Source: Candidatus Bathyarchaeia archaeon (GTDB lineage: Archaea; Thermoproteota; Bathyarchaeia; Bathyarchaeales; Bathycorpusculaceae). From it: 64,000 nt of DNA. This document shows, piece by piece, positions 1 through 64,000 of the stretch. The DNA lies in assembly GCA_038873195.1 (NCBI GenBank), contig JAVZEV010000001.1:772490-836489 (forward strand). Reading direction: 5' to 3'. A program made the translations under genes and the position numbers. The notes beneath the pieces were generated by a model. That model saw only the letters and a list, made by a program, of their open reading frames with translations, did not search any database and was not told the DNA's origin. How positions within the stretch are numbered: the first letter of the stretch is position 1; the number at the start of each line of letters is the position of its first letter.

Positions 1-401
1 TAATCACCGCAATAGCCGGAGCGGCAATATCCCTCGGCATCATACTCATAGCTGCATTCGACCTATTTAGAACACTTGGACTCGACGTCAGCTGGACAGA
101 CCCGACAATATTCCAAAGAATAGACTGGCCAAAACTCTTCAAGTGGGAAACCTTCGCACCATACATCATCGTCATAGCCCTCAGCCTAGTAATGCTCTTC
201 ATACTATTCGTAGTCGCATCAACCTTCATCAGAAGGTCATTCAACATCCTCGGCGAAAAAACAGGCATACACGCCTTCAAAACCGCAGGATTCCTAATCT
301 TCCTCGGCGCAATACTAACAATAATCGGCGTAGGCTTACTCATAATGTGGATAGCCTTAATATTCCTCGCAATAGGCTTCTTCTCAATAAAAACAACCTA
401 A
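1..401 (+). CDS. C-terminal part of a DUF996-like membrane protein
   Basis: The frame starting at base 3 is open from the window edge to a TAA at 399-401, so only the C-terminal ~132 residues are visible. They form at least three hydrophobic segments, with a loop containing an RRSFNILGEKTG stretch between the last two helices. This pattern and the GFFSI ending resemble archaeal DUF996 membrane proteins of unknown function; that family name is from memory and is tentative. Codons are strongly A/C-ending, like the next plus-strand genes. The methionine at 192 is internal and should not be used as the start. Confidence 0.6.
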   Translation, partial: ITAIAGAAISLGIILIAAFDLFRTLGLDVSWTDPTIFQRIDWPKLFKWETFAPYIIVIALSLVMLFILFVVASTFIRRSFNILGEKTGIHAFKTAGFLIFLGAILTIIGVGLLIMWIALIFLAIGFFSIKTT

Positions 402-428
402 AATGCGCCGCTCATCTTCCATTTTCTT

Positions 429-692
429 TTAGCGCAACAGAAACCAGCAATGACGCACGCCGAAATCTCTGCTTCCACGCAGAATCTTAACCCTCACACG
501 CGCAACATACAACATCCCAACAGCCAACAACACACCCAACAAAACCGCGCCAACAACAGAAAAATCATAACCCAACCTACGCTCACCAACACCATACGTA
601 AAATACAAACCCAAAAGAAACAAAACAATCCCAACCAAAAACAGAAACAAGAGAAGCCACCACCAAAGCAGCCAATACCAAGCCCTACGCAC
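429..692 (-). CDS. small two-helix membrane protein, unknown
   Basis: An 87-aa ORF with a GTG start. A Trp/Leu-rich first transmembrane segment (residues ~5-32) and a second one (~45-65) are followed by a basic tail, suggesting a small integral membrane protein. Codon use is G/T-rich, like the presenilin-type gene at 3276, which supports real coding. A good TATA box lies on the minus strand at 727-736, about 35 bp upstream of the start. Its surrounding 30-bp block recurs upstream of the minus-strand small gene at 51099. I recognise no family. Confidence 0.45.
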   Translation of the reverse strand: MRRAWYWLLWWWLLLFLFLVGIVLFLLGLYFTYGVGERRLGYDFSVVGAVLLGVLLAVGMLYVARVRVKILRGSRDFGVRHCWFLLR

Positions 693-719
693 CCTTCAAC
701 ACCCCAATCTGATAAAGCA

Positions 720-750
720 TTCAACCTATTTATAAGGGAGGGGCTATAGC
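720..750 (-). promoter_or_regulatory. TATA promoter block, repeated at 51141-51170
   Basis: On the minus strand this reads as a C-rich stretch, then TTATAAATAG, then GTTGAA. It sits about 35 bp upstream of the small membrane gene starting at 692. The TATA core is nearly symmetric, so it may also serve the plus-strand PHP gene starting at 785. A copy with about 28 of 30 matching bases occurs at 51141-51170. Confidence 0.5.
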
Positions 751-784
751 TTCCGCACAGCAAAAAGACAAAACCATAAAGAGC

Positions 785-1399
785 ATGAAAACCTTGATAC
801 GCGTAGACTTGCATGTCCACACTAACTATTCGGCAGATTCCACAATCAACCCCAAAACCCTAATAGACCAACTAAACGCACACCCAACAATCAAAGCCGT
901 AGCCATAACAGACCACAACACAACAGAAGGCTACAACCACGCAAAACAACTCGCATCCGCATACCCAGACATACTCATAATCCCAGCAGCAGAAATAACC
1001 ACAACACAAGGCGACATAATAATCCTAGGCACAGCAGAACTCCCATCAAAACCATGGACACCACAAAACATCACAAACTACGCAAAACAAAACAACGCCA
1101 TAACAATCGCAGCCCACCCATACCGCACATACGGATTAGGCGAAAACACAAAAAACTACCAAATAGACGCCATAGAAACCCTAAACGGCACATCACCCAC
1201 ACACATAAACAAAATGGCAGAAAACCTCGCAAAAACACTAAACCTACCAGGCGTTGCAGGAAGCGACGCACACAACACAGACGAACTATGGACAGTTTAC
1301 ACAGAAATCCAAGCACCACCAGACATAAACGAAATCCTAAAAGCAATAAAAAACGGCAAAGTCAAAACCGCATACGCCCCAAAGTCAATACATTTTTAA
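785..1399 (+). CDS. PHP-domain metal-dependent phosphoesterase
   Basis: A 204-aa protein that is a compact single PHP domain. Metal-binding motifs appear in the usual order: DLHVHTNYS near the N-terminus, TDHNT at ~43, PAAEIT at ~68, AHPYR at ~111 and GSDAH at ~159. PHP enzymes hydrolyse phosphoesters such as nucleotides or polyphosphorylated small molecules with two or three bound metals. The substrate cannot be assigned from sequence. The protein ends cleanly and lacks any polymerase or histidinol-phosphatase extension. The bidirectional TATA region at 720-750 is a likely promoter. Confidence 0.85.
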   Translation: MKTLIRVDLHVHTNYSADSTINPKTLIDQLNAHPTIKAVAITDHNTTEGYNHAKQLASAYPDILIIPAAEITTTQGDIIILGTAELPSKPWTPQNITNYAKQNNAITIAAHPYRTYGLGENTKNYQIDAIETLNGTSPTHINKMAENLAKTLNLPGVAGSDAHNTDELWTVYTEIQAPPDINEILKAIKNGKVKTAYAPKSIHF

Positions 1400-1442
1400 A
1401 ACACCAAACAACATCATTACTGAATTAACAGATGAAAAACAA

Positions 1443-2708
1443 ATGACACCATTACAAATAGGATTCCTAGGCGGAACACGCGAAGTAGGCAGAATAGCCA
1501 TAAGCGTAAAAACCGAAAAAACACAAGTTTTGCTAGATTACGGCGTAATGCTAAACCACAAACCCGGATTCCCAATGCACGTACCACCAAAAAACGTCGA
1601 CGCAGTAATCCTAACGCATAGCCACCTTGATCACTCAGGTGCAGTCCCAATATTTTACATCCACGAAAGAAAACTATTATACACAAACAAACTCAACCTA
1701 GAACTAACCCAAATACTAATCGCAGACTTCATCCACCTATCAAGCTACTACCTACCATTCGAATACCTAGAACTAAAAACAATGACACGCAGCAACAAAC
1801 ACATAGACTACAACAAACAAGAACAAATCAAAGACATAAACTTCCAACTCGTAAACGCAGGACACACACCAGGAAGCGCATCAATACTACTCGAAGCAGA
1901 AGGAAAACGAATACTCTACACAGGCGACTTCAACACCACAGACACGAGGCTTCTAGAAGGCGCAAAAATGCAATACAACGATTTAGACGCAGTAATAATC
2001 GAAAGCACCTACGCAAACGAAGACCACACAGAACGCTTAGAACTCGAAAAACGCTTCGTAGACGAAACCACAGACGTCATCGAAAAAGGCGGAACAGTCC
2101 TCGTCCCAGCCTTCGGCGTAGGCAGATCACAAGAAATCGCATGTGTGTTAACAGCACACCATTTTGAATATCCAATTTACATGGATGGAATGGCACGAGA
2201 AGCAAGCCGCATAATACTCAACTACAGAGAGTTTCTGAGAGACCCAAAACTTTTCAACGACACAATGCACACGGTTGAATGGATAGAAGGTTGGAGAGAC
2301 CGCAGAAAAGCAACAAAAACACCATGCGTGATAATCTCGCCAGCCGGCATGCTCAAAGGCGGACCAGCAGTGTTTTACACGTCAAAAATAGGGAAAAAAG
2401 CGCACAACGCTATCTTCTTAGTTAGCTATCAAATTCCTGGCACTCCCGGAAAAGAATTGTTAGAGAAAGGCGTGTGCTTAATTGATGGAAAAATGAGAAA
2501 GGTGAAGGCTCGAGTTCAACATTTCGACTTTTCCTCTCATTGCGGAGCAACTCAGCTTAAGGAAGCAGTTAAAGAACTTGGAGGAAACCCGAAGGTTTTT
2601 GTGGTTCATGGCGCAGAAGGAAACTGTGAACTTTTTGCAAAATGGATAAAGAACGAGTTAGGATTAGACGCTTCTGCTCCGAAAACTGGCGACGTAGTTA
2701 AGCTTTAA
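1443..2708 (+). CDS. aCPSF2-type beta-CASP metallo-beta-lactamase ribonuclease
   Basis: A 421-aa protein with the metallo-beta-lactamase motif HSHLDHSG (~60), GHTPGSA and YTGDF, followed by the beta-CASP segment (ESTYAN, VPAFGVGRSQE) and the late motifs SPAGMLKGG, SSHCG and VHGAEGNC. There is no N-terminal KH region, so it matches archaeal aCPSF2 rather than the transcription-termination nuclease aCPSF1. Family members cut or trim RNA using two zinc ions. Codon style changes within the gene: A/C-ending to about base 2,390, then G/T-ending to the stop. Confidence 0.88.
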   Translation: MTPLQIGFLGGTREVGRIAISVKTEKTQVLLDYGVMLNHKPGFPMHVPPKNVDAVILTHSHLDHSGAVPIFYIHERKLLYTNKLNLELTQILIADFIHLSSYYLPFEYLELKTMTRSNKHIDYNKQEQIKDINFQLVNAGHTPGSASILLEAEGKRILYTGDFNTTDTRLLEGAKMQYNDLDAVIIESTYANEDHTERLELEKRFVDETTDVIEKGGTVLVPAFGVGRSQEIACVLTAHHFEYPIYMDGMAREASRIILNYREFLRDPKLFNDTMHTVEWIEGWRDRRKATKTPCVIISPAGMLKGGPAVFYTSKIGKKAHNAIFLVSYQIPGTPGKELLEKGVCLIDGKMRKVKARVQHFDFSSHCGATQLKEAVKELGGNPKVFVVHGAEGNCELFAKWIKNELGLDASAPKTGDVVKL

Positions 2709-2719
2709 CGAGTGAAACT

Positions 2720-3292
2720 ATGAAAATTGGGATTCTGCAGATTGGACAAGTGGATTCCTACATTGTAGGTAGAGTTCAAGAAAATTTGAGAATGATTTTT
2801 CCAGACGCGACATGCGTGGTTATAGATGAGAAGATTTCAGTTCCCAAAGAAGCTTTTGATAAGGCGAGAGACCAATATCGCTCAGACATTATCCTAAACA
2901 GAATTCATGTTTACGCTGAAAAAGAAGAAACTTTGGATAGAATTTTGGGAATTGTGGACGTTGACATCTTTGTTCCACAACTGAACTTCGTTTTCGGAGA
3001 AGCAGAATTCCCCGGAAAAGCAGCGTTGATATCTTTGTGGAGGTTAAGACCAGAGTTTTATGGTAAACCCGCAAATGTGGAGCTTTTCCTGGAGAGAAGC
3101 ACAAAGGAGGCAGTACATGAGCTTGGACACACGTTTGGTTTGCGGCATTGTTCTAACCCGTTCTGTGTCATGTATTTTTCAAATTCCATTTTCGAAACTG
3201 ACAGAAAACAAAGCTTATTCTGCAGTAAATGCTATCAAAAAGCTGAGAAGACCATCAAAGGCATAGGTAAGCACATTGAACGGCAAGTTTAA
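2720..3292 (+). CDS. amzA: archaemetzincin zinc metalloprotease
   Basis: A 190-aa protein, typical for archaemetzincin. The zinc site is HELGHTFGLRHC, followed after four residues by CVM and about 16 residues later by CSKC. This gives the extended signature HExxHxxGxxHC with a four-cysteine structural zinc site that defines the family. Such enzymes are cytoplasmic peptidases of uncertain substrate. An SD-like GAGTGAAACT stretch precedes the ATG, 11 bp after the aCPSF2 stop. The next gene overlaps its last codons, so these genes are probably co-transcribed. Confidence 0.92.
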   Translation: MKIGILQIGQVDSYIVGRVQENLRMIFPDATCVVIDEKISVPKEAFDKARDQYRSDIILNRIHVYAEKEETLDRILGIVDVDIFVPQLNFVFGEAEFPGKAALISLWRLRPEFYGKPANVELFLERSTKEAVHELGHTFGLRHCSNPFCVMYFSNSIFETDRKQSLFCSKCYQKAEKTIKGIGKHIERQV

Positions 3293-4094
3293 AGTTAAGC
3301 CTATTCATTTGGCGCCTATTTTAGTGAGTCTCCTATTTGGATTATTGTGTGCTTTTCTGTTGTTGACGTTTTCCTTGGAAATTTATGTGGTTACGCCATT
3401 TCCAGAAGGTGTTGGGTCGTTTGGTAACGCGTTTTATTTTGTTGTTTTGGTTGGGGTTGGTGCGTTATTGCTGTATTTGCTTGTTAAGAGGAAAAGTCGT
3501 AGATTGATTAGTTTGGTTACTGGTTTTGCTTTGACAGTTGCGGTTTTTATGCTTTCGGTTGTTTATTTTTCGGCTGTATTTTCTTTTTTTGCGGTTGCGT
3601 ATGTTGACGTTTTGGTTTTGGCGTTATCCGTGCTTGTGACAATTTCTGCGTATTTTGCAATTTTTCGAGCTAGAAGCGGCATTTATGATTTTACAGTTCT
3701 GTGTTTGGGTGGTGCTTTGGGGACTTTTTTGGGTTTTTCGATTCCAACTTTGAGTGCGCTGTTGATTTTGGGTTTTCTGGCGGTTTATGATGCTTTTGCC
3801 GTTTATTATGGACCTGTTGGGAAAATAGCTCGTAGTGGACTTGAACAATTGCGTGGTTTGAGTTTTTCTTTTAAGAATGTGCAGATGGGTTTGGGTGATT
3901 TGACTTTTTATTCCATGTTGACAAGTCGAGTGTTTTTTGATTTTGGTCCGGTTTTCTGTTTTGTTTCTATGATGGGTGTTTTGGCTGGTGTGTTTTTTGC
4001 TTTTAAGATGTTGGAGAAAAAGGGGATGTTTCCTGGGTTGCCTTTTCCAATAGCATTAGGTTTAATACCATTGGTTATGTCGTTTTTTATTTGA
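3276..4094 (+). CDS. presenilin-type (A22) intramembrane aspartyl protease
   Basis: A 272-aa multi-pass membrane protein with about seven to nine hydrophobic segments. The two catalytic aspartate motifs of presenilin/signal peptide peptidase-type proteases are visible: VYDAFAVYYGP at ~171 and GLGDLTFYS at ~206. A PAL-like element, PFPIALG, lies near the C-terminus. The predicted role is cleavage of transmembrane substrates in the cell membrane. The proposed TTG start at 3276 overlaps the end of amzA by 17 bp and follows a weak GGT ribosome-binding sequence. Codon use is G/T-rich, unlike the genes before 2.4 kb. Confidence 0.82.
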   Translation: MNGKFKVKPIHLAPILVSLLFGLLCAFLLLTFSLEIYVVTPFPEGVGSFGNAFYFVVLVGVGALLLYLLVKRKSRRLISLVTGFALTVAVFMLSVVYFSAVFSFFAVAYVDVLVLALSVLVTISAYFAIFRARSGIYDFTVLCLGGALGTFLGFSIPTLSALLILGFLAVYDAFAVYYGPVGKIARSGLEQLRGLSFSFKNVQMGLGDLTFYSMLTSRVFFDFGPVFCFVSMMGVLAGVFFAFKMLEKKGMFPGLPFPIALGLIPLVMSFFI

Positions 4095-4141
4095 GAAAAG
4101 TTGAAAATATAAGATTGGAAAGGATAATTAACTTGGTTTGA

Positions 4142-5743
4142 GTGAGAAGGGAAAGTGTGTTGAGGGATTTCATTAAAAAATTGCTGATTGTCTTGTGCGT
4201 TTTGATTGTGGCGTCTGTGGCTTTATCCTTTTACATTATTCGCTACAGTTCTATTACTGATAATGTTGCTCCGCAATGGAGGAATCAAAACCAGAGTGAC
4301 GCGTGGATTTTGCAAGGAGAACGCATTTCTCTTCAAGCAGATGGTAGGGATAATTTTTTGCTTCGTAAGGCTGTTCTTGCGACGAATGAAAGTGGAGTTT
4401 GGAGAAATGAGACGGAGTACGCTTTTATGTGGAGGCAAGAAGCTGTTTTCGGTTTTGACAATTTTGGCACTGCGACGTATGAAGATGGAGTGTTGTATGC
4501 GCCTTCGAAAGGAGACAATAAGGTTTATGCGGTGAACGCTTCTAATGGGAATGTTATTTGGAACACTACGGTTAGACAATGTGATGCTTCTCCATACATT
4601 GACGAGGATGTTATTTATGTGGGTGAATGTATGGGTCCTGACCATGAACCTATACCGTCTCCAAAGGCAATGGCATTAAACAAGACTAATGGCGAAGTAG
4701 TTTGGGAGTTTGTTGAGCCAAACGGTTCTACTTGGGTGGGTTCGCCTGTTGTCTATGGTGATTACGTGTATTTTACAACGTATGGTTCTGGAGTTTACGC
4801 TTTAAACAAAACTAATGGTGCGCCTATTTGGCAGCGTGACATTGGAAAGATAGTTTGTTCTGTTGCATATCATGATGGGATGGTTTTTGTTTCGGCGCAT
4901 GAACCGTCTGGGCAATATGCTTTCAATGCGACAACTGGGGATATAATATGGCAGAAAAACTATGGTGCATCGTGGGATTCTTCACCTGTAATCTACGAGA
5001 GAATGATTGTTCAGGTTACGAGAAACACAGCTAATATGTGGTCTGCTTATGTGCTGAATGAAACAAATGGAGAGGTTATAAGAAAATTTGACGGAAAGGG
5101 AAGCTGCAGCACGCCTTTGGTGTATAATGGCAAAATATTTATTCCAAGTGAGGATTGGCGCATTTGGGCTTTTGATTTAATGACTGGAAGTGGGTTGTGG
5201 CATACTGTGCAGCTTCACAATGGAACTTTTCAAAATCACAGTTATTGCAGTCCAGTTTTAGCTGGTGGAGCAATTTATTATCAAGCTTTGAATGGAACAT
5301 TTTATGTTATAGACGAAGCTGATGGAAGTGTTCTTTGGTCTTATGATTTGGGTGGATATGGTTTTGGAAGCCCAAGCGTTGGTGATGGGTGCGTCTTTAT
5401 CACGAACGATTTTGCGCTTTATGCTTTTAGGATAGGACTTGGTGTTGGTGATTGGCGTATGTTTTGTGGCGATGAGTTGCATCAGAGCGTTTCAGAAAAT
5501 GGCATAAAGTATGTGCGGTATCCGTTGACGGAGCCTAAAGATTTTGTTAGTTTATTTAATGTTTGGGTTACTGTAAAGTTTGTTTGGTGCAATAAGACGA
5601 TTGCTTCAGGTGCGATAGCGTGGAGAATTTACTTTTTCGATGTCGCTGGAAACGTGAATGCTACTGACGTGATGGTTTTTCGTGTTCGTATGCCAGTGCA
5701 AGAGATAACTGCAGTTAATCCGTGGTTCCGAGTAGGATTGTAA
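4142..5743 (+). CDS. membrane-anchored PQQ-like beta-propeller protein
   Basis: A 533-aa protein with an N-terminal transmembrane/signal segment (~10-33) and a large extracytoplasmic region. Repeats of the type VYAVNASNGNVIW, ALNKTNGEVVWEF, ALNKTNGAPIWQR, AFNATTGDIIWQK and VIDEADGSVLWSY mark PQQ_2-type propeller blades from ~120 to ~430. A C-terminal segment of ~90 residues looks like a small beta domain. Many Asn-x-Ser/Thr sites fit a glycosylated surface protein. The quinone ligand is not guaranteed in this superfamily, so the function is open. The GTG start is at 4142; a second GTG at 4157 is possible. Confidence 0.75.
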   Translation: MRRESVLRDFIKKLLIVLCVLIVASVALSFYIIRYSSITDNVAPQWRNQNQSDAWILQGERISLQADGRDNFLLRKAVLATNESGVWRNETEYAFMWRQEAVFGFDNFGTATYEDGVLYAPSKGDNKVYAVNASNGNVIWNTTVRQCDASPYIDEDVIYVGECMGPDHEPIPSPKAMALNKTNGEVVWEFVEPNGSTWVGSPVVYGDYVYFTTYGSGVYALNKTNGAPIWQRDIGKIVCSVAYHDGMVFVSAHEPSGQYAFNATTGDIIWQKNYGASWDSSPVIYERMIVQVTRNTANMWSAYVLNETNGEVIRKFDGKGSCSTPLVYNGKIFIPSEDWRIWAFDLMTGSGLWHTVQLHNGTFQNHSYCSPVLAGGAIYYQALNGTFYVIDEADGSVLWSYDLGGYGFGSPSVGDGCVFITNDFALYAFRIGLGVGDWRMFCGDELHQSVSENGIKYVRYPLTEPKDFVSLFNVWVTVKFVWCNKTIASGAIAWRIYFFDVAGNVNATDVMVFRVRMPVQEITAVNPWFRVGL

Positions 5744-5754
5744 TTTTTTTTGGC

Positions 5755-5934
5755 TTAGTTGCTTGCTAGCACCATTCGTGTGGAGTTTACGTCGACTTCC
5801 ACTATTTTGCAGTTTTTGAATTCTTTGGATTCTCCAAGCACGTTTTTGACGAGGATGCGGTTACTTTCCATTTTTGCGTATACCACGTCTTTGAAAACTG
5901 TTTTCCCGTTGAGTATTACGGTGAATTCGCACAT
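5755..5934 (-). CDS. CooT-like small nickel-binding protein
   Basis: A 59-aa ORF read from the raw sequence. It begins MCEFTVILNG, continues KDVVYAKMES, then VLGESKEF, and ends VEVDVNSTRMVLASN. The N-terminal Met-Cys-Glu, the KDV segment, the GE turn and the closing beta strand match the layout of CooT (PF10133), a small Ni(II) protein linked to carbon monoxide dehydrogenase maturation. A GGTGTGA ribosome-binding sequence sits directly before the ATG and a TATA-like TTTATAACTA lies ~35 bp upstream. It lies near the CODH/ACS operon and two CooC genes, which supports a nickel-supply role. The plus-strand ORF across it is a shadow. Confidence 0.72.
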   Translation of the reverse strand: MCEFTVILNGKTVFKDVVYAKMESNRILVKNVLGESKEFKNCKIVEVDVNSTRMVLASN

Positions 5935-6056
5935 TCACACCACAACCGACAACAAATAAAATGTGCTTAGTTATAAACGTCTCCTTTGTTTGTGTATTTG
6001 GGATAAGTAGTTATAATCCACGAGTATTATAGGTTTTAATTCTTGTAGATTAAAAG

Positions 6057-6536
6057 ATGAACGTGATGCCCAATAAAAAGGAATTTGACAAGTCTTCGGA
6101 TGTTAACATATTTCAAATTCTTACGGAAACGGCTGAAAAAGAGAAAAGGAAGCGTAAAGAGGAACTTTTGGCTCCATTGGGCGTAAAGGAGTTTTTTGTT
6201 GAAGGGAAAATATCGATTGATAAGCGGACGTGTAAGGGTGTCGAGTGCAAACTCTGCATAAAGGCTTGTCCAACTAATGCTTTGTTTTGGAAAAGTGGCG
6301 AAGTTGGGATAACGGAAGACTTGTGCATTTATTGTGGTGCGTGTGTTTTGAACTGTATTGTGGATGATTGCATTAAAATTGTGAGAAGAAGGCGGAATGG
6401 ACAAATTGAACGTTTCAGTAAACCGAAAGATTTCGTAGCGCTTCAGCATGGCATTTGCACTAGAAAGCGTTTTGAAAGAATCGGTGACGTTTTTCCAAAG
6501 CCAGAAACTTACCTTGAAAGGTACAAGACAAAATAA
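6057..6536 (+). CDS. 2x[4Fe-4S] ferredoxin-type protein
   Basis: A 159-aa protein with two cluster motifs. The first is CKGVECKLCIKACP (~58-71) with an extra residue in the first spacing. The second is CIYCGACVLNC (~89-99), followed by another Cys in DDCI. About 50 charged residues precede the clusters and ~45 follow. It probably carries electrons in the cytoplasm; its position next to the CODH/ACS operon makes that complex a plausible partner, which is inference. The start may be 6057 or the ATG at 6066. A TATA-like region lies at ~6010-6040. Confidence 0.8.
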   Translation: MNVMPNKKEFDKSSDVNIFQILTETAEKEKRKRKEELLAPLGVKEFFVEGKISIDKRTCKGVECKLCIKACPTNALFWKSGEVGITEDLCIYCGACVLNCIVDDCIKIVRRRRNGQIERFSKPKDFVALQHGICTRKRFERIGDVFPKPETYLERYKTK

Positions 6537-6581
6537 TAATATTTCAGAATACGTGATTTTAATGCCTTCTTTAGTGAGATA

Positions 6582-6603
6582 CCCCCCTTATATATACCTT
6601 GAA
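6582..6603. promoter_or_regulatory. orphan TATA-like C-rich motif between convergent genes
   Basis: The plus strand reads six C, then TTATATATA, then CCTTGAA. It resembles the minus-strand reading of the blocks at 720-750 and 51141-51170. It lies between the ferredoxin stop and the cdhE stop, where no coding start is expected. It may drive an unseen small RNA or be chance. Confidence 0.25.
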
Positions 6604-6620
6604 TCTTTGGTTCAATTATA

Positions 6621-6632
6621 AACATTAAAAAA
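6621..6632 (-). terminator. T-run after cdhE
   Basis: Directly after the cdhE stop codon the minus strand reads six T followed by AATGTTTATAA. A T-rich tract after the last gene is the usual signal for archaeal RNA polymerase release. It would end the CODH/ACS transcript before the convergent ferredoxin gene. Confidence 0.45.
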
Positions 6633-8072
6633 TTAGGTTTGAGTCTGCCATTTCTCCTGTAGGAATTTTGGTATGTCTGAGGAGTCCCGTGGTCCGACGA
6701 GAACTTGCCATCCGCTGAGTTCTTCAATTTCGCCGCTGAGGCGCGCTGCTTTTCCGGGGATTATGAGTTTTTTGTGTTTAACTTTGTTTTCTACTCCAGA
6801 CGCTTTAATGGCATCGGCAACCTTTTCTGCTGTAAGTTTTCTTCCCGCTACTGCACTGTCTACGGCTATGCCTTCAGTGTCAACAACCAGCAGATACGCG
6901 TTCACCTTTGCATTCTCAATGTCTGAAGCAACTGTGTAATATGTCAAAGCAAAGTTAGTAGTAAACATCACAGGCGAATTCTCGTCTGGAGTCCCAAAGA
7001 CCTTCAAGCCGGGTTCAACAGCAACTGGCTTGCGCGGGTCTGTGTAAATGTTCTGTCGCAACACGACTGGCGGAAGAAGAGACCAACCATCAACACTATG
7101 CATTATCACAACGTCAGCAAAGCGAGTAATAAGCAACCCAGCCAAATACGCTTCTCGCCACTTCGCAATTTCTTCCGGTGCTTCACCACGGTCAACCCAG
7201 GCCGTCATAGGCACACCCATCAAAGGAAAACCAAAAAGCTCATCGCCCCGCTTGCAAGCGGCTCTGCGAATCATTGTAAAATTGTTAATCGTGTCAGCCA
7301 GTCCATCGCTTGAGAAAGTGCCCGGGTCCAACACTATGTCTTCGACGCCATATTCGAGTAAAGTCTTCGCCAAAGAACGCAGTAGCTTCAGATTGTTAGG
7401 CGCAAAAACCGTCACGGGACAATTATACATTAATGCAAGCTCAGCCATGTCCTTCCAGTTTTCCTTCGTTGCCGCATACAAAAGCGGACGTGCCTTCGGT
7501 GCAGCCATTAATCCAGCTTCCAAAACATTCGGGTTTAAAGAGCACAGAATCAGTGGCAACCGAGTGTTTTCAACAACTTTCTTTACTGTCGCCTTGAATT
7601 TTTCCGGGTCATTCGACGTGGAGCGAACGGCAATCATGTCAAGCTTTAACGTTTGCCCAATGTATTCGAAATTGAACTGTTCAGTCCGCTTTATCCGGTT
7701 CATTATTTCTTCGTCAGACATTTCGTCAGTAACGTCAATCGCAATGGCAGTGGGATTAAAATATGCAAACTCGTGGCGATACATTACAAGTTTTCCGCCA
7801 ATCTTCACTGCCTTGTCGCCAACGCCAACAACAATCTCTTTTATGGCGGGTTTCAGCATTTCCTTCAATTGCTTGTAGGCTTTCTCATGCTCCTTAGTCA
7901 ATAATGGAGGACACTTCTCAATGGCGACTTCACGATTAACAACCTTCGTTGCAAAAGCCATACAGTTCTCTTCGCCGCATTCTTTACAGTTAGTTTTTGG
8001 AAGAAGCTTGTAAACATCAATGGGGCTTAGTTCTTTTACGCCAACTTTTCCCTTTCCTTCTTTCTCACCCAT
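6633..8072 (-). CDS. cdhE: CODH/ACS corrinoid iron-sulfur protein, gamma subunit
   Basis: About 479 aa. The N-terminus carries the [4Fe-4S] motif CKECGEENCMAFA plus a later KCPPLL cysteine, the signature of the large corrinoid Fe-S protein subunit. A TIM-barrel region follows, with a C-terminal corrinoid-binding domain. With CdhD it shuttles a methyl group between the pterin carrier and the acetyl-CoA synthase. An in-frame ATG lies 15 bp upstream (8087), but the GGAG overlapping that codon sits 9 nt before the ATG at 8072, so I prefer 8072. It is the last gene of the operon. Confidence 0.95.
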   Translation of the reverse strand: MGEKEGKGKVGVKELSPIDVYKLLPKTNCKECGEENCMAFATKVVNREVAIEKCPPLLTKEHEKAYKQLKEMLKPAIKEIVVGVGDKAVKIGGKLVMYRHEFAYFNPTAIAIDVTDEMSDEEIMNRIKRTEQFNFEYIGQTLKLDMIAVRSTSNDPEKFKATVKKVVENTRLPLILCSLNPNVLEAGLMAAPKARPLLYAATKENWKDMAELALMYNCPVTVFAPNNLKLLRSLAKTLLEYGVEDIVLDPGTFSSDGLADTINNFTMIRRAACKRGDELFGFPLMGVPMTAWVDRGEAPEEIAKWREAYLAGLLITRFADVVIMHSVDGWSLLPPVVLRQNIYTDPRKPVAVEPGLKVFGTPDENSPVMFTTNFALTYYTVASDIENAKVNAYLLVVDTEGIAVDSAVAGRKLTAEKVADAIKASGVENKVKHKKLIIPGKAARLSGEIEELSGWQVLVGPRDSSDIPKFLQEKWQTQT

Positions 8073-8089
8073 AAACACACACTCCATTT

Positions 8090-9310
8090 CTAAACTTTAG
8101 CAGAAACCCACTCAACAAGCCTATCCGCATTGCCAGAACCGCTACTCGTCAACTGTTTCGTTACGTCCTTAAGAGTTTTCACAGCAGCCGGATGCATCAT
8201 CATAAACAAGTCCACACCAGCAAGCAGCAAAGTCAACGCGGTAGTCACTTCCCATAAGGGTCCACGCAGTTCACGGGGCTCCCACTCCGGCGCCATCTTC
8301 AACCACGCTTCTCTCGCCGCCCAAGCGTTTGTTGTTCCAGAAGACATTGGATGCGCAAGTTCCGGGTCGCCCATCAAAGCTGCCAGCCTAGCCCTTTCCA
8401 TGTTAGTAAAAGCGTAGTCAAGACCATAACCTAAAGCGGCAGTTGTCAAGTCCATGACAATGTCTTCTTTCGGTAGAAAATCATACAATCTACGATTAAG
8501 CTCTCGGGCTAAATTCAAATCCATAGGCGTAAAGGACAAGGCTACATGCCCATTCTTTTTAACAAATTTCGCGCAACGTTCAACATCCATGTCCCGCGTT
8601 AATGAACTAATCAGAAAACGTTCACCAGCAAAAGTTTCAGTAATCTCCGCAAAAACATCCGCATCTTTAACAGGGTCACCGCAACCGCCAATCACAAGCG
8701 GCACATCCACAGCCTGCGCAACAGCCTCCACCGTTTTAACCGCATCTTTCGGCGACGCATCCTTAACCAACGGATCAATAGTAATCAAGTGAATCGTCAC
8801 CATGTCAGCCCCAAACTTTTCAACAGCAAGCTTAGCCCAAGCCGCAGGGTCACCCAAAACTTCTTTCACATGCATTTTCACAGCTTTCGCAAGCGGCACT
8901 TCCATGTCAAAAACATCCAATGTCACAACAGGAGGATGCAAAGTCGGACGCTCAAAAGTGTAGAAGGCAGGAGTGGTTTCGCCTCCGATAACGAGAGACT
9001 TTCCGCGAGTCCCTCCTTCGCTTTTTGTGGCGCCAAGTTTTACCTCAACAACCTTGCCCGGATAAGTTTCTATTGGTGGAATAAAATCTGTCTCAATTAT
9101 CGTAGTGGGCTTAGCCTTTGCTGGAGCCGCAATCTTTGGCAAAGCCATCGTGGGAGCAGCAACAGCGCCGGGTTGAAGCCAAATCTCCAAGTCGCCCACG
9201 TTCATCTCAAAATCTTCAAGCTCAATCTCCTGAAGCTTCGCAAGAAGCTCTAGCAAACGCGGGCTAAGCTTAAGCCCGAACGCTTCCTCTTCTTTCTTCT
9301 TTTCTGGCAA
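8090..9310 (-). CDS. cdhD: CODH/ACS corrinoid iron-sulfur protein, delta subunit
   Basis: A 406-aa protein matching the small corrinoid protein subunit. An N-terminal region rich in Ala/Pro (~50-75) links to a TIM-barrel domain; visible family segments include TPAFYTFE, GGCGDPVKDADV and HPMSSGTTNAW. It forms a heterodimer with CdhE and helps bind the methylated corrinoid. It lies 7 bp after cdhC and ends just before cdhE, within one operon. Length agrees with archaeal CdhD. Confidence 0.95.
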   Translation of the reverse strand: MPEKKKEEEAFGLKLSPRLLELLAKLQEIELEDFEMNVGDLEIWLQPGAVAAPTMALPKIAAPAKAKPTTIIETDFIPPIETYPGKVVEVKLGATKSEGGTRGKSLVIGGETTPAFYTFERPTLHPPVVTLDVFDMEVPLAKAVKMHVKEVLGDPAAWAKLAVEKFGADMVTIHLITIDPLVKDASPKDAVKTVEAVAQAVDVPLVIGGCGDPVKDADVFAEITETFAGERFLISSLTRDMDVERCAKFVKKNGHVALSFTPMDLNLARELNRRLYDFLPKEDIVMDLTTAALGYGLDYAFTNMERARLAALMGDPELAHPMSSGTTNAWAAREAWLKMAPEWEPRELRGPLWEVTTALTLLLAGVDLFMMMHPAAVKTLKDVTKQLTSSGSGNADRLVEWVSAKV

Positions 9311-9317
9311 GTCTTTT

Positions 9318-10727
9318 TCACCTTTTCTCAGACTTTTCGCTTTTCATTGAGCGGATGATGACCTTCTTGGCGTAGATTTTGGCGTCTTTCAATATGATTT
9401 TGAACCCGCCTGCGGTTATCGGCAAGGTTGCTGCAGTGGCAACCGGAACCATCGGCGCTTCTTCTTTCGCTTCAGCTGGCACCGCTTCTTCAACAGCCAC
9501 AGCTTCTTCCTTCCAACTTTCCACAACCGGATGATTACGCTCCTTAAGGAAAGCCTTCAACTCATCAATTGTTTTAGCTTGTTCTTCTGTAGCAACTTTG
9601 TCGGCAATCTCGGCTGGAATGAAATCCTTAACTCTTTCCTTAACCTCTTTCGGCATCCAAACCACTCGTTTCCATCCACCGTCTGCTTGCAGAAACTTCT
9701 GCGAACGCATGTACTCAATGGATATTCCGTGGAAACCGTCAACTTGGCGACCGCCAGCCGTCGAGTCCGCTAAAGTGGAGAATGGCAACCCATTCACAGT
9801 CACGTCCTTGTAGCCTCTGTGAACTATGCCGAAGCCATCCACCTCTGGAATATAGAAAGCCACACCTTCGAAGCAACCGCAAGAAGTGTGCGGATAGCCA
9901 AAAGCCGTGTAAAGCCACACTTTCGTTATTTCGCCAAGAGTCCTTTTCTTCACCGCTTCGTCCACGCCAGAGTACTCGCCCTTAACAGGATCTAACAATT
10001 CGCCTCTTTCAATCGTGAACACCGGTCCCTTAGGGTCTATGCTTGCCGCGGCTCTGCCGTCAAACCAGCTTATAGCTCCACAGTTTGAATACCGCTGAGG
10101 CGTAATTACGCAACAATGGGTTGGAGCAAAAGACTGACATAAGACGCACCCGTAAAACTTGTCAACTTCCTCATCCTTCAAACCTCGAGCCCTCGCATCT
10201 CTTGCATCGTAGATTTGCAAGGCCTCATCGTAAAGTCCTTTCACTTTTTCTGCATCAGTTATGAAAGTAACCTGCATTTTCTCGATTATTGGCAGTTCGC
10301 TTTTGAAGAGTCTGTGCAAAACTTTGCCTATGAAATCGAAGGAGTTTAAGCCTTTCTCAAAAGATTTCTTGCTTAGTCTCAGCCAAATGTCGTAGCGTTG
10401 GTTAAGGTGCATGAAGCCTTCGATGAAGTTGCAGTAGGCGTGAATTCGCCTTTCGATTACGCCTTCAAGTTCGGGTTCAAGTTTGGCACCAGCAACTTCT
10501 ATGACGATGCCCAGAGGATAGGTTTTGCCTTCTTCCATGTCCTTTATGTCTGGTCCTATGACTGTTACTTTTCCATCTTCAACTTCTTCTGGCTTTTTTA
10601 CTCTTGCAAGTTCAAATTTTTCTTTAATGTCTGGTCCGCCGAGTTCCACGTACATGTCTTTTCTACGGATTCTTTCGCCTTCGTAGATTACGCCTACATC
10701 TACTGGTATGTCCTTAAACATTGACAT
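9318..10727 (-). CDS. cdhC: CODH/ACS acetyl-CoA synthase, beta subunit
   Basis: A 469-aa protein, the archaeal short form of acetyl-CoA synthase, without the N-terminal CODH-binding domain of bacterial AcsB. Cluster A ligands are visible: GCVLCQSFAPTHCC followed by RYSNCGAISW, and later the CGCFEGVAFY motif that includes the Ni-binding Cys-Gly-Cys. It joins CO, a methyl group and CoA to make acetyl-CoA, or runs in reverse. The C-terminus has the usual Ala/Glu-rich linker and a short basic tail. It lies directly between cdhB and cdhD. Confidence 0.96.
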   Translation of the reverse strand: MSMFKDIPVDVGVIYEGERIRRKDMYVELGGPDIKEKFELARVKKPEEVEDGKVTVIGPDIKDMEEGKTYPLGIVIEVAGAKLEPELEGVIERRIHAYCNFIEGFMHLNQRYDIWLRLSKKSFEKGLNSFDFIGKVLHRLFKSELPIIEKMQVTFITDAEKVKGLYDEALQIYDARDARARGLKDEEVDKFYGCVLCQSFAPTHCCVITPQRYSNCGAISWFDGRAAASIDPKGPVFTIERGELLDPVKGEYSGVDEAVKKRTLGEITKVWLYTAFGYPHTSCGCFEGVAFYIPEVDGFGIVHRGYKDVTVNGLPFSTLADSTAGGRQVDGFHGISIEYMRSQKFLQADGGWKRVVWMPKEVKERVKDFIPAEIADKVATEEQAKTIDELKAFLKERNHPVVESWKEEAVAVEEAVPAEAKEEAPMVPVATAATLPITAGGFKIILKDAKIYAKKVIIRSMKSEKSEKR

Positions 10728-10730
10728 TTG

Positions 10731-11276
10731 CTATTTGCCTCCTTCCTCAAACTTTTCAATTATTACTCTAAGATTTTCCACCCAGTCTTTCACTGAAGTG
10801 TTTGGGAAAGACCAACTTGCATGCGGGTGGTAAACGTTATCCAACGTTATCGTTTTAAGATTTGGGGCGAAATGCTTCAATCCAGAAAGGATTGTCCACT
10901 CCATGTAGTAAGGAAGCCCAACAAACAATGCTAAATCATGCGGTCCCTTGCCGTCTATTCCAGACCATTCCGCATCCACGAGTCTGTTGCCAATGTCTAC
11001 TACAGGCATGAAACCAGCTGGTTTGTATTTTCGCTTGTGAAATTCGCTGATGATGTGGGCTGTGGCTACGACTGGAATTTTCGCTTTCTTTGCAAGCTCA
11101 ATCATAAGGTCAATCAGTTTTTTCTTATCCAGTTCGGTTTCAACAGCCTTATGACCAACAACGAGAATTGGATGCTTAGCCTTCTTAATCATTGCAGCAA
11201 CAACTTCCGGCTTCGTCACCACCAGAGCCTTTTTCGGTCCGGGAATTTCAGCCGTTTGCCAAGGTTCAGCAGCCAT
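10731..11276 (-). CDS. cdhB: CODH/ACS epsilon subunit
   Basis: A 181-aa protein with a DHS-like NAD/FAD-binding Rossmann fold: a central HPILVVGHKAVE segment, IPVVATAHIISEF, and LFVGLPYYME. This matches CdhB, which binds the alpha CODH subunit in the archaeal alpha2-epsilon2 complex and is thought to aid electron transfer. It begins 7 bp after the cdhA stop, in the conserved cdhA-cdhB order. Length is normal for the family. Confidence 0.94.
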   Translation of the reverse strand: MAAEPWQTAEIPGPKKALVVTKPEVVAAMIKKAKHPILVVGHKAVETELDKKKLIDLMIELAKKAKIPVVATAHIISEFHKRKYKPAGFMPVVDIGNRLVDAEWSGIDGKGPHDLALFVGLPYYMEWTILSGLKHFAPNLKTITLDNVYHPHASWSFPNTSVKDWVENLRVIIEKFEEGGK

Positions 11277-11282
11277 GCCTTT

Positions 11283-13631
11283 TCACTCCTTTTTCTTCCT
11301 AATCAGCCTAGGAAGAAGCGTCGGGTCAGGAATCACCGTTTCTTTCCACCCCTTCTCCTCAAGAATCTTAACTATTTCATCCTTCATCGTCACGGGCACG
11401 TCAGCAATTGTACGCACGAACAAATGGATATCTTCAGGCATCGTTCCATACAATCTCTTGTGCAAATCAATGTAATGCGTGAGCTTGATAGCTCTTCCCT
11501 TCATCGTGTCATTTGGACGCATACAAAGTTTAGCAATCATGACCATGGCTTCTTCCTTAGTTTCTGCAGTATAGAACAAATGTTCAGGCGTCGGTCCAAC
11601 ATACACTTTCTCTCCAGTCCGCGCGTCATACACGTACCAGTCTTCCTCACGGTCAGCCCTTCCAAGAAGCATACGCCGGTATTTAATGCCATGCGGACCC
11701 ACAATAACTGGCACGCCGAGTCGCCAGAACCCGCTTGCGATTGACGCTGCCTTTTGAGAGTAAGCGCCCCATGCAACACCAACCGCGCCAACGCGGTTCA
11801 GTATGTAATCAGCTATTTCTTCATAGTTAGCTCTCAAATTTCTCTTTGCAAAAATGTTCGCGATTTTTATTGCAGCTCCAGCAATGTGCGAGTTCGAAAC
11901 GCAGGAACCCACGTTAACAAGACAGCCAGACGTGAACTCACCTGTGAAATACTCGTAGGGTGTTTTTCCCTCTTCATTCTTGTACATAGCCGCCGACATG
12001 GCTGAGCAACCAGAAGTCACAACTATGAAGCGTCTATTCGCAAACTCGGTGCAGATTTCAGCAACTTCCTGCCCGCCCTTCGGGTAGTTAGAGCAACCCA
12101 CAACGGCAACCACGCCTGGAATTTCACCTAGCACAATGGGGCTGCCAACGTTTCTTATTTCAACATCCTGTATCGCGCCTCTTCCAGCTCTCACCTTGTA
12201 AGTCTCTTCCTTCAGTTTTTTCTCTCCAGCCTTAACGATGAAGCTGTGAACTGTCAAGCCTACCGGACAAGCATGTTCGCATCGTCCACAACCCACACAT
12301 AACTCGTATAAGTCAGCAAGCTTTGCCAAGTTACCCGTGGCCGCGGCTTTAATTGCCTCCGGAATGTGCAGGTCTTGTGGACACGCCCTTCTACAGTCGT
12401 TGCATTGTCTACATTCTTTTGCACGTTGAATGACCTCGTCGACTTCGGGAATTACCTTAAACTTCTTGCGTAACGGAGCAACCTTTAATGCTAATTTTAC
12501 GGCGACTTCACCAACTTTTTCTGGGTCAAGAATTAAAGCTCCAGGAGCCTTTCCATTCAATAAGTCCTCGACTATAGCGTCAGCAGGGTCGTTGGTGCGG
12601 TTCGGCAAACCCATACAATTCTTTTCGGAAGCAACAATCACAGGTGCCTTAATACGTTGAGCCTCAAAGAAGGAGTCCGCTCTGACGCATTGTTCATCCA
12701 GCACAACAACGTCAGGAACGCCGCTTCGTATGAAACGAAGTTGCCAAGATATTGGACCAATAATCTTGCCACGCTTATAATACCGTGTTATGTCGTGGGC
12801 TGTGCAACATAATCCGCAAACTTCGATTTCCCCGTCATGTCCGTTGTCTTTCATATAATCGATTATGCCAATAGAAGGAACAACATTGTGTCCTATGCAG
12901 AGAATCACCGGCTTCTCCACGTTTATTGTTCCATACCCTAAGTCTACAAGTGGCGCTTCAGGGTCAGCCTTGGGAAAACCATAAGCTGCTATTTGCGCTA
13001 TGTCTGCAACTTCCATCCCAACATGGTCAACCATGCCAGCATGCAAAACTTTTGACTCAAAGTCAAGGTTACTTCCTTCTTGTCCCGTGTGCGCAACAGA
13101 CAAAAGATGCGTAACTTGAGTTTCGACGTAATCCAAAACTTCTTCTAAATCGCCAAGCGTTTCAGGTTTTACTCCACAAACGAGACGGGTTACTGGCGCC
13201 TCAACTTTAATGTTTAAGCCACCTACGTCAAGAGGATAATTGTGCCCAAATTTTTCGATTAAATGTTCAAGTAAGTGGCGAGCGTGACCAATGTGTGTTG
13301 CAGCGCCGATGCAGCATGCCAAAAGCACAATGCGAGATTGCTGGGCTGACATGTTTATTCCGCATGCTCCGCGTTTGTCGCCGGTTAAGTCGCACTTTCC
13401 AAAAGTGCAGAGACAGCAAACGTCACAGTATGGCAGATAAAAGGGTTTGTAGCGTTGGAGAAGCTTAAAGTCCCATTCTCTCAGTGCCGTAAGCGAAGGA
13501 AAAGGTGTCGGTCCCATCGGTTCAGTCCACGTTTCGGCAACAAGTTTGCCGAATGAAAGTTGAAGGTTTTTTATAAATCCAACATCAGTTTTTAACTCGT
13601 CAATTTTTATGTTAACGCCTTTTTTACTCAC
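11283..13631 (-). CDS. cdhA: CODH/ACS carbon monoxide dehydrogenase, alpha subunit
   Basis: A 782-aa Ni-Fe CO dehydrogenase. The N-terminal cluster B/D cysteines are in YCDVCCLCTFGKCDLTGDKRG. Two archaeal-specific ferredoxin clusters are in CRQCNDCRRACP (~405) and CVGCGRCEHACPVG (~445). C-cluster residues appear in GCSNYPKGG, TSGCSAMSA and NVGSCVSNSH. It interconverts CO2 and CO in the Wood-Ljungdahl pathway. The start is a GTG preceded by GAGTGA. The promoter TATA is at 13681-13690, so this gene is first in the five-gene operon. Confidence 0.97.
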   Translation of the reverse strand: MSKKGVNIKIDELKTDVGFIKNLQLSFGKLVAETWTEPMGPTPFPSLTALREWDFKLLQRYKPFYLPYCDVCCLCTFGKCDLTGDKRGACGINMSAQQSRIVLLACCIGAATHIGHARHLLEHLIEKFGHNYPLDVGGLNIKVEAPVTRLVCGVKPETLGDLEEVLDYVETQVTHLLSVAHTGQEGSNLDFESKVLHAGMVDHVGMEVADIAQIAAYGFPKADPEAPLVDLGYGTINVEKPVILCIGHNVVPSIGIIDYMKDNGHDGEIEVCGLCCTAHDITRYYKRGKIIGPISWQLRFIRSGVPDVVVLDEQCVRADSFFEAQRIKAPVIVASEKNCMGLPNRTNDPADAIVEDLLNGKAPGALILDPEKVGEVAVKLALKVAPLRKKFKVIPEVDEVIQRAKECRQCNDCRRACPQDLHIPEAIKAAATGNLAKLADLYELCVGCGRCEHACPVGLTVHSFIVKAGEKKLKEETYKVRAGRGAIQDVEIRNVGSPIVLGEIPGVVAVVGCSNYPKGGQEVAEICTEFANRRFIVVTSGCSAMSAAMYKNEEGKTPYEYFTGEFTSGCLVNVGSCVSNSHIAGAAIKIANIFAKRNLRANYEEIADYILNRVGAVGVAWGAYSQKAASIASGFWRLGVPVIVGPHGIKYRRMLLGRADREEDWYVYDARTGEKVYVGPTPEHLFYTAETKEEAMVMIAKLCMRPNDTMKGRAIKLTHYIDLHKRLYGTMPEDIHLFVRTIADVPVTMKDEIVKILEEKGWKETVIPDPTLLPRLIRKKKE

Positions 13632-13680
13632 TCAGAGACACAACCTAAAGAGTTTAGAAGATGTATCCTTATCGCTGCGT

Positions 13681-13690
13681 TATTTTAAGT
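13681..13690 (-). promoter_or_regulatory. box A of the cdhABCDE operon
   Basis: The minus strand reads ACTTAAAATA, about 50 bp upstream of the cdhA GTG start, in the gap between cdhA and the upstream cooC-like gene. Expected transcription start is near 13655-13660. Confidence 0.5.
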
Positions 13691-13740
13691 TTTTCTAGAA
13701 CCTTTTTCCATTAAACGTAAAGCAAAAAGTAGATGCTACT

Positions 13741-14511
13741 TTACGATTTTACGTATCCAGCATTTTCCATTATCTTTTTCACGGAAACATACGCTGGAGA
13801 ATTTGAAGGTAAAGCCAGCAAGGATTTTCCAGCTAGAACATGCTCCTCGACAGCCTCATCAAAAGCTATTTTGCCTAAAAATTTATGTTTCAACGTCTTT
13901 TCAGCATTACCCGCTAGACTTTCTGGAAATCGGAAACCGCCAACAACATAAAAGTTTCTGAAATCAATCTTGACCTCTTTGGCTATGCGATGTGCACGTT
14001 CAACATGGTCGAAGGATTTCTTAGAAGGGTCCAAAACGTCGAAGATGTCATCAACTTTTGACGTGATTCTTCGGTTTAAGTGTTCCAAACCCGCTGGAGA
14101 GTCGATTAGAACATACTTGTAATTTTTGGTTAATGATTCTAATGCTCCCTTTAGGGCTGCGTTGGGCAGGCAATAGCATCCTTCAACCCACTTCGTTCCA
14201 AGCGCTATAAAATCGAAATAGTCACCCTCGAACAGGCCATACGACCAAATTCTATTTTCAATCCTTTCAGTAGGCGCAACACCAATTGTGGTTCCGCCTT
14301 GCTCCAAAAAAGTTTCAACCAGCAATTCCGAAATTGTCTTTTTACCCGCATCTTTCAGGTCTACGCCTAACATTTCGCCCAAGTTTTGGTCTGGGTCAGC
14401 ATCAACAAGTAACAAGGGTGATTCGCCGATTTCCATGAAATATTTTGCCATCAAAGCCACAAAACTTGTTTTTCCCGTGCCTCCGCGTCCTATTGTGACA
14501 AGCATTTTCAC
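13741..14511 (-). CDS. CooC-family P-loop ATPase (copy nearer cdhA)
   Basis: A 256-aa protein of the SIMIBI/MinD fold. A deviant Walker A GRGGTGKTS lies at ~8-16, VDADPDQN at ~37 and IDSPAGLEH in the switch II position. A Cys-x-Cys pair occurs in GCYCLPNAA, matching the nickel-binding CXC of CooC. CooC inserts nickel into the CODH C-cluster using ATP. It is upstream of cdhA on the same strand with a ~110 bp gap holding the cdh promoter. A related copy lies next to it, and the two differ clearly in sequence. Confidence 0.85.
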   Translation of the reverse strand: MKMLVTIGRGGTGKTSFVALMAKYFMEIGESPLLLVDADPDQNLGEMLGVDLKDAGKKTISELLVETFLEQGGTTIGVAPTERIENRIWSYGLFEGDYFDFIALGTKWVEGCYCLPNAALKGALESLTKNYKYVLIDSPAGLEHLNRRITSKVDDIFDVLDPSKKSFDHVERAHRIAKEVKIDFRNFYVVGGFRFPESLAGNAEKTLKHKFLGKIAFDEAVEEHVLAGKSLLALPSNSPAYVSVKKIMENAGYVKS

Positions 14512-14557
14512 GTTCTCTTTTCTCCTTTTTATCTACTAGATTCTGTTTCAAACGTAT

Positions 14558-15337
14558 TTAGATGTTGTTAGCCATTAACTTTTCACACAACCGCTCTATG
14601 GCAAGTAACGCTTCAGACTTCTCAAGTAAAAGTGGAGTTTTCCCCAGCATTTCTGCCTCTACAACTGTTTGGTCGAAAGGAACAAAATCCAAAACTTCCA
14701 AACCATTTTCCAACGAATATTTTTTGATGCTTTCCTTTTGCACATAGTTTTCGATTTTGTTTCCAACAAGAAAAACCCGTTTCATACCTGCCTTCGCGGC
14801 TAAATCATGAATGCTTTTTGCAGTTTCAAGAGACTTCATATTCGCATTTACAACAACAAGCATCGTGTCAACGTGCTGCGCTGTTCCACGACCAATGTGT
14901 TCAACACCAGCCTCCATATCCAAAACCACAGCTTCATTTCGCTCCACAACTAAATGGCGAAGCAAAGCGCGAACAACGGCGTTCGCCGGACAAGTGCATC
15001 CAGAACCCATTGACCGCACAGTTCCCATAACAATTAAGCTCACACCAAAAGGAGTTTCAACCGCATAGTCGTGGGCAATATCGTCGACAGTGAAGGATAA
15101 GCGAAAAACGCCCGAATAGCCCGTGCCAGTTTTAGATTCCACCAACTCTTTATTTTCTGATATAGGCATTATTTTTCGAGCTTCTTCAGGTGACAAACCT
15201 AAAGTTAAAGCAAGATTCGGCGAAGGGTCAGCATCAATAGCTATCGTTTTTAGTCCTTTCTTCGCAAAAAGGCAGGCAAGAGCTCCAGCAATTAGCGTTT
15301 TGCCAACCCCGCCCTTTCCAGAAACAGCAATTTTCAC
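14558..15337 (-). CDS. CooC-family nickel-insertion ATPase (upstream copy)
   Basis: A 259-aa protein with the Walker A GKGGVGKTLIAG at ~7-18, AIDADPSPN at ~37, LDMEAGVEH for switch II, and a Cys-x-Cys in GCTCPANAV. This fits CooC, which loads nickel into CO dehydrogenase. It is the more canonical of the two tandem copies: the other has GRGGTGKT in place of GKGGVGKT. The gene runs in the same direction as the cdh operon, ~45 bp before the second copy. Confidence 0.87.
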   Translation of the reverse strand: MKIAVSGKGGVGKTLIAGALACLFAKKGLKTIAIDADPSPNLALTLGLSPEEARKIMPISENKELVESKTGTGYSGVFRLSFTVDDIAHDYAVETPFGVSLIVMGTVRSMGSGCTCPANAVVRALLRHLVVERNEAVVLDMEAGVEHIGRGTAQHVDTMLVVVNANMKSLETAKSIHDLAAKAGMKRVFLVGNKIENYVQKESIKKYSLENGLEVLDFVPFDQTVVEAEMLGKTPLLLEKSEALLAIERLCEKLMANNI

Positions 15338-15407
15338 TCGACATGCCTCTTGCTGATTAACTCTCGCAAAATTATTTACACTTTTCTACGCTGCAGCTTT
15401 GCAACTG

Positions 15408-16166
15408 TTAGAGAAACAGGTCCTTTTCTGGTGGTCTTACCAGTTCTGTTGCTTTCGCGTTTTCGAATTTTTGATATTTGTAGCCGCGGATTAGCGCTAC
15501 TGGAACAGCCTCGTCTGCTTGTCCTATCACTAACTCAGCAGCGGAACAAAGCTCATCAGCCACAGCCGTTTGTTTCACCCTCAAAACGTAACCGAACAAG
15601 TCCTTCTCGCCACGCCTGTCTCGAATCGGCTTTATCCCAGCCACTCCAATAGCCACGTTTATTTCACCCTCCCTTAACGGACGCCCATGCGTGTCCGAAA
15701 TAATCACTGCAACATCACAACCAGTCAACCGCTTAACCTCCTGCCTAATCCTTTCCGCAGAAGCGTCTGGGTCATCAGGCAACAAAGCAACAATCCTTTT
15801 GCCAGGCACATTAGACTTGTCAACACCAGAATTCGCACAGACAAACCCATGCTTGGTTTCCGTGATAAGCTTACCGTCGCCCATTCGCTTGATACTTTTA
15901 GATTCTCGGAGGACGACTTCAACCATGGCAGGGTCCTTATCGAATTGTGCGGCTATACTTTTCGCAAACTCCGACGGCACAACATCATCAAGGTTCACAA
16001 TTTTGCCTTCAGCGCGCGAAGCAATAACATGCGTAACCACGAGTATGTCTCCATCGCGGATTGGAGTTCCCTGCTTTTCTGCTGCCTCGCAAATAAGTTT
16101 GGCTAAGTTGTCGCCTTCTTTAATTATTGGCAACCCATTGATTCCAATTATTTGAATTATGCTCAT
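15408..16166 (-). CDS. cofE: coenzyme F420-0:L-glutamate ligase
   Basis: A 252-aa protein of the archaeal CofE length. Characteristic segments are GDILVVTHVIASRAEG, GFVCANSGVDKSN, LLPDDPDASAERIR, ISDTHGRPLREGEINVAIG and DRRGEKDLFG. It adds L-glutamate residues to F420-0 using GTP in the cytoplasm. There is no fused nitroreductase domain as in FbiB, but a separate FbiB-like nitroreductase gene lies at 18288-18905. cofD is also nearby, making this an F420 synthesis neighbourhood. Confidence 0.94.
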   Translation of the reverse strand: MSIIQIIGINGLPIIKEGDNLAKLICEAAEKQGTPIRDGDILVVTHVIASRAEGKIVNLDDVVPSEFAKSIAAQFDKDPAMVEVVLRESKSIKRMGDGKLITETKHGFVCANSGVDKSNVPGKRIVALLPDDPDASAERIRQEVKRLTGCDVAVIISDTHGRPLREGEINVAIGVAGIKPIRDRRGEKDLFGYVLRVKQTAVADELCSAAELVIGQADEAVPVALIRGYKYQKFENAKATELVRPPEKDLFL

Positions 16167-16368
16167 AGCAGCGCCACATCGGCATTAATATAAGAGGAGT
16201 GGTTCTTTACAATTTCGCTGAACCCCACCAATCACAACCAGAAAGCTGCTCAACAACACTCTTGGCAAAAAGGGATTGTTTAAACGCAATTTTCACACAT
16301 TTTGCAACGCGTCTACGAAAGATTTTTAATCTCAACACTATTTTCTCTTTAGTCAAGATGATGTTTCA

Positions 16369-17094
16369 ATGAAAATATTACATGAATTTGTTCCAACACG
16401 CAAATTTCTAAAAATCGCAGAAGAAGTCAAAGATTTAGTTGACGGATGGAACGTCACCGACAGCGCAGCGGGACTCCCAGCGCCAAGCGGCACAGCCGTA
16501 AGCTGCGTACTCAAGGCTAAGTATCCCGACAAGATGGTGATACCAATCTTCATATTGCACTATAAAGGTCCAGTGGAAGTGGGAGGTTTAGCTTTAGCAG
16601 CAGACGCCGTAGGCCTAGACGGCCTCGTGCTCTCTATGGGCGACGTCCCAAAATATGGAGAGCCAATAAAAATGCTCAAATCTTCAGAGGAAGCCCGAGA
16701 TTTCCTGCGCACGACAGTACGCTTAAAAAATCTGAAGCTGGGCTCTTTGCTTACGGCTCGCCGTTCCATTGAGGACAGTATCGCCAGAGTGAGAGAACCA
16801 TGGGACTTTGTTTTCTTCATGAGACTGGAAGATAAAACCTTCCCAGCACTGGAGCAAATAGCCAAAGAATGCAAACGCCTAAACAAGCCAATATACACGT
16901 ACTTGCTGGTGGAAACACCCAAAAACGTGGAAACTATGAAAATGATTGGTTGGACAAGCACCACCAGCATAGACCGCGTTGAAGATTATGTGGCAAAATT
17001 GGAAGGCATCGTAGATGGCGTAATCGCAACATGCGCTGGAGACCACGAAGGCGACAAAGAACTACTAGGAAAACTTCAGAAATTCAGAAAATAA
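16369..17094 (+). CDS. MetF-like methylenetetrahydrofolate/pterin reductase
   Basis: A 241-aa TIM-barrel protein related to the methylene-THF reductase (MTHFR) family. It has NVTDSAAGLPAPSG early, then LGLVLSMGD-like residues (GLDGLVLSMGDVP, ~85), the position of the family LTGD motif. The length is somewhat below bacterial MetF (~290). It would reduce methylene- to methyl-pterin, supplying the methyl group to the corrinoid protein of CODH/ACS; this link is inference from context. No MetV or zinc-finger partner lies next to it. A TATA-like TTTTTAATCT is near 16321-16330. Confidence 0.7.
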   Translation: MKILHEFVPTRKFLKIAEEVKDLVDGWNVTDSAAGLPAPSGTAVSCVLKAKYPDKMVIPIFILHYKGPVEVGGLALAADAVGLDGLVLSMGDVPKYGEPIKMLKSSEEARDFLRTTVRLKNLKLGSLLTARRSIEDSIARVREPWDFVFFMRLEDKTFPALEQIAKECKRLNKPIYTYLLVETPKNVETMKMIGWTSTTSIDRVEDYVAKLEGIVDGVIATCAGDHEGDKELLGKLQKFRK

Positions 17095-17236
17095 AATAAG
17101 GTTTAACTCATAACCCTTTTACCTTTTTGTTTTTAGTTTCACAGAATATTCTACACCATTAATGAAGAAAAAAGGCTTTTCCGAAACTTTTAAACTTAAA
17201 CACAAATGTTATTCTCTCATAAAGTGGGTTATTCAC

Positions 17237-18298
17237 ATGAGCTTTAATAAGATAAGCTTTGAAGAATCCTTAGGAAAAAATGTTGTCGCCGCAGGGAAAT
17301 GTGTTGGTTGCGGCACATGCGTTGTCATTTGTCCTTTCGGTTGTTTAGAATATATGAAAGGCGAGCCGCGAATAGTTAAAGAGTGCAAAGTCTGCGGCAT
17401 CTGCGCACAAACCTGCCCAACATACGAGTGGTCATGGTTGAAAGTGGAAAATTTTGTGTTCGGCAGAGAACGAAAGGCTGAAGAAGAATTCGGCGTCTAT
17501 CGCAGGCTCGCGGTAGCTAAAGCGAAGAATAGTGAAACACTTGAGGTTTGTCAAGATGGCGGCGTTGCTACGGCACTGTTGCTTTTTGCTATGGAAAAAG
17601 GAATTATTGATGGTGCAGTCGTCTCTGGAATCGGTGGTGAAAAACCGTTTTACCCAATTCCAAAGTTAGCCACAACACAGAAGGAAATTATGGAATGTGC
17701 CGGAACAAAATACTCCTATTCGCCCAACATTCTCGCATTGACTGAAGGAATTAAACAAAAAAAGACGAGTTTAGCATTTGTTGGGACGCCTTGCCAAATT
17801 CGTGCAATAAGAAAAATACAAATGTCAGGCTTAAAGAAATATAGTGCGCCTCTAAAATTTTTAGTTGGACTCATGTGTTCAGAATGCTTCACTTACGAGG
17901 GACTAATGGAAAACCACATCAGAGAAGCATTAGGCGTAAACTTGAACTCGATAAAAAAGATGAATATTAAAGGAAAAATGCTCGTCACAACAGAGTCAGA
18001 AGTAAAAGCTATTCCCTTAGCTGATGTTAAGCAATACGTCAGAAAAAGCTGCAGATTCTGCGATGACTTCAGCTCTGAATTGGCAGACATATCCGTCGGC
18101 GGTCTCGGACTCGACGGCTGGACTTTCGTGATAATACGCACAAAAGAGGGAGAAGAACTCTTTGAAGCAGCAGAAAAAACTGGAATAATTGAAACTCGAC
18201 CAGTAGAAAAAGGCGAGTTTGCGCTTAGTTTACTCTTAAAGCTTTCAGCGAAAAAACGAAAAACCGCAAGCGAAGAAATAGCTCAGCCTAAGAGCTAA
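17237..18298 (+). CDS. FrhB/FpoF-family F420- or ferredoxin-linked oxidoreductase
   Basis: About 353 aa. Two N-terminal [4Fe-4S] motifs, CVGCGTCVVICP and CKVCGICAQTCP, precede an FrhB N/C domain pair with GGVATALLLF, GTKYSYSPN, GTPCQIRAI and the late cysteines KSCRFCDDF. FrhB-type proteins bind FAD and transfer electrons between F420 (or similar) and Fe-S partners. An upstream in-frame start at 17162 exists, but TTTTAAACTTA near 17187 looks like box A, so the ATG at 17237 is preferred. Its neighbours make F420, supporting F420 as a ligand. It overlaps the convergent nitroreductase by 11 bp. Confidence 0.8.
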   Translation: MSFNKISFEESLGKNVVAAGKCVGCGTCVVICPFGCLEYMKGEPRIVKECKVCGICAQTCPTYEWSWLKVENFVFGRERKAEEEFGVYRRLAVAKAKNSETLEVCQDGGVATALLLFAMEKGIIDGAVVSGIGGEKPFYPIPKLATTQKEIMECAGTKYSYSPNILALTEGIKQKKTSLAFVGTPCQIRAIRKIQMSGLKKYSAPLKFLVGLMCSECFTYEGLMENHIREALGVNLNSIKKMNIKGKMLVTTESEVKAIPLADVKQYVRKSCRFCDDFSSELADISVGGLGLDGWTFVIIRTKEGEELFEAAEKTGIIETRPVEKGEFALSLLLKLSAKKRKTASEEIAQPKS

Positions 18299-18923
18299 TC
18301 CACCCGTTAAAAGCACATATTTCACTCAATGGTTTTCGAGGAGGAAGCTGCGGTTTTTCACTTGCATACCCCATGATAACCATAGCTTGCGGTTCAAATT
18401 CTCTCGGCAGTCGCAGAACTTCTTTTATAGCTTCTTGACAGAAAAGTGGTGCGCAAATCCAACATGCGCCAAGTCCGTGGTGATGGGCTAAGAGGAGCAG
18501 GGTTTGGATGTATGCTGCTACGCTTTGAGTTGCCATTAAGTATTCAGCCTTTCGCCTTCGCTGGTCTGGATATTCGTACATGTCTGCCATTGTTACACAA
18601 GCAATCATAACAATTGGGCTTTTTGTGATTCTATCCAAACTCTCAACTTTCACAATCTTTTCAGCTTCCCCTTTGGGAACACCATCCTTAAGCATGTCAA
18701 AAAGCCATACTTTGCCCATTTTAGCGGCTAATTTTTTCTTTACTTCGTCATCGTCTATTACTATTATGCGCCATGGCTGAGCGTTGTGAGCAGAAGGAGA
18801 CCACCGTGCCAAATCTAAAACGGCAGTTATGAGTTCACGTGAAACTTTAGTGGACGTGAATCTTCTAATACTTCTTCTCGACTTTACCAGTTCAGTTATA
18901 TCCAAATTTATTCCTCTTTCCAC
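18288..18923 (-). CDS. nitroreductase family, FbiB C-terminal-like; candidate dehydro-F420-0 reductase
   Basis: A 211-aa FMN-dependent nitroreductase-fold protein. SRRSIRRF and SPSAHNAQPWR are FMN-binding motifs; GLGACWICAP and EPQAMVIMGYA are in the C-terminal half. The central part (MGKVWLFDMLKDGVP, then YPDQRRRKAEY, then QSVAAYIQTLL) resembles the C-terminal domain of mycobacterial FbiB, which reduces dehydro-F420-0 made from phosphoenolpyruvate. Its place between cofE and cofD fits that role. An alternative is a general oxygen-insensitive nitroreductase. A start slightly downstream is also possible. Confidence 0.75.
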   Translation of the reverse strand: MERGINLDITELVKSRRSIRRFTSTKVSRELITAVLDLARWSPSAHNAQPWRIIVIDDDEVKKKLAAKMGKVWLFDMLKDGVPKGEAEKIVKVESLDRITKSPIVMIACVTMADMYEYPDQRRRKAEYLMATQSVAAYIQTLLLLAHHHGLGACWICAPLFCQEAIKEVLRLPREFEPQAMVIMGYASEKPQLPPRKPLSEICAFNGWISS

Positions 18924-19005
18924 GTTCTTTATTTGAATTGTAAGTTTTTAAAATCGTGGTTTAGAGTCAGCTTTATGAAGTTAAATGAGAGCTTTACCCT
19001 TGTGA

Positions 19006-19938
19006 ATGTTTATGGGATTCGTGACAGCTCTTGCTGGCGGAGTAGGTGCAGCCAAACTGTTACGCGGTCTTATTCAGATAATCCCACCGCAGGATTTAGT
19101 GATTGTTGGTAACACAGGCGACGATGCAGAACTTTATGGACTCCATATAAGCCCAGACTTGGACATAATCATGTACACGCTAGCCGGGATTATTGATGAA
19201 ACGAAAGGGTGGGGCGTTTCTGGCGACACATTCAACTGCCTCGACTTGCTGGGTAAGCTTGGACTTGAAACATGGTTTAAGCTTGGCGACCGCGATTTGG
19301 CAGTTCATATCTTAAGAACAAAAATGTTGAAGGAAGGCATGACGCTTTCACGGGTCACAACAGAACTCTGCAAGATGTTTGGAGTCGAAGCCAAACTCGT
19401 GCCCATGAGCAATGACCCTGTGAGAACTAAAGTATTGTCGGGCATGCTTCGCCTTGAGTTTCAGGAATACTTTGTAAAAAGAGAAACCAAAGATGCAGTA
19501 ACTGGCGTGTTGTTTGAGGGAGCAGAAAACGCTAAACCCACACCTGGCATAATCAAGGCAATAAGGGAAGCAGACCGCGTTGTCGTATGCCCAAGCAATC
19601 CTATATTGAGCATATTGCCTATACTCGCAGTTTCGCCAATCAGAAAAGAGTTACAAAAAACTAATGCGTATGTTGTTGGCATCAGCCCAATCATAGGCGG
19701 AAAAGCGCTCAAAGGACCAGCAGATAAAATTATGGCTAGTATGGGATTGGAAGCCTCAGCATATGGCGTGGCTAAATTTTATGCAGACTTTCTTGACCAT
19801 TTCATAATAGATAAGGTCGATGAAGACTATAAGAGACGGATAGAAGAGTTAGACGTAAAAGTAACTGTTACTGATACGGTAATGAAAACTCTGGAAGATT
19901 CTATTCGTTTGGCTAAAATCGCCATGGAAGTGAAGTGA
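19006..19938 (+). CDS. cofD: 2-phospho-L-lactate/PEP transferase of F420 synthesis
   Basis: A 310-aa protein typical of CofD. The N-terminal TALAGGVGAAKLLRGL, NTGDDAELYGLHISPDLD and WGVSGDTF are hallmark segments, and CPSNPILSILPIL and SPIIGGKALKGPADK follow. It transfers a lactyl-phosphate or enolpyruvyl-phosphate unit to the deazaflavin Fo, giving F420-0 or dehydro-F420-0. The start is 19006 or the ATG at 19012. It is divergent from the FbiB-like nitroreductase over an 82-bp gap with a nearly symmetric TTTTTAAAA that could serve both. Confidence 0.95.
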   Translation: MFMGFVTALAGGVGAAKLLRGLIQIIPPQDLVIVGNTGDDAELYGLHISPDLDIIMYTLAGIIDETKGWGVSGDTFNCLDLLGKLGLETWFKLGDRDLAVHILRTKMLKEGMTLSRVTTELCKMFGVEAKLVPMSNDPVRTKVLSGMLRLEFQEYFVKRETKDAVTGVLFEGAENAKPTPGIIKAIREADRVVVCPSNPILSILPILAVSPIRKELQKTNAYVVGISPIIGGKALKGPADKIMASMGLEASAYGVAKFYADFLDHFIIDKVDEDYKRRIEELDVKVTVTDTVMKTLEDSIRLAKIAMEVK

Positions 19939-19945
19939 TGATTGA

Positions 19946-20140
19946 TTATATTTCACGAATTTCGCATTGAAGTTTCTTTATGATTTCTTCAGCCTTTGCT
20001 GGTTCGACTTTTAAAGTGTAAAGCTTCCTTGGCGTGCGCAGTTTCAGTTTTACAACATCCTTTAATCTTTTCACTGCACAGTAATCCGCACGCTCACTTA
20101 TGCTGATGAATTTTTCCTCGTCAAAGATTTCAGAGGGCAT
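19946..20140 (-). CDS. ribosomal protein L38e-like small protein
   Basis: A 64-aa protein starting MPSEIFDEEKF. It contains the stretch CAVKRLKDVVKLKLRTPRKLYTL, then KVEPAKAEEIIKKL. The basic centre, the K-Y-T-L motif and the Lys/Ala-rich C-terminal helix match eukaryotic eL38 and the archaeal versions found in some TACK and Asgard lineages. An upstream ATG at 20161 exists, but GGGAGG sits ~5 nt before the ATG at 20140, fixing that start. It would be a 60S/50S large-subunit protein. It ends 7 bp from the cofD stop, convergently. Confidence 0.78.
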   Translation of the reverse strand: MPSEIFDEEKFISISERADYCAVKRLKDVVKLKLRTPRKLYTLKVEPAKAEEIIKKLQCEIREI

Positions 20141-20272
20141 GAATCCTCCCACGTTAGACACTTCTTGAGTGACGCCACATTTTTATCTGTTTTGGTTAGG
20201 CACAATCTCCAACTTTAAGAGCAAATGATATCTGCAATTTCCAACAAAGAAGAACACAAAGGAAGAGAAAGA

Positions 20273-21193
20273 ATGGCAAAAAGAAAGCTTGAGGGAATTT
20301 TTGTTCCACACGTAACGCCTTTCAAACGTGACGGCAGTCTTGATGAAAAAGCGTTAAGAACATGCGTAAGGTTTTGGCTGGAAGGCGGAGTTTCTGGACT
20401 CGTGTCGTGTGGAAGCAACGGAGAAGCACCGTATCTATCTAGGGAAGAAAGGAAAAAAGTCATAGAAACAGTGATGGACGAGGTTAGCGAAAAAACAATC
20501 GTCATCGTTGGGACCGGCAGCATAAGCACTAGAGAGACTATTCTGTTCACAAAGGACGCAAAAGATGCTGGAGTTGACGCAGCACTTGTGGTCACACCGT
20601 TTTATTTCAAACTCTCAAACAAAGAAGTGCTAAAGCATTATGAGGCTTTGTTGGAGACTGTTGACCTTCCAATCATTCTCTACAGTGTCCCAAAATTCAC
20701 GGGTTATTCTCTCGAACCAAACTTGATACAACAACTCGCATCAAAATACGAAAATGTTATCGGAGTTAAAGACAGCAGCGGAAACCTTGGCACTATAACT
20801 GAAACTATAAGGTTGGTTGGCGACAAAATCTCAGTTCTGGCTGGAACAGCCGAAGTAACTCTTCCCACACTAATCGCGGGCGGAAGCGGTGCAGTCATAG
20901 CCGTTGCAAACGTGTTCCCAAAACTATGCAACGAAATTTATGAAAGTTTTAAAAGAAGAAACTATGAAAAAGCGGGTAAACTACAGCAACAAATATCGCA
21001 CATAAACGAAATACTCGTGAAAAAATACAACCAACTATCATCCATAAAAGAAGCACTAAACATTTTAGGACTGCCAGGGGGATATCCGCGTATGCCATCT
21101 TTGCCATTAGAAAAGGAAAATAGAAAGGAAATTGAGACTTTTGTGAAAAATTTGTCTGCTATGCCTTTGTATGGAAAAATTAAGAAATTATGA
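20273..21193 (+). CDS. DapA/NAL family class I aldolase (dihydrodipicolinate synthase-like)
   Basis: About 306 aa, a TIM-barrel lyase. The GSNGEAP motif (~50) takes the place of the usual GTTGE. The catalytic Tyr lies in LYSVPKFTGYS (~137) and the Schiff-base Lys in GVKDSSGN (~166). The family makes dihydrodipicolinate for lysine or cleaves keto-deoxy sugar acids; no other lysine genes lie nearby, so the substrate is not certain. The start at 20273 is preferred to 20225 because a purine-rich AAGGAAGAGAAAGA lies just upstream and family alignment begins there. Confidence 0.82.
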   Translation: MAKRKLEGIFVPHVTPFKRDGSLDEKALRTCVRFWLEGGVSGLVSCGSNGEAPYLSREERKKVIETVMDEVSEKTIVIVGTGSISTRETILFTKDAKDAGVDAALVVTPFYFKLSNKEVLKHYEALLETVDLPIILYSVPKFTGYSLEPNLIQQLASKYENVIGVKDSSGNLGTITETIRLVGDKISVLAGTAEVTLPTLIAGGSGAVIAVANVFPKLCNEIYESFKRRNYEKAGKLQQQISHINEILVKKYNQLSSIKEALNILGLPGGYPRMPSLPLEKENRKEIETFVKNLSAMPLYGKIKKL

Positions 21194-21258
21194 GGATATT
21201 TTATGTTCGCATTAACAAAAGATGACCGCCAATAAGAGCCAATAAAAATCAATAACTA

Positions 21259-21268
21259 TATATATAAC
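21259..21268 (+). promoter_or_regulatory. TATA box of the NfeD-like/stomatin operon
   Basis: TATATATAAC lies ~25-30 bp upstream of the ATGs at 21289 and 21295. The spacing implies an almost leaderless transcript for the NfeD-like gene, followed by the stomatin gene read by overlap. Confidence 0.55.
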
Positions 21269-21288
21269 CTAATGTTCACTGATATCTG

Positions 21289-21747
21289 ATGACGATGAGA
21301 CTCACCCTTACAATCAAAGCCGACGAGCTGAAACTTGCACAATTATTAGACAAATTCTCAGAGCAATATAGAGCAACTTATGCGCTCAAACGCAAAAACG
21401 GCGAATTCATTCTCCAAATGAACACAGACAACTTCGGCGAACTAGTGAGAAGACTAAACCACCTAAAAGATTGCATCTTCAAAGTTGAAGAAATACACGG
21501 TGGAGGATTATTGGAAAAACTAAACGTGAAGCCGATAAAAACTAATGTTGACGCCTTAGTCGGCAAGGAAACAGTGGCTAAAACTGATGTCGACCCAATC
21601 AATGGTGGTGTAGTCAAGCTCATGGGTGAACTGTGGTTTTGCCGACCAGAACAAGATAAAGTTATAAAAGAAGGAACAAAAGTAAGAATTGTGAGGGTAG
21701 AAGGAGTTAGCCTTATAGTGGAGGAGGTGGAAGAAACAGATGTTTGA
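21289..21747 (+). CDS. NfeD-like soluble OB-fold protein with unusual N-terminal domain
   Basis: A 152-aa protein. Residues ~88-150 (ALVGKETVAKTDVDP, GGVVKLMGELWFC, EGTKVRIVRVEGVSLIVEE) form the OB-fold seen at the end of NfeD proteins, which pair with stomatins. The N-terminal ~85 residues are not the usual protease or transmembrane segments. They look like a small alpha/beta domain (LTLTIKADELKLAQLLDKF). No membrane helix is evident. Its stop overlaps the stomatin start, so the pair is translationally coupled, a classic NfeD-SPFH arrangement. Confidence 0.7.
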   Translation: MTMRLTLTIKADELKLAQLLDKFSEQYRATYALKRKNGEFILQMNTDNFGELVRRLNHLKDCIFKVEEIHGGGLLEKLNVKPIKTNVDALVGKETVAKTDVDPINGGVVKLMGELWFCRPEQDKVIKEGTKVRIVRVEGVSLIVEEVEETDV

Positions 21748-22678
21748 AACGATACTACTAACCATGATAATAGCCCCAATAATAGTAGTTGTCATAGCGT
21801 TTCTGGCTTCTGGAGTGCGAAGAGTAAACCAATACGAAAAAGGAATCGTTGAAAGATGGAACGCTTACGAAAAAACCGTTGAGCCAGGGTTAAGGTTCAT
21901 AATACCCTTCGTTCAGAGAATGTTTCGCGTCAACATGCGAGAACAAGTCATCGATGTACCGCCGCAAGAAATTATCACAGAAGACAACGTTGTTGTAACA
22001 ATCGACGCCATAATCTATTATCAAGTGATTGACCCGAAGAGGGCGCTTTATGAAGTGGAAGACTTTGAACTTGCTATAGTAAAGCTTGCGCAGACCACAT
22101 TGAGGAACATTGTAGGCGAAATGTCGCTGGACGTATGTCTAACGTCAAGAGAAAAAATAAACACAGAACTCAGGAAAGTCTTAGATGAGGCTACAGATAA
22201 GTGGGGCGTCAAAGTTAACAGAATAGAACTTCAGAGAATTGACCCCCCAAGCGACATCCAACAAGCAATGCACAAACAGAAAACAGCAGAACAAGAAAGA
22301 AGACAAATGAGACTTATAGCAACAGGAAGAAAAGAAGCCGCAGCACAAGACAGAGAAGCTGCAATATTAAGAGCTCAAGGAGAGAAAGCAGCAGCAATAC
22401 TGAAAGCTGAAGGAGAAGCTAAATCTATAGAAACAGTAGCAGCAGCACAAGCCCAAGCAATAAAAATGGTTTCCGAATCCGCAAACCAATACTTCAAAGA
22501 AAACGCTCAGCTAAACAAGAAATTAGACGTTATAAGAGACACATTCGCACAACAAACAAAGATAGTCGTCCCATCATCAGCGGAAATTCTTAACGTACTT
22601 GGGCTGGAAGGCGCACCATTGATTCCTATAAAGTCAGAAAAGAAGACAAATGAACAAGCTGAGGCAACGAGAGGATAA
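21740..22678 (+). CDS. SPFH/stomatin-prohibitin family membrane protein
   Basis: A 312-aa protein. An N-terminal hydrophobic helix (~4-24) is followed by the SPFH domain (VRRVNQYEKGIVERWN, PGLRFIIPFVQRMFRVNMREQ, QEIITEDNVVVTIDAIIYYQV). A long Ala/Glu/Gln-rich coiled coil (~190-245) and a C-terminal segment with SAEILNVLG follow. Stomatins form membrane-bound rings that organise lipid domains or proteases. It overlaps the NfeD-like gene by 8 bp and is followed after 3 bp by a small membrane protein, making a three-gene unit. Confidence 0.92.
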   Translation: MFETILLTMIIAPIIVVVIAFLASGVRRVNQYEKGIVERWNAYEKTVEPGLRFIIPFVQRMFRVNMREQVIDVPPQEIITEDNVVVTIDAIIYYQVIDPKRALYEVEDFELAIVKLAQTTLRNIVGEMSLDVCLTSREKINTELRKVLDEATDKWGVKVNRIELQRIDPPSDIQQAMHKQKTAEQERRQMRLIATGRKEAAAQDREAAILRAQGEKAAAILKAEGEAKSIETVAAAQAQAIKMVSESANQYFKENAQLNKKLDVIRDTFAQQTKIVVPSSAEILNVLGLEGAPLIPIKSEKKTNEQAEATRG

Positions 22679-22681
22679 CCA

Positions 22682-22957
22682 GTGTTTCAGCTCGAACTAC
22701 TCTTCTGGCTTCTCATCATCATGGTATTATTACTAATAGTTTCTTCAGGAATAAAGAAAGCCGAGCCGAAAGTCAGAAGCTATGTAAAGGAGTTTCGAGA
22801 AGAACCCAGCGATGTGGATTTAAGACTTACCTACAAGAGATTCAAAGAACTTTATCCTTACTCTCAGATAACCTACCAAGAATATAAGAAACTGCAGATG
22901 GAAAGAGCCTTTAAACGAGCAGTAAGCTCAGAAAAGAACAAAAGAATGGTAAGATAA
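22682..22957 (+). CDS. small single-pass membrane protein after stomatin
   Basis: A 91-aa protein with a GTG start. One strongly hydrophobic helix (~5-22) is followed by a charged, Lys/Arg-rich cytoplasmic part (KVRSYVKEFREEP, KRFKELYPYSQITYQEYKKL). I recognise no family. Its start lies 3 bp after the stomatin stop, so it is probably part of the same operon and may associate with the stomatin ring. The gene ends 2 bp before the 3' end of the minus-strand tRNA-Val. Confidence 0.6.
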   Translation: MFQLELLFWLLIIMVLLLIVSSGIKKAEPKVRSYVKEFREEPSDVDLRLTYKRFKELYPYSQITYQEYKKLQMERAFKRAVSSEKNKRMVR

Positions 22958-22958
22958 G

Positions 22959-23033
22959 TGGGCCGGACCGGATTTGAACCGGTGACCTTCCGCACGTCAA
23001 GCGGATGTCCTAACCGAGCTAGACTACCGGCCC
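22959..23033 (-). tRNA. tRNA-Val (anticodon GAC)
   Basis: A complete cloverleaf on the minus strand: acceptor GGGCCGG/CCGGCCC with an A discriminator, anticodon stem TCCGC/GCGGA around loop TTGACGT, and T arm ACCGG-TTCAAAT-CCGGT. The anticodon is GAC. CCA is not encoded. Its 5' 40 bases (22994-23033) are duplicated at 28313-28352, so this gene is the attachment site of the integrated element. The present 5' half and promoter region come from the element side, while the 3' half is host DNA. Confidence 0.95.
22994..23033. repeat. left attachment repeat, within the intact tRNA-Val
   Basis: Forty bases identical to 28313-28352. The identity ends where base 22993 (c) differs from 28312 (a) and 23034 (t) differs from 28353 (g). 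It covers tRNA positions 1 to ~40 and also encodes a peptide of the integrase (RAGSLARLGHPLD). Confidence 0.95.
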
Positions 23034-23286
23034 TTGTATTTTCAGTAAAGGAGCCGTTATTAAAGAGTTTTTGGTCAATGTTGTTTAGGTCAATTGGGTC
23101 AATCTTGCTGTTCGTCTGCTTATTTTTAATAACTGAGTTAGCATACTCTAAACTTTGCTTGTGGTATTCAAACCTAGGCTTCTTTGTCGTTGGATCTAAT
23201 CCTATGTAGTGCTTGACTCTATAGTAATTGTTGCCAATGCGCTGCAAGTAGCCTTCTTTTCCACAGACCCCACAGACAACCTTCAT
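23034..23286 (-). pseudogene. integrase N-terminal fragment, int(N)
   Basis: The ATG at 23286 follows GGAGGTGAAAGC at ideal spacing. The 84 residues before the repeat begin MKVVCGVCGKEGYLQRIG with a CxxC zinc-like pair, then YYRVKHYIGLDPTTKKPRFEYH. That N-terminal pattern is common to archaeal tyrosine recombinases of TACK lineages. The frame continues into the tRNA repeat and then meaninglessly through the tRNA 3' half. In the excised circle it would continue instead into the C-terminal part at 28312. This is a naturally split gene and not decayed: both halves are intact in frame. Confidence 0.85.
23052..23062 (-). promoter_or_regulatory. TATA-like box now upstream of tRNA-Val, inside int(N)
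   Basis: The minus strand reads CTTTAATAA about 23 nt before the tRNA 5' end, close to the usual distance for an archaeal tRNA promoter. It lies in the integrase coding sequence supplied by the element. It would replace the original tRNA promoter, which now sits beyond 28352 next to a TTTTAAAA about 30 nt from the right repeat. Confidence 0.45.
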
Positions 23287-24026
23287 TCTAGCTTTCACCT
23301 CCCTACTGTTTTTGACTGCACCTTGGGTCAATCTAAGCATATAAAGACCATTAAAACTGGTTCGTTAACGGTTTAGTATGTATTCAATGCTAAAACAAAC
23401 TATTTACATCAACCATAAGCAATACATTTTAAAGCATAATTCTGTCCTAGACAGGTAACAATAAACACATACTAAAAGGCTTGAAAATAGCTCTGTCCTG
23501 TCTGCATATCTTTATGATTCCCTATTTAAAAGTGATTAAAAAAAGGAATGGGCAGTCTTGCAATCAAACGACACCATGCCTTGGATTTCCCGAACTGCCT
23601 CCCAAGGGCTTTGTTCGCTGAACAGAGAATGAACATAAGGTTCCTTACTTGATTAAGCTATATTCTACTTGATATCATGTGACTTACATGCAAGACAAGG
23701 CTATTTTTAGTATGGATGGGTAGTCTTGTTGGGCATTAAAAAAGAAAAAGTTTATAAGGGAAAGTCCCTTCTTTTCTTTCCCAGGAAGGAAAAAAAGCCA
23801 CAGTCTGAACTCGAAATGACGAATCATGCATAAGCAATAGTTATTTATTTACTTAAAGCTCAAATCTTATTGGTATTTACTAGAAAAGAAAGAAGTGAAC
23901 TTATCCTATTTATGATAAGTGATAATAGTCTATCTTAAACTGATAAACTCTTTGAGTTTTCATGTAAACTATTTGTAATTCATCTTCATCACTTATTATT
24001 ACACCTTTTTGGCAGTGTGTTTTAAA
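23287..24026. other. 740-bp non-coding region of the integrated element
   Basis: No convincing ORF. Three parts stand out. A GC-richer island at ~23545-23640 contains CCTTGG/CCAAGG (23579-23607) and TGTTC/GAACA (23612-23624) stems, plus an alternative GGCAGT/ACTGCC pairing. A TATA-like TTTATAAGGG at 23751 overlaps a perfect AAGGGA-AAG-TCCCTT hairpin (23756-23770), followed by an imperfect palindrome at 23772-23793. ATGGGYAGTCTTG occurs at 23548 and 23716, with a variant at 25006. It could hold a small RNA, a replication origin or operators. Confidence 0.4.
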
Positions 24027-24497
24027 ATGAGTAGAGAGTCTGATAGAAGATATCCTATTGATAAATCTCGTTATTATCAGTCTGTTGGAAAACTTCTTCC
24101 ACATAGAATTGGGCAAATACTTCAAGAATTAGGATTTGGGTCATGGATTGCTCAGGGTCAATCAAATGATGTTGATCTCAAAGTTTTCGATGATGAAGGT
24201 AATTTGATAATAGTAGCAGAGATTCTCAATTGGTCTTCACGCTCAGAACTATCAGAAAACAGAAAGAACCGGATAATTAAGAATCTCTTACATTATAATT
24301 GTAAGAGACTTTTGATTTATACGACCTTAGAAAATGAACAAGTCCTCGATACCTTCGCCACTTATGGAATTTCTCTTCTTAAGATAGGTTTTCAGCTGCT
24401 ACCGAAGTATTTCTATGATTTCTGTGCTAACAAGAACCAAATAGAATATAGGAAGACTGATTCAAGAGAAACCATAGACAACTTAGATCGAAGATAA
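24027..24497 (+). CDS. PD-(D/E)XK nuclease-like small protein of the element
   Basis: A 156-aa protein from the ATG at 24027; a TTG at 24009 is an alternative. A conserved-looking core has a helix with Glu34 (IGQILQELGFG), then SNDVDLKVFDDEGNL with Asp48 and Asp50, then VAEILNWS with Glu65. The spacing recalls the restriction-endonuclease-like fold, where E...D...ExK is typical; here the last Lys position is Asn, so activity is uncertain. A role in DNA metabolism or defence for the element is inference. Confidence 0.55.
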   Translation: MSRESDRRYPIDKSRYYQSVGKLLPHRIGQILQELGFGSWIAQGQSNDVDLKVFDDEGNLIIVAEILNWSSRSELSENRKNRIIKNLLHYNCKRLLIYTTLENEQVLDTFATYGISLLKIGFQLLPKYFYDFCANKNQIEYRKTDSRETIDNLDRR

Positions 24498-24593
24498 TTC
24501 AGTATTTACAGTCTTCTAGAATAGAAATTGTGCCTTCTGAAACAAGTGAATTGGCAGTCACAAGTCTATGACAAAATTTTAGGAGGTGATATT

Positions 24594-24848
24594 ATGGTTA
24601 CATTAGAGAAAACATATGTTAACGTCTACAAACTACATTTCATAGATGAGTCTGAGCATGATCAGTATCAGATTGTATTGTCCAAGAACATCAACACAGT
24701 TCGTTACTATGTAAAGAAACTGATGTATAATAGAGGATGGTTTCTAACTGATTTCTATGAATTAACTATCTATGATGACCATCTCTGGCTTACAAGATAC
24801 ATAATAAGATACAACGTTGTGAATGGAAAGATTAGAAGAAGAACTTAA
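24594..24848 (+). CDS. 84-aa protein of the element, unknown
   Basis: The ATG at 24594 is preceded by TAGGAGGTGATATT, a strong ribosome-binding site that overrules upstream starts. The protein (VTLEKTYVNVYKLHF, then VRYYVKKLMYNRGWF, then DDHLWLTRYIIRYN) is rich in aromatic and basic residues and looks like a small alpha/beta fold without membrane helices. I recognise no family. It lies between the nuclease-like gene and a short overlapping ORF, on the same strand. Confidence 0.6.
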   Translation: MVTLEKTYVNVYKLHFIDESEHDQYQIVLSKNINTVRYYVKKLMYNRGWFLTDFYELTIYDDHLWLTRYIIRYNVVNGKIRRRT

Positions 24849-25041
24849 TGTATTGCAGACACTAATAGACACTTTAACCAAATACTGTAAGAATAACTTT
24901 TTATCAAAAAACAAAGCAAATCTAGCATGTAAGTATCACGTTACAAGATTATATCAAGCAGATTTTGTTGATCAGAGCTTGAAAACAAGAGATAAAAAAA
25001 GGTTTATGGGTAGTGTTGTCCAAAGTGTTCTACGGCTATGA
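24823..25041 (+). CDS. possible 72-aa helical protein of the element
   Basis: The ORF starts within the last codons of the 84-aa gene (ATG at 24823, with upstream AATGGAAAG). Its N-terminal half is helical and Leu/Glu-rich (MERLEEELNVLQTLIDTLTKY), then a Lys-rich middle. Its end overlaps by 38 bp the 3' end of the beta-helix gene on the other strand. No family is recognised; it may be real or chance. Confidence 0.35.
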   Translation: MERLEEELNVLQTLIDTLTKYCKNNFLSKNKANLACKYHVTRLYQADFVDQSLKTRDKKRFMGSVVQSVLRL

Positions 25042-27277
25042 TTATGTCGTCCATGCTTATTTTTCCATCACTGTTTATATCACAGTTTGGATCGTAGTTT
25101 GGCTGTCCAATTTTTGAACCGAAAGCGTCACATAACAGGATTATGTCGTCCATTTTCACTTTAAGGTCACGATCAACATCGCCTGGAATGTATGGGACTG
25201 CAAATGCGAAGGTTGAAAGGTGAGTGGTTTCTCCACATATAATATTATTTTCTATGTCTACAGCAGTTGTTATGTTAGTCCATTCCTGTAGAGATTCATC
25301 CCAGTGCAGCAAGCACAAGTTCGCTTCTTCTTCAGCAGTCATGTTAGAATCATCATAAGCGATTCTAAGTCTAATAGTTCCAGAATAGTTAGCTGTAGTT
25401 TTAATATCATAATAGTTTTCTGCTAACTTGAAGCCGCTTGGTGGTTCAGGACCAACATCTATTATGTTAGCAGTTGTTAAACCAGCTACTGTCACATTAT
25501 CATAAATCAAACAAACTTCAGAGGAAGGAAAAGCTGTTACGTTCTGGCCTTCCATTGTTAATCCTCCAAATGGACCCATTAAAGGATAGTTATCCACGTT
25601 ATTTGCATCGATGATGTATGGAGTATCTCCTATACCATCACTACCAGTCTCATTCTGATAAGGACCACTATAAAAATCAACACCTGCATAGTCGCTCCAA
25701 TAGTTTCCACCAGAAGGATAACCATCATCCCAAACATGACCGCCATGTGCTTGAAAAATTATTTGTTTCTCATTGTTTATAAAATTGTTATGAAAAAATG
25801 TATTAATACCTCCCAAACAGTATACGCCACACCAACGGTTATTCAATATATTATTCCCATAAATAATATTAAATGATGACTGAAGGTAGATGCCAGCGAA
25901 GTTATTAGATAACACATTACCTGAAATAGTTTGACTTTGGGCATCACTGGCCCACACGGAAATGCCATTTCCCCTATTTCCTACTATATTGTTCTTAGAA
26001 ATATTGTTGTAACACGAACCATAAAAAATTATGATACCATTGCGGCTATTTATTAGTTCATTTCCATAAATGTTGGTGTAGCTTGTATTGAGCAGTTCGA
26101 TTCCCGCAGATGTATAGGAAAGGTTAAGGTTTTCTATCCTAATATTAGTACAGCTAACTAAGACTACTTGACCAGCATTCTCAACAACAACATTAGAGTT
26201 GCCTTCCAAGTATACGAGAGGCTTTCCATTAACTGCATTATTGACAACAACGTTATGATATGAATTAATAATCCGTAGTCCATCGCCAACAAAAACATTT
26301 TGACTTATATTATTATAATTCGAGTCACCAATCAAGCATAATCCAGAAACTTCGTTACTTGTTAAGTTGTTTGCTGTGATGGTATTATTTGAAGACTGTA
26401 AGAGGTAAACACCATAGAAGCTGCAATTATATATGCGATTTCCTGTTATAGTAGTATTCCTTGTATTGACTAATTCTATGCCAATGTTAGTGAATGACAA
26501 AGTCATATTCTCTATACGTATTGCGTCACAGTTAACGAGTATAACCTGCCCAGAGTCTTCTATTGTTGCGTTTGAAAAGTTCTCAAGATATGTCAATGGC
26601 TTGCCATTCACAGTATTATTTACAACTATATTGTTATAAGAATACCCATTTAGGAGACCGGAATTAACAAATATGTTTTCAGAAATAACATCATAATTTG
26701 TATGCCGAAGATCGATTCCTGCATTTTTGCAATTTTCAAAGTAATTTTTAGTTATATTAGCATTTGAGCTGTCAGGATGAAAAAAAATCCCGTATAAGCT
26801 ATTTGTTATGTTATTTTCAGAGAACACATCAAAACTACCGCTTACCTCTAAACCCAATTCATTACTAGTTATACAGTTCTTAACAAAAAAGTTTCCTTCT
26901 CCCTGAGCAAATATACCTCCATAAAAATTTTCGATGTTCATATTTTTAATAGTCACGTTATTACATTGTTGAATTTGGATCCCAGTATACGAATTATAGA
27001 TGATTGGCTCAATATGATGGTCTATGCCATCAAGAATAATGTTGGACCTTTCAATAACAATTCCGTCTCCAGGGCATACAATGTTATCTGTTAACGTGTA
27101 TGTTATATTATCATAGGTTATTATTGGCGCATCGGGTGGGTCTATGCTTCCATCAGCCCTTATGTAGATTGTTCCACCAGTCCATTCGCCTTTAATAGGT
27201 TTAATTTCAACAGCAAATGTTAACATGCCAATAAACAACAAGGCTACCATTATTCCAGAAACTATCCACTTCAACAT
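25004..27277 (-). CDS. secreted parallel beta-helix protein with C-terminal dockerin-like domain
   Basis: A 757-aa protein. An N-terminal signal/transmembrane helix (~3-24) precedes GTIYIRADGSIDPP, a phrase common in archaeal NosD-type surface proteins. From ~90 to ~545 the chain is made of short Asn-rich repeats (NNITNSLYGIFF, NNTITANNLTSN, NISKNNIVGNRGNG), the pattern of a right-handed parallel beta-helix. A beta-rich segment follows. The last ~60 residues hold two dockerin-like Ca-binding loops (DVDRDLKVKMDDI; DINSDGKISMDDI). Carriage by a small integrative element is unusual. It may bind cell-surface glycans or act in attachment; that is inference. Confidence 0.85.
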   Translation of the reverse strand: MLKWIVSGIMVALLFIGMLTFAVEIKPIKGEWTGGTIYIRADGSIDPPDAPIITYDNITYTLTDNIVCPGDGIVIERSNIILDGIDHHIEPIIYNSYTGIQIQQCNNVTIKNMNIENFYGGIFAQGEGNFFVKNCITSNELGLEVSGSFDVFSENNITNSLYGIFFHPDSSNANITKNYFENCKNAGIDLRHTNYDVISENIFVNSGLLNGYSYNNIVVNNTVNGKPLTYLENFSNATIEDSGQVILVNCDAIRIENMTLSFTNIGIELVNTRNTTITGNRIYNCSFYGVYLLQSSNNTITANNLTSNEVSGLCLIGDSNYNNISQNVFVGDGLRIINSYHNVVVNNAVNGKPLVYLEGNSNVVVENAGQVVLVSCTNIRIENLNLSYTSAGIELLNTSYTNIYGNELINSRNGIIIFYGSCYNNISKNNIVGNRGNGISVWASDAQSQTISGNVLSNNFAGIYLQSSFNIIYGNNILNNRWCGVYCLGGINTFFHNNFINNEKQIIFQAHGGHVWDDGYPSGGNYWSDYAGVDFYSGPYQNETGSDGIGDTPYIIDANNVDNYPLMGPFGGLTMEGQNVTAFPSSEVCLIYDNVTVAGLTTANIIDVGPEPPSGFKLAENYYDIKTTANYSGTIRLRIAYDDSNMTAEEEANLCLLHWDESLQEWTNITTAVDIENNIICGETTHLSTFAFAVPYIPGDVDRDLKVKMDDIILLCDAFGSKIGQPNYDPNCDINSDGKISMDDIIIAVEHFGQHYP

Positions 27278-27474
27278 TTCACCCTCTCCTAACCCTAAAA
27301 TAGTTTAATTTGAAAAATAACATTTACGGAGAAATCTTCTATAGTTATCTGTCCTGTAGTCTCTGTAAAATAAGTAAGATTAGCATGTAAGTTACATATT
27401 TCAAGACTATTGCATAGACATCTAGCTATTTAGGACTAGAAAAATGGAAGATTTAAGAATTAGAAAAAGAAGGG

Positions 27475-28113
27475 TTAGTTGCTTATTGTTTGTTCGAGTT
27501 CTGTTAATGCTTTGAATGTTCGGTCTCTGAGCTCTGTTAGTTTTGGGCTCCAGTAGTGTTTAATGAATATTGATGTTAGTATTCTGCCTTGTAATAGGTT
27601 AATTTCTGCTTCTAAGATTCCATGCTGCAACATGTAGGTCCCAAAATAATCTCTCAGCTCGTTTATTCTCATTCTGACATTCTTACGTTCTAGCTTTTTA
27701 CGAATAGCATTATAGCTTACTGGTTGACAATTACATATTTGTTTGATTAGTTCCTCTGGAATGAATGAAATAAAGCAATTCTTGGTTCTACGGATAAAGT
27801 CTTTGGGATACTTGAAGTGTAGCAAGCAGTTTAGGTTTTTGTCATAGTATCCGTTCAATAATTTTTTGTTGTTTAGTTCTATTATTCTATTGAAGCTTGT
27901 GACAGCCTCTTGTTTTCGTAATCCCGAGTATAGACAAAATTTTAGGAATGTGTTTTCTCTATCACTAAGGATAGGTCGAACTTCACTTACCCATTCCAGA
28001 ACTTCATTACCATTACTGTTAGTGTTTAGAATTCTAAGGAATGAAGTAAAACTATCTTGTCTAAGTATTTTAACTCCATGATCAAGTAATCTTTGTTTAA
28101 ATTGCTGATGCAT
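27475..28113 (-). CDS. integrase C-terminal part, int(C), tyrosine recombinase catalytic domain
   Basis: The ATG-bounded 212 residues are the catalytic half; the open frame continues upstream without a stop to the right repeat at 28352 (reading NIYIDWNYFRDWLKAKYSKQ after the repeat). Catalytic positions, numbered in the restored 376-aa protein, are Arg230 (SGLRKQEA), Lys275 (RRTKNCF), Arg318 (NELRDYF, with Asn at the usual His) and nucleophile Tyr351 (IKHYWSP). This is the archaeal tyrosine recombinase pattern. While integrated, this half has no proper start, so the enzyme is off until excision. Confidence 0.85.
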   Translation of the reverse strand: MHQQFKQRLLDHGVKILRQDSFTSFLRILNTNSNGNEVLEWVSEVRPILSDRENTFLKFCLYSGLRKQEAVTSFNRIIELNNKKLLNGYYDKNLNCLLHFKYPKDFIRRTKNCFISFIPEELIKQICNCQPVSYNAIRKKLERKNVRMRINELRDYFGTYMLQHGILEAEINLLQGRILTSIFIKHYWSPKLTELRDRTFKALTELEQTISN

Positions 28114-28312
28114 TCCCAGAAACTTGGATAAGACAATTAAAGCCTTAACAACTGTTGATTTAGTCGAATCTTTCAGAAAGTCTATTTGCTTAAGATTACC
28201 ATAAAGTAAATGATGATATTTCCTAGCATAACAGTATGTAGTGGCAGTATATTGTTTAGAATACTTAGCTTTTAACCAATCTCTAAAGTAGTTCCAATCT
28301 ATATAAATATTA

Positions 28313-28352
28313 ACGTCAAGCGGATGTCCTAACCGAGCTAGACTACCGGCCC
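28313..28352. repeat. right attachment repeat (original tRNA 5' half)
   Basis: Forty bases identical to 22994-23033, in the same orientation. Only the 5' half of the tRNA is present, so it is not a functional tRNA gene. The flank beyond 28352 is the ancestral upstream region of tRNA-Val. Confidence 0.95.
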
Positions 28353-28470
28353 GTTTCGGTATTCTCTATTTGATTAGGGTTCTTTTAAAATAGGTTTTCG
28401 GTTAATAAGAAGGCTACTCAGCAAGTAAACATTTTAAGATGTAAAAAGGATTAAATGAGCGTATAATAAT

Positions 28471-28559
28471 GCCGGGATGGCGGAGTGGATAACGCGCAGG
28501 CCTTGAGAGCCTGTGGACCCTTTGGGTCCGCATGGGTTCGAATCCCATTCCCGGCGCCA
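28471..28559 (+). tRNA. tRNA-Ser (anticodon TGA)
   Basis: Acceptor stem GCCGGGA/TCCCGGC, anticodon stem CAGGC/GCCTG around loop CTTGAGA giving anticodon TGA, a long variable arm (GGACCC-TTT-GGGTCC) typical of serine tRNAs, T arm ATGGG-TTCGAAT-CCCAT, discriminator G and an encoded CCA. It is just outside the integrated element. Confidence 0.95.
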
Positions 28560-28742
28560 AATGTTTCATCTGAGATTTTGATGTTTTTAGGATGATTTTT
28601 ATTTTTAGTCGTTTAGAAACAAGAAAGTTTCAGGCGTTCTTTGAAGCTTTCACTCAAGCATAAGTCAATTTTACGCTAAGTTTATTAACAAGACATATTA
28701 ATTTCAGACGGTTTAAAATTAAAAGAACCAGAAGGGATATGC

Positions 28743-30791
28743 ATGGAATGGTTCCTTATAACTCCATTAGCTGGATTGGCTTCTGTTGCTCTTGCGGCTT
28801 ATCTTTACCGTTATGTTAGCAACCAAGAAAGTGGCACAGAAAAGATGGAGGCAATAGCTAGCGCAATAAAAGAAGGAGCAAAGGCATACTTAAGAAGACA
28901 AAACTTGACTCTCACAATATTTGTTTTGGCCATGGCGACAGTGCTTGGAATACTTTTCGGCATAACCCAAAGCACATTTCATGGAGCAAGCATTGCAATA
29001 GCGTACTTGTTTGGCTCCTTATGCACAGCAATAGCCTCTTACGCTGGAATGATGGCAGCAGTCAAAGCAAACGTGAAAACAGCAAACGCCGCAAAATCCG
29101 GCTTGAAAAAAGCTTTTCCAGTGGCATTTTTCGGAGGCGCAGTAATGGGTCTAGCGACAGTAGGTTTAGCTCTCCTCGGAATAAGCCTACTATTTTACAT
29201 TTACCATGTAGTTCTAGGCTGGACTGAAGGAGAAGCCGCAAACATCGTATTAGGCTTCAGTTTCGGAGCCAGCGCGCTGGCACTTTTTGCAAAAGCAGGA
29301 GGCGGCATCTACACAAAAACAGCAGACATAAGCGCCGACCTTGTGGGAAAAGTGGAATTAGGGATTCCCGAAGATGACCCAAGAAATCCAGCTGTAATTG
29401 CAGACAACGTTGGCGACAACGTCGGTGACGTCGCGGGCATGGGTGCAGATTTGATCGACTCCTATATTGCAAGCGTTATCGCAGCAGTAATTATTGGCGC
29501 TGAAATTGGAGGCGGAATCTTTGCAACACTTCCACTTTTGATAGCAGCCGTAGGAGTTTTCGCGTCGATAGTTGGAGCCCTTTTTGTGAAAGTTACTGTG
29601 GCTAACAATCCAGGAGCTGCATTGAACAGAGGAACTTTCTCAACATGCTTATTCTTTGCAATCTTCCTTCTGATTATTACGTATTTTTCAGGGTTAAGCG
29701 GAAATATGTGGCTTGGCGTTTTTCTTCCAACATTAGCTGGATTAATAGCAGGAATGATAATTGGAATCACAACGGATTACTTCACTTCAATCGACAGAGC
29801 ACCAACACAGAAAGTCGCTTCTGCTTCCACCAGCGGAGCAGCAATAAACATACTGACGGGATTTTCTTACGGAATAATGAGCATCGTCCCGCCGGTGATC
29901 GGCATCTGCGCCGCAACTTTAGCTTCATGGTATCTCGCAAGCGCTTTTGGAGTCGAACCCTTCTACGGAATCGCTGTCTCAGCTCTTGGAATGCTTTCAA
30001 TTGTCGGAATGATAATATCCGCTGACGCTTACGGACCAATTTCTGACAACGCAAAAGGCATAGCTGAACAATCAGGGTTAGGCGAAGAAGTTATAGAAGT
30101 TGCTGACAAGCTTGACGCTGCAGGCAATACGTCAAAAGCAATAACGAAGGGTTTCGCAATAGGAGCTGCAGCCTTAACGGTTCTCGCGCTTTTCCATGGT
30201 TACCTAACACTTGTAGATATTCCAACATTAGATTTAATGAAACCAGAAGTGGTTGTAGGCATTTTCACTGGAGCAATGATGCCGCCTTTGCTTTCGGCAA
30301 TGCTAATCTTAGCCGTTGGAAAAAATGCTGGAAGAATGGTTGAAGAAATTCGACGCCAATTTAAGGAAATTCCAGGACTTATGGAAGGAAAAGCAAAACC
30401 AGACTATGCCAAATGCGTTGACATCGCCACTAAAGGCGCCTTGAAAGAGCTCATACTGCCTTGCGCTTTAGCAATAATAGCCCCGATAGTAGTTGTGTTA
30501 ATTTTGGGAAAAGAAGCACTTGCGGGATTCTTGGCTGGAAGCATCATTACAGGAATAATATTCGCTTTGCTCATGGCAAATTCTGGCGGAGCATGGGACA
30601 ACGCCAAAAAATACATTGAAGCTGGAGCTTTCGGTGGGAAAGGCTCAGAAGCCCACAAAGCGGCAGTCACAGGCGACACGGTTGGCGACCCCTTTAAAGA
30701 TACAGCTGGGCCTTCATTAAATACAATGATTACAGTGATGTCCCTGGTCGCATCAGTTTTCGCTCCCTTAATCTTACTATTGATACATTAG
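28743..30791 (+). CDS. hppA: membrane-bound proton-translocating pyrophosphatase
   Basis: A 682-aa integral membrane protein with about 16 helices. Catalytic motifs are [20 protein letters not shown], the D-rich [31 protein letters not shown] and [14 protein letters not shown]. The segment [14 protein letters not shown] has Lys and Thr where potassium-dependent enzymes have Ala and Gly, so it is probably the K+-independent, proton-pumping type. It hydrolyses pyrophosphate to build a proton gradient. Acetyl-CoA synthetase nearby makes pyrophosphate, which this enzyme could use. Confidence 0.95.
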
Positions 30792-30818
30792 AAAGAAAGG
30801 TGTTAAGCGACGCACAAT

Positions 30819-30828
30819 TTTTTTATAG
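30819..30828 (+). promoter_or_regulatory. TATA box of the P-type ATPase gene
   Basis: TTTTTTATAG lies ~40 bp before a GAGAGGTG ribosome-binding sequence at 30864-30871. The expected transcript start is near 30850, giving a short leader. Confidence 0.5.
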
Positions 30829-30874
30829 TGATGCCCGCGTCTATTCATAGTCACAACCAAACCGAGAGGTGTAA

Positions 30875-33715
30875 ATCACGTCAAAACCGCTACATGCCAC
30901 AGAAATCGATGAAGCTATGCGTCTTCTAAATGTGAACCGTGAAGGCTTAACTTCTCAAGAAGCGCAGGAAAGACTGAAAAAATATGGATACAACGAACTG
31001 AAGGAGAAGAAAAGAAAAACTGCGCTTCAAATGTTTTTGAGTGAGTTTAAAGACATATTCATATTACTTCTTATAGCTGCGGCAATTTTCTCTGCGATAG
31101 TCGGCTATTACGAGTTGCAACGACCTTTAATGCCCGGCGAATTACCTAAGGAACCTCTTGAAGAGTATGCCGACTCAATTGTTATAGCCATAATAGTAGT
31201 CTTGGTTGCTGTAGCTGGCTTTGTTCAAGAATATCGAGCAGAAAAAGCGTTAGAAGCATTGAAAAAACTTGCAGCACCTAAAGCTCGCGTACTACGTCAA
31301 GATAAAGAGATGATTATTCCAGCACGCGAGGTTGTTCCCGGAGACATTTTGGTTTTGGAAGCAGGAGACTTGGTGCCAGCTGACGCTAGGTTAATAGAAA
31401 GCATTGAAATGAAAGCCGACGAGGCAATTTTAACTGGAGAATCAACACCCGTAAATAAAGATGCAACAGCCGTGTTAACGCCTGACACACCAGTTGGCGA
31501 AAGACGTAACATGGTTTTCACAGCCACACACATCATTTATGGAAGAGGCAAAGCGGTGGTTACAGCCACTGGAATGCAAACTGAATTTGGAAAGATTGCA
31601 GAGCTTGTTCAAGAAGCTGAGGAAGAAGAAACTCCGCTGCAAAGAAAACTTGACAATTTTGCGAAAAAAATCGCAAAAGTAGTCGTCGCTGTTTGTGCGT
31701 TAATTTTTGCTTTAGAAGCTTTTGAGGTAGCCTCTATCGCGTGGCATGGCAGCGGACCAGTACAACTTGAAGGCTTTATTGGAGCGTTTATGTCGTCAAT
31801 TTCGCTCGCAGTTTCTGCAGTGCCGGAAGGATTACCGGCTATAGTGACTATAAGCCTCGCTCTTGGCGCAAGAGAATTTGCTAAGCGCAACGCTATAATT
31901 AGGAAACTCTCCGCGGCAGAAGGTTTAGGCGCAGTTACAGTCATCTGCTCAGACAAAACTGGAACCCTAACCAAGGGAGAGATGACTGTTCGAAGATTGT
32001 ATGTGCACGACAGATTTGTTGAAGTTTCGGGTGTTGGTTACGAGCCGAAAGGCGAATTTCAACAAGAAAACAAACCCGTTGACCCCACAAATGATGTGGA
32101 AATTTCAACGCTTCTAAAGATAGGCGCGTTATGCAATAACGCGCAACTTTCGCAGAATGATAACGGATTATGGACGATTGTAGGTGACCCAACAGAAGGC
32201 TCCCTAATTGTCACTTCCACAAAAGCGGGCTTCACCCAAAAAACATTGACAGAACAGTATCCACGCATAAGCGAGATTCCCTTCACTTCAGAAAGAAAAC
32301 GCATGACAACCGTCCACTTAACGCCGGAAAAAGAGAAAGTTGCATTTATGAAAGGTGCTCCCGAAATAGTTCTTGAAAAATGCAGTTACATTCTTGAAGA
32401 CAGTGAAGAAAAGAAATTAACCGCAGCTAAGCGGAAGAAAATTTTAGAAGTAAATGAGGAAATGGCAAGCTCAGCATTACGTGTCTTAGCCATGGCATAC
32501 AAGCGACTACCCGCTGAGCTTAATGAGTTTAACGAGAAGACAATTGAAGAAGGCTTGGTTTTCGTTGGTTTAGAAGGAATGATTGACCCACCGCGCGAAG
32601 AAGCAATCGAAGCCAACAAGAAATGCGAAAGAGCCGGAATAAAGACTGTAATGATAACTGGTGACCACAAACTCACGGCTGTAGCGGTAGCGAAAGAAAT
32701 CGGAATGATGAAAGAAGATAGTATAGTTCTCACTGGTGCAGAGTTAGATGCTATGAGCGACCAAGATTTCGAAAAAATCGTAGAAAACGTTGCCGTGTAC
32801 GCGAGAGTTTCGCCAGAGCATAAGTTGAAAATTGTGAAAGCCTTGAAGGCTAAAGGACACATTGTAGCGATGACTGGCGACGGCGTCAACGACGCACCAG
32901 CAGTTAAAGCTGCAGACATAGGCGTTTCAATGGGCATATCGGGCACTGATGTTACCCGTGAAGCCTCAGACCTTGTGCTTACAGACGACAACTTCGCAAC
33001 TATAGTGAAAGCTGTTGAGCAGGGAAGGGTAATCTATGATAACATTCGCAAATACGCGCGATTCTTAATCGCCTGCAACTTTGACGAATTACTTGTCATC
33101 GGGTCATTCGCTATTTTAGGAGGCATATTCAGCCCTGAACAGTTTCCGTTGCCTCTGCTTCCGGCAATGATTTTGTGGATAAACCTTGTCACCGACGGCG
33201 CACCAGCAGTAGCGCTAGCCACAGACCCACCAGATGTGGATGTTATGGACCGAAAGCCTCGCAAGCCAGAAGAAGGAATATTGCATGGAATGGGTCGCTT
33301 TGTTATAGCGTCGTTCATACTGCAAGCTACTGGAACAATTCTAGTTTTTTGTCTCGAATATTACGTGTGGCCAGCTCACGGATTTGGAACAGAAGAAACT
33401 CTGCGAGAAGCGAGAACAACGGCTTTCGTGCAAGCTGCGATGTTCGAGTTGTTTGTTGTTTGGAACTGCCGCTCTGAAACTCGAAGTGTGTGGAGGATGG
33501 GGAAAGATGCGTTCAAGAACAAGTTCTTTGTGATAGCCGAAATTGTCTCAATAGCTGCTACTATAGGCATAACTTACATTCCGATAACAGCGAAAATGTT
33601 TGGGTTATCACCACTAAGCCCAACAGATCTAGCCTACGTAATAGGAGTAGCCAGTTGGGGACTCTTCATCCTTCCAGAATTCTTAATGAACAAAAAAATC
33701 TGGAAATGGAAATAA
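30875..33715 (+). CDS. P-type (P2, Ca2+/cation) transporting ATPase, probable non-canonical start
   Basis: At least 932 aa from the first ATG (30917). All P2 hallmarks are present: TGESTPV in the actuator domain, [13 protein letters not shown] with the phosphorylated Asp, [25 protein letters not shown] and the PEGLPA membrane motif. It probably moves Ca2+ or another cation out of the cell. Alignment to relatives suggests ~14 residues are missing if translation starts at ATG. The frame stays open upstream to a TAA at 30872, and a GAGAGGTG site ends at 30871, so ATC (30875) or ACG (30878) may be the true start. Confidence 0.9.
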
Positions 33716-33783
33716 TCGTTTAGAAAAGCTTATATGAAAAGGCGTTTCAAAAAACGTTCCACAATCAACATACATAAAAAGAC

Positions 33784-34455
33784 GTGAACAACATGAACGA
33801 AAAATCAGCAAACCCAGCACCACTCGGACTATTAGGCTTCGGAATGACAACCGTTCTCCTAAACTTCGTCCACAATGCCCGCTTAGGCCCAATCGACAGC
33901 ATGATTCTTGGAATGGGCATATTCTACGGCGGTTTAGCGCAGATTATTGCGGGTATATTAGAATATAAAAAGGGCAACACGTTTGGAACAACAGCATTCA
34001 CATCCTACGGACTCTTTTGGCTATCTTTCGTAACTCTAAACTGGCTAGGAACGACAAGCGTAGCCACCAGAGGAATCTGGCCATTCACATCCTACGCTCC
34101 ATACTTGTCAGGTTACAATACACCTTGGTTCGTTAGCCAAGAAGCGTTTATGGCTTATTTCCTAATGTGGGGAATATTCACGTTCGTGATGTTCTTTGGC
34201 ACTCTGAAAACCAACCGTGCCCTACAATTTGTCTTCATGAGCCTTGCAATACTCTTCTTTCTACTCGCAGCGAAATCAGCAGTCCTCGCTTACACAACAA
34301 TATCGCCCACAGACCCACAAATAGAACTGTTCACCCGTATAATCGGAGCTGAAGGTATCATTTGCGGCTTCAGTGCAGTTTATCTAGCATTGGCAGAAGT
34401 ATTAAACGAAGCACATGGAAAAACAGTATTACCAATTTGTCCAGTAACTCAATAA
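33784..34455 (+). CDS. AceTr/SatP-family acetate uptake transporter
   Basis: A 223-aa protein with six hydrophobic helices. The N-terminal [18 protein letters not shown] is the signature of the GPR1/FUN34/YaaH (AceTr) family, which carries acetate or succinate with protons. [16 protein letters not shown] is the second conserved segment. The start is GTG at 33784 or ATG at 33793. It lies ~165 bp before acetyl-CoA synthetase on the same strand, which supports acetate import for activation. Confidence 0.9.
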
Positions 34456-34553
34456 TCGCCTCCCACCATTTTTTACCAAAAAATAAAAGCTAGTGCAAAA
34501 TTAAATCTGAAAGTCAAACAACAATAATTCCCTCTTAAAAGAACCTAAATGCA

Positions 34554-34564
34554 TATATACGATA
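34554..34564 (+). promoter_or_regulatory. TATATACGATA motif in the acsA promoter
   Basis: An 11-bp sequence overlapping the probable box A about 60 bp before the acsA start. The same 11 bases occur at 39461-39471 in the promoter of the ACD-GNAT gene, where they read on the opposite strand relative to transcription. It may be a shared operator. Confidence 0.35.
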
Positions 34565-34621
34565 ACAAATTTTCCTAAAAAGAAAACCAAGTAACCAAAA
34601 CCATAAAAGGTGTGAAATAAA

Positions 34622-36661
34622 ATGTCCAAAGAATCAATAGAAGTTTACAAAGAATTCGAAGCTGACATAATCCCACCCAGTTGGAAAGACAGAGTCTGGA
34701 ACAAAAAGGACTTCAAAGAATGGTACGAAAACACAGTAAAAGACAAAAAGGCAAAGGAAGAATGGTGGGAAAAATGGGCAAACGAGATTTTCTGGTTCAA
34801 AAAGTGGAACAAAGTATTAGACGATAGCAACCCGCCATTCTATAGGTGGTTTGTCGGCGGCGAAACTAATCTGGCGTACTTAGCCACAGACTGGCAACTA
34901 GCACAGGGCAGAAAAAACAAGTTAGCTCTGATATGGGAAGGAGAGCCATGGGACGACGCATTGCAGCAGTCAAAGGAAGTTAGAAAATTCACATATTATG
35001 ATATTCACAGAATATCAAACGTTATTAGCTACGCTTTGAAGGAGAAATTAAAGGTCAAAAAGGGAGAAATTCTCACATTCTATCTTCCGATGATTCCAGA
35101 ACTCCCATTCTACATGCTCGCCGCACAAAGATTAGGAGCAAAACACAGCATAGTTTACAGTGGATTCAGCGCAGACGCACTAGCCACTAGAGCAATAGAC
35201 GGTGGCGCCAGAATCATAGTTACGGCAGACGGGTTCTATAGAAGAGGACGAATAATAAGCTTGAAACCCATCGTCGACGAAGCCGTAAAAATATGCGCAC
35301 AAAACGGATGCAAAATCGAAAAAGTCATCGTAGTCAAAAGAACAGGACAAGACATTCCATGGAATAATGACGTTGACGTTTGGCATCACGAATTCATCAA
35401 AGATGTGCCACAGAATGTAAACATTCCAGTCGAAAAATGCGGCTCAGAAGATTTCTCCTATATACTCTACACATCAGGCACGACCGCCGCTCCAAAAGGA
35501 GCGCAACATTCTATAGGTGGCTATGCAGTCGCTCTGTACACTACGATGAAGCTCATATTCGATGTGCGCGAAGATGACATTTACTGGTGCACAGCGGACA
35601 TCGGATGGGTTACCGGCCATTCATACATTGTTTATGGACCACTCATGGCGGGTTTGACATCAGTAATGTATGAAGGAGCCCCAGACTGTCCGGGACCAGA
35701 CAGATGGTGGAACATAATCCAGCGATATGGCGTAACAATCTTCTACACTACGCCAACAGCGATCAGAATGCTAATGAAATTCCCAGAAGAGCTTGTCAGA
35801 AAATACGATTTATCAACAGTAAGAATCTGCCATTCCGTTGGTGAACCAATCAACCCAGAAGCATTCAAATGGTATTACAAAAACATCGGCAGAGAAGACA
35901 TAGTCGCATCAAGCACATGGTGGATGACAGAAACAGGACAAATGCTCACAGGACACTTCCCTGGGTTAGGAAAAATATTCCCACTCAAACCGGGAACAAA
36001 CGGCTATCCCATACCAGGAGTTACAATGGAAGTTCTCGACGACGACGGAAATCCATGCAAACCCGGAGTGAGAGGATATTTAGCCATAACTTCACCATGG
36101 CCAGGAATGCTCATGACACTTTACAAAAACCCACAGAGATACATAGACGTTTATTGGTCAAGATTCAAGGGTAAAATGTACTTCTACACTGGAGACTTCG
36201 CTATCAAAGACCAAGATGGATACATATGGGTGCTGGGAAGAGCTGACGACGTTCTCAAAGTTGCAGGTCACAGAATCGGAACAGCAGAAATCGAATCGGC
36301 AATGATTAAACATCCAGCCGTAGCAGAATCGGCATGTGTCGGCAAAGAAGATCCAGTAAAAGGGCAAACACCATTTATTTTCACAGTGCTCAAACAAGGA
36401 TATTCTCCAAGCCAAGAACTTGCAAACGAGCTAAAAATGCATTTAAGAAGCACTATTGGTCCACTCGTAGCATCAGACACCACAATAGCCTTTGTCGACT
36501 CCGTTCCCAAAACAAGAAGCGGCAAGATCATGAGACGTTTATTAAAAGCGATAATTGCAGGAGCAACTCTCGGAGACGTCAGCACATTAGAAGATGGAGT
36601 AGCAGTGGAAGAAGCAAAGAAAGCCTATGAATCGGTAAAAGCAGCTCTCGAACGCAAATGA
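34622..36661 (+). CDS. acsA: acetyl-CoA synthetase, AMP-forming
   Basis: A 679-aa adenylate-forming enzyme. It has YTSGTTAAPKGAQHS (P-loop A3), STWWMTETGQM, YTGDFAIKDQDGYIW and the C-terminal PKTRSGKIMRR. The Lys at ~635 in that motif is the catalytic lysine that protein acetyltransferases can modify in bacterial Acs. It converts acetate, ATP and CoA to acetyl-CoA, AMP and pyrophosphate in the cytoplasm. GGTGTGA precedes the ATG by ~7 nt, and a TATA-like TATATAC lies at 34554-34560. It follows an acetate transporter and converges on an ACD-GNAT gene. Confidence 0.93.
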   Translation: MSKESIEVYKEFEADIIPPSWKDRVWNKKDFKEWYENTVKDKKAKEEWWEKWANEIFWFKKWNKVLDDSNPPFYRWFVGGETNLAYLATDWQLAQGRKNKLALIWEGEPWDDALQQSKEVRKFTYYDIHRISNVISYALKEKLKVKKGEILTFYLPMIPELPFYMLAAQRLGAKHSIVYSGFSADALATRAIDGGARIIVTADGFYRRGRIISLKPIVDEAVKICAQNGCKIEKVIVVKRTGQDIPWNNDVDVWHHEFIKDVPQNVNIPVEKCGSEDFSYILYTSGTTAAPKGAQHSIGGYAVALYTTMKLIFDVREDDIYWCTADIGWVTGHSYIVYGPLMAGLTSVMYEGAPDCPGPDRWWNIIQRYGVTIFYTTPTAIRMLMKFPEELVRKYDLSTVRICHSVGEPINPEAFKWYYKNIGREDIVASSTWWMTETGQMLTGHFPGLGKIFPLKPGTNGYPIPGVTMEVLDDDGNPCKPGVRGYLAITSPWPGMLMTLYKNPQRYIDVYWSRFKGKMYFYTGDFAIKDQDGYIWVLGRADDVLKVAGHRIGTAEIESAMIKHPAVAESACVGKEDPVKGQTPFIFTVLKQGYSPSQELANELKMHLRSTIGPLVASDTTIAFVDSVPKTRSGKIMRRLLKAIIAGATLGDVSTLEDGVAVEEAKKAYESVKAALERK

Positions 36662-36748
36662 AAGAAAAACTGCCTAACAACTAAACATCAAACTTCGAGT
36701 TTCAAAATTTTTCTTAATTCTACTTCTCAAAATCCACAATAGTAAGTG

Positions 36749-39415
36749 CTAAGATATTTCTAATGTCGCAATGGAAAGTTCACTGTCAAACGGCTGTATC
36801 CTAAACCCCTTTTTGGTGCACATGTTAATCATTTTAGAGTTGTCTGAGATTACGTAACCAAATATCGTTTTTAACTTCATATCTCTGCCAATTTCAATAA
36901 TACAATCAAGCAGTTTGGAACCAAGCCCAAGTCCTTGCCATTGGTCACCTACCACAACGGCAAACTCTCCACGTTTTCCACCAGGCTCCAAAGTGAGCAA
37001 AGCAACGCCAATTATGCTTCTTTTGTCTTTCTGCATCTCCGCAACAATGGCAATCTCACGGTCATAATCTATATTACAATAACGCGTTAAGGTTTTATGA
37101 GGAACCTCTTTGAAAACTTGGAAAAATCGAAGACGCATCGTTTCTTCAGACAGAGAGCAATAAAGTTCGTTTAAGAGAGCCTCGTCTTCAGGCTTTATTG
37201 GACGAAGAACCACGGAGGTTCCATCTTTTAACGTCCACTGAGTAACGTATTTCTTAGGGTAGGGAGCTATCACGAGATGTTCGTGAGGCTGAATTTCATG
37301 CAGCATTTTTTCAGTTTCTATAACTATTCTGGCATCAACAGCTACAGCACTATTCTCATCGACAAGTAAAGGATTCACATCAATCTCCTTTATCTCCGGA
37401 AAATCCATAACAAGCTGTGAAAACTTCACTAAAATCTCCTCGAGAAGTTTAAAATTGGGACGAAAACCGCTTGACTCAGAAAACTGGTAAATTTTAGTTT
37501 TCTCTATAAGTCGTCTTGCAAGAACTTGGTTTAATGGCGGAAGCCCTATGCTTATATCTTGCAATAGCTCTGTCGCCACACCACCCATTCCAAAAACTAT
37601 TACGGAGCCAAACTGAGGATCTTTCTTAGAGCCAATAAGCAGTTCGTATCCTCTTTTTCGAACCATGGGCTGGATTACGACGCCTTGAAATTCGGCTTCA
37701 GGGCTATAGCTTTTTACTTTTTGCGCTAATTCGTCAAAAAACATTTTGACTTCTGCTGGTGACCAAACATTGAGTATAACGCTTTCAGCTTTGGATTTGT
37801 GGGTTATTTGTGGCGAAAGGGCTTTCATGACAACTGGGTATCCTAACGCAGAAGCCACAGCTTCAGCTTCTTCCGGAGTCTTTGCAGTCATAGTTTTTAT
37901 TGTGGGAATCTGATACGCCTCGAGAAACTGAAGAGACTCTGGTTGAGTCAAAACCTTTCGTCCTTCGCTAAAAGCTCTTCGCAAAATCTCTTTGAGAAAG
38001 GCGGGAACAGTTAACTCGATGGAAAGCTCTTCTGGAGTTTGATAGAGAAGCTCCAAGTTTTGAGTATAGCTATACATGTACATGAACGTAGAAACAGCCT
38101 GCTCTGGCGTACTAAACGCTGGAATATTGTTCTTTTGCAGCAGCTGCCTAGCCCTTCGACAGTCACCTTCACCTGTAAACGACGTAAGAACCGGCTTTGT
38201 GGTTTGTTTTGAAAGCTCAATTATCATTCTTGCTGTTGCAAGAGGGTTAGCCGCCCCTTGAGGAGTATACACAATCAAGAAGCCATCACTATTAGGATCT
38301 TTAAAACATATTTCCATAACCTTCCTAAACCTGTCCACGGTGGCTTCTTCCAAAATGTCAATGGGATTTGCCACACGACAATATAAAGGCAAAACATTCC
38401 GCAAAGCCTGAACAGTTTCACTGCTTAACTTTGAAAGACGCCCACCACGCGCAATGAGACAATCAGTTGCAATTATGCTCGGTCCACCAGCATTAGTGAT
38501 TATTGTAAGATTTGGTCCTTTTGGATTTGATTGCATCGCCAAAGCTTCTGCACAGCTAAAGAGATCATTTATCGCTTCAACACGAACAATTCCAGCGCGT
38601 CTAAAAGCAGCATCGTAAATTGCATCTTCTCCGCAGAGGGCGCCGATATGAGAAACTGTTGCCTCTGCACTCTCGGGAAAACGCCCCGCCTTCACCACTA
38701 CGATAGGTTTGGCTCTAGCGAATCCTCTAGAAGCACTCATAAATTTCCGCGCGTCTGTGACACACTCAATGTAGAGTATGATGCTTCGTGTTTGAACATC
38801 ATTTCCGAAATAATCAATCAAGTCTCCAAGATCTACGTCAATCATTGAGCCTGTAGAGACTACGGCACTGAAACCAATATTTGCTTCAGCAGCCCAATCT
38901 AGCACTGAAGCACATAACGCTGCACTTTGAGAAATGAACGCTATTCTTCCAGGCATGGCTGTTTTATTTGCAAACGTAGCGTTTAGTTTGATTTTTGGTC
39001 GCATTATTCCAAGGCTGTTTGGCCCGATGATTCGCATGCTGTATTTATTTTTGAGTTCAAGAATTTGGTTCTCGAGTGCTTCTCCTTCTTTTCCTGTTTC
39101 TCTAAAACCAGCCGAAATAATGATTGCTCCCGCTACGCCAGCTTTTCCACATTCTTCTACGATTTGCGGAACCGTATGCGCCGGAGTTGCAATTACTGCA
39201 AGGTCTATTTGCCACGGAATTTTAGTGACGCTTGGGTAGGCAGTGATGCCTTGAACCGTGGGTCTGAAAGGGTTAACAGGATAAACTACTCCAGTGTAGC
39301 CTACACCAACCAAATTTTGTATAAGCCTGGCGCCAACTGAGCCCTCCTCGTCGCTTGCGCCTATTACTGCAATTCTTTTAGGATTGAAGATTTTGTCAAG
39401 ATTTTCAGTGCCCAT
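36749..39415 (-). CDS. ADP-forming acyl-CoA synthetase fused to a GNAT acetyltransferase domain
   Basis: About 888 aa. Order: CoA-binding Rossmann domain (RIAVIGASDEEGSVG, ~15-140), ligase/SucD-like part with SHIGALCGED whose His (~261) matches the phospho-histidine of active enzymes, ATP-grasp domain (YPVVMKALSPQITHKSKA, ~560; INVNPLL-type EIDVNPLLVD, ~685), then a GNAT domain (~720-893; VVVGDQWQGLGLGSKLL). This is the layout of Pat/PatZ-like protein acetyltransferases that regulate Acs, but the retained His suggests the ligase may also work. The start at 39415 follows GGAGG; an in-frame ATG at 39430 is possible. Confidence 0.88.
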   Translation of the reverse strand: MGTENLDKIFNPKRIAVIGASDEEGSVGARLIQNLVGVGYTGVVYPVNPFRPTVQGITAYPSVTKIPWQIDLAVIATPAHTVPQIVEECGKAGVAGAIIISAGFRETGKEGEALENQILELKNKYSMRIIGPNSLGIMRPKIKLNATFANKTAMPGRIAFISQSAALCASVLDWAAEANIGFSAVVSTGSMIDVDLGDLIDYFGNDVQTRSIILYIECVTDARKFMSASRGFARAKPIVVVKAGRFPESAEATVSHIGALCGEDAIYDAAFRRAGIVRVEAINDLFSCAEALAMQSNPKGPNLTIITNAGGPSIIATDCLIARGGRLSKLSSETVQALRNVLPLYCRVANPIDILEEATVDRFRKVMEICFKDPNSDGFLIVYTPQGAANPLATARMIIELSKQTTKPVLTSFTGEGDCRRARQLLQKNNIPAFSTPEQAVSTFMYMYSYTQNLELLYQTPEELSIELTVPAFLKEILRRAFSEGRKVLTQPESLQFLEAYQIPTIKTMTAKTPEEAEAVASALGYPVVMKALSPQITHKSKAESVILNVWSPAEVKMFFDELAQKVKSYSPEAEFQGVVIQPMVRKRGYELLIGSKKDPQFGSVIVFGMGGVATELLQDISIGLPPLNQVLARRLIEKTKIYQFSESSGFRPNFKLLEEILVKFSQLVMDFPEIKEIDVNPLLVDENSAVAVDARIVIETEKMLHEIQPHEHLVIAPYPKKYVTQWTLKDGTSVVLRPIKPEDEALLNELYCSLSEETMRLRFFQVFKEVPHKTLTRYCNIDYDREIAIVAEMQKDKRSIIGVALLTLEPGGKRGEFAVVVGDQWQGLGLGSKLLDCIIEIGRDMKLKTIFGYVISDNSKMINMCTKKGFRIQPFDSELSIATLEIS

Positions 39416-39460
39416 CCTCTCGCCCTCCATTCTTTGCAGAATGCGCCCTTCACATGTTAG

Positions 39461-39471
39461 TATATACGATA
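39461..39471 (-). promoter_or_regulatory. TATATACGATA motif upstream of the ACD-GNAT gene
   Basis: Identical to 34554-34564. It lies ~50 bp before the gene start and overlaps the probable TATA region (minus strand CGTATATACTAAC). Confidence 0.35.
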
Positions 39472-39549
39472 CATATTCTTTAAAGTATTCCTAAATGACC
39501 TATACCAGAAGAAACTAGACCGCTTATTTCAACATCACATTTTACAGCT

Positions 39550-40848
39550 TTAGGGATAAATTCTAGTGATTGTCCTAGGGAAAGGAATTGCTTCCCGTAT
39601 GTGCTTTAGTTTACATATCCACATAACAGTTCTTTCAAGTCCCAATCCAAACCCGGAGTGAGGCACTGAGCCGTACCTTCTTAAATCTAAATACCATTCG
39701 TAAGCCTTCTTAGGCAAGCCGAACTCTTCTATTCTTTGTTCAAGCAGTTTTAAATCGTGAATTCTTTCGCTTCCTCCAATTATTTCGCCGTAGCCTTCAG
39801 GAGCCATCAAATCAGCGCAAAGCGCAACTTCAGGATTTTTCGGGTCAGGTTGCATGTAGAAGGCTTTGACTTTTGCTGGGTATCTGTGAACGAAGACAGG
39901 TTTTTCAAATTTTAATGAAATGAATCTTTCATGAGGTGCTCCCAAATCTTCTCCCCATTGTATTGGGCATTTGGCTTTCTGCAGCATCTCTATTGCTTCC
40001 GTGTAGCTGATTCTTTCGAAAGGAGGCTCAACTTTTTCCAGAGGCTTTAAGTCTCTCTTTAAGGCTTCCAGTTCTCGCTTTCTTTTTTCCAAGACTGTTT
40101 TCACTATATATGTGACTAATTCTTCTTGAAGCTTCAAATTATCCTCAAAAGTGTAGAATGCCATTTCAGGCTCAAGCATCCAGAACTCTGTTAAATGCCG
40201 TGGAGTTTTTGATTTTTCAGCTCGAAAGGTTGGTCCGAAACAGTAAACTTTGCCAAACGCGGCGATTGTAGCTTCAACATAAAGCTGTCCGCTTTGTGTT
40301 AGGAATGCTTTGTCGCCGAAATATGGAACTTCAAAAAGAGTTGCAACGCCCTCTACGGCGGCTGGGGTGAGAATTGGAGAATCCGTTAAGGTGAAACCTC
40401 TTTCATCCAAGAAATCTCTGCATGCTTTCACGATTTCAGCTCTCACTTTCAATATAGCAACTTGCCTTGGGCTTCGAACCCATAATTGTCGAAAGCCAAG
40501 TAAGAAATCGATGCCGTGTTCCTTCTTGCCTAATGGATATTCTGGTTCTGCTAAATGGATAATTTGTAAATCCTTAATTCTTATTTCGTAGCCGCCTGGT
40601 GCTCTTTTGTCCTCCTTAACTACGCCTTTAATTATGATGGATGATTCTTGTGTTAGTTTGTCAGCGTCGCTGAAAACTTTCTTAGAGACTTCGTCTTTGT
40701 GAACTGTGGCTTGTATTGTTCCAGTTCCGTCTCGCACCATCAAAAACTGGACTCCGCCGCCGGAACGTTTTGTAACTAGCCAGCCCTTTATCTCAACTTC
40801 TTTTTCGGTTAGTTTTCCGTCTAATATATCGCTAACGCTCATGTGCAA
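39550..40848 (-). CDS. asnS: asparaginyl-tRNA synthetase
   Basis: A 432-aa class IIb synthetase. An N-terminal OB-fold anticodon-binding domain ([24 protein letters not shown]) is followed by motif 2 ([27 protein letters not shown]) and motif 3 ([13 protein letters not shown]). The family split from AspS is supported by the [10 protein letters not shown] and [12 protein letters not shown] segments. It charges tRNA-Asn directly. The start is 40848 or the ATG at 40842. A minus-strand TTTATAAGC near 40880 is its likely TATA box. Confidence 0.92.
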
Positions 40849-41085
40849 GCACCTTCTTCAAAACTTACGGAGTAGATGCTTATAAATCCAAAAGAAGATT
40901 CAGCTTTTTCAGGTGAAGTTAAAACGTTCACCGTGCAAATTTAGCACCTTACAACCCTAATTGCATCTTTAATTTTAAACGTTTCGTTTTCAATAATAAC
41001 TTTCTTGTTAAAAGTAAGGTGAATAATAAATTGCCGCCACACAATTCTTAAATCTCTAACATTTGGCAATACTACGTGAAGAAGA

Positions 41086-42462
41086 ATGCATATTATGGAA
41101 AAACACAATCAAAAACTGTTAATTCTGAAAATTTCGACAGTCGCAATAATGAGCGTAGTCTTTGTAGAAGTTATCTTGGGCTTTATTGTTGGAAGTTTAG
41201 CAATTCTAAGTGATGGCGCTCATGCGTTGTTAGATGCCATATCCATGTTTGTGCTCGTAATTGCGACAAGAGCTTCGCTTAAACCGCCAGACGAGGAGCA
41301 CATGTATGGGCATGAAAAAATTGAGCCTATTGGCGGATTAATTGGCGGAATAATTCTCTCTGTTACAGCAGTTTTCTTGATGTTTGAGGCTGTTTTAAAA
41401 CTTCTGGAAAGCAAGCCATATTTGATTTCAGAGTGGGAGTTTGCTGGTTTTATAGCCATCGCCTACACTTTCTGCATAGACATATTAAGAGTTACAATGT
41501 TGCATAAGACAGAACATGAAAGTGTAACGGTTAAAGCGGGACTCTACCATGCTCTAGCAGATTTAGGGTCAACACTCATCGCGTTTCTCGGATTTGGACT
41601 GGCAACGATAGGAATTTTCCTCGGCGACGCGCTAGCTTCCATGGTTCTTAGCGCTATAATAGGATACTTAAGCGTCAGATTAATCTGGAGCAGTGGAATG
41701 GAGTTAAGCGATGCAATATCAGGGGACGTTGCAACAAAAGTTAGGAAAGAAATACTCAGCATAAAAGGAGTCTGCAAATGCGAGAACTTGAGAGTCAGAA
41801 GGGTAGGCGAGAAAACCTTTGTGGAAGCTACGGTGCAAGTGCCAGATTACATGAGTCTAGAAGAAGCGCACGCACTAGCCTCAAAGATAGAAACAGATAT
41901 CAAAGGCTCTCTGGGAAATGCAGATGTCACAATTCACATTGAACCATTAGAAGCAGAAGGACGAACTGAAAAGCTTGTGGAGAAATTGGCAACCGAAGTT
42001 GAAGGTGTAAAGGAAGCTCATGAAATAAATGTAACATGCACTAGAGGAAGACTGTACATAACATTGCATGCGCAAGTAGACCCAACGATGTCCATCGAAA
42101 AATCCCATGAAATAGCGGATAAAATTGAACAAAAAGTTAGTAAAGGAATACGGGATGTTAAAAACATAACTGTTCACATAGAACCATTTGACGCTGAATT
42201 GCGGAAAGGCTCTGCAGTAGACGAGAATGAAATAAAAGAAATTGTTTATCATGCTATGGATAAGTATAAGCAAACTTTTGAAATTAAAAAAATAGTGACT
42301 TACGTGGCTGAAAAAAGACGTTACATAAACATAGACTGCAGTTTCAGCGGCAAACCGTCAATAAAAGATGCGCATGAACTCGCTTCTTATATTGAAGAAA
42401 AATTGAAGGAAAAATTTGCGGAAACAATAGTCACCGTTCACATAGAACCAGAGAAAAAATAA
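41086..42462 (+). CDS. cation diffusion facilitator with three tandem C-terminal domains
   Basis: A 458-aa protein. Residues ~15-210 are the six-helix CDF transporter. Metal-site motifs HALLD (helix 2) and HALAD (helix 5) have the HxxxD/HxxxD pattern often seen in zinc exporters. The usual single cytoplasmic ferredoxin-like domain is present three times: ~215-290, ~292-372 and ~380-456. Each has an SxxxAHELAxxIE-like helix and ends with HIEP. It probably exports Zn2+ or a similar divalent metal. Duplicated regulatory domains are unusual. The promoter region also has a GGTGAA-n9-TTCACC inverted repeat at ~40911-40931. Confidence 0.88.
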   Translation: MHIMEKHNQKLLILKISTVAIMSVVFVEVILGFIVGSLAILSDGAHALLDAISMFVLVIATRASLKPPDEEHMYGHEKIEPIGGLIGGIILSVTAVFLMFEAVLKLLESKPYLISEWEFAGFIAIAYTFCIDILRVTMLHKTEHESVTVKAGLYHALADLGSTLIAFLGFGLATIGIFLGDALASMVLSAIIGYLSVRLIWSSGMELSDAISGDVATKVRKEILSIKGVCKCENLRVRRVGEKTFVEATVQVPDYMSLEEAHALASKIETDIKGSLGNADVTIHIEPLEAEGRTEKLVEKLATEVEGVKEAHEINVTCTRGRLYITLHAQVDPTMSIEKSHEIADKIEQKVSKGIRDVKNITVHIEPFDAELRKGSAVDENEIKEIVYHAMDKYKQTFEIKKIVTYVAEKRRYINIDCSFSGKPSIKDAHELASYIEEKLKEKFAETIVTVHIEPEKK

Positions 42463-42466
42463 GAAA

Positions 42467-44323
42467 CTATGGAAGTTCAATTTCGTTTATCAAATGTAAG
42501 TCGTCCAAGCTGTTCATTTTAATTTTTTTGTCAGACACGGTGTAAAGTGTTTCCTCGATGTAAAATATTCGCTTCACCCAGTAACTAGGAGCCCATACAT
42601 CCATCCCTACAGATAAGTGAGTAATATTTCCTCTAAGCATAAAACCTTCAAGAGACACGCTAAACACGTAAGCACCTTGCCACACTGGTTCTCCTAATGC
42701 CCAAGGAGGTACACCGCCGGGATATTCGCTTTCATCTATTTCTGCAACTAAAACGGGTATAGCTAGAAGATTTTTTGACTTATCAAAAAGAAACGCTTTA
42801 TGATCGCTCAGAACCGGTGAATCTGATCCCCTATCACCAATCGTGTAGTTTGCTATTTGTTTTGGATTGTTGACGTCGGTGACGTCAAAGAGGGATATTT
42901 TTACTCCTTGATACCATGCAAAGTCTCCTTCGTCTGCTTCGACTGTATGTTTGCCTATACCGATTAGATGTGTTTCATCATAAGGATGCAGATAATCTGA
43001 GTACCCAGGAATGTGCAGTTCTCCTAGAACTGAGGGGTTGGTTGGTTGGCTTAAGTCTATCACGAACAAGGGGTCAGTTTTTTTGAAAGTTACAAAATAA
43101 GCTCTATTGCCCATGAATCTGGCGGAATGGAAGTTTTCACCAAGTGCAAGCCCTTCCAGTTTTCCAACTACGCTTAGATTCATGTCTAGCACGTAGAGGT
43201 TTGTTTGCGTTGTCCAGTTCTGTGTCCACGACGTTGTTTCGATTCTGAAATAGTCGCTGTATTCATCCATTGAAAATTGGTTGCGTTCATGCCCTGGCAC
43301 TGTTCCTCTGGCTTCGCATGTCATATTACTACCTTGTACACGTATTCGGTAGATAGTGGTGTTGCCATTCCAGTCCCAGCCTCGATATGTCACATATATG
43401 TTATTGAGTGAGACATACATGTTGCATGTGCCACCAAGCATTAGTGTCAAATAAACTGGTGATTCCGTTATGTTTTGCATGTTCATAGCAAAGAATGTTG
43501 TATACTGATAATATTCATCAGTTCCATTGAAGTATCGGATTTCAGTAGGAGCAATCCGTATGATTTTACCGTCAGAGCTAATTTCTGGAAGGAAAAGCGT
43601 TTCATTAATCAAATAAGCTGCTTCACTGACGACGAAGTAGACATAGTCGCCAATCATTCTGGAGTTGAAGTAGCTACCTGAAATGACAAGGTCGCGCAAG
43701 AGTATTGGATTGTCAGGATTTTCGACATCGTATACTTTCACGAAGGTCTTGATATCAACAACGTAATATTTATCGTAAACTAGTGGAAAGTGATATTCTG
43801 ACCCTAAAACCGCTAACTTGTCGCCGTTGACAAAAAGTCCAACAGGATATAGATTCTCAAAGGTTATTTTTGAAACTATTTTAGCCTGCGTGGGAGGATA
43901 AGCTCTCAGGATATAAACCGCATTACCAGACAAAGTGTACATATAACCCCTATCGTCAACTTTTACAACGTCTGCTTCATCTACTCCAGCAACTTGAATG
44001 TTTGTGGTTGAATGCGAAGGAGCAGCACTTTTCACTATTCCGCTTTCAGATAGTATGCCAAGCGAGTTAGTGAACCTGGCATCTGCAGATCCATAAATCC
44101 AGAAAGGCGCTTGATTCCTAGAATTTATTCTTAAGAAGTTCTTCAGCTCTTCCTCGGATTGAAATGATGAGAGCAGAGGAGACTGTGGTGCCGAGATTGG
44201 TGGAGCGCCGGGAGTATACTTAAACGGGATAATGATGTTAAGAATTACTGCTGTTAATATAGAGGCGAGCAGAATAGCAGCGAGTCCATAGATGAGTGCT
44301 TGTTTCTTAATTTTGCTTTCCAC
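42467..44323 (-). CDS. membrane-anchored beta-propeller domain protein (PF09826-like)
   Basis: A 618-aa protein. An N-terminal transmembrane helix (~9-32) precedes a Pro/Ser linker and a large extracytoplasmic domain. The phrase VAGVDEADVVKVDDRGYMYTL is characteristic of the archaeal/bacterial beta-propeller family PF09826. Later blades include HLIGIGKHTVEADEGDFAWYQGVKISLFDVTD. Its job is unknown; relatives are often exported. It lies downstream of a membrane-bound winged-helix gene on the same strand, with a palindrome in the gap that may control it. Confidence 0.8.
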   Translation of the reverse strand: MESKIKKQALIYGLAAILLASILTAVILNIIIPFKYTPGAPPISAPQSPLLSSFQSEEELKNFLRINSRNQAPFWIYGSADARFTNSLGILSESGIVKSAAPSHSTTNIQVAGVDEADVVKVDDRGYMYTLSGNAVYILRAYPPTQAKIVSKITFENLYPVGLFVNGDKLAVLGSEYHFPLVYDKYYVVDIKTFVKVYDVENPDNPILLRDLVISGSYFNSRMIGDYVYFVVSEAAYLINETLFLPEISSDGKIIRIAPTEIRYFNGTDEYYQYTTFFAMNMQNITESPVYLTLMLGGTCNMYVSLNNIYVTYRGWDWNGNTTIYRIRVQGSNMTCEARGTVPGHERNQFSMDEYSDYFRIETTSWTQNWTTQTNLYVLDMNLSVVGKLEGLALGENFHSARFMGNRAYFVTFKKTDPLFVIDLSQPTNPSVLGELHIPGYSDYLHPYDETHLIGIGKHTVEADEGDFAWYQGVKISLFDVTDVNNPKQIANYTIGDRGSDSPVLSDHKAFLFDKSKNLLAIPVLVAEIDESEYPGGVPPWALGEPVWQGAYVFSVSLEGFMLRGNITHLSVGMDVWAPSYWVKRIFYIEETLYTVSDKKIKMNSLDDLHLINEIELP

Positions 44324-44374
44324 TGATTAATCACCTACTACTCGTTAGAGTTTCAGCGATATTTCATGCTATAC

Positions 44375-44395
44375 TTTGGAACGCGATGTTCCAAA
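44375..44395. promoter_or_regulatory. 21-bp palindrome, candidate operator
   Basis: TTTGGAAC, five bases, GTTCCAAA: an exact 8-bp inverted repeat. It lies between the winged-helix gene stop (44398) and the beta-propeller start (44323), directly upstream of a minus-strand AAAGTATAGC box. It could be the operator bound by the adjacent regulator. A terminator hairpin for that regulator is the alternative. Confidence 0.5.
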
Positions 44396-44397
44396 AG

Positions 44398-44847
44398 TTA
44401 GTACGGTCGTAAAGACCATACTCGAAATGCTTCGTACCAGAAAATAACCGAGACAATGGCTCCGAAAGTTATTATAAACAAGTTCTCTCTTGTAATCCCT
44501 TGAACGAGAAATAAAAGAAAAAGAGCGTAAAAAACGGTGGAAAACACGGCATAAAAGAAGTAACGCGGGAACAATAATCTTCCCAGCTTGACAAAGTGTC
44601 TAAGCACGCCAATTTTGACTTCGTTGACTAAGAAATAGTGACCGCCGACATTCTGCTTCTCAACCAGTCCCAATTCTCGGAGCTGTTCAAGATGATGCTG
44701 CGCCACACTAGGACTGCTAAAATGCAAGGCTTTCTGAACTTCTCGGACACTCAGGGGATGACCGCTTTTCAAAAGAAGCCAGTATACTTTCCAAGCCTTT
44801 CCCCTAAGCGCGTATTCAAACTTTGCCTCTTCAGCCTCATTCAACAA
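44398..44847 (-). CDS. winged-helix transcription regulator with two C-terminal membrane helices
   Basis: A 149-aa protein. Residues ~15-80 form an ArsR-like winged helix (WKVYWLLLKSGHPLSVREVQKAL, SPSVAQHHLEQLRELGLVEK, GGHYFLVNE). Two transmembrane helices follow (~92-112 and ~118-138). The fusion suggests a DNA-binding protein held at the membrane that senses a membrane or envelope signal. The TTG start is preceded by GAGAAG and a minus-strand TATA (CTTATAAGTG) lies near 44886. Its likely target is the beta-propeller gene downstream. Confidence 0.82.
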   Translation of the reverse strand: MLNEAEEAKFEYALRGKAWKVYWLLLKSGHPLSVREVQKALHFSSPSVAQHHLEQLRELGLVEKQNVGGHYFLVNEVKIGVLRHFVKLGRLLFPRYFFYAVFSTVFYALFLLFLVQGITRENLFIITFGAIVSVIFWYEAFRVWSLRPY

Positions 44848-44961
44848 GCAACACGCTTCTCAAAATATAGTTCTAGAATATGACACTTATAAGTCCAATT
44901 TTTAGAACAATACTAAGGATGGCAACATAATACATGATTGATTTCTTCACCAAACATCAAC

Positions 44962-45816
44962 TCACAATACAAGAACACCGACAAGGAAAGCTACTAATCC
45001 AAAAACAAACCATAACAGAACAATGTTCTTGATTTTTCTGGCGTTTTCTCTCGAATAATCCCTTAGAAGCAGAATTGAAGAAGCAACAAGCCCAAAATCA
45101 GTTACTGCAACAAATGGAATAAACCATAAAGAAACGATGTTTAAAAGCCACGGAACAGGACTAAGTAAAACCGCAGAAAGATAAAATACCGAAGCCGCAA
45201 CAGCCGCGGCTCTTTCACCAAAACGCACAGCCAAAGTTTTCACGTTTCGCGCTTTGTCTCCCTCAATATCCACGATTCCCTTGGTTATTTCTCTGCCCGT
45301 GTTAGAAAGAAAAACCATAGAGACGAAAATTAAGACGTTTGTTTTGACTTCATTAGCGATTGCTACGCTGCCATAGATAAAGGGTATTGCCACACATGTG
45401 CTCACAAGAAGATTCCCGGGTAATCCGCTACGTTTTCCAATTGTGATATAAATAACGAAAACTATCCAAGCAATTAAGGCGGTAAATAGACAGAGAATAT
45501 TTGTTAAATATGCAGACACAAAACCTGTGGCAGTAAGGATAAATGCGAAGACTAGGGCATTTTTTGGCTTGATTACCCCGCTTGGAATCGGGCGATTCGG
45601 TTCATTTATGGCGTCTATTTCCCGGTCGTAATAATCATTTATCGCCATGGAAGCGCCAGTAAGAAAGAAACCAGTGAAAAAGCCATAAGCTAAATTCTGC
45701 CAAAAAACGCCTAACTCACTTGAGCTTGCAAGCGCCGCGCCGACTATTACCGCGAAACCCATCATTAAACAATTAACTGGACGCATCAAACGCAGATAAC
45801 CAACGAATTTCTGCAT
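44962..45816 (-). CDS. ubiA: UbiA prenyltransferase, geranylgeranylglycerol-phosphate geranylgeranyltransferase type
   Basis: A 284-aa protein with eight or nine membrane helices. The two Asp-rich motifs are NDYYDREIDAINEPNRP (~65) and DIEGDKARNVKTLA (~185). This spacing and the PNRPIPSG segment match the archaeal enzyme that adds the second geranylgeranyl chain to make digeranylgeranylglyceryl phosphate, a core step for ether lipids. Other UbiA substrates cannot be fully excluded. It is divergent from the nucleotidyltransferase gene. Confidence 0.85.
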   Translation of the reverse strand: MQKFVGYLRLMRPVNCLMMGFAVIVGAALASSSELGVFWQNLAYGFFTGFFLTGASMAINDYYDREIDAINEPNRPIPSGVIKPKNALVFAFILTATGFVSAYLTNILCLFTALIAWIVFVIYITIGKRSGLPGNLLVSTCVAIPFIYGSVAIANEVKTNVLIFVSMVFLSNTGREITKGIVDIEGDKARNVKTLAVRFGERAAAVAASVFYLSAVLLSPVPWLLNIVSLWFIPFVAVTDFGLVASSILLLRDYSRENARKIKNIVLLWFVFGLVAFLVGVLVL

Positions 45817-45933
45817 TTTCTCAAGCCTTGCACTAAACCATAAGCCTTCATTAAAGTTATAAAACTCACGATAAGATTCGAAAGTTTAATACGTTGAACG
45901 TAAAATAAACATTTTCGAAGTTGGTGACAACTT

Positions 45934-47205
45934 TTGCGTGACAACTACGCACCAGAAAGACTAAGAGTGATAATTCCAGTAGGCGGCAAAGCCAAACGCT
46001 TATTACCGCTTACAGCGGAAACCAGCAAGGCCTGCATCCGTCTCTTGAATAGACCGTTAATAGAATTTTCGCTTCTATCTCTTGCACGTCAAGGCATCCG
46101 AAACTTCATTTTCGGAGTGAAAGGTTACACGAATTATAGAGATTTACATGACTATTTTGAGTCAGGCTATGGATTTTCCACAAGGTATGGCATCAGTCCA
46201 CGTGTTCACATAAAATATCAACCCAACGTTGATGACTTAGGAAGTGCAGATTCAGCGAGAATAAACATGGAATATTACAACGTTAGAGACCCTGTTTTCG
46301 CGGTGCAAGGTGACAACATCTTTGATGTGAATGTGAAAGAGCTTGTAGAATTTCACAGAAAAAAAGGCGCAACTATGACGATAGCATTGCGGGAGGTTGC
46401 TGATGTTGAAGGCTACGGAATAGCTGACATAAACAAAGACATGAAAATCTCAAGATTCGTTGAAAAGCCAACACCTAAAGAAGCCCCATCAAACCTTGCC
46501 AACACGGGTTTATACATGGTCTCTCCAGAAATAAAGAAAATCTTCAAAGAAAAAGGAGTAAAACAAATAATCAAAGAAAAAAATCGCCTAGATTTTGGTT
46601 TTGACTTTATTCCATACCTCATAAAAACTGGAAGACCAGTGTACGGGTACACTTTGAAGGGAAGCTGGTATGATGTCGGCAGTCCAAAACGCTATTTGGA
46701 AGCAATGCAAGACATGCTCAATGGACGCTTCTCGTCCTTAAAGGATTTTGGAGGAAGAATAGGCGAAGAAACAAGAGTGTGGGTTCAAGGAGAAAGCTCT
46801 GAATCGCAGAAGAGAAGACAAGAAATTATAAGGAAGATTAAACAGGGAAGGATAGAAATTGAGGGTGCCGTTCTGATTGGGCGGCACTGTGAAATAAGCG
46901 ATGGTGTGCGACTGGTGAATTCATGCATTGACAATTATACGAAGATAGGAAAGAATGCTGTAATAGAGAATTCGGCAATTCTAGACAGGGTCATAATCGA
47001 AGAGAAAGCGGAGATAAAGGACAGCATTGTAGGAAGACACGTGACTGTTTTATCAAGTCCGAGGAAACAGACAACGATAGAGGGAGTATCAGTTGTTGCG
47101 GATGATGTCACAATAGCAGAAGGATGCAAACTAACAGCAACAAAAGTCTACCCTCACCAATATGTAAGAGGAGAATTCAACAATCAAACATTAATGCCAG
47201 GTTAA
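45934..47205 (+). CDS. NDP-sugar pyrophosphorylase with left-handed beta-helix domain
   Basis: A 423-aa protein with a TTG start. The N-terminal nucleotidyltransferase domain (~1-250) has VIPVGGKAKRLLPLTAETSK, with Val-Gly-Gly replacing the usual Ala-Gly-Gly, plus VQGDNIFD and FVEKP. A hexapeptide beta-helix follows from ~310 (IEGAVLIGRHCEISDGVRL, IGKNAVIENSAIL). It activates a sugar-1-phosphate for glycan or nucleotide-sugar synthesis; the exact sugar is unknown. The downstream thioredoxin starts 2 bp after its stop. Confidence 0.85.
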   Translation: MRDNYAPERLRVIIPVGGKAKRLLPLTAETSKACIRLLNRPLIEFSLLSLARQGIRNFIFGVKGYTNYRDLHDYFESGYGFSTRYGISPRVHIKYQPNVDDLGSADSARINMEYYNVRDPVFAVQGDNIFDVNVKELVEFHRKKGATMTIALREVADVEGYGIADINKDMKISRFVEKPTPKEAPSNLANTGLYMVSPEIKKIFKEKGVKQIIKEKNRLDFGFDFIPYLIKTGRPVYGYTLKGSWYDVGSPKRYLEAMQDMLNGRFSSLKDFGGRIGEETRVWVQGESSESQKRRQEIIRKIKQGRIEIEGAVLIGRHCEISDGVRLVNSCIDNYTKIGKNAVIENSAILDRVIIEEKAEIKDSIVGRHVTVLSSPRKQTTIEGVSVVADDVTIAEGCKLTATKVYPHQYVRGEFNNQTLMPG

Positions 47206-47207
47206 AA

Positions 47208-47681
47208 ATGGACATCGAATTAGCTGAAATCAGAAAGAGAACAGTTTCAGTAAACGAATATTTAAATAGTTTAAAAGAACCATTCCGCGAAAAATTCTTC
47301 GCCAGAAAACAAACTTACAAGTTAAATCAAGAAGCGATAACCCAACTTAAAAAATTTGCAGACAAATTTGTGGTGATTGCTTTTTCAGCAGAATGGTGCA
47401 AAGACTGCGCCGCCAACATCCCAGTTCTAGCATTAATATCAGAGGCAACAGGATTGGAAGTCAGAGTCTTCGGTGGATTAATGAAAGACCCGTTAAGTCA
47501 TATTAGAAAATGGAGAATCCCGCCATCGCCGCCTGAGGTAGAAACATTCAGAGTGGATAAGATTCCACTCATAATATTATTCTCTAAGGAAGGGAAAGAA
47601 GTCGGAAAAATAATTGAAAACCCGCAGAAACCAACCCTTGAAGAAGAATTACTGACAGTTATTTCAGAAAAACACCCATAA
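47208..47681 (+). CDS. thioredoxin-like protein with WCKDC active site
   Basis: A 157-aa cytoplasmic protein. After an N-terminal helix (~1-50), a thioredoxin fold has AFSAEWCKDCAANIP (CxxC at ~68-71) and a cis-Pro region, VDKIPLIILF. It probably reduces disulfides. The start at 47208 is preferred over 47124, because the upstream frame overlaps the end of the nucleotidyltransferase and this ATG lies just 2 bp after that stop. No signal peptide is seen. Confidence 0.82.
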   Translation: MDIELAEIRKRTVSVNEYLNSLKEPFREKFFARKQTYKLNQEAITQLKKFADKFVVIAFSAEWCKDCAANIPVLALISEATGLEVRVFGGLMKDPLSHIRKWRIPPSPPEVETFRVDKIPLIILFSKEGKEVGKIIENPQKPTLEEELLTVISEKHP

Positions 47682-47767
47682 ACAGGTTCATTCCATCCTA
47701 TCAAAGTATCATACTTAAAATCTGTTTTAATAAAGAGAAGAGGAAATGACCACTTTTCTATGCTTAT

Positions 47768-48325
47768 TTAGGCTTTGAACCACTTAAAAATTAGATATCG
47801 TATTTTTCCCTTCTCTACGTTCGGCACTGCAATAATGAATCTTTTTCTGACGGTTGTCGCTAGTCTTCCAGCTTTAACAATGTCAGTGGCGGTAATTTCA
47901 GACTTGGCACTTTTAACAGACACCATATACGGCGCGTGTTCAACACCAGGACCATATTTGTAAACAGCAAAGTCACATCCGAACTTTATCCCTGGTGTGA
48001 CGATTAATCCGTCATCTCGCAAATCTCGATAAACAGCGTATTTCTCGTCAAAATCTTCATACAATTGCCTAGCTCTTTGACGTAACTTAACTAGACTAAC
48101 TTTCTTCTTGTCAATGCCCTCATAGATGGTTATAATTCCCTTCGTTGCAAGATACAAGCCTTCCATCAAATCTAAAACAAGCGGAACATTGAATTCCGGA
48201 ATTTTTGGTTTAGAAATTCCTAAAGGTTTTCCGTAGAAACCCATTTTGTAAAGTTCTGAGCCCTTAGTTGAATCCCACACCACTAAGAAGTTTTCGATGA
48301 ACTCCACTTCTATTTTTTTAGGCAT
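47768..48325 (-). CDS. endA: tRNA-intron endonuclease
   Basis: A 185-aa protein of the homotetramer/dimer-subunit size. The C-terminal catalytic domain has the Tyr-His-Lys set: Tyr in KYAVYRDLRDDGLIV/FAVYKYG, His in GVEHAPYMV, and Lys in DIVKAGRLATTVRK. It cuts the bulge-helix-bulge in intron-bearing tRNA and other RNA precursors. It is followed upstream by a DUF47 gene on the same strand, 16 bp away. Confidence 0.92.
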   Translation of the reverse strand: MPKKIEVEFIENFLVVWDSTKGSELYKMGFYGKPLGISKPKIPEFNVPLVLDLMEGLYLATKGIITIYEGIDKKKVSLVKLRQRARQLYEDFDEKYAVYRDLRDDGLIVTPGIKFGCDFAVYKYGPGVEHAPYMVSVKSAKSEITATDIVKAGRLATTVRKRFIIAVPNVEKGKIRYLIFKWFKA

Positions 48326-48341
48326 TTCGTTTTTCGCGCTC

Positions 48342-49019
48342 TCACATAATCAAAGATAAGATTCGTGCAGCATCGGAAGCATCTTCCGCCTTGTCAGCAG
48401 AATCCTCAAGAAGTTGCAGAACATCTCTTAATAAAATCAACACGGGAAACTCTAACTTGCTGCTTAGAAGTTTTATTTCAAACTCGCGGTAAAGCTCATC
48501 AACAGCCCTTTCAGCAACCTCAACGTCCTTAGCTTTTTCCATAGCTTTAGCGGGACCATAACTCAGAACCATTACAGTCTCTCTAAGCCTAACAACAGCG
48601 TCCAAAACAGCCTCGGAAAGCTTAAGCAAATCTTTCTTTATGTCTCCCGAAACGTTCCAATTGTGCTCCATAATTTCAACTAGCCTGAAGGCTATACCTT
48701 CAGAGAAGTCCGCAATTTCGCTTGTCAAGTTGGTAAACCTCAAAAAGTCTTCTCTGCTAAGAAGAATAGCGCCTATCTCTGCAAGTTCCTGCGAAACCAG
48801 TCGTCTGGCTTTGTCAACTTCTTCTTCGCCGCTTCTGATTTCAGTGAAAAGCTGTTTTGCTTTTTCCTTATCGTTTCGCATAAAACAGTCTATCATTTGT
48901 GGAACCTTTCGAGTGACGTCTAAGACTTTTCTTAGGTGGTCTTGACAAACGGTTAAGGCTCGCCGTTTTACACGTTCTTCAGTTTCTGCTGGAAGCACCA
49001 AAGTTTTTCCCGCCCGCAA
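48342..49019 (-). CDS. DUF47/PhoU-like phosphate regulator
   Basis: A 225-aa all-helical protein. It matches the PhoU-like DUF47 family by its layout of two long helical hairpins with conserved Glu/Asp, e.g. TNLTSEIADFSEGIAFRL and LEDSADKAEDASD near the C-terminus. Relatives bind metal-phosphate and act with a Pit-type phosphate transporter; no pit gene lies next to it here. It precedes endA on the same strand. Confidence 0.78.
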   Translation of the reverse strand: MRAGKTLVLPAETEERVKRRALTVCQDHLRKVLDVTRKVPQMIDCFMRNDKEKAKQLFTEIRSGEEEVDKARRLVSQELAEIGAILLSREDFLRFTNLTSEIADFSEGIAFRLVEIMEHNWNVSGDIKKDLLKLSEAVLDAVVRLRETVMVLSYGPAKAMEKAKDVEVAERAVDELYREFEIKLLSSKLEFPVLILLRDVLQLLEDSADKAEDASDAARILSLIM

Positions 49020-49084
49020 AACAGGGCAAATTTTCTTATCATTAAATATACTGAAGCATTAAAAAAGGTAACGTAAACAGTGCT

Positions 49085-50842
49085 TTAGAGTGGCTTACCT
49101 AAATCTTCAAAATTGATTTTCTTCTTGAAATATTTGCGCAGAAGCTCTGGCAGGTTCTGGATTTTGGTTCTGACTTGTTTCCATGAATCGCGGTCGCGAA
49201 TAGTTACTGTATCGTTTTTCAGTGTTTCATAATCAACTGTTACGCCTAAGGCTGCGCCGATTTCGTCTGCACGAGCGTATCTTCTACCAATTGAACCCGC
49301 TTCGTCATATTCAACTGCGAAACCTTCATCGAGTAGCATGGTATACACTTCTAATGCTTTTTGGGGCAGTCCATCTTTGCTTACAAGAGGATAAACGCCG
49401 ACTTGTATTGGCGCAATATCACGAGGGAAGCTTAGCACAGCTCTATCATCCTTAACATTGTAGGCGTACTCAAGGGCGACATAAACAAGCCTGTCAGAGC
49501 CGAAACTGGGTTCAACAACGTGCGGGATGAAACGCTTTCCGCGTTCAACAACCTTTTGCCGTGTAATCATTACGTGTTCTGGAAGAATCTTGTATTTTCC
49601 AAGCATGTAGTATTTGTTCTTCTTCAGAGAAGCCTCAACCTTCTCTGGGTCAGCTTTAGAAAAAAGCTCCGCCACTTTCGCAGCTTCAGCTTTAAACGTT
49701 GGACCAAGCTTAGCCATCACTGGCTTTATGATTAGCTGTTCCTTCTCGACTGGTTTAGCATATTCTTTGTAAACTTGCAAGTCTTCTCCGCTGAAGTTCA
49801 TGTGTTGTTTTAAGTCGTAATCTGCCCTGTAAGCGTGCCCAGAAACTTCTACCCAACCCCAACGTTCAACGTAAACTTCTTGGTCAAAACTCTGAAGCGA
49901 ATAATGGGCTCTTTCCCAAGGAAGTTTCTCTATGAAACGTTGTTTTTCGGCTGGAACACCTAAATCCATTAATAGTTTTTTGGCGTAAGCCATGAAAACT
50001 GCTTGCCACTCTGCTTTGATTAGACCTTTCTTTAGTGCCTCTTTTACAGTAACTTCAGTTATTTCGTCAGATTCCCGTAGTTTGGTCTCAGCAAGCAAAA
50101 GCCGCAACTTTTCATTTTCAACATCTTTCAAGAGAAAACAGTCGGGTTCTTCAGGGTCAAAAAAGAATTCTAAATCCACTATTGTGAATTCTCTCAATCG
50201 TATGAGCCCTTGCCTCGGTGAAATTTCGTTTCTTAACGCGTGACCAATTTGCAGAACGCCAAAGGGAAGCTTTTCTCGAGCCATTTCGTACAAACGCCGA
50301 AACTCTACAAAAATTCCTTGCGCTGCTTCGGGTCTTCCATAACCAACCGCGCCGGAATACGGACCTATCGTGGTTTTAAACATTGTTAGGAACAGTTTTG
50401 GTTCGCTGAAAGCGCCGCTGCATTCTGGACATTTAATATTATGTTTTTTGATTGCGGTTTTCAATTCTTTTAGACTTAGCTTTTCAGCTTCAGCCTCGGT
50501 TATTTTTGCGAATTCTTGGAGTAGATGGTCTGCGCGGAATCGTTTCTTGCATTTTAGACATTCCACCATGGCTTCTTTGAAATGGTCCACGTGGCCTGAG
50601 GCTTCGAATACCTTGCTTGGAGCGATTATTGGAGATTCTATTTCTAAGATGCCTAGTTTGTTTACGAAGAGTTCTCGAAGTTTGTTTTCGATGTTCTGCT
50701 TTAGTTTTGCGCCTAAAGGACCGTAAGTTGCGAAGCCGCTTACTCCGCCATACATTTCGTATGATTGCCAAAAGAAGCCTCTGCGGCGCGCTAACTCGTC
50801 AATTATTGCAAACTTGTCCAAATTTTTAGTCTTATCAATCAA
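49085..50842 (-). CDS. glyS: glycyl-tRNA synthetase (alpha2, archaeal/eukaryotic type)
   Basis: A 585-aa class II synthetase. It starts with a WHEP-free catalytic core: GFFWQSYEMYGGVSGF, motif 1 region, VECLKCKKRFRADHLL zinc-like cysteines, motif 2 (RNEISPRQGLIRLREFTIVDLEFF), motif 3 (FGSDRLVYVALEYA) and a C-terminal anticodon domain (APIQVGVYPLVSKDG). It charges tRNA-Gly. Length is normal for archaea. The 515-bp gap upstream contains a broken small gene. Confidence 0.95.
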   Translation of the reverse strand: MIDKTKNLDKFAIIDELARRRGFFWQSYEMYGGVSGFATYGPLGAKLKQNIENKLRELFVNKLGILEIESPIIAPSKVFEASGHVDHFKEAMVECLKCKKRFRADHLLQEFAKITEAEAEKLSLKELKTAIKKHNIKCPECSGAFSEPKLFLTMFKTTIGPYSGAVGYGRPEAAQGIFVEFRRLYEMAREKLPFGVLQIGHALRNEISPRQGLIRLREFTIVDLEFFFDPEEPDCFLLKDVENEKLRLLLAETKLRESDEITEVTVKEALKKGLIKAEWQAVFMAYAKKLLMDLGVPAEKQRFIEKLPWERAHYSLQSFDQEVYVERWGWVEVSGHAYRADYDLKQHMNFSGEDLQVYKEYAKPVEKEQLIIKPVMAKLGPTFKAEAAKVAELFSKADPEKVEASLKKNKYYMLGKYKILPEHVMITRQKVVERGKRFIPHVVEPSFGSDRLVYVALEYAYNVKDDRAVLSFPRDIAPIQVGVYPLVSKDGLPQKALEVYTMLLDEGFAVEYDEAGSIGRRYARADEIGAALGVTVDYETLKNDTVTIRDRDSWKQVRTKIQNLPELLRKYFKKKINFEDLGKPL

Positions 50843-50953
50843 TTGTGTTCAGCCTTTTCTATTGATACTTACTCAAAGACTTTAAGGCTTACTAAAATTT
50901 GCAATAGTTTCAGAAATGTTACAAGCAGTTTGCGTTACAACATCAAGTGCTGA

Positions 50954-51099
50954 CTATTCTAGTTTTATGTGTTCAACAATTTTTACATCCTGTATTTTTC
51001 CATTCTCGTCTATTTGGAATCGAGCATCACACGGTCTTTCGCGTTTTTCTTACTGTTAAATTCTGCTCTACAATAGCCATATTCAATGTCTGATTCCAT
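50954..51099 (-). pseudogene. frameshifted ~48-aa small protein gene
   Basis: The minus strand starts ATG at 51099 and reads MESDIEYGYCRAEFNSKK in one frame. After the A5 run (51044-51048 as T on plus) a different frame reads RERPCDARFQIDENGKIQDV and ends KIVEHIKLE at a stop (50954). Adding one A to the run joins the parts into a plausible small protein. It is either a one-base deletion in a homopolymer or a sequencing error. A TATA block at 51148-51157 lies ~50 bp upstream. The function is unknown; two Cys suggest possible metal binding. Confidence 0.5.
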
Positions 51100-51140
51100 T
51101 CACAACATGCCAAAAACATCAACCAAGGAAGAACCAGTGT

Positions 51141-51170
51141 TTCAACCTATATATAAGGGAGGGCTATAAC
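51141..51170 (-). promoter_or_regulatory. TATA promoter block, repeated at 720-750
   Basis: On the minus strand this reads C-rich, then TTATATATAG, then GTTGAA, about 50 bp before the frameshifted small gene. It matches the block at 720-750 in about 28 of 30 positions, with one indel. It lies ~190 bp from the plus-strand inositol phosphate synthase gene, which has its own TATA nearer. Confidence 0.5.
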
Positions 51171-51308
51171 TTTCAAAGAGCACAAAACACACGCTTATTT
51201 GTCGCACAAAACTTTTCCAGCTTAAGACAAAACTAACAAAAAAAAGAGATACGTCCAACCAAACCCTAACCTCATCATTCACCATTTTAGCAATAAGGCA
51301 ACGTAGCA

Positions 51309-51318
51309 TTTTATAAAG
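51309..51318 (+). promoter_or_regulatory. TATA box of inositol-1-phosphate synthase
   Basis: TTTTATAAAG lies ~40 bp before the ATG at 51358, and GAGAGG sits ~8 nt before the start. Confidence 0.55.
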
Positions 51319-51357
51319 AAGACGCAAAATATCAAATGCAAAAGAGAGGAATCAACC

Positions 51358-52422
51358 ATGCCAAAAATAAAAGTTGCCATCGTCGGTGTTGGAAACTGCG
51401 CATCCGCTCTAATTCAAGGCATACAATACTACAGCAATTGCGATAAAGAAAACCAAGCCATTGGACTACGCCACTTATTTATAAGGGGCTACCACCCAAG
51501 AGACGTACAAATTGTCGCAGCCTTCGACATCGACAACAGAAAAGTCGGCAAAGACCTTTCAGAAGCAATTTTTGCAGCACCAAACAACGCCCCAAAAATA
51601 ACCACTGTACCAAACTTGAACGTTACTGTAAACAAAGGTCCCGTATTAGATGGCATCGGCGAATACACAAAAAACCTCATCCAAATCAGCAACCAACCAG
51701 AAACAAACATCGCAGACGCATTGAAAGAAAACGACGCAGAAATCATGCTAAATCTGCTTCCAAGCGGTGCAGCAAAAGCCTCAAAATGGTATGCTGAACA
51801 AGCCTTAAAGGCAGGCTGCGCGTTCGTAAATGCTACACCAGCTTTTATCGCAAGCGACGCAGCATGGGCTAAACGCTTTGAAGACGCAGAACTGCAACTT
51901 GCAGGCGACGATTTAATTGACCAAGTAGGCGCAACCACACTACACAAAACATTACTGAAACTCCTTTCAATGCATGGCGTTCGCATAACCCAAACATACC
52001 AGCTAGATGTCGGCGGAGGAACAGAATCCTTAGACACGCTTGAAAGAACAAGAGACGTAAAACGCACCGTCAAAACAAAATCTGTAGAAACCGCTTTGCC
52101 ATACAAGGCTGAAGTGGTTGCAGGCTCAACAGATTACGTTGACTTTTTAGAGAACAGACGAGACAGTTACTTCTGGATAAAAGGCTTATACTTCTGCAAC
52201 ACCCCAATGCAAATAGACTTGAAACTTTCGACAGTAGACGCGCCAAACGCGGGTTCTGTATTGTTAGATGTAATAAGAACCATGAAGATAGCGCTGGACA
52301 AAAAGCTAAAAGGAACCATATTGCCAATCTGCGCCTACGCGTTTAAACATCCACCACAAATTATACCGCTGGAAACTGCAGAGAAAATGTTCATGGACTT
52401 CATCATGGAAAAACAAACTTAA
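51358..52422 (+). CDS. ino1: myo-inositol-1-phosphate synthase
   Basis: A 354-aa NAD-dependent enzyme of the short archaeal type. GVGNCASALIQGI (NAD-binding), AAFDID, NLLPSGAAKASKWYAEQA, AGDDLIDQVGATTLHKTLLKL, and DYVDFLENRRDSYFWIKG match the family. It converts glucose-6-phosphate to inositol-1-phosphate, for archaetidylinositol lipids or compatible solutes. It is convergent with phosphoglucose/phosphomannose isomerase 5 bp away, whose substrate it shares. Confidence 0.92.
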   Translation: MPKIKVAIVGVGNCASALIQGIQYYSNCDKENQAIGLRHLFIRGYHPRDVQIVAAFDIDNRKVGKDLSEAIFAAPNNAPKITTVPNLNVTVNKGPVLDGIGEYTKNLIQISNQPETNIADALKENDAEIMLNLLPSGAAKASKWYAEQALKAGCAFVNATPAFIASDAAWAKRFEDAELQLAGDDLIDQVGATTLHKTLLKLLSMHGVRITQTYQLDVGGGTESLDTLERTRDVKRTVKTKSVETALPYKAEVVAGSTDYVDFLENRRDSYFWIKGLYFCNTPMQIDLKLSTVDAPNAGSVLLDVIRTMKIALDKKLKGTILPICAYAFKHPPQIIPLETAEKMFMDFIMEKQT

Positions 52423-52427
52423 GCGCC

Positions 52428-53540
52428 TTAATGCCTAACAATTTTCTGCAGTTCACGTACCACCTTCTCCTTCACTCCAACATGCTTCATCCTTTCCTTC
52501 AAAAAAGCTATAGTTTTCACCGGCGTCGGGTCGACACCACGCAGAACAGCCAAATAAACACTAACAAAATCACCAAAAACAACCGTCGACAACATCTTCG
52601 CCAAGTTTCCTCTACCTTGACCTCGAATTTCAAAAACCTTCAATAACTCTTTGCTTATCAGCTCCTTCGTAGTTTCAATTCTCTGCCGCATTGCTTCTGA
52701 CTCGTCATTGTCCCGAATGAATAATACAGAGAAGCACTTTGCAAGTTTCTCTGCCCTTTCCCAACCCACAATCTCGTTATGGTTAAGTTCAGGGAAAAAC
52801 TCCCATTTCGCCGGAACCTTACTGTTTTCATTAAACTGCTGCTTGAGACGTTGAGCAACTGCACGGTAAATTCCAAAGCCATAAACAACCGGAACAGTGC
52901 CGCGGATGTTTAATGCCAACTTCTTAGAAAAATTATCATTTAAAGGAATCGTAGACGCGTTTGACCCGCTAATCTGCTTCAGAACACTAATGGTTTCAGA
53001 AATTTCAGGCTTGGCATCTTTGATTAAACCGATTTTCTCCATCAAAATGCAAAGAGGTAGGAAAAGGTAAGGAAGAGTTGCGCGTGGAGCCATTCCAGAA
53101 GGAACATGTAAATGCGGAATACCTAATTTTTCGGCAAATTCTTGCAACGTTCCTCCAGAACTTATGCAAACACTCATACATCCTCGTTTCACCGAATCTA
53201 AAAATACGCTTAGTGACTCCTCAGTTTCGCCAGAATAGCTCACAACAAAAACCAGAGTGCTCTTGTTTGCATACTCAGGTAAAGAGTATTCCCGACAAAC
53301 TTCTATTGGAACGGTCAATTTGTCTCGTGTCCAATCTTTTAAAAGCTCGCCGCCGATAGCTGACCCACCCATGCCCGCAACAATTATTGAGTTAGGCTTT
53401 GGATAACTGATATGAATCGTTTCAGCTAACCTTGCGGCTTCACTGCAATGTTTAGGAGCATCAACGCAGAAAGAGAGCATATCGCTCTTATCAATCCGTT
53501 TAATTTCCTCAAGACTATCCAGAATGGCTGTTTTTGGCAA
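52428..53540 (-). CDS. bifunctional phosphoglucose/phosphomannose isomerase
   Basis: A 370-aa SIS-domain enzyme. Segments VAGMGGSAIGGELLKDW, VVSYSGETEES and SSGGTLQEFA are in the first SIS domain; FFPELNHNEIVGWE (with catalytic His) and GVDPTPVKTIAFLKERM are at the C-terminal side. This is the archaeal bifunctional PGI/PMI family, which interconverts fructose-6-phosphate with glucose-6- or mannose-6-phosphate. Length is slightly above the ~320-350 typical. Confidence 0.92.
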   Translation of the reverse strand: MPKTAILDSLEEIKRIDKSDMLSFCVDAPKHCSEAARLAETIHISYPKPNSIIVAGMGGSAIGGELLKDWTRDKLTVPIEVCREYSLPEYANKSTLVFVVSYSGETEESLSVFLDSVKRGCMSVCISSGGTLQEFAEKLGIPHLHVPSGMAPRATLPYLFLPLCILMEKIGLIKDAKPEISETISVLKQISGSNASTIPLNDNFSKKLALNIRGTVPVVYGFGIYRAVAQRLKQQFNENSKVPAKWEFFPELNHNEIVGWERAEKLAKCFSVLFIRDNDESEAMRQRIETTKELISKELLKVFEIRGQGRGNLAKMLSTVVFGDFVSVYLAVLRGVDPTPVKTIAFLKERMKHVGVKEKVVRELQKIVRH

Positions 53541-53660
53541 ACTCCTTCACCCGTTACAGTCAAATGTGAAAGCCATACGCTTTTAGCTTTTAAGCATAAG
53601 ATGTATAAATAATAACCATTTGAGGGTTAGCCCAATAGCAATAAAGGCGGAAAACACAGT

Positions 53661-54515
53661 TTGAACGAGAAAAAAATTTCGATAGCCATACCTGCTTCGG
53701 TTGTTTCTGACACTCCTCATTTACGTGAAAAAACATCAAAAATAGGTCTTATCGGAAGAGCAGCCGCAATTTTCAAAGTAGACGAAATCATAGTTTACCC
53801 AGATAACCCGGAAACAAATCAAAGACATGAGATAGATTTAATCGCAACCTTGCTCGCTTACATAGAAACACCCCAGTATCTAAGAAAAAGATTGTTCAAA
53901 CTCAAACCAACACTACGATACGCAGGAATACTTCCACCATTACGCACACCACACCACCCATTAAACCGCAAAACAAAAGATTTGAAAATCGGCGAATACC
54001 GAGAAGGAGTAACACTATCTAACAAGGAAAATGGCACACTCATAGACATAGGCGTAGAAAAACCAGCAATAATCCAAAATAAACAATTACCAAAAAACAA
54101 GCGCATAACCGTAAAAATAACCAAGATAAACGAGCAAGCACAAGTTGAAACCGCAAGCCGCGAAGAAATACCCCATTATTGGGGATACACAATCACCCCT
54201 GAAACACAACCATTCGTGAAAATGTTAAAAAACAGAAATTTCGATTTAACCATCGCCACCTCCAAATATGGCACTCCATTTGTAGATGCATCCGAAGAAA
54301 TTTCAGAACGATGGCAACCAGCACAAAAAATTCTTGTAGCGTTCGGTGCGCCAACTCAAGGCTTGTACGAAATAGTAAAACGTGAAGGGTTCAACTTGGA
54401 CGATGTAGTAGATTTTATCGTCAACACAATTCCAACGCAAGGAACGGAGACTGTTAGAACAGAAGAAGCACTCATAGCGTCTTTAGCAATCTTAAACATG
54501 CACTTACGATTTTAA
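53661..54515 (+). CDS. SPOUT-fold RNA methyltransferase (SPOUT1/DUF171 family)
   Basis: A 284-aa protein with a TTG start. The N-terminal part (ISIAIPASVVSDTPHLREKTSKIGLIGRAAAIFKVDEI) and YAGILPPLRTPHHP are hallmarks of the RNA methyltransferase family PF02598. The knotted C-terminal SAM site is VAFGAPTQGLYEIV, ending in NTIPTQGTETVRTEEAL. An OB-like insert lies at ~105-165. Relatives in archaea act on rRNA, and the gene often sits near ribosomal protein genes, as here. A TATA-like TGTATAAATAA is near 53600. Confidence 0.85.
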   Translation: MNEKKISIAIPASVVSDTPHLREKTSKIGLIGRAAAIFKVDEIIVYPDNPETNQRHEIDLIATLLAYIETPQYLRKRLFKLKPTLRYAGILPPLRTPHHPLNRKTKDLKIGEYREGVTLSNKENGTLIDIGVEKPAIIQNKQLPKNKRITVKITKINEQAQVETASREEIPHYWGYTITPETQPFVKMLKNRNFDLTIATSKYGTPFVDASEEISERWQPAQKILVAFGAPTQGLYEIVKREGFNLDDVVDFIVNTIPTQGTETVRTEEALIASLAILNMHLRF

Positions 54516-54547
54516 CGTTTAAATGCACGTTTTGCATATGTGCGTTT

Positions 54548-55552
54548 ATGTATTTCGACATCGTCATGCCCTTAACACTTTTCCTAGTCACAATAGCAGC
54601 TATGCTTTTAGAAAAGAAAATTGAAGGAAAGTTTAAGGGCATTTTCGAAGAAAAACAATTCAGCACTTGGAATGCGATAGTACTCGTCGTAGCGATGAGT
54701 ATAACAATATCGCTAATAGTGTTTGTACCGCAAATGGCAATCATGACGATGTTTCTCTTTGCATATTCAATGGTACTGTTCATTTTTTCTTACCTTTTCT
54801 CAAACCTCCCAAAAGCAAAAGCTCAGCTCTTTTTCAAAGCATTCCTCATAATCAGCTTCGCCATCGCCATGATTAGCATTCTCACTTCTGGAGCAAACAG
54901 CATGGTGGCTTATGGAGCCCTAGCCTTTTTCGGTCTCTCCAGCTTTGCATTGGTGGCATTGCTATATGAGGAACATAGAATTAGCACGGAAGAAAGATGG
55001 TATCTGGCAGTGTTGCCACCAGCATCATTCATATGCCTATACGTATTTTTCAGCAGAACACCAATATGGTTTCCTTATCTACTTGACATGTACGGAATCG
55101 TCTTCGCAGTCTTAATAACTCTCTACTTAGGAACACTATTCACATGGAAAACCACACTGATTTTCGCCACACTATTAACAGTTATGGACATAATTCTAGT
55201 GTTATTCACGGGTGCGATGGTTTCCGCAGCAAGACATGTCTCAGTTCTAAGACTCCCTGTGCTTGTTTCATTGCCAACTCTTCCTGCAATCACAACAGAA
55301 TGGGGAATAATCTATATGTCCTTAGGTCTTGGCGACTTTTTCTTTGCTGGATTATTAGGCATACAAACCATGAAAAAGTTCGACAAAAAATTCGCAATAT
55401 TATCGGTTGCCGCAATGTGCATTTCATTCTTCATCTTCGAAACAATACTATTAAACTATGAACTGAAAGCATTCCCAGGCACGTTAATGATCATCTGCGG
55501 ATGGCTACCCCTAGTAATTTTAAAAGTAATTTGGAAAACCCTAAAACATTAA
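54548..55552 (+). CDS. presenilin-like polytopic membrane protein, candidate A22 protease
   Basis: A 334-aa protein with nine or ten membrane helices. Two membrane aspartates fall in VMDIILVLFTGAMV (~217) and GLGDFFFAGLLG (~263). The second is the GxGD motif of presenilin/signal peptide peptidase. A PAL-like PGTL lies near the C-terminus (~317). Together these suggest an intramembrane aspartyl protease relative. It is more divergent than the gene at 3276, because YD is MD and PAL is PGTL. It directly follows the SPOUT methyltransferase gene on the same strand. Confidence 0.62.
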   Translation: MYFDIVMPLTLFLVTIAAMLLEKKIEGKFKGIFEEKQFSTWNAIVLVVAMSITISLIVFVPQMAIMTMFLFAYSMVLFIFSYLFSNLPKAKAQLFFKAFLIISFAIAMISILTSGANSMVAYGALAFFGLSSFALVALLYEEHRISTEERWYLAVLPPASFICLYVFFSRTPIWFPYLLDMYGIVFAVLITLYLGTLFTWKTTLIFATLLTVMDIILVLFTGAMVSAARHVSVLRLPVLVSLPTLPAITTEWGIIYMSLGLGDFFFAGLLGIQTMKKFDKKFAILSVAAMCISFFIFETILLNYELKAFPGTLMIICGWLPLVILKVIWKTLKH

Positions 55553-55595
55553 AGAGAATTTAAAAGAGAAAAACCGGCAATTCAAAAAGAAGTGT

Positions 55596-55919
55596 CTAGC
55601 CAAAAAGTGCGCCTAAACCTTCAAGCGCTGCCTCTTCCTTGGCTTTCTCCTCTTCTTCCTTCTTTTTCTTCTCTTCTCCTTTTGGTTTAGCTTCTGCCGC
55701 TAGTGCCGCTGCTGCCGGCGCTGCTGCAGGTGCAGCCATCATTGTGGGAGCAGACTTAATCGCTTCGTCAATATTCACTTCAGCTAAGGAAGCCACTAAA
55801 GCCTTAACCCTCACAGCATCAACATTTATGCCTGCTGCTGTCAAAACTTGCGTTAAGTTTTCCTCGTTTATCTCCTTTCCAGCCTTGTGAAGAAGCATGG
55901 CAGCGTAAACATATTCCAT
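55596..55919 (-). CDS. rpl12: ribosomal protein P1/L12 (archaeal stalk)
   Basis: A 107-aa acidic stalk protein starting [22 protein letters not shown]. It has an Ala/Pro hinge (~60-80), a Lys/Glu-rich stretch and the ending [10 protein letters not shown], which binds translation GTPases. The ATG at 55949 would add ten residues, but AAAGGTGAAACGAGT precedes 55919, so that start is used. It is separated from P0 by two plus-strand genes instead of following it directly, so it has its own promoter (minus-strand GGTTTATATTTT near 55955). Confidence 0.95.
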
Positions 55920-56103
55920 ACTCGTTTCACCTTTCGGTTCAAATACCAAGCTTTAAAATATAAACCTTTTCTGTCATTCGCATGCAAATGTCTAAGAACC
56001 GCCCAATATCAATCCTCCGCTTTGTAATTTTGCGCAAGTAGAAGAATTTTCCGATAAGCATTTAGATTCGTCGAAACCAATTACTAGTAGAGACCCTGAA
56101 GGA

Positions 56104-56343
56104 ATGGAGTTGCAAGAAACTAAATCCTACACTATCGACATAAGCAGAACTAGAGGAAAAGGAGAGTTTAAATGCCCAAAATGTGGCATCCAAATTTCTC
56201 CGGATGACAAAACCGACAAGATTTATACTATTTTGGAAACTGTGATGAACGGAGACTGCTTAGAAAAGATAATTCTGCAATGCAATAGCTGCAAAAGCCA
56301 GATTAATCTGGTAGGGTTTCATGCTTTGGATAAATTGATGTAA
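56104..56343 (+). CDS. small zinc-ribbon protein, unknown
   Basis: A 79-aa protein with two CxxC pairs, FKCPKCGIQISPDD (~24-27) and LQCNSCKSQINL (~60-63). These would bind one zinc ion. The rest is a mix of charged helix and beta strand with no membrane segment. I recognise no family. The pair is spaced ~33 residues apart, as in many zinc ribbons. It lies between the P0 and L12 genes on the opposite strand. Confidence 0.6.
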   Translation: MELQETKSYTIDISRTRGKGEFKCPKCGIQISPDDKTDKIYTILETVMNGDCLEKIILQCNSCKSQINLVGFHALDKLM

Positions 56344-56585
56344 GCCGAAAATGATCTCTTTGCCAAGCGAATTCTGCGTAATAGCTTCAGAAACTTCAAT
56401 CTATATTTTGAGTTCATAATTGTTAAGTAGTTTTAGGGAGCTAACTCTAGTTTTTGCGTGAAACTTCCAATTGTTGGAAACTTCACCGAAGAAACACCAT
56501 ATTCGCTTGAATTTTTCATCAGCTCAAGCTTTAGCCTTACACAAACTTAAGACGGAAACAAACAAAAAAGGAGGTGAAACTTATT

Positions 56586-56948
56586 GTGGAAAACCAAACT
56601 GATAAAGTGGCTTCCATTGATAATAACTCTGGCAACAGTGATAATAGCGCCTTACATAAAGACAATTTGGGGAGACATACCAAATCCAACAATCTAAAAC
56701 ACGCAATAGAAAAGATACGCCATTCAAGCACTCTTAGGTTTATGCTGTTCAGAGAAGATTTTCCAAAACACCGCGTAGTTGAGAGAATCTCTCCACTGCA
56801 TGCTATTGTGGTTTTCTATGTCTGCTTATTTGCTGGTTTGCTTGGTCTCTTTGTATTTGCTTATGCTACCTTCTTAGGATTCATCGCCTATTACGTGACG
56901 GTTGGTGTGGCTGCGCTGGAAATCTTGCATTGTATGTACGATAAGTAA
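56586..56948 (+). CDS. small membrane protein with Asn/Ser-rich N-terminus
   Basis: A 120-aa protein. The GTG at 56586 is preceded by GGAGGTGA at ~8 nt, so it is preferred over the GTG at 56574 that overlaps that site. About 70 polar, N/S/K-rich residues lead to two closely spaced transmembrane helices (~78-96 and ~98-117). No family is recognised. It sits alone between P0 and the zinc-ribbon gene. The upstream gap has TTCCAA-TTG-TTGGAA, a short palindrome. Confidence 0.5.
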   Translation: MENQTDKVASIDNNSGNSDNSALHKDNLGRHTKSNNLKHAIEKIRHSSTLRFMLFREDFPKHRVVERISPLHAIVVFYVCLFAGLLGLFVFAYATFLGFIAYYVTVGVAALEILHCMYDK

Positions 56949-56990
56949 GAGAGCAAAGAATGACTTTACTTTAAGGCAAAAAAGTAAAAA

Positions 56991-57848
56991 CTAAACTGGT
57001 TGGTTAGTCTTTTTTCCTAGACTTAACATTTCAGCATGTGCTTTTCGAAGTAAATCTGCAATCGTTTCTTTGGTTGGGACAGCAGCATTTATTGAAAGTG
57101 CATAGGCTTTCTGATGCGCCAATTGCAAAAGCACTACAACGTTTTCTTTCGTCGGATAAGTTACAGCTATCGATAATGCAAAGGCGTCCATGTGAGATTT
57201 TTCAACGGTTTGTTTAGTCCCAGCCACATCTATTTTGAGTTGTTCAGCAGTTATCACTAAGCCATCATCATACGCCACTTTCATTGAAAGCCCAGCTTCC
57301 ACGGGTTTTATTCCAAGCTTCGACAAAACACTAGCAAGTCTTTCAGAGATTACTTCACCTTTTCTAACGACCAATGTATCTTTGTTTATCCAAACGCTAC
57401 CTGCTTCAATTCTTGTTGGCAAACCCACCGCGTTCAACTGGCTAATTATTGGACCTGGCGGTTGTCCAGTGTTTCCTGCGGGAACTACAACGTCAAAAGC
57501 AGCTATGTCACCAGCCTTTGCCGTTGTTCGTACTTTTCCTCTTTCGAGAAGTAAAGCGAGCTTAAACGGGTTAAGGTCGGTCATTAGATAGACGTTGGAC
57601 CCATTTAAGTATTCTTCGATTTTTTTCAGCTCTGGCTTTTCCTTGCAGTTTTCAATAGCCAATTTCATTAACGTGTTTTTTATAACTTTCATGTATGCTT
57701 TGTCTGATAATTTCTTCTTTAACTCTTGTAGTTGGGCAGCCCTAACTTTCTGCAAACTGGCGATTCCAATGACTTTATGTTTCTTTATTAGCTGAGTTAT
57801 CTGTTCAACCTCGCTGATTTTTTCCTGCAAAACTTGTTGGGATGGCAT
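56991..57848 (-). CDS. rplP0: ribosomal protein P0/L10, with no C-terminal stalk tail
   Basis: A 285-aa protein. The N-terminal rRNA-binding domain begins KISEVEQITQLIKKHKVIGIASLQKV; NTLMKLAIENCKE, PAGNTGQPPGPIISQLNAVGLPTRIEAGSVWI and EAGLSMKVAYDDGLVI follow. Two L12-binding helices with AFALSIAVTYPTKENV / AYALSINAAVPTKETI follow. It ends TNQPV with no acidic linker and no GLGALFG peptide, which most archaeal P0 proteins share with L12. It is the last gene of the secE-spt5-L11-L1-P0 operon. Confidence 0.92.
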   Translation of the reverse strand: MPSQQVLQEKISEVEQITQLIKKHKVIGIASLQKVRAAQLQELKKKLSDKAYMKVIKNTLMKLAIENCKEKPELKKIEEYLNGSNVYLMTDLNPFKLALLLERGKVRTTAKAGDIAAFDVVVPAGNTGQPPGPIISQLNAVGLPTRIEAGSVWINKDTLVVRKGEVISERLASVLSKLGIKPVEAGLSMKVAYDDGLVITAEQLKIDVAGTKQTVEKSHMDAFALSIAVTYPTKENVVVLLQLAHQKAYALSINAAVPTKETIADLLRKAHAEMLSLGKKTNQPV

Positions 57849-57861
57849 TTGTCTTCCTCTT

Positions 57862-58515
57862 TCACGGTTTAATCTTCACGGGCTTACCCATGGAAGTTTT
57901 TATGTAGACGAATTTGATGTTTTTCATTCCTTTTTTAAGTTTCCCTTCGACTGCTCTCAAAACTGCTTGGATATTATCGGCCAACTCTTCTTCTTTCATG
58001 CTTTCCGTTCCAACACGGCACTGCAATATCGGCTGATTTCGCATCTTCGCAATGACAGTTTTACGGTACTTTTCAAGCAAGCTTGATATGTCTGCTGTAG
58101 GAGGAACTGGAACTGGCATTTTACCCCTAGGACCCAAGACTGGACCAAAAATTTTGCCCACTAAGGGCATCAAAGGAGCCTCAGCAACAAAAAAGTCGTA
58201 TCCATCGGCAATCTTACGCAAGTCACGCTTTTTGCCAGCTAAGCCTTCAAGTTCAGATCTTTCAATTACTAAATCCGCGTTTGCCTTTTTTGCCTTCAAA
58301 GCCAATTCGCCAGATGCTATTACGCATATTTTGTTTGGCTTTTCCGGCGGTGAATGCGGCAATTCTACGAGTTCTTGAATTCTGCCTTCAGGAGATTTCA
58401 TGTCGATGTCTTTAAGGTTTAGAATGAGCTCTACTGATTGGGTAAACTTTCTTTTTTCGGATTTTCCTTTTGCTTCTTTAACTGCGTCTAAGATAGTTTT
58501 TTGGTCTAGGGGCAT
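57862..58515 (-). CDS. rpl1: ribosomal protein L1
   Basis: A 217-aa protein with typical segments FTQSVELILNLKDIDMK, FFVAEAPLMPLVGKIFGPVLGPRGKMPVP and FVYIKTSMGKPVKI. It binds 23S rRNA at the stalk base and can repress its own mRNA. The start at 58515 is supported by GAGG 7 nt upstream; the ATG at 58533 would add six residues. It begins ~14 bp before P0. Confidence 0.95.
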   Translation of the reverse strand: MPLDQKTILDAVKEAKGKSEKRKFTQSVELILNLKDIDMKSPEGRIQELVELPHSPPEKPNKICVIASGELALKAKKANADLVIERSELEGLAGKKRDLRKIADGYDFFVAEAPLMPLVGKIFGPVLGPRGKMPVPVPPTADISSLLEKYRKTVIAKMRNQPILQCRVGTESMKEEELADNIQAVLRAVEGKLKKGMKNIKFVYIKTSMGKPVKIKP

Positions 58516-58573
58516 TTTAAAGCCTCGTGCCAATGAGGGAATATAACGCGATTATAAAAATATTCTCTTAGGC

Positions 58574-59062
58574 TTAACTCTTACTAAATATTTCGTCATA
58601 TTTGCCTTCATCAATTTCTCGTTGTATCTCACGCGGATCCTTGCCCTCCACAGTAACGCCCATGCTAACACAGCTGCCTAGGATTTCCTTTGCAGCTAAT
58701 TTTAGATTTTTTGCTAAGAGCTCTTCGCGTTTGATTTTTGCTATGCGAATAATCTGTTCCATTGAGAGGTTTCCAATTTTTTGCGTATTAGGAGCACCAG
58801 AACCTTTCTCTACTTTAAGTTCGCTAACAATCAACGCCGATGCTGTTGGGGTTCCAACGCTAACTTCAAAATCTTTAGTTTCAGGGTCAACACTAACTTT
58901 CACGGGAACCTTCATTCCAGAATAGTCTTTGGTTAGTTCGTTTATTTTGTTCACAATGACAAGAACATTCACGCCTAAAGGACCAAGAGCGGGACCTAAA
59001 GGTGGTCCAGCGGTTGCTTGTCCTCCGCTTACGAGTAGTTCTATTACCTTTTTTTCGCCCAT
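58574..59062 (-). CDS. rpl11: ribosomal protein L11
   Basis: About 162 aa from MGEKKVIELLVSGGQATAGPPLGPALGPLGV, the classical thiostrepton-loop/stalk-base protein. Further segments are YSGMKVPVKVSVDP and EILGSCVSMGVTVEGKDP. GCGGTGAAACATAAA precedes the ATG at 59062, so this start is used instead of 59098. Its start codon overlaps the end of spt5 (3-bp shift), indicating coupled translation. Confidence 0.95.
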   Translation of the reverse strand: MGEKKVIELLVSGGQATAGPPLGPALGPLGVNVLVIVNKINELTKDYSGMKVPVKVSVDPETKDFEVSVGTPTASALIVSELKVEKGSGAPNTQKIGNLSMEQIIRIAKIKREELLAKNLKLAAKEILGSCVSMGVTVEGKDPREIQREIDEGKYDEIFSKS

Positions 59063-59063
59063 T

Positions 59064-59552
59064 TTATGTTTCACCGCCTTCTGTTTTTGCTTTTTCAACT
59101 AATTTTACGTAGTCGGAATGAACAGTGATTGGCAAAGTGAAAGTTGCTTCCAACAACTCAAGCGTTACTTCAGCTTTAGTCTTATCGATACGAGTAATTT
59201 TTGCACGCATACCCTTAAAGGGTCCACCAGTCACTTCAACGATGTCGTTTTCACTTAATTCTTCAATCACCGGCTTTCTCACGATGTATCTCTCAATTTC
59301 AGCGAAGCTCACAACACCTGGAACTCGTGAACGTACGTGTCTTATTCCAGCTATTGCCTCTTCAACCATATGTGGGCCTTCTGCCTCCATGAATACGTAT
59401 CCTCTCAAGGCTTCGGGCACTAGAATGGCTTTTATTGGTATTTTGTTCATCTCAACTTTTGCGGCAACAAGTTTAGCTACGTTTTTTTCTTGTCCAGTTG
59501 TCGTTTTTACTGCAAAAATCTTCGTTGGAAATGTTTCTTCCTTTTTCTCCAT
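59064..59552 (-). CDS. spt5: transcription elongation factor Spt5 (NusG family)
   Basis: A 162-aa protein with the NGN domain (IFAVKTTTGQEKNVAKLVAAKVEMN, GYVFMEAEGPHMVEEAIAGI, ~10-95) and one KOW domain (VEVTGGPFKGMRAKITRIDKTKAEV, ~105-150). It binds RNA polymerase with Spt4 and raises processivity. It follows secE, the conserved archaeal order. Confidence 0.96.
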   Translation of the reverse strand: MEKKEETFPTKIFAVKTTTGQEKNVAKLVAAKVEMNKIPIKAILVPEALRGYVFMEAEGPHMVEEAIAGIRHVRSRVPGVVSFAEIERYIVRKPVIEELSENDIVEVTGGPFKGMRAKITRIDKTKAEVTLELLEATFTLPITVHSDYVKLVEKAKTEGGET

Positions 59553-59565
59553 AAGAATCTTCCTT

Positions 59566-59751
59566 CTAGCTTGTTGCAGGCGCGCTTGATTGCAAAACAG
59601 AAGAGACTAGTTTAATGACGAAACCGATTAGTCCGATGGCTCCTATGCCTAAGAAGCATATTTTTATTGAAAGCCACAACTCGCTTTTTCCAGGTTTCAC
59701 CGATAGCTTCAGTGTTCTTGCGCATCCTGAAAGGAACGACCTTAAACCCAT
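59566..59751 (-). CDS. secE: preprotein translocase subunit SecE/Sss1
   Basis: A 61-aa protein with an amphipathic N-terminal helix (SFLSGCARTLKLSVKPGKSEL) and one transmembrane helix (ICFLGIGAIGLIGFVIKLVSSVL, ~32-54). This is the standard archaeal SecE that clamps SecY. It is the first gene of the stalk operon; box A GTTTATATTA is at 59781-59790. Confidence 0.93.
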   Translation of the reverse strand: MGLRSFLSGCARTLKLSVKPGKSELWLSIKICFLGIGAIGLIGFVIKLVSSVLQSSAPATS

Positions 59752-59780
59752 GGTTCATCGCAACCTCAACATATCACTCT

Positions 59781-59790
59781 TAATATAAAC
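59781..59790 (-). promoter_or_regulatory. TATA box of the secE-spt5-L11-L1-P0 operon
   Basis: Minus strand GTTTATATTA, ~30 bp before the secE start. No other strong TATA box is seen in the downstream genes until L12. Confidence 0.55.
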
Positions 59791-59884
59791 GTTACTACGA
59801 TTGCTGGTTTCTATTAGGATAAGCTAGACATTTCTATTAACTTTTCCCTTATTGAAGAGAGACGCGCACGGAAAACGAAGGAAC

Positions 59885-60709
59885 CTAAAATTTTTCAAAC
59901 GGAAGAGCTATTTCTTCAAGAATCTCAATCAGTTTTGGTTTATGTTCACCTTTTATTCCTTTCCAGTCCAAAATTGCAAACTCAACCTTTTCTAAGGTTC
60001 TTTCTCTGCATTGATTTAGAATCGTCGAATCTATGTTTGGAAAAGCGTATTTAGGAATTATGTGTCCAAACGCTATTTCTTGTTCAAGTGCCAGTTTGGT
60101 GAATTTGTTGTTGTAGTGTGGTCCGCCAATTCCCATGACAGTCTTTGCTTGAGAATTGCCGAAGCATGAAATGGCTTCTATTGTCGAGTGCGCTATAGCT
60201 TCTGCAGCCTTCAAGTCGTTCCATTGTTTAGGTGAACTGCCAAGCTCAACAAACATTGTTGGCACATCTAAAGATGGCCCATGATGCGTACATTCATAAG
60301 AAACTTCATAGTTAAGCCGCATTGCATTTCGTAAGCGTGCCATAGCTTTTAAAGCATCACGCATGACATTTGCTGGAGAAACTGAAACTTTTCTGGGAAG
60401 CCCGCCTAACTCTGCTTCGCCTAGGTTGCCTGGAGTGTGCACGGACAACGTGGGAGTGCCACTAATGCTGCTGTGTCTTGAGACGAAGAGTATGAGTTCG
60501 GAATTTGGGAAAAAATCAGTTATGTTTTGTGCATAAACAGATTCGTTGTTTAATGTTACAATTTGGACTTTTTTATGGTCTAAGTTGGCTTCGTAAATTG
60601 GGTTTTGCTGAAAAGTTTCTGCGGTTTTCTCGAAAGAATAGTGTTGCAGTATTTGTTCTGTGATGTTTTGACTTGCCACATCCTTGTTTGAAGTAACAAT
60701 CAAAATCAT
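59885..60709 (-). CDS. dtdA: D-aminoacyl-tRNA deacylase (archaeal DtdA/GEK1 family)
   Basis: About 274 aa. Family segments are ILIVTSNKDVASQNI, ELILFVSRHSSISGTPTLSVHTPGN, YECTHHGPSLDVPTMFVELGSSPKQW and IGGPHYNNKFTKLAL. It removes D-amino acids from mis-charged tRNAs, using zinc. The ATG at 60709 follows GGAAGT at ~7 nt. An upstream frame to 60931 lacks family similarity and runs over the argF promoter, so it is rejected. It is divergent from argF. Confidence 0.9.
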   Translation of the reverse strand: MILIVTSNKDVASQNITEQILQHYSFEKTAETFQQNPIYEANLDHKKVQIVTLNNESVYAQNITDFFPNSELILFVSRHSSISGTPTLSVHTPGNLGEAELGGLPRKVSVSPANVMRDALKAMARLRNAMRLNYEVSYECTHHGPSLDVPTMFVELGSSPKQWNDLKAAEAIAHSTIEAISCFGNSQAKTVMGIGGPHYNNKFTKLALEQEIAFGHIIPKYAFPNIDSTILNQCRERTLEKVEFAILDWKGIKGEHKPKLIEILEEIALPFEKF

Positions 60710-60818
60710 CAGCATACTTCCATGATACAACACTTGTTGTTTGAAGAAAAATGTTTCCACAAAGTTTATAATTTTTGAAGTCGGTTGAGCCTTTAAAGTC
60801 CAAAATAAAGGTGGAAAA

Positions 60819-61733
60819 ATGCACTTAATCAATTTTAAGGAGCTAACTGGTAAGCAACTCGAAGAGATTATTGACAGAGCCATAGAAGTCAAGAGTAACC
60901 CGCAAAAATATCGCACTGCGCTGGAAGGCAAGTCTTTAGCTATGATTTTTCAAAAAACTTCTACCCGAACTCGTGTTTCTTTTGAGGTTGCAATGACTCA
61001 GCTTGGCGGTCACGCGCTCTACATAGATTGGAGAACAACAAACTTTGCCCTTGCAGACATTTACGATGAAGTGCAATATTTGTCGCGTAATGTTGATTGT
61101 ATAATGGCGAGATTGCTGAAAAACGCTGACTTACAAGTTATGGCTAAGGCTTCACGCGTTCCAGTAATAAATGGATGTGACGAAAAATATCATCCAAGCC
61201 AAGCAGTAGCAGATTTGATGACAGTGAAAGAGAAAAAAGGAAAGCTAAAAGGTGCAAAATTGGTTTACATAGGCATTCACAACAATGTCTGTAACTCGCT
61301 TATTGAAGGATGCACAAAAACTGGAGTAAAAATAACCACGGTGACGCCGATATTCAACGAGCCCTCAAGAGACGAAGAACTTTTGGAAAATGCAAGGAAG
61401 ACTGGACTTTGGGAAACTACTTTGGATGTTAAGAAAGCGGTTGAGGACGCGGATTTTGTTTATACAGATACTTGGGTTGACATGGAATTCTTTTTGGACC
61501 CTAAATTTGCAGCAGAAAAAGAAAAACGCGTAAAACTTATGATGCCTTACCAAATAAACAAGGAGTTACTAAAGAAAAGCAATGCCTACATAATGCATGA
61601 CATGCCCATCCACAGAGGATACGAAATCAGTGCAGATGTCATTGAAAGCCCAAAGTCAGTTATATATGAACAAAGCGAAAATAGGCTTTACTCGGCAAAG
61701 GCAATAATACTAAAACTATTGAAAAAACAGTAA
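60819..61733 (+). CDS. argF: ornithine carbamoyltransferase
   Basis: A 304-aa protein with the carbamoyl-phosphate site FQKTSTRTRVSFEVA (~46-60), HPSQAVADLMTV (~129) and the ornithine-side HDMPIHRGYEI (~261) with a Met/Pro in place of the usual HCLP. It makes citrulline from ornithine in arginine synthesis. No other arginine genes are adjacent. GTGGAAAA precedes the ATG. Confidence 0.9.
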   Translation: MHLINFKELTGKQLEEIIDRAIEVKSNPQKYRTALEGKSLAMIFQKTSTRTRVSFEVAMTQLGGHALYIDWRTTNFALADIYDEVQYLSRNVDCIMARLLKNADLQVMAKASRVPVINGCDEKYHPSQAVADLMTVKEKKGKLKGAKLVYIGIHNNVCNSLIEGCTKTGVKITTVTPIFNEPSRDEELLENARKTGLWETTLDVKKAVEDADFVYTDTWVDMEFFLDPKFAAEKEKRVKLMMPYQINKELLKKSNAYIMHDMPIHRGYEISADVIESPKSVIYEQSENRLYSAKAIILKLLKKQ

Positions 61734-61737
61734 AAGA

Positions 61738-62643
61738 CTATTTTAAAATCATTTGCACAAATTTTTCTGGGTTAAATTCTTCCAAATCATCATAGGTTTG
61801 TCCAACACCAATGAAAAGAATCGGCTTTTTTGTTACATAAGTGACGCTGAGGGCTGATCCGCCTTTAACATCAGCATCAACCTTAGTTAGTATTGTCGCG
61901 TCTATGTTCACGATTTTGTGAAATTCCTCGGCTTGCATTACAGCGTCGTTTCCAGTAAGCGAATCCACAGTTAAAATGGTGAGGTCTGGATTAACAATTC
62001 GTTTTACCTTTGCAAGTTCATTCATCAAGTTTCTGTTTGTCTGTATCCTACCTGCTGTGTCTATTAAAACAACGTTTATTCCGTGAGCCTTAGCATGGCT
62101 TATAGCGTCGTAGGCTACTGCAGCAGGATCCGCACCATACTCGTGCTTAATCATTCGTATCCCTAAACGTTTTGCATGTTCTTCTAACTGTTCAATGGAG
62201 CCAGCTCTGTATGTGTCGCTGCACGCAAGAACAACAGAGTAACCTTTTTTATTCAGTAGGCGTGCAACTTTGGCAATTGATGTAGTTTTTCCAGTGCCAT
62301 TTATTCCAACAAAAACTATCACGAAAGGCTCGCCTTTTTTTCGTTTTTCTTCAATTGCCCTAAAAAAGTCTATTTTGTTATTTGTAAGCATAACTTCTAA
62401 AAGTACTTCTCGCAAGTTCTTTTCTACAATTTTCTTGCGGTCTTCTAGACGCTTAACTTGAACGCCGTCTAAGCGTTTTTCCATTTCGTCACATATTCGT
62501 TCTGCCACGGGAAAAGCGACGTCGTTTTCAACAAGGCTTATTTTGAAGTCAGAAAGCATTGGACGAAGATTTTCAGCCTTAAGCTCGGTTGTGGTGACCT
62601 TGTTTACAAGTCCTTTTAATCCGGATTTAAGCCGTTCAAACAT
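61738..62643 (-). CDS. ftsY: signal recognition particle receptor FtsY
   Basis: A 301-aa SRP GTPase. N domain ~1-90; G domain motifs are GINGTGKTTSIAK (G1), DTYRAGSIEQLEEHAKRLG, IDTAGRIQTN (G3), TKVDADVKGG (G4) and GVGQTYDDLEEFNPEKF. It docks ribosome-bound SRP to the membrane. The acidic A domain is absent, as is usual in archaea. Its start overlaps the pfdA stop by 8 bp. Confidence 0.95.
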   Translation of the reverse strand: MFERLKSGLKGLVNKVTTTELKAENLRPMLSDFKISLVENDVAFPVAERICDEMEKRLDGVQVKRLEDRKKIVEKNLREVLLEVMLTNNKIDFFRAIEEKRKKGEPFVIVFVGINGTGKTTSIAKVARLLNKKGYSVVLACSDTYRAGSIEQLEEHAKRLGIRMIKHEYGADPAAVAYDAISHAKAHGINVVLIDTAGRIQTNRNLMNELAKVKRIVNPDLTILTVDSLTGNDAVMQAEEFHKIVNIDATILTKVDADVKGGSALSVTYVTKKPILFIGVGQTYDDLEEFNPEKFVQMILK

Positions 62644-63103
62644 CTTTTTTGGCTTTCTCCTCTCTGAGCGCTGCCACTAAAGCTTCAAATTTTTCTCTGT
62701 CCTCGCCTATTCTTTCAGCTATTTGAGCGAGCTGTTGCTGAAGCGCTATTCTCGTGTTTTCCAAGTTTTCAAGGCGCTTTTTGATTATTTCTTTTGCTTC
62801 TTTTAATGTCTTTTCAATTGATACTCCAGCACCCATTCCAACGATTATTTTGTCTGGGTTGTCAAGTCTTGCTTTTATGTAGGAGTTGCCGCCTATGGGA
62901 ACCATGAGTTCAGAGTTTTCCTTTTCCTTTTCTAGACCTTCCAGTGTCATGCTCGCATAGGATAAGTCTGTTATGACGGCGTTTACCATGTTAATTCTTG
63001 ACTGGACTGTTTCTGCGTTGGCTTCGAGAACACGTATTTCTACGCTTAATTTGCGGAGTTCTTCTTCACTTTTGTTCGCCAAGTTCCTCTTCTCCAACAA
63101 CAA
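62636..63103 (-). CDS. pfdA: prefoldin subunit alpha
   Basis: A 155-aa protein with two long coiled-coil helices (~10-55 and ~95-150) flanking beta-hairpins (ELMVPIGGNSYIKA, KIIVGMGAGVSIEKTLKEA). It forms the hexameric prefoldin chaperone with beta subunits. The first codon overlaps the LX gene. It stands in the conserved eif6-LX-pfdA-ftsY string. Confidence 0.93.
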   Translation of the reverse strand: MLLEKRNLANKSEEELRKLSVEIRVLEANAETVQSRINMVNAVITDLSYASMTLEGLEKEKENSELMVPIGGNSYIKARLDNPDKIIVGMGAGVSIEKTLKEAKEIIKKRLENLENTRIALQQQLAQIAERIGEDREKFEALVAALREEKAKKDV

Positions 63104-63314
63104 GTTTTTTCAATAGCGGATTCTCGATGTCTTGAGGTTGAATTTCTTCTACATTTGCTATTTTTATGTGGTAACGTTTCACGCGGTGTTTACTTCCTAA
63201 TTCTGTATAAACCTTTTCGATAGCATGTTCTGGCTTCATTGCCACAACTTCTTTTTTGAACGAAGTTTTCAAGTTTGGCTTTTGAATTTCGCCGGATACT
63301 CTGAAAACCTTCAT
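63066..63314 (-). CDS. rpl18a: ribosomal protein L18Ae/LX
   Basis: An 82-aa basic protein starting MKVFRVSGEIQKPNL, with TSFKKEVVAMKPEHAIEKVY and KRYHIKIANVEEIQPQDI. This is the archaeal LX family. It overlaps both pfdA (38 bp) and eif6 (4 bp), so translation of the string is coupled. Confidence 0.92.
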   Translation of the reverse strand: MKVFRVSGEIQKPNLKTSFKKEVVAMKPEHAIEKVYTELGSKHRVKRYHIKIANVEEIQPQDIENPLLKKLVVGEEELGEQK

Positions 63315-63994
63315 GCAGTTTCCTCCTTCACAACATCCAGTGCGTTCCCAATTATAAACATCTCGGGTCCAGTTGTCATAGCTCCAGCCACAGCTGCATA
63401 ACTGTTACCGATTAAACCAGTACCAACGTAAGGTATGCCACAATTAATGGTGCCAACTTCAACCGGAACCTTTAACACTTCTTCCAAAAGTTTACGTTCA
63501 GAATCCTTCAACATCGGATGAACCAAAACACCTTTGTTAGTTGCAACTCCAAGCGAGCCTACATAAGGTAATCCAGCAATTTCGCCAGCTACAACTTCAA
63601 CGCCTAATGTTTCTGAGATTTTCTGAATTTCCGGCGTTTTTAATCTTGGGTCAACGATTGCTCCATGGTCATTTGTTAGAACCAAGTTTCCATATGCGGT
63701 TTTCTTTGTCTCCATGATGGTGATGTTTCCATCGAACGTGGATTTTATGGTGTCAAGTTCTTCTTCCTTAATGAAATGGGGAAGCAAAATTCCATTTGAG
63801 TTTGCACATGCAAGCGAGCCGACTAAGATTGAACCACCAATAGTTGTATGTACTAGTTTGACTTTCAACCATTCACGAAGCCGTTCAGCTTTTTTTAGAG
63901 GAACAATTCTGGGAACTATAACTATCTTATCTGTTGCAAGCGAATAAACGCCTATGCTTACGCTTCCAACGATTGTGGACAGGTAAATTGCCAA
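63311..63994 (-). CDS. eif6: translation initiation factor aIF6
   Basis: A 227-aa pentein-fold protein with the internal pseudo-fivefold pattern. Segments are VGSLACANSNGILLPHF, GNLVLTNDHGAIVDPRL, VGSLGVATNKGVLVHPML and VGTGLIGNSYAAVAG. It binds the 50S subunit and prevents joining. The gene's start is 6 bp from the window end, so upstream operon genes (L31e and L39e are usual) lie beyond view. Confidence 0.95.
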   Translation of the reverse strand: MAIYLSTIVGSVSIGVYSLATDKIVIVPRIVPLKKAERLREWLKVKLVHTTIGGSILVGSLACANSNGILLPHFIKEEELDTIKSTFDGNITIMETKKTAYGNLVLTNDHGAIVDPRLKTPEIQKISETLGVEVVAGEIAGLPYVGSLGVATNKGVLVHPMLKDSERKLLEEVLKVPVEVGTINCGIPYVGTGLIGNSYAAVAGAMTTGPEMFIIGNALDVVKEETA

Positions 63995-64000
63995 ACAATA

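Follow-up and report, generated by a model that had tools for sequence, protein, structure and literature searches.

The gene of the classical SSV1-type integrases of Sulfolobus (Pfam PF16795) is partitioned into int(N) and int(C) upon integration into a tRNA gene, a feature shared with the element described here. Archaeal tRNA genes are transcribed from an upstream TATA/BRE promoter. In the case of pTN3 from Thermococcus nautili, the 41-bp attachment site (att) corresponds to the 5′ half of tRNA-Leu, and the rebuilt tRNA was described as “separated from its original promoter” (PMC5495485); with pTN3-like integrases, according to a review, such a tRNA is “expressed from the integrase promoter” (PMC8371274). 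Displacement of a tRNA promoter and expression from the integrase promoter are thus already in the literature for pTN3-like elements. A thaumarchaeal survey counted one 5′ case among 39 (PMC6563490); CalSub-E1 of Caldiarchaeum subterraneum is one isolated case in this survey, where we found no promoter analysis.

The window analysed here, meaning the whole stretch of DNA with its length of 64,000 nt, comes from a Bathyarchaeia-type archaeon and carries a mobile element of about 5.3 kb, bounded on both sides by 40-bp copies of nucleotides 1-40 of tRNA-Val(GAC). The features relevant to the present analysis are as follows.

22958..23033, minus strand: tRNA-Val(GAC), present once in the genome, with nt 1-40 forming att (ARAGORN and whole-genome tRNA search)
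22994..23033, no strand assigned: left att copy, tRNA-Val nt 1-40 (40-bp perfect direct repeat)
23034..23286, minus strand: int(N), the 5′ part of the split integrase gene, running into the tRNA 5′ end (frame open across the joined att)
23059..23066, minus strand: proposed TATA box TCTTTAAT, starting at -33 relative to the 5′ end of the mature tRNA (score 5.9)
23339..23346, minus strand: probable promoter of int itself, CTTTATAT (TATA matrix score 6.8), followed downstream by GGGAGGTG and the start codon ATG (23284-23286)
27475..28352, minus strand: int(C), core-binding and catalytic part, its frame continuing from the right att copy (PF16795)
28313..28352, no strand assigned: right att copy, half of tRNA-Val (40-bp perfect direct repeat)
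28383..28390, minus strand: displaced native TATA box of tRNA-Val, TTTTAAAA, starting at -38 (same place in the G051 empty site)
28471..28559, plus strand: tRNA-Ser(TGA), adjacent to tRNA-Val in the empty site and divergently oriented (ARAGORN and G051 comparison)

The element’s integrase is of the SSV-like split type, with attP lying within the integrase gene, which integration splits. When int(N), att and int(C) are joined, an unbroken integrase frame of 394 aa runs through one copy of the repeat, which is translated in this frame as RAGSLARLGHPLDV. The catalytic part matches Pfam PF16795 Phage_integr_3 (archaeal phage integrase; E = 2e-10), and in the integrase alignment the R, R and Y of the motif R..K/HxxR..Y are invariant, the K/H place before the second R being occupied by N. 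Relatives of int(N) are 33-56% identical, and the named integrase relatives come mostly from ‘Candidatus Bathyarchaeota’ assemblies, on which the placement of the host is based. A search of IMG/VR returned no relative, and thus no free circular form with a 5′-half att; among plasmids the only match was pT26-2 (E = 0.5). As to cargo, the element encodes a NosD/right-handed beta-helix protein of 757 aa whose end is dockerin-like (25004-27277, minus strand). A similar dockerin-like repeat ends a gene adjoining an int(N) relic at tRNA-Gly(CCC) (L101), and therefore such cargo may be typical of these elements.

The initial annotation of this DNA, made from the sequence alone, had proposed that the duplicated part is the tRNA 5′ half and that integration cut the tRNA from its original promoter, left beyond 28352 at about 30 nt from the repeat. 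These claims hold. The exact 40-nt repeat recurs at 28313-28352, and TTTTAAAA, with a TATA matrix score of 5.4, is separated from it by 30 nt. A genome of the same genus, G051, has the empty site, with tRNA-Val(GAC) beside tRNA-Ser(TGA). The element-free join of the window flanks aligns with it over 285 bp at 94% identity, and the alignment takes in the native CCTATTTTAAAAGAA promoter, around 28380-28394. As the native promoter is present in the empty site, integration really moved it 5.3 kb from tRNA-Val. The genome, which is 98% complete, has 42 tRNA genes, and a second tRNA-Val(GAC), named in the annotation as an observation that would speak against it, is not one of them. It needs to be mentioned that the displaced promoter now faces int(C), where 80 codons precede the first in-frame start (28113-28352, minus strand), an ATG at 28113; thus, at most the catalytic domain could come from it.

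The SSV-like integrase uses the 5′ half of tRNA-Val(GAC) as its attachment site, and integration restores the tRNA, with everything upstream of it, the native promoter included, swapped for the end of int(N). We propose that codons near this end double as a BRE/TATA-like box, AAACTCTTTAATAAC. It is placed some 30 nt before the tRNA, which is where host tRNA promoters carry theirs. This predicted box would most likely recruit TBP/TFB and drive tRNA-Val. The minus strand upstream of tRNA-Val indeed reads AAACTCTTTAATAACGGCTCC..., i.e. the end of int(N), and the minus-strand box that the annotation had placed about 23 nt from the tRNA 5′ end is found there: CTTTAATAA, at 23057-23065, lies within the int(N) codons ...K-L-F-N-N-G-S..., 23 nt from the tRNA.

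For scoring we used a TATA matrix of 8 columns derived from 67 host tRNA promoters of five genomes; tRNAs flanked by an integrase were excluded. The best score between -44 and -26 was taken, the matrix score serving as a proxy for promoter activity. The score of 5.9 obtained for TCTTTAAT corresponds to the 70th percentile of the 67 host tRNA promoters and to the 96th of the 3′-half control junctions described below, and the box falls within the range, about 25-45 nt before the mature tRNA, in which TATA (and BRE) are sought in archaeal tRNA promoters. An equal or higher score is reached by 2.5% of random anchors in the window, and 5% of synonymous codon shuffles of the int(N) protein match or exceed it (p = 0.052). 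Taken by itself, then, the box is only moderately unlikely to have arisen by chance, and the weight of the case lies with relatives and relics and not with this single site.

It is very likely that the element provides a tRNA promoter in some form, and, judging from the DNA and its relatives, the box inside int(N) is probably the main promoter of tRNA-Val. We infer that transcription starts at this box and that the box, rather than read-through from the int promoter, makes most of the tRNA. According to the read-through explanation, the promoter at 23339-23346 gives an int(N)-tRNA precursor from which RNase P excises the tRNA, the near box being incidental. Integration does leave the int promoter intact, and this promoter, with a host-like score, shares the strand of tRNA-Val and lies about 300 nt before the tRNA; moreover, the expression from the integrase promoter reported for pTN3-like elements (PMC8371274) is what such read-through would amount to. 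Two sets of observations, on related integrases and on their remains, nevertheless count against it.

Relatives were found across the order with an int(N)-domain profile, which gave 51 junctions where int(N) abuts a tRNA. They come in two orientations: in the 5′-half type int(N) leads into the 5′ end of the tRNA; in the 3′-half type it runs antisense into the 3′ end. After removal of near-copies, 22 5′-half and 28 3′-half junctions remained, all of the same integrase family. Because only 5′-half junctions need a new promoter, the 3′-half ones make a natural internal control. The median TATA score was 4.8 at 5′-half and 1.4 at 3′-half junctions, compared with 4.2 for host tRNA promoters. The two orientations differed in a rank test (p = 0.0055 with the 67-promoter matrix and 0.0021 with a matrix of 39 own-genome promoters), the 5′-half junctions did not differ from host promoters (p = 0.76-0.92), and in three neighbouring windows 5′-half and 3′-half scores were alike. 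The annotation had suggested looking for a conserved TATA box in related int(N) genes despite synonymous freedom, and the outcome was positive: a box above the host median is present at 13/22 5′-half but only 2/28 3′-half junctions (Fisher p = 9e-5), and under a synonymous-codon null on the linkers an excess is seen in the 5′-half group only (Stouffer p = 0.019; 3′-half p = 0.99). Residues and codon choice thus both contribute to the box. A 10-column matrix pointed in the same direction (p = 0.0018) and was dropped as overfitted; a narrower window of -38..-30 gave p = 0.00016, on which we do not rely, as it was picked after the profile had been seen. These comparisons are to be read with the tree in mind, as att orientation is clustered on the tree built from int(N), where it changes 6 times (at least 3 of the changes being forced), and the junctions are non-independent; with only 3 independent contrasts on supported branches, significance is out of reach there.

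Read-through leaves the enrichment of boxes in the 5′-half group alone unexplained. Still, the box is not universal. Read-through would account for the 9/22 5′-half junctions that have no good proximal box, and those nine may rely on it. Two intact chromosomal relatives with a 5′-half att, L127 and L141, likewise score low at the box position.

Two further observations were made in this set. Int(N) genes of the 3′-half type (L092, L136, L098 and L090, for example) repeatedly contain, about 12-20 nt away from the 3′ edge of the tRNA, a string resembling TTAAGCTCT, which could be an integrase-binding site, a regulatory site or a result of codon conservation. In L087 and L146 a single tRNA seemingly lies between two int(N), of which one belongs to the 5′-half and the other to the 3′-half type.

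The second set of observations comes from decayed integrases. Relics were identified by eye and by DNA alignment around tRNAs, an approach that favours what persists there; a tblastn search with int(N) against the regions upstream of tRNA-Val gave zero matches. In G055 and G002, which belong to other genera, frame-broken int(N) tails stand before tRNA-Val(GAC) with CTCTTAAATAATGGCTC kept, and the tails upstream of this tRNA in G072 and G077 also have a host-like box. In the own genome, a truncated, frame-shifted int(N) tail precedes tRNA-Gly(CCC), where G051 still has a full int(N). As no second att copy exists for this gene, it cannot regain its old promoter. What these relics retain is the box, and what they have lost is the int promoter together with most of int(N). 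This speaks against read-through and argues that the final 60-100 nt of int(N) would suffice without the int promoter. On the whole, we regard read-through as the main source of the tRNA as rather unlikely.

Far less probable still is that chance and shared ancestry explain the boxes, with AT-rich codons (K, N, L, F) of a poorly conserved linker yielding TATA-like strings that the 5′-half group inherited: the clustering of orientation on the tree and the modest statistics of the own box fit this idea, but 3′-half linkers are as AT-rich as 5′-half ones and yet score at or below their own codon null, the box persists in frame-broken relics, and it is present in L147 and L150, 5′-half members of a mainly 3′-half clade, and absent from L083, a 3′-half member of a 5′-half clade.

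The tRNA-Val/tRNA-Ser site is also occupied in a different genus, by L084 (G048:C24:1-1800), a related integrase with a CcdA-like ribbon-helix-helix (RHH) N-terminus replacing the zinc-ribbon, and it has its own box, CCGAAAGCTCTAAAT. Identical CCGAAAGCTCTAAAT precedes tRNA-Val in both G046 and G050, and a slightly altered version does so in G086, where no complete int(N) is left; it may have passed from integrase to host or, in the other direction, from host to integrase. At tRNA-Arg(CCT) in G073 (L103), what the present element displaced was already an int(N) tail, an older one of 84 nt that differs from the current tail at 4 places and has a good box (score 7.4), and at tRNA-Thr in G072 (L102) the displaced sequence is an RHH-type tail. 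Such cases suggest that one tRNA received successive or tandem integrations. We infer, in addition, that the box is kept in the integrase gene by selection for host viability. Whether the following wider picture is correct we consider an even bet: the integrase tail would be a mobile tRNA promoter within a coding gene, which replaces the host’s own, stays permanently after the element decays and can be displaced by the next tail, so that some promoters of essential tRNAs would be inherited from a succession of integrases.

If the proposed mechanism is true, about 40 bases and a short stretch of codons encode protein, act as recombination site, supply the first half of a tRNA and provide its promoter. 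The idea that one stretch of DNA codes for the recombinase, forms the attachment site and is predicted to drive the tRNA was already put forward in the initial annotation, and it gains support from the empty site and from the contrast among relatives. It would account for the survival of a host whose sole-copy tRNA has its 5′ half taken as a target, predict when 5′ or 3′ halves are open to integrases, and offer mobile elements a direct route to rewriting host core promoters. The contrast between 5′-half and 3′-half junctions also renders the older claim of expression “from the integrase promoter” directly testable.

In the part of the literature covered, we found no description of a TATA box within integrase codons, of the orientation contrast or of relic tails as host promoters. 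What appears to be new is a second archaeal group, a promoter-like box in integrase codons and the fact that hosts apparently keep this box as a promoter. The closest described systems, the pTN3/TKV4-like suicidal (SSV-type) integrases of Thermococcales, share with the present element an att inside int that matches a tRNA 5′ half (about 41 bp there, 40 bp here), and in both int is split and the rebuilt tRNA separated from its promoter; we liken them by att and by the outcome of integration. Unlike them, the present family resides in a Bathyarchaeia-type host, its targets include tRNA-Val, Gly, Arg, Thr and Ser, it has 3′-half members too, and many of its junctions carry, beyond the int promoter alone, a TATA-like box that lies in the codons of int(N), at about 30 nt from the tRNA.
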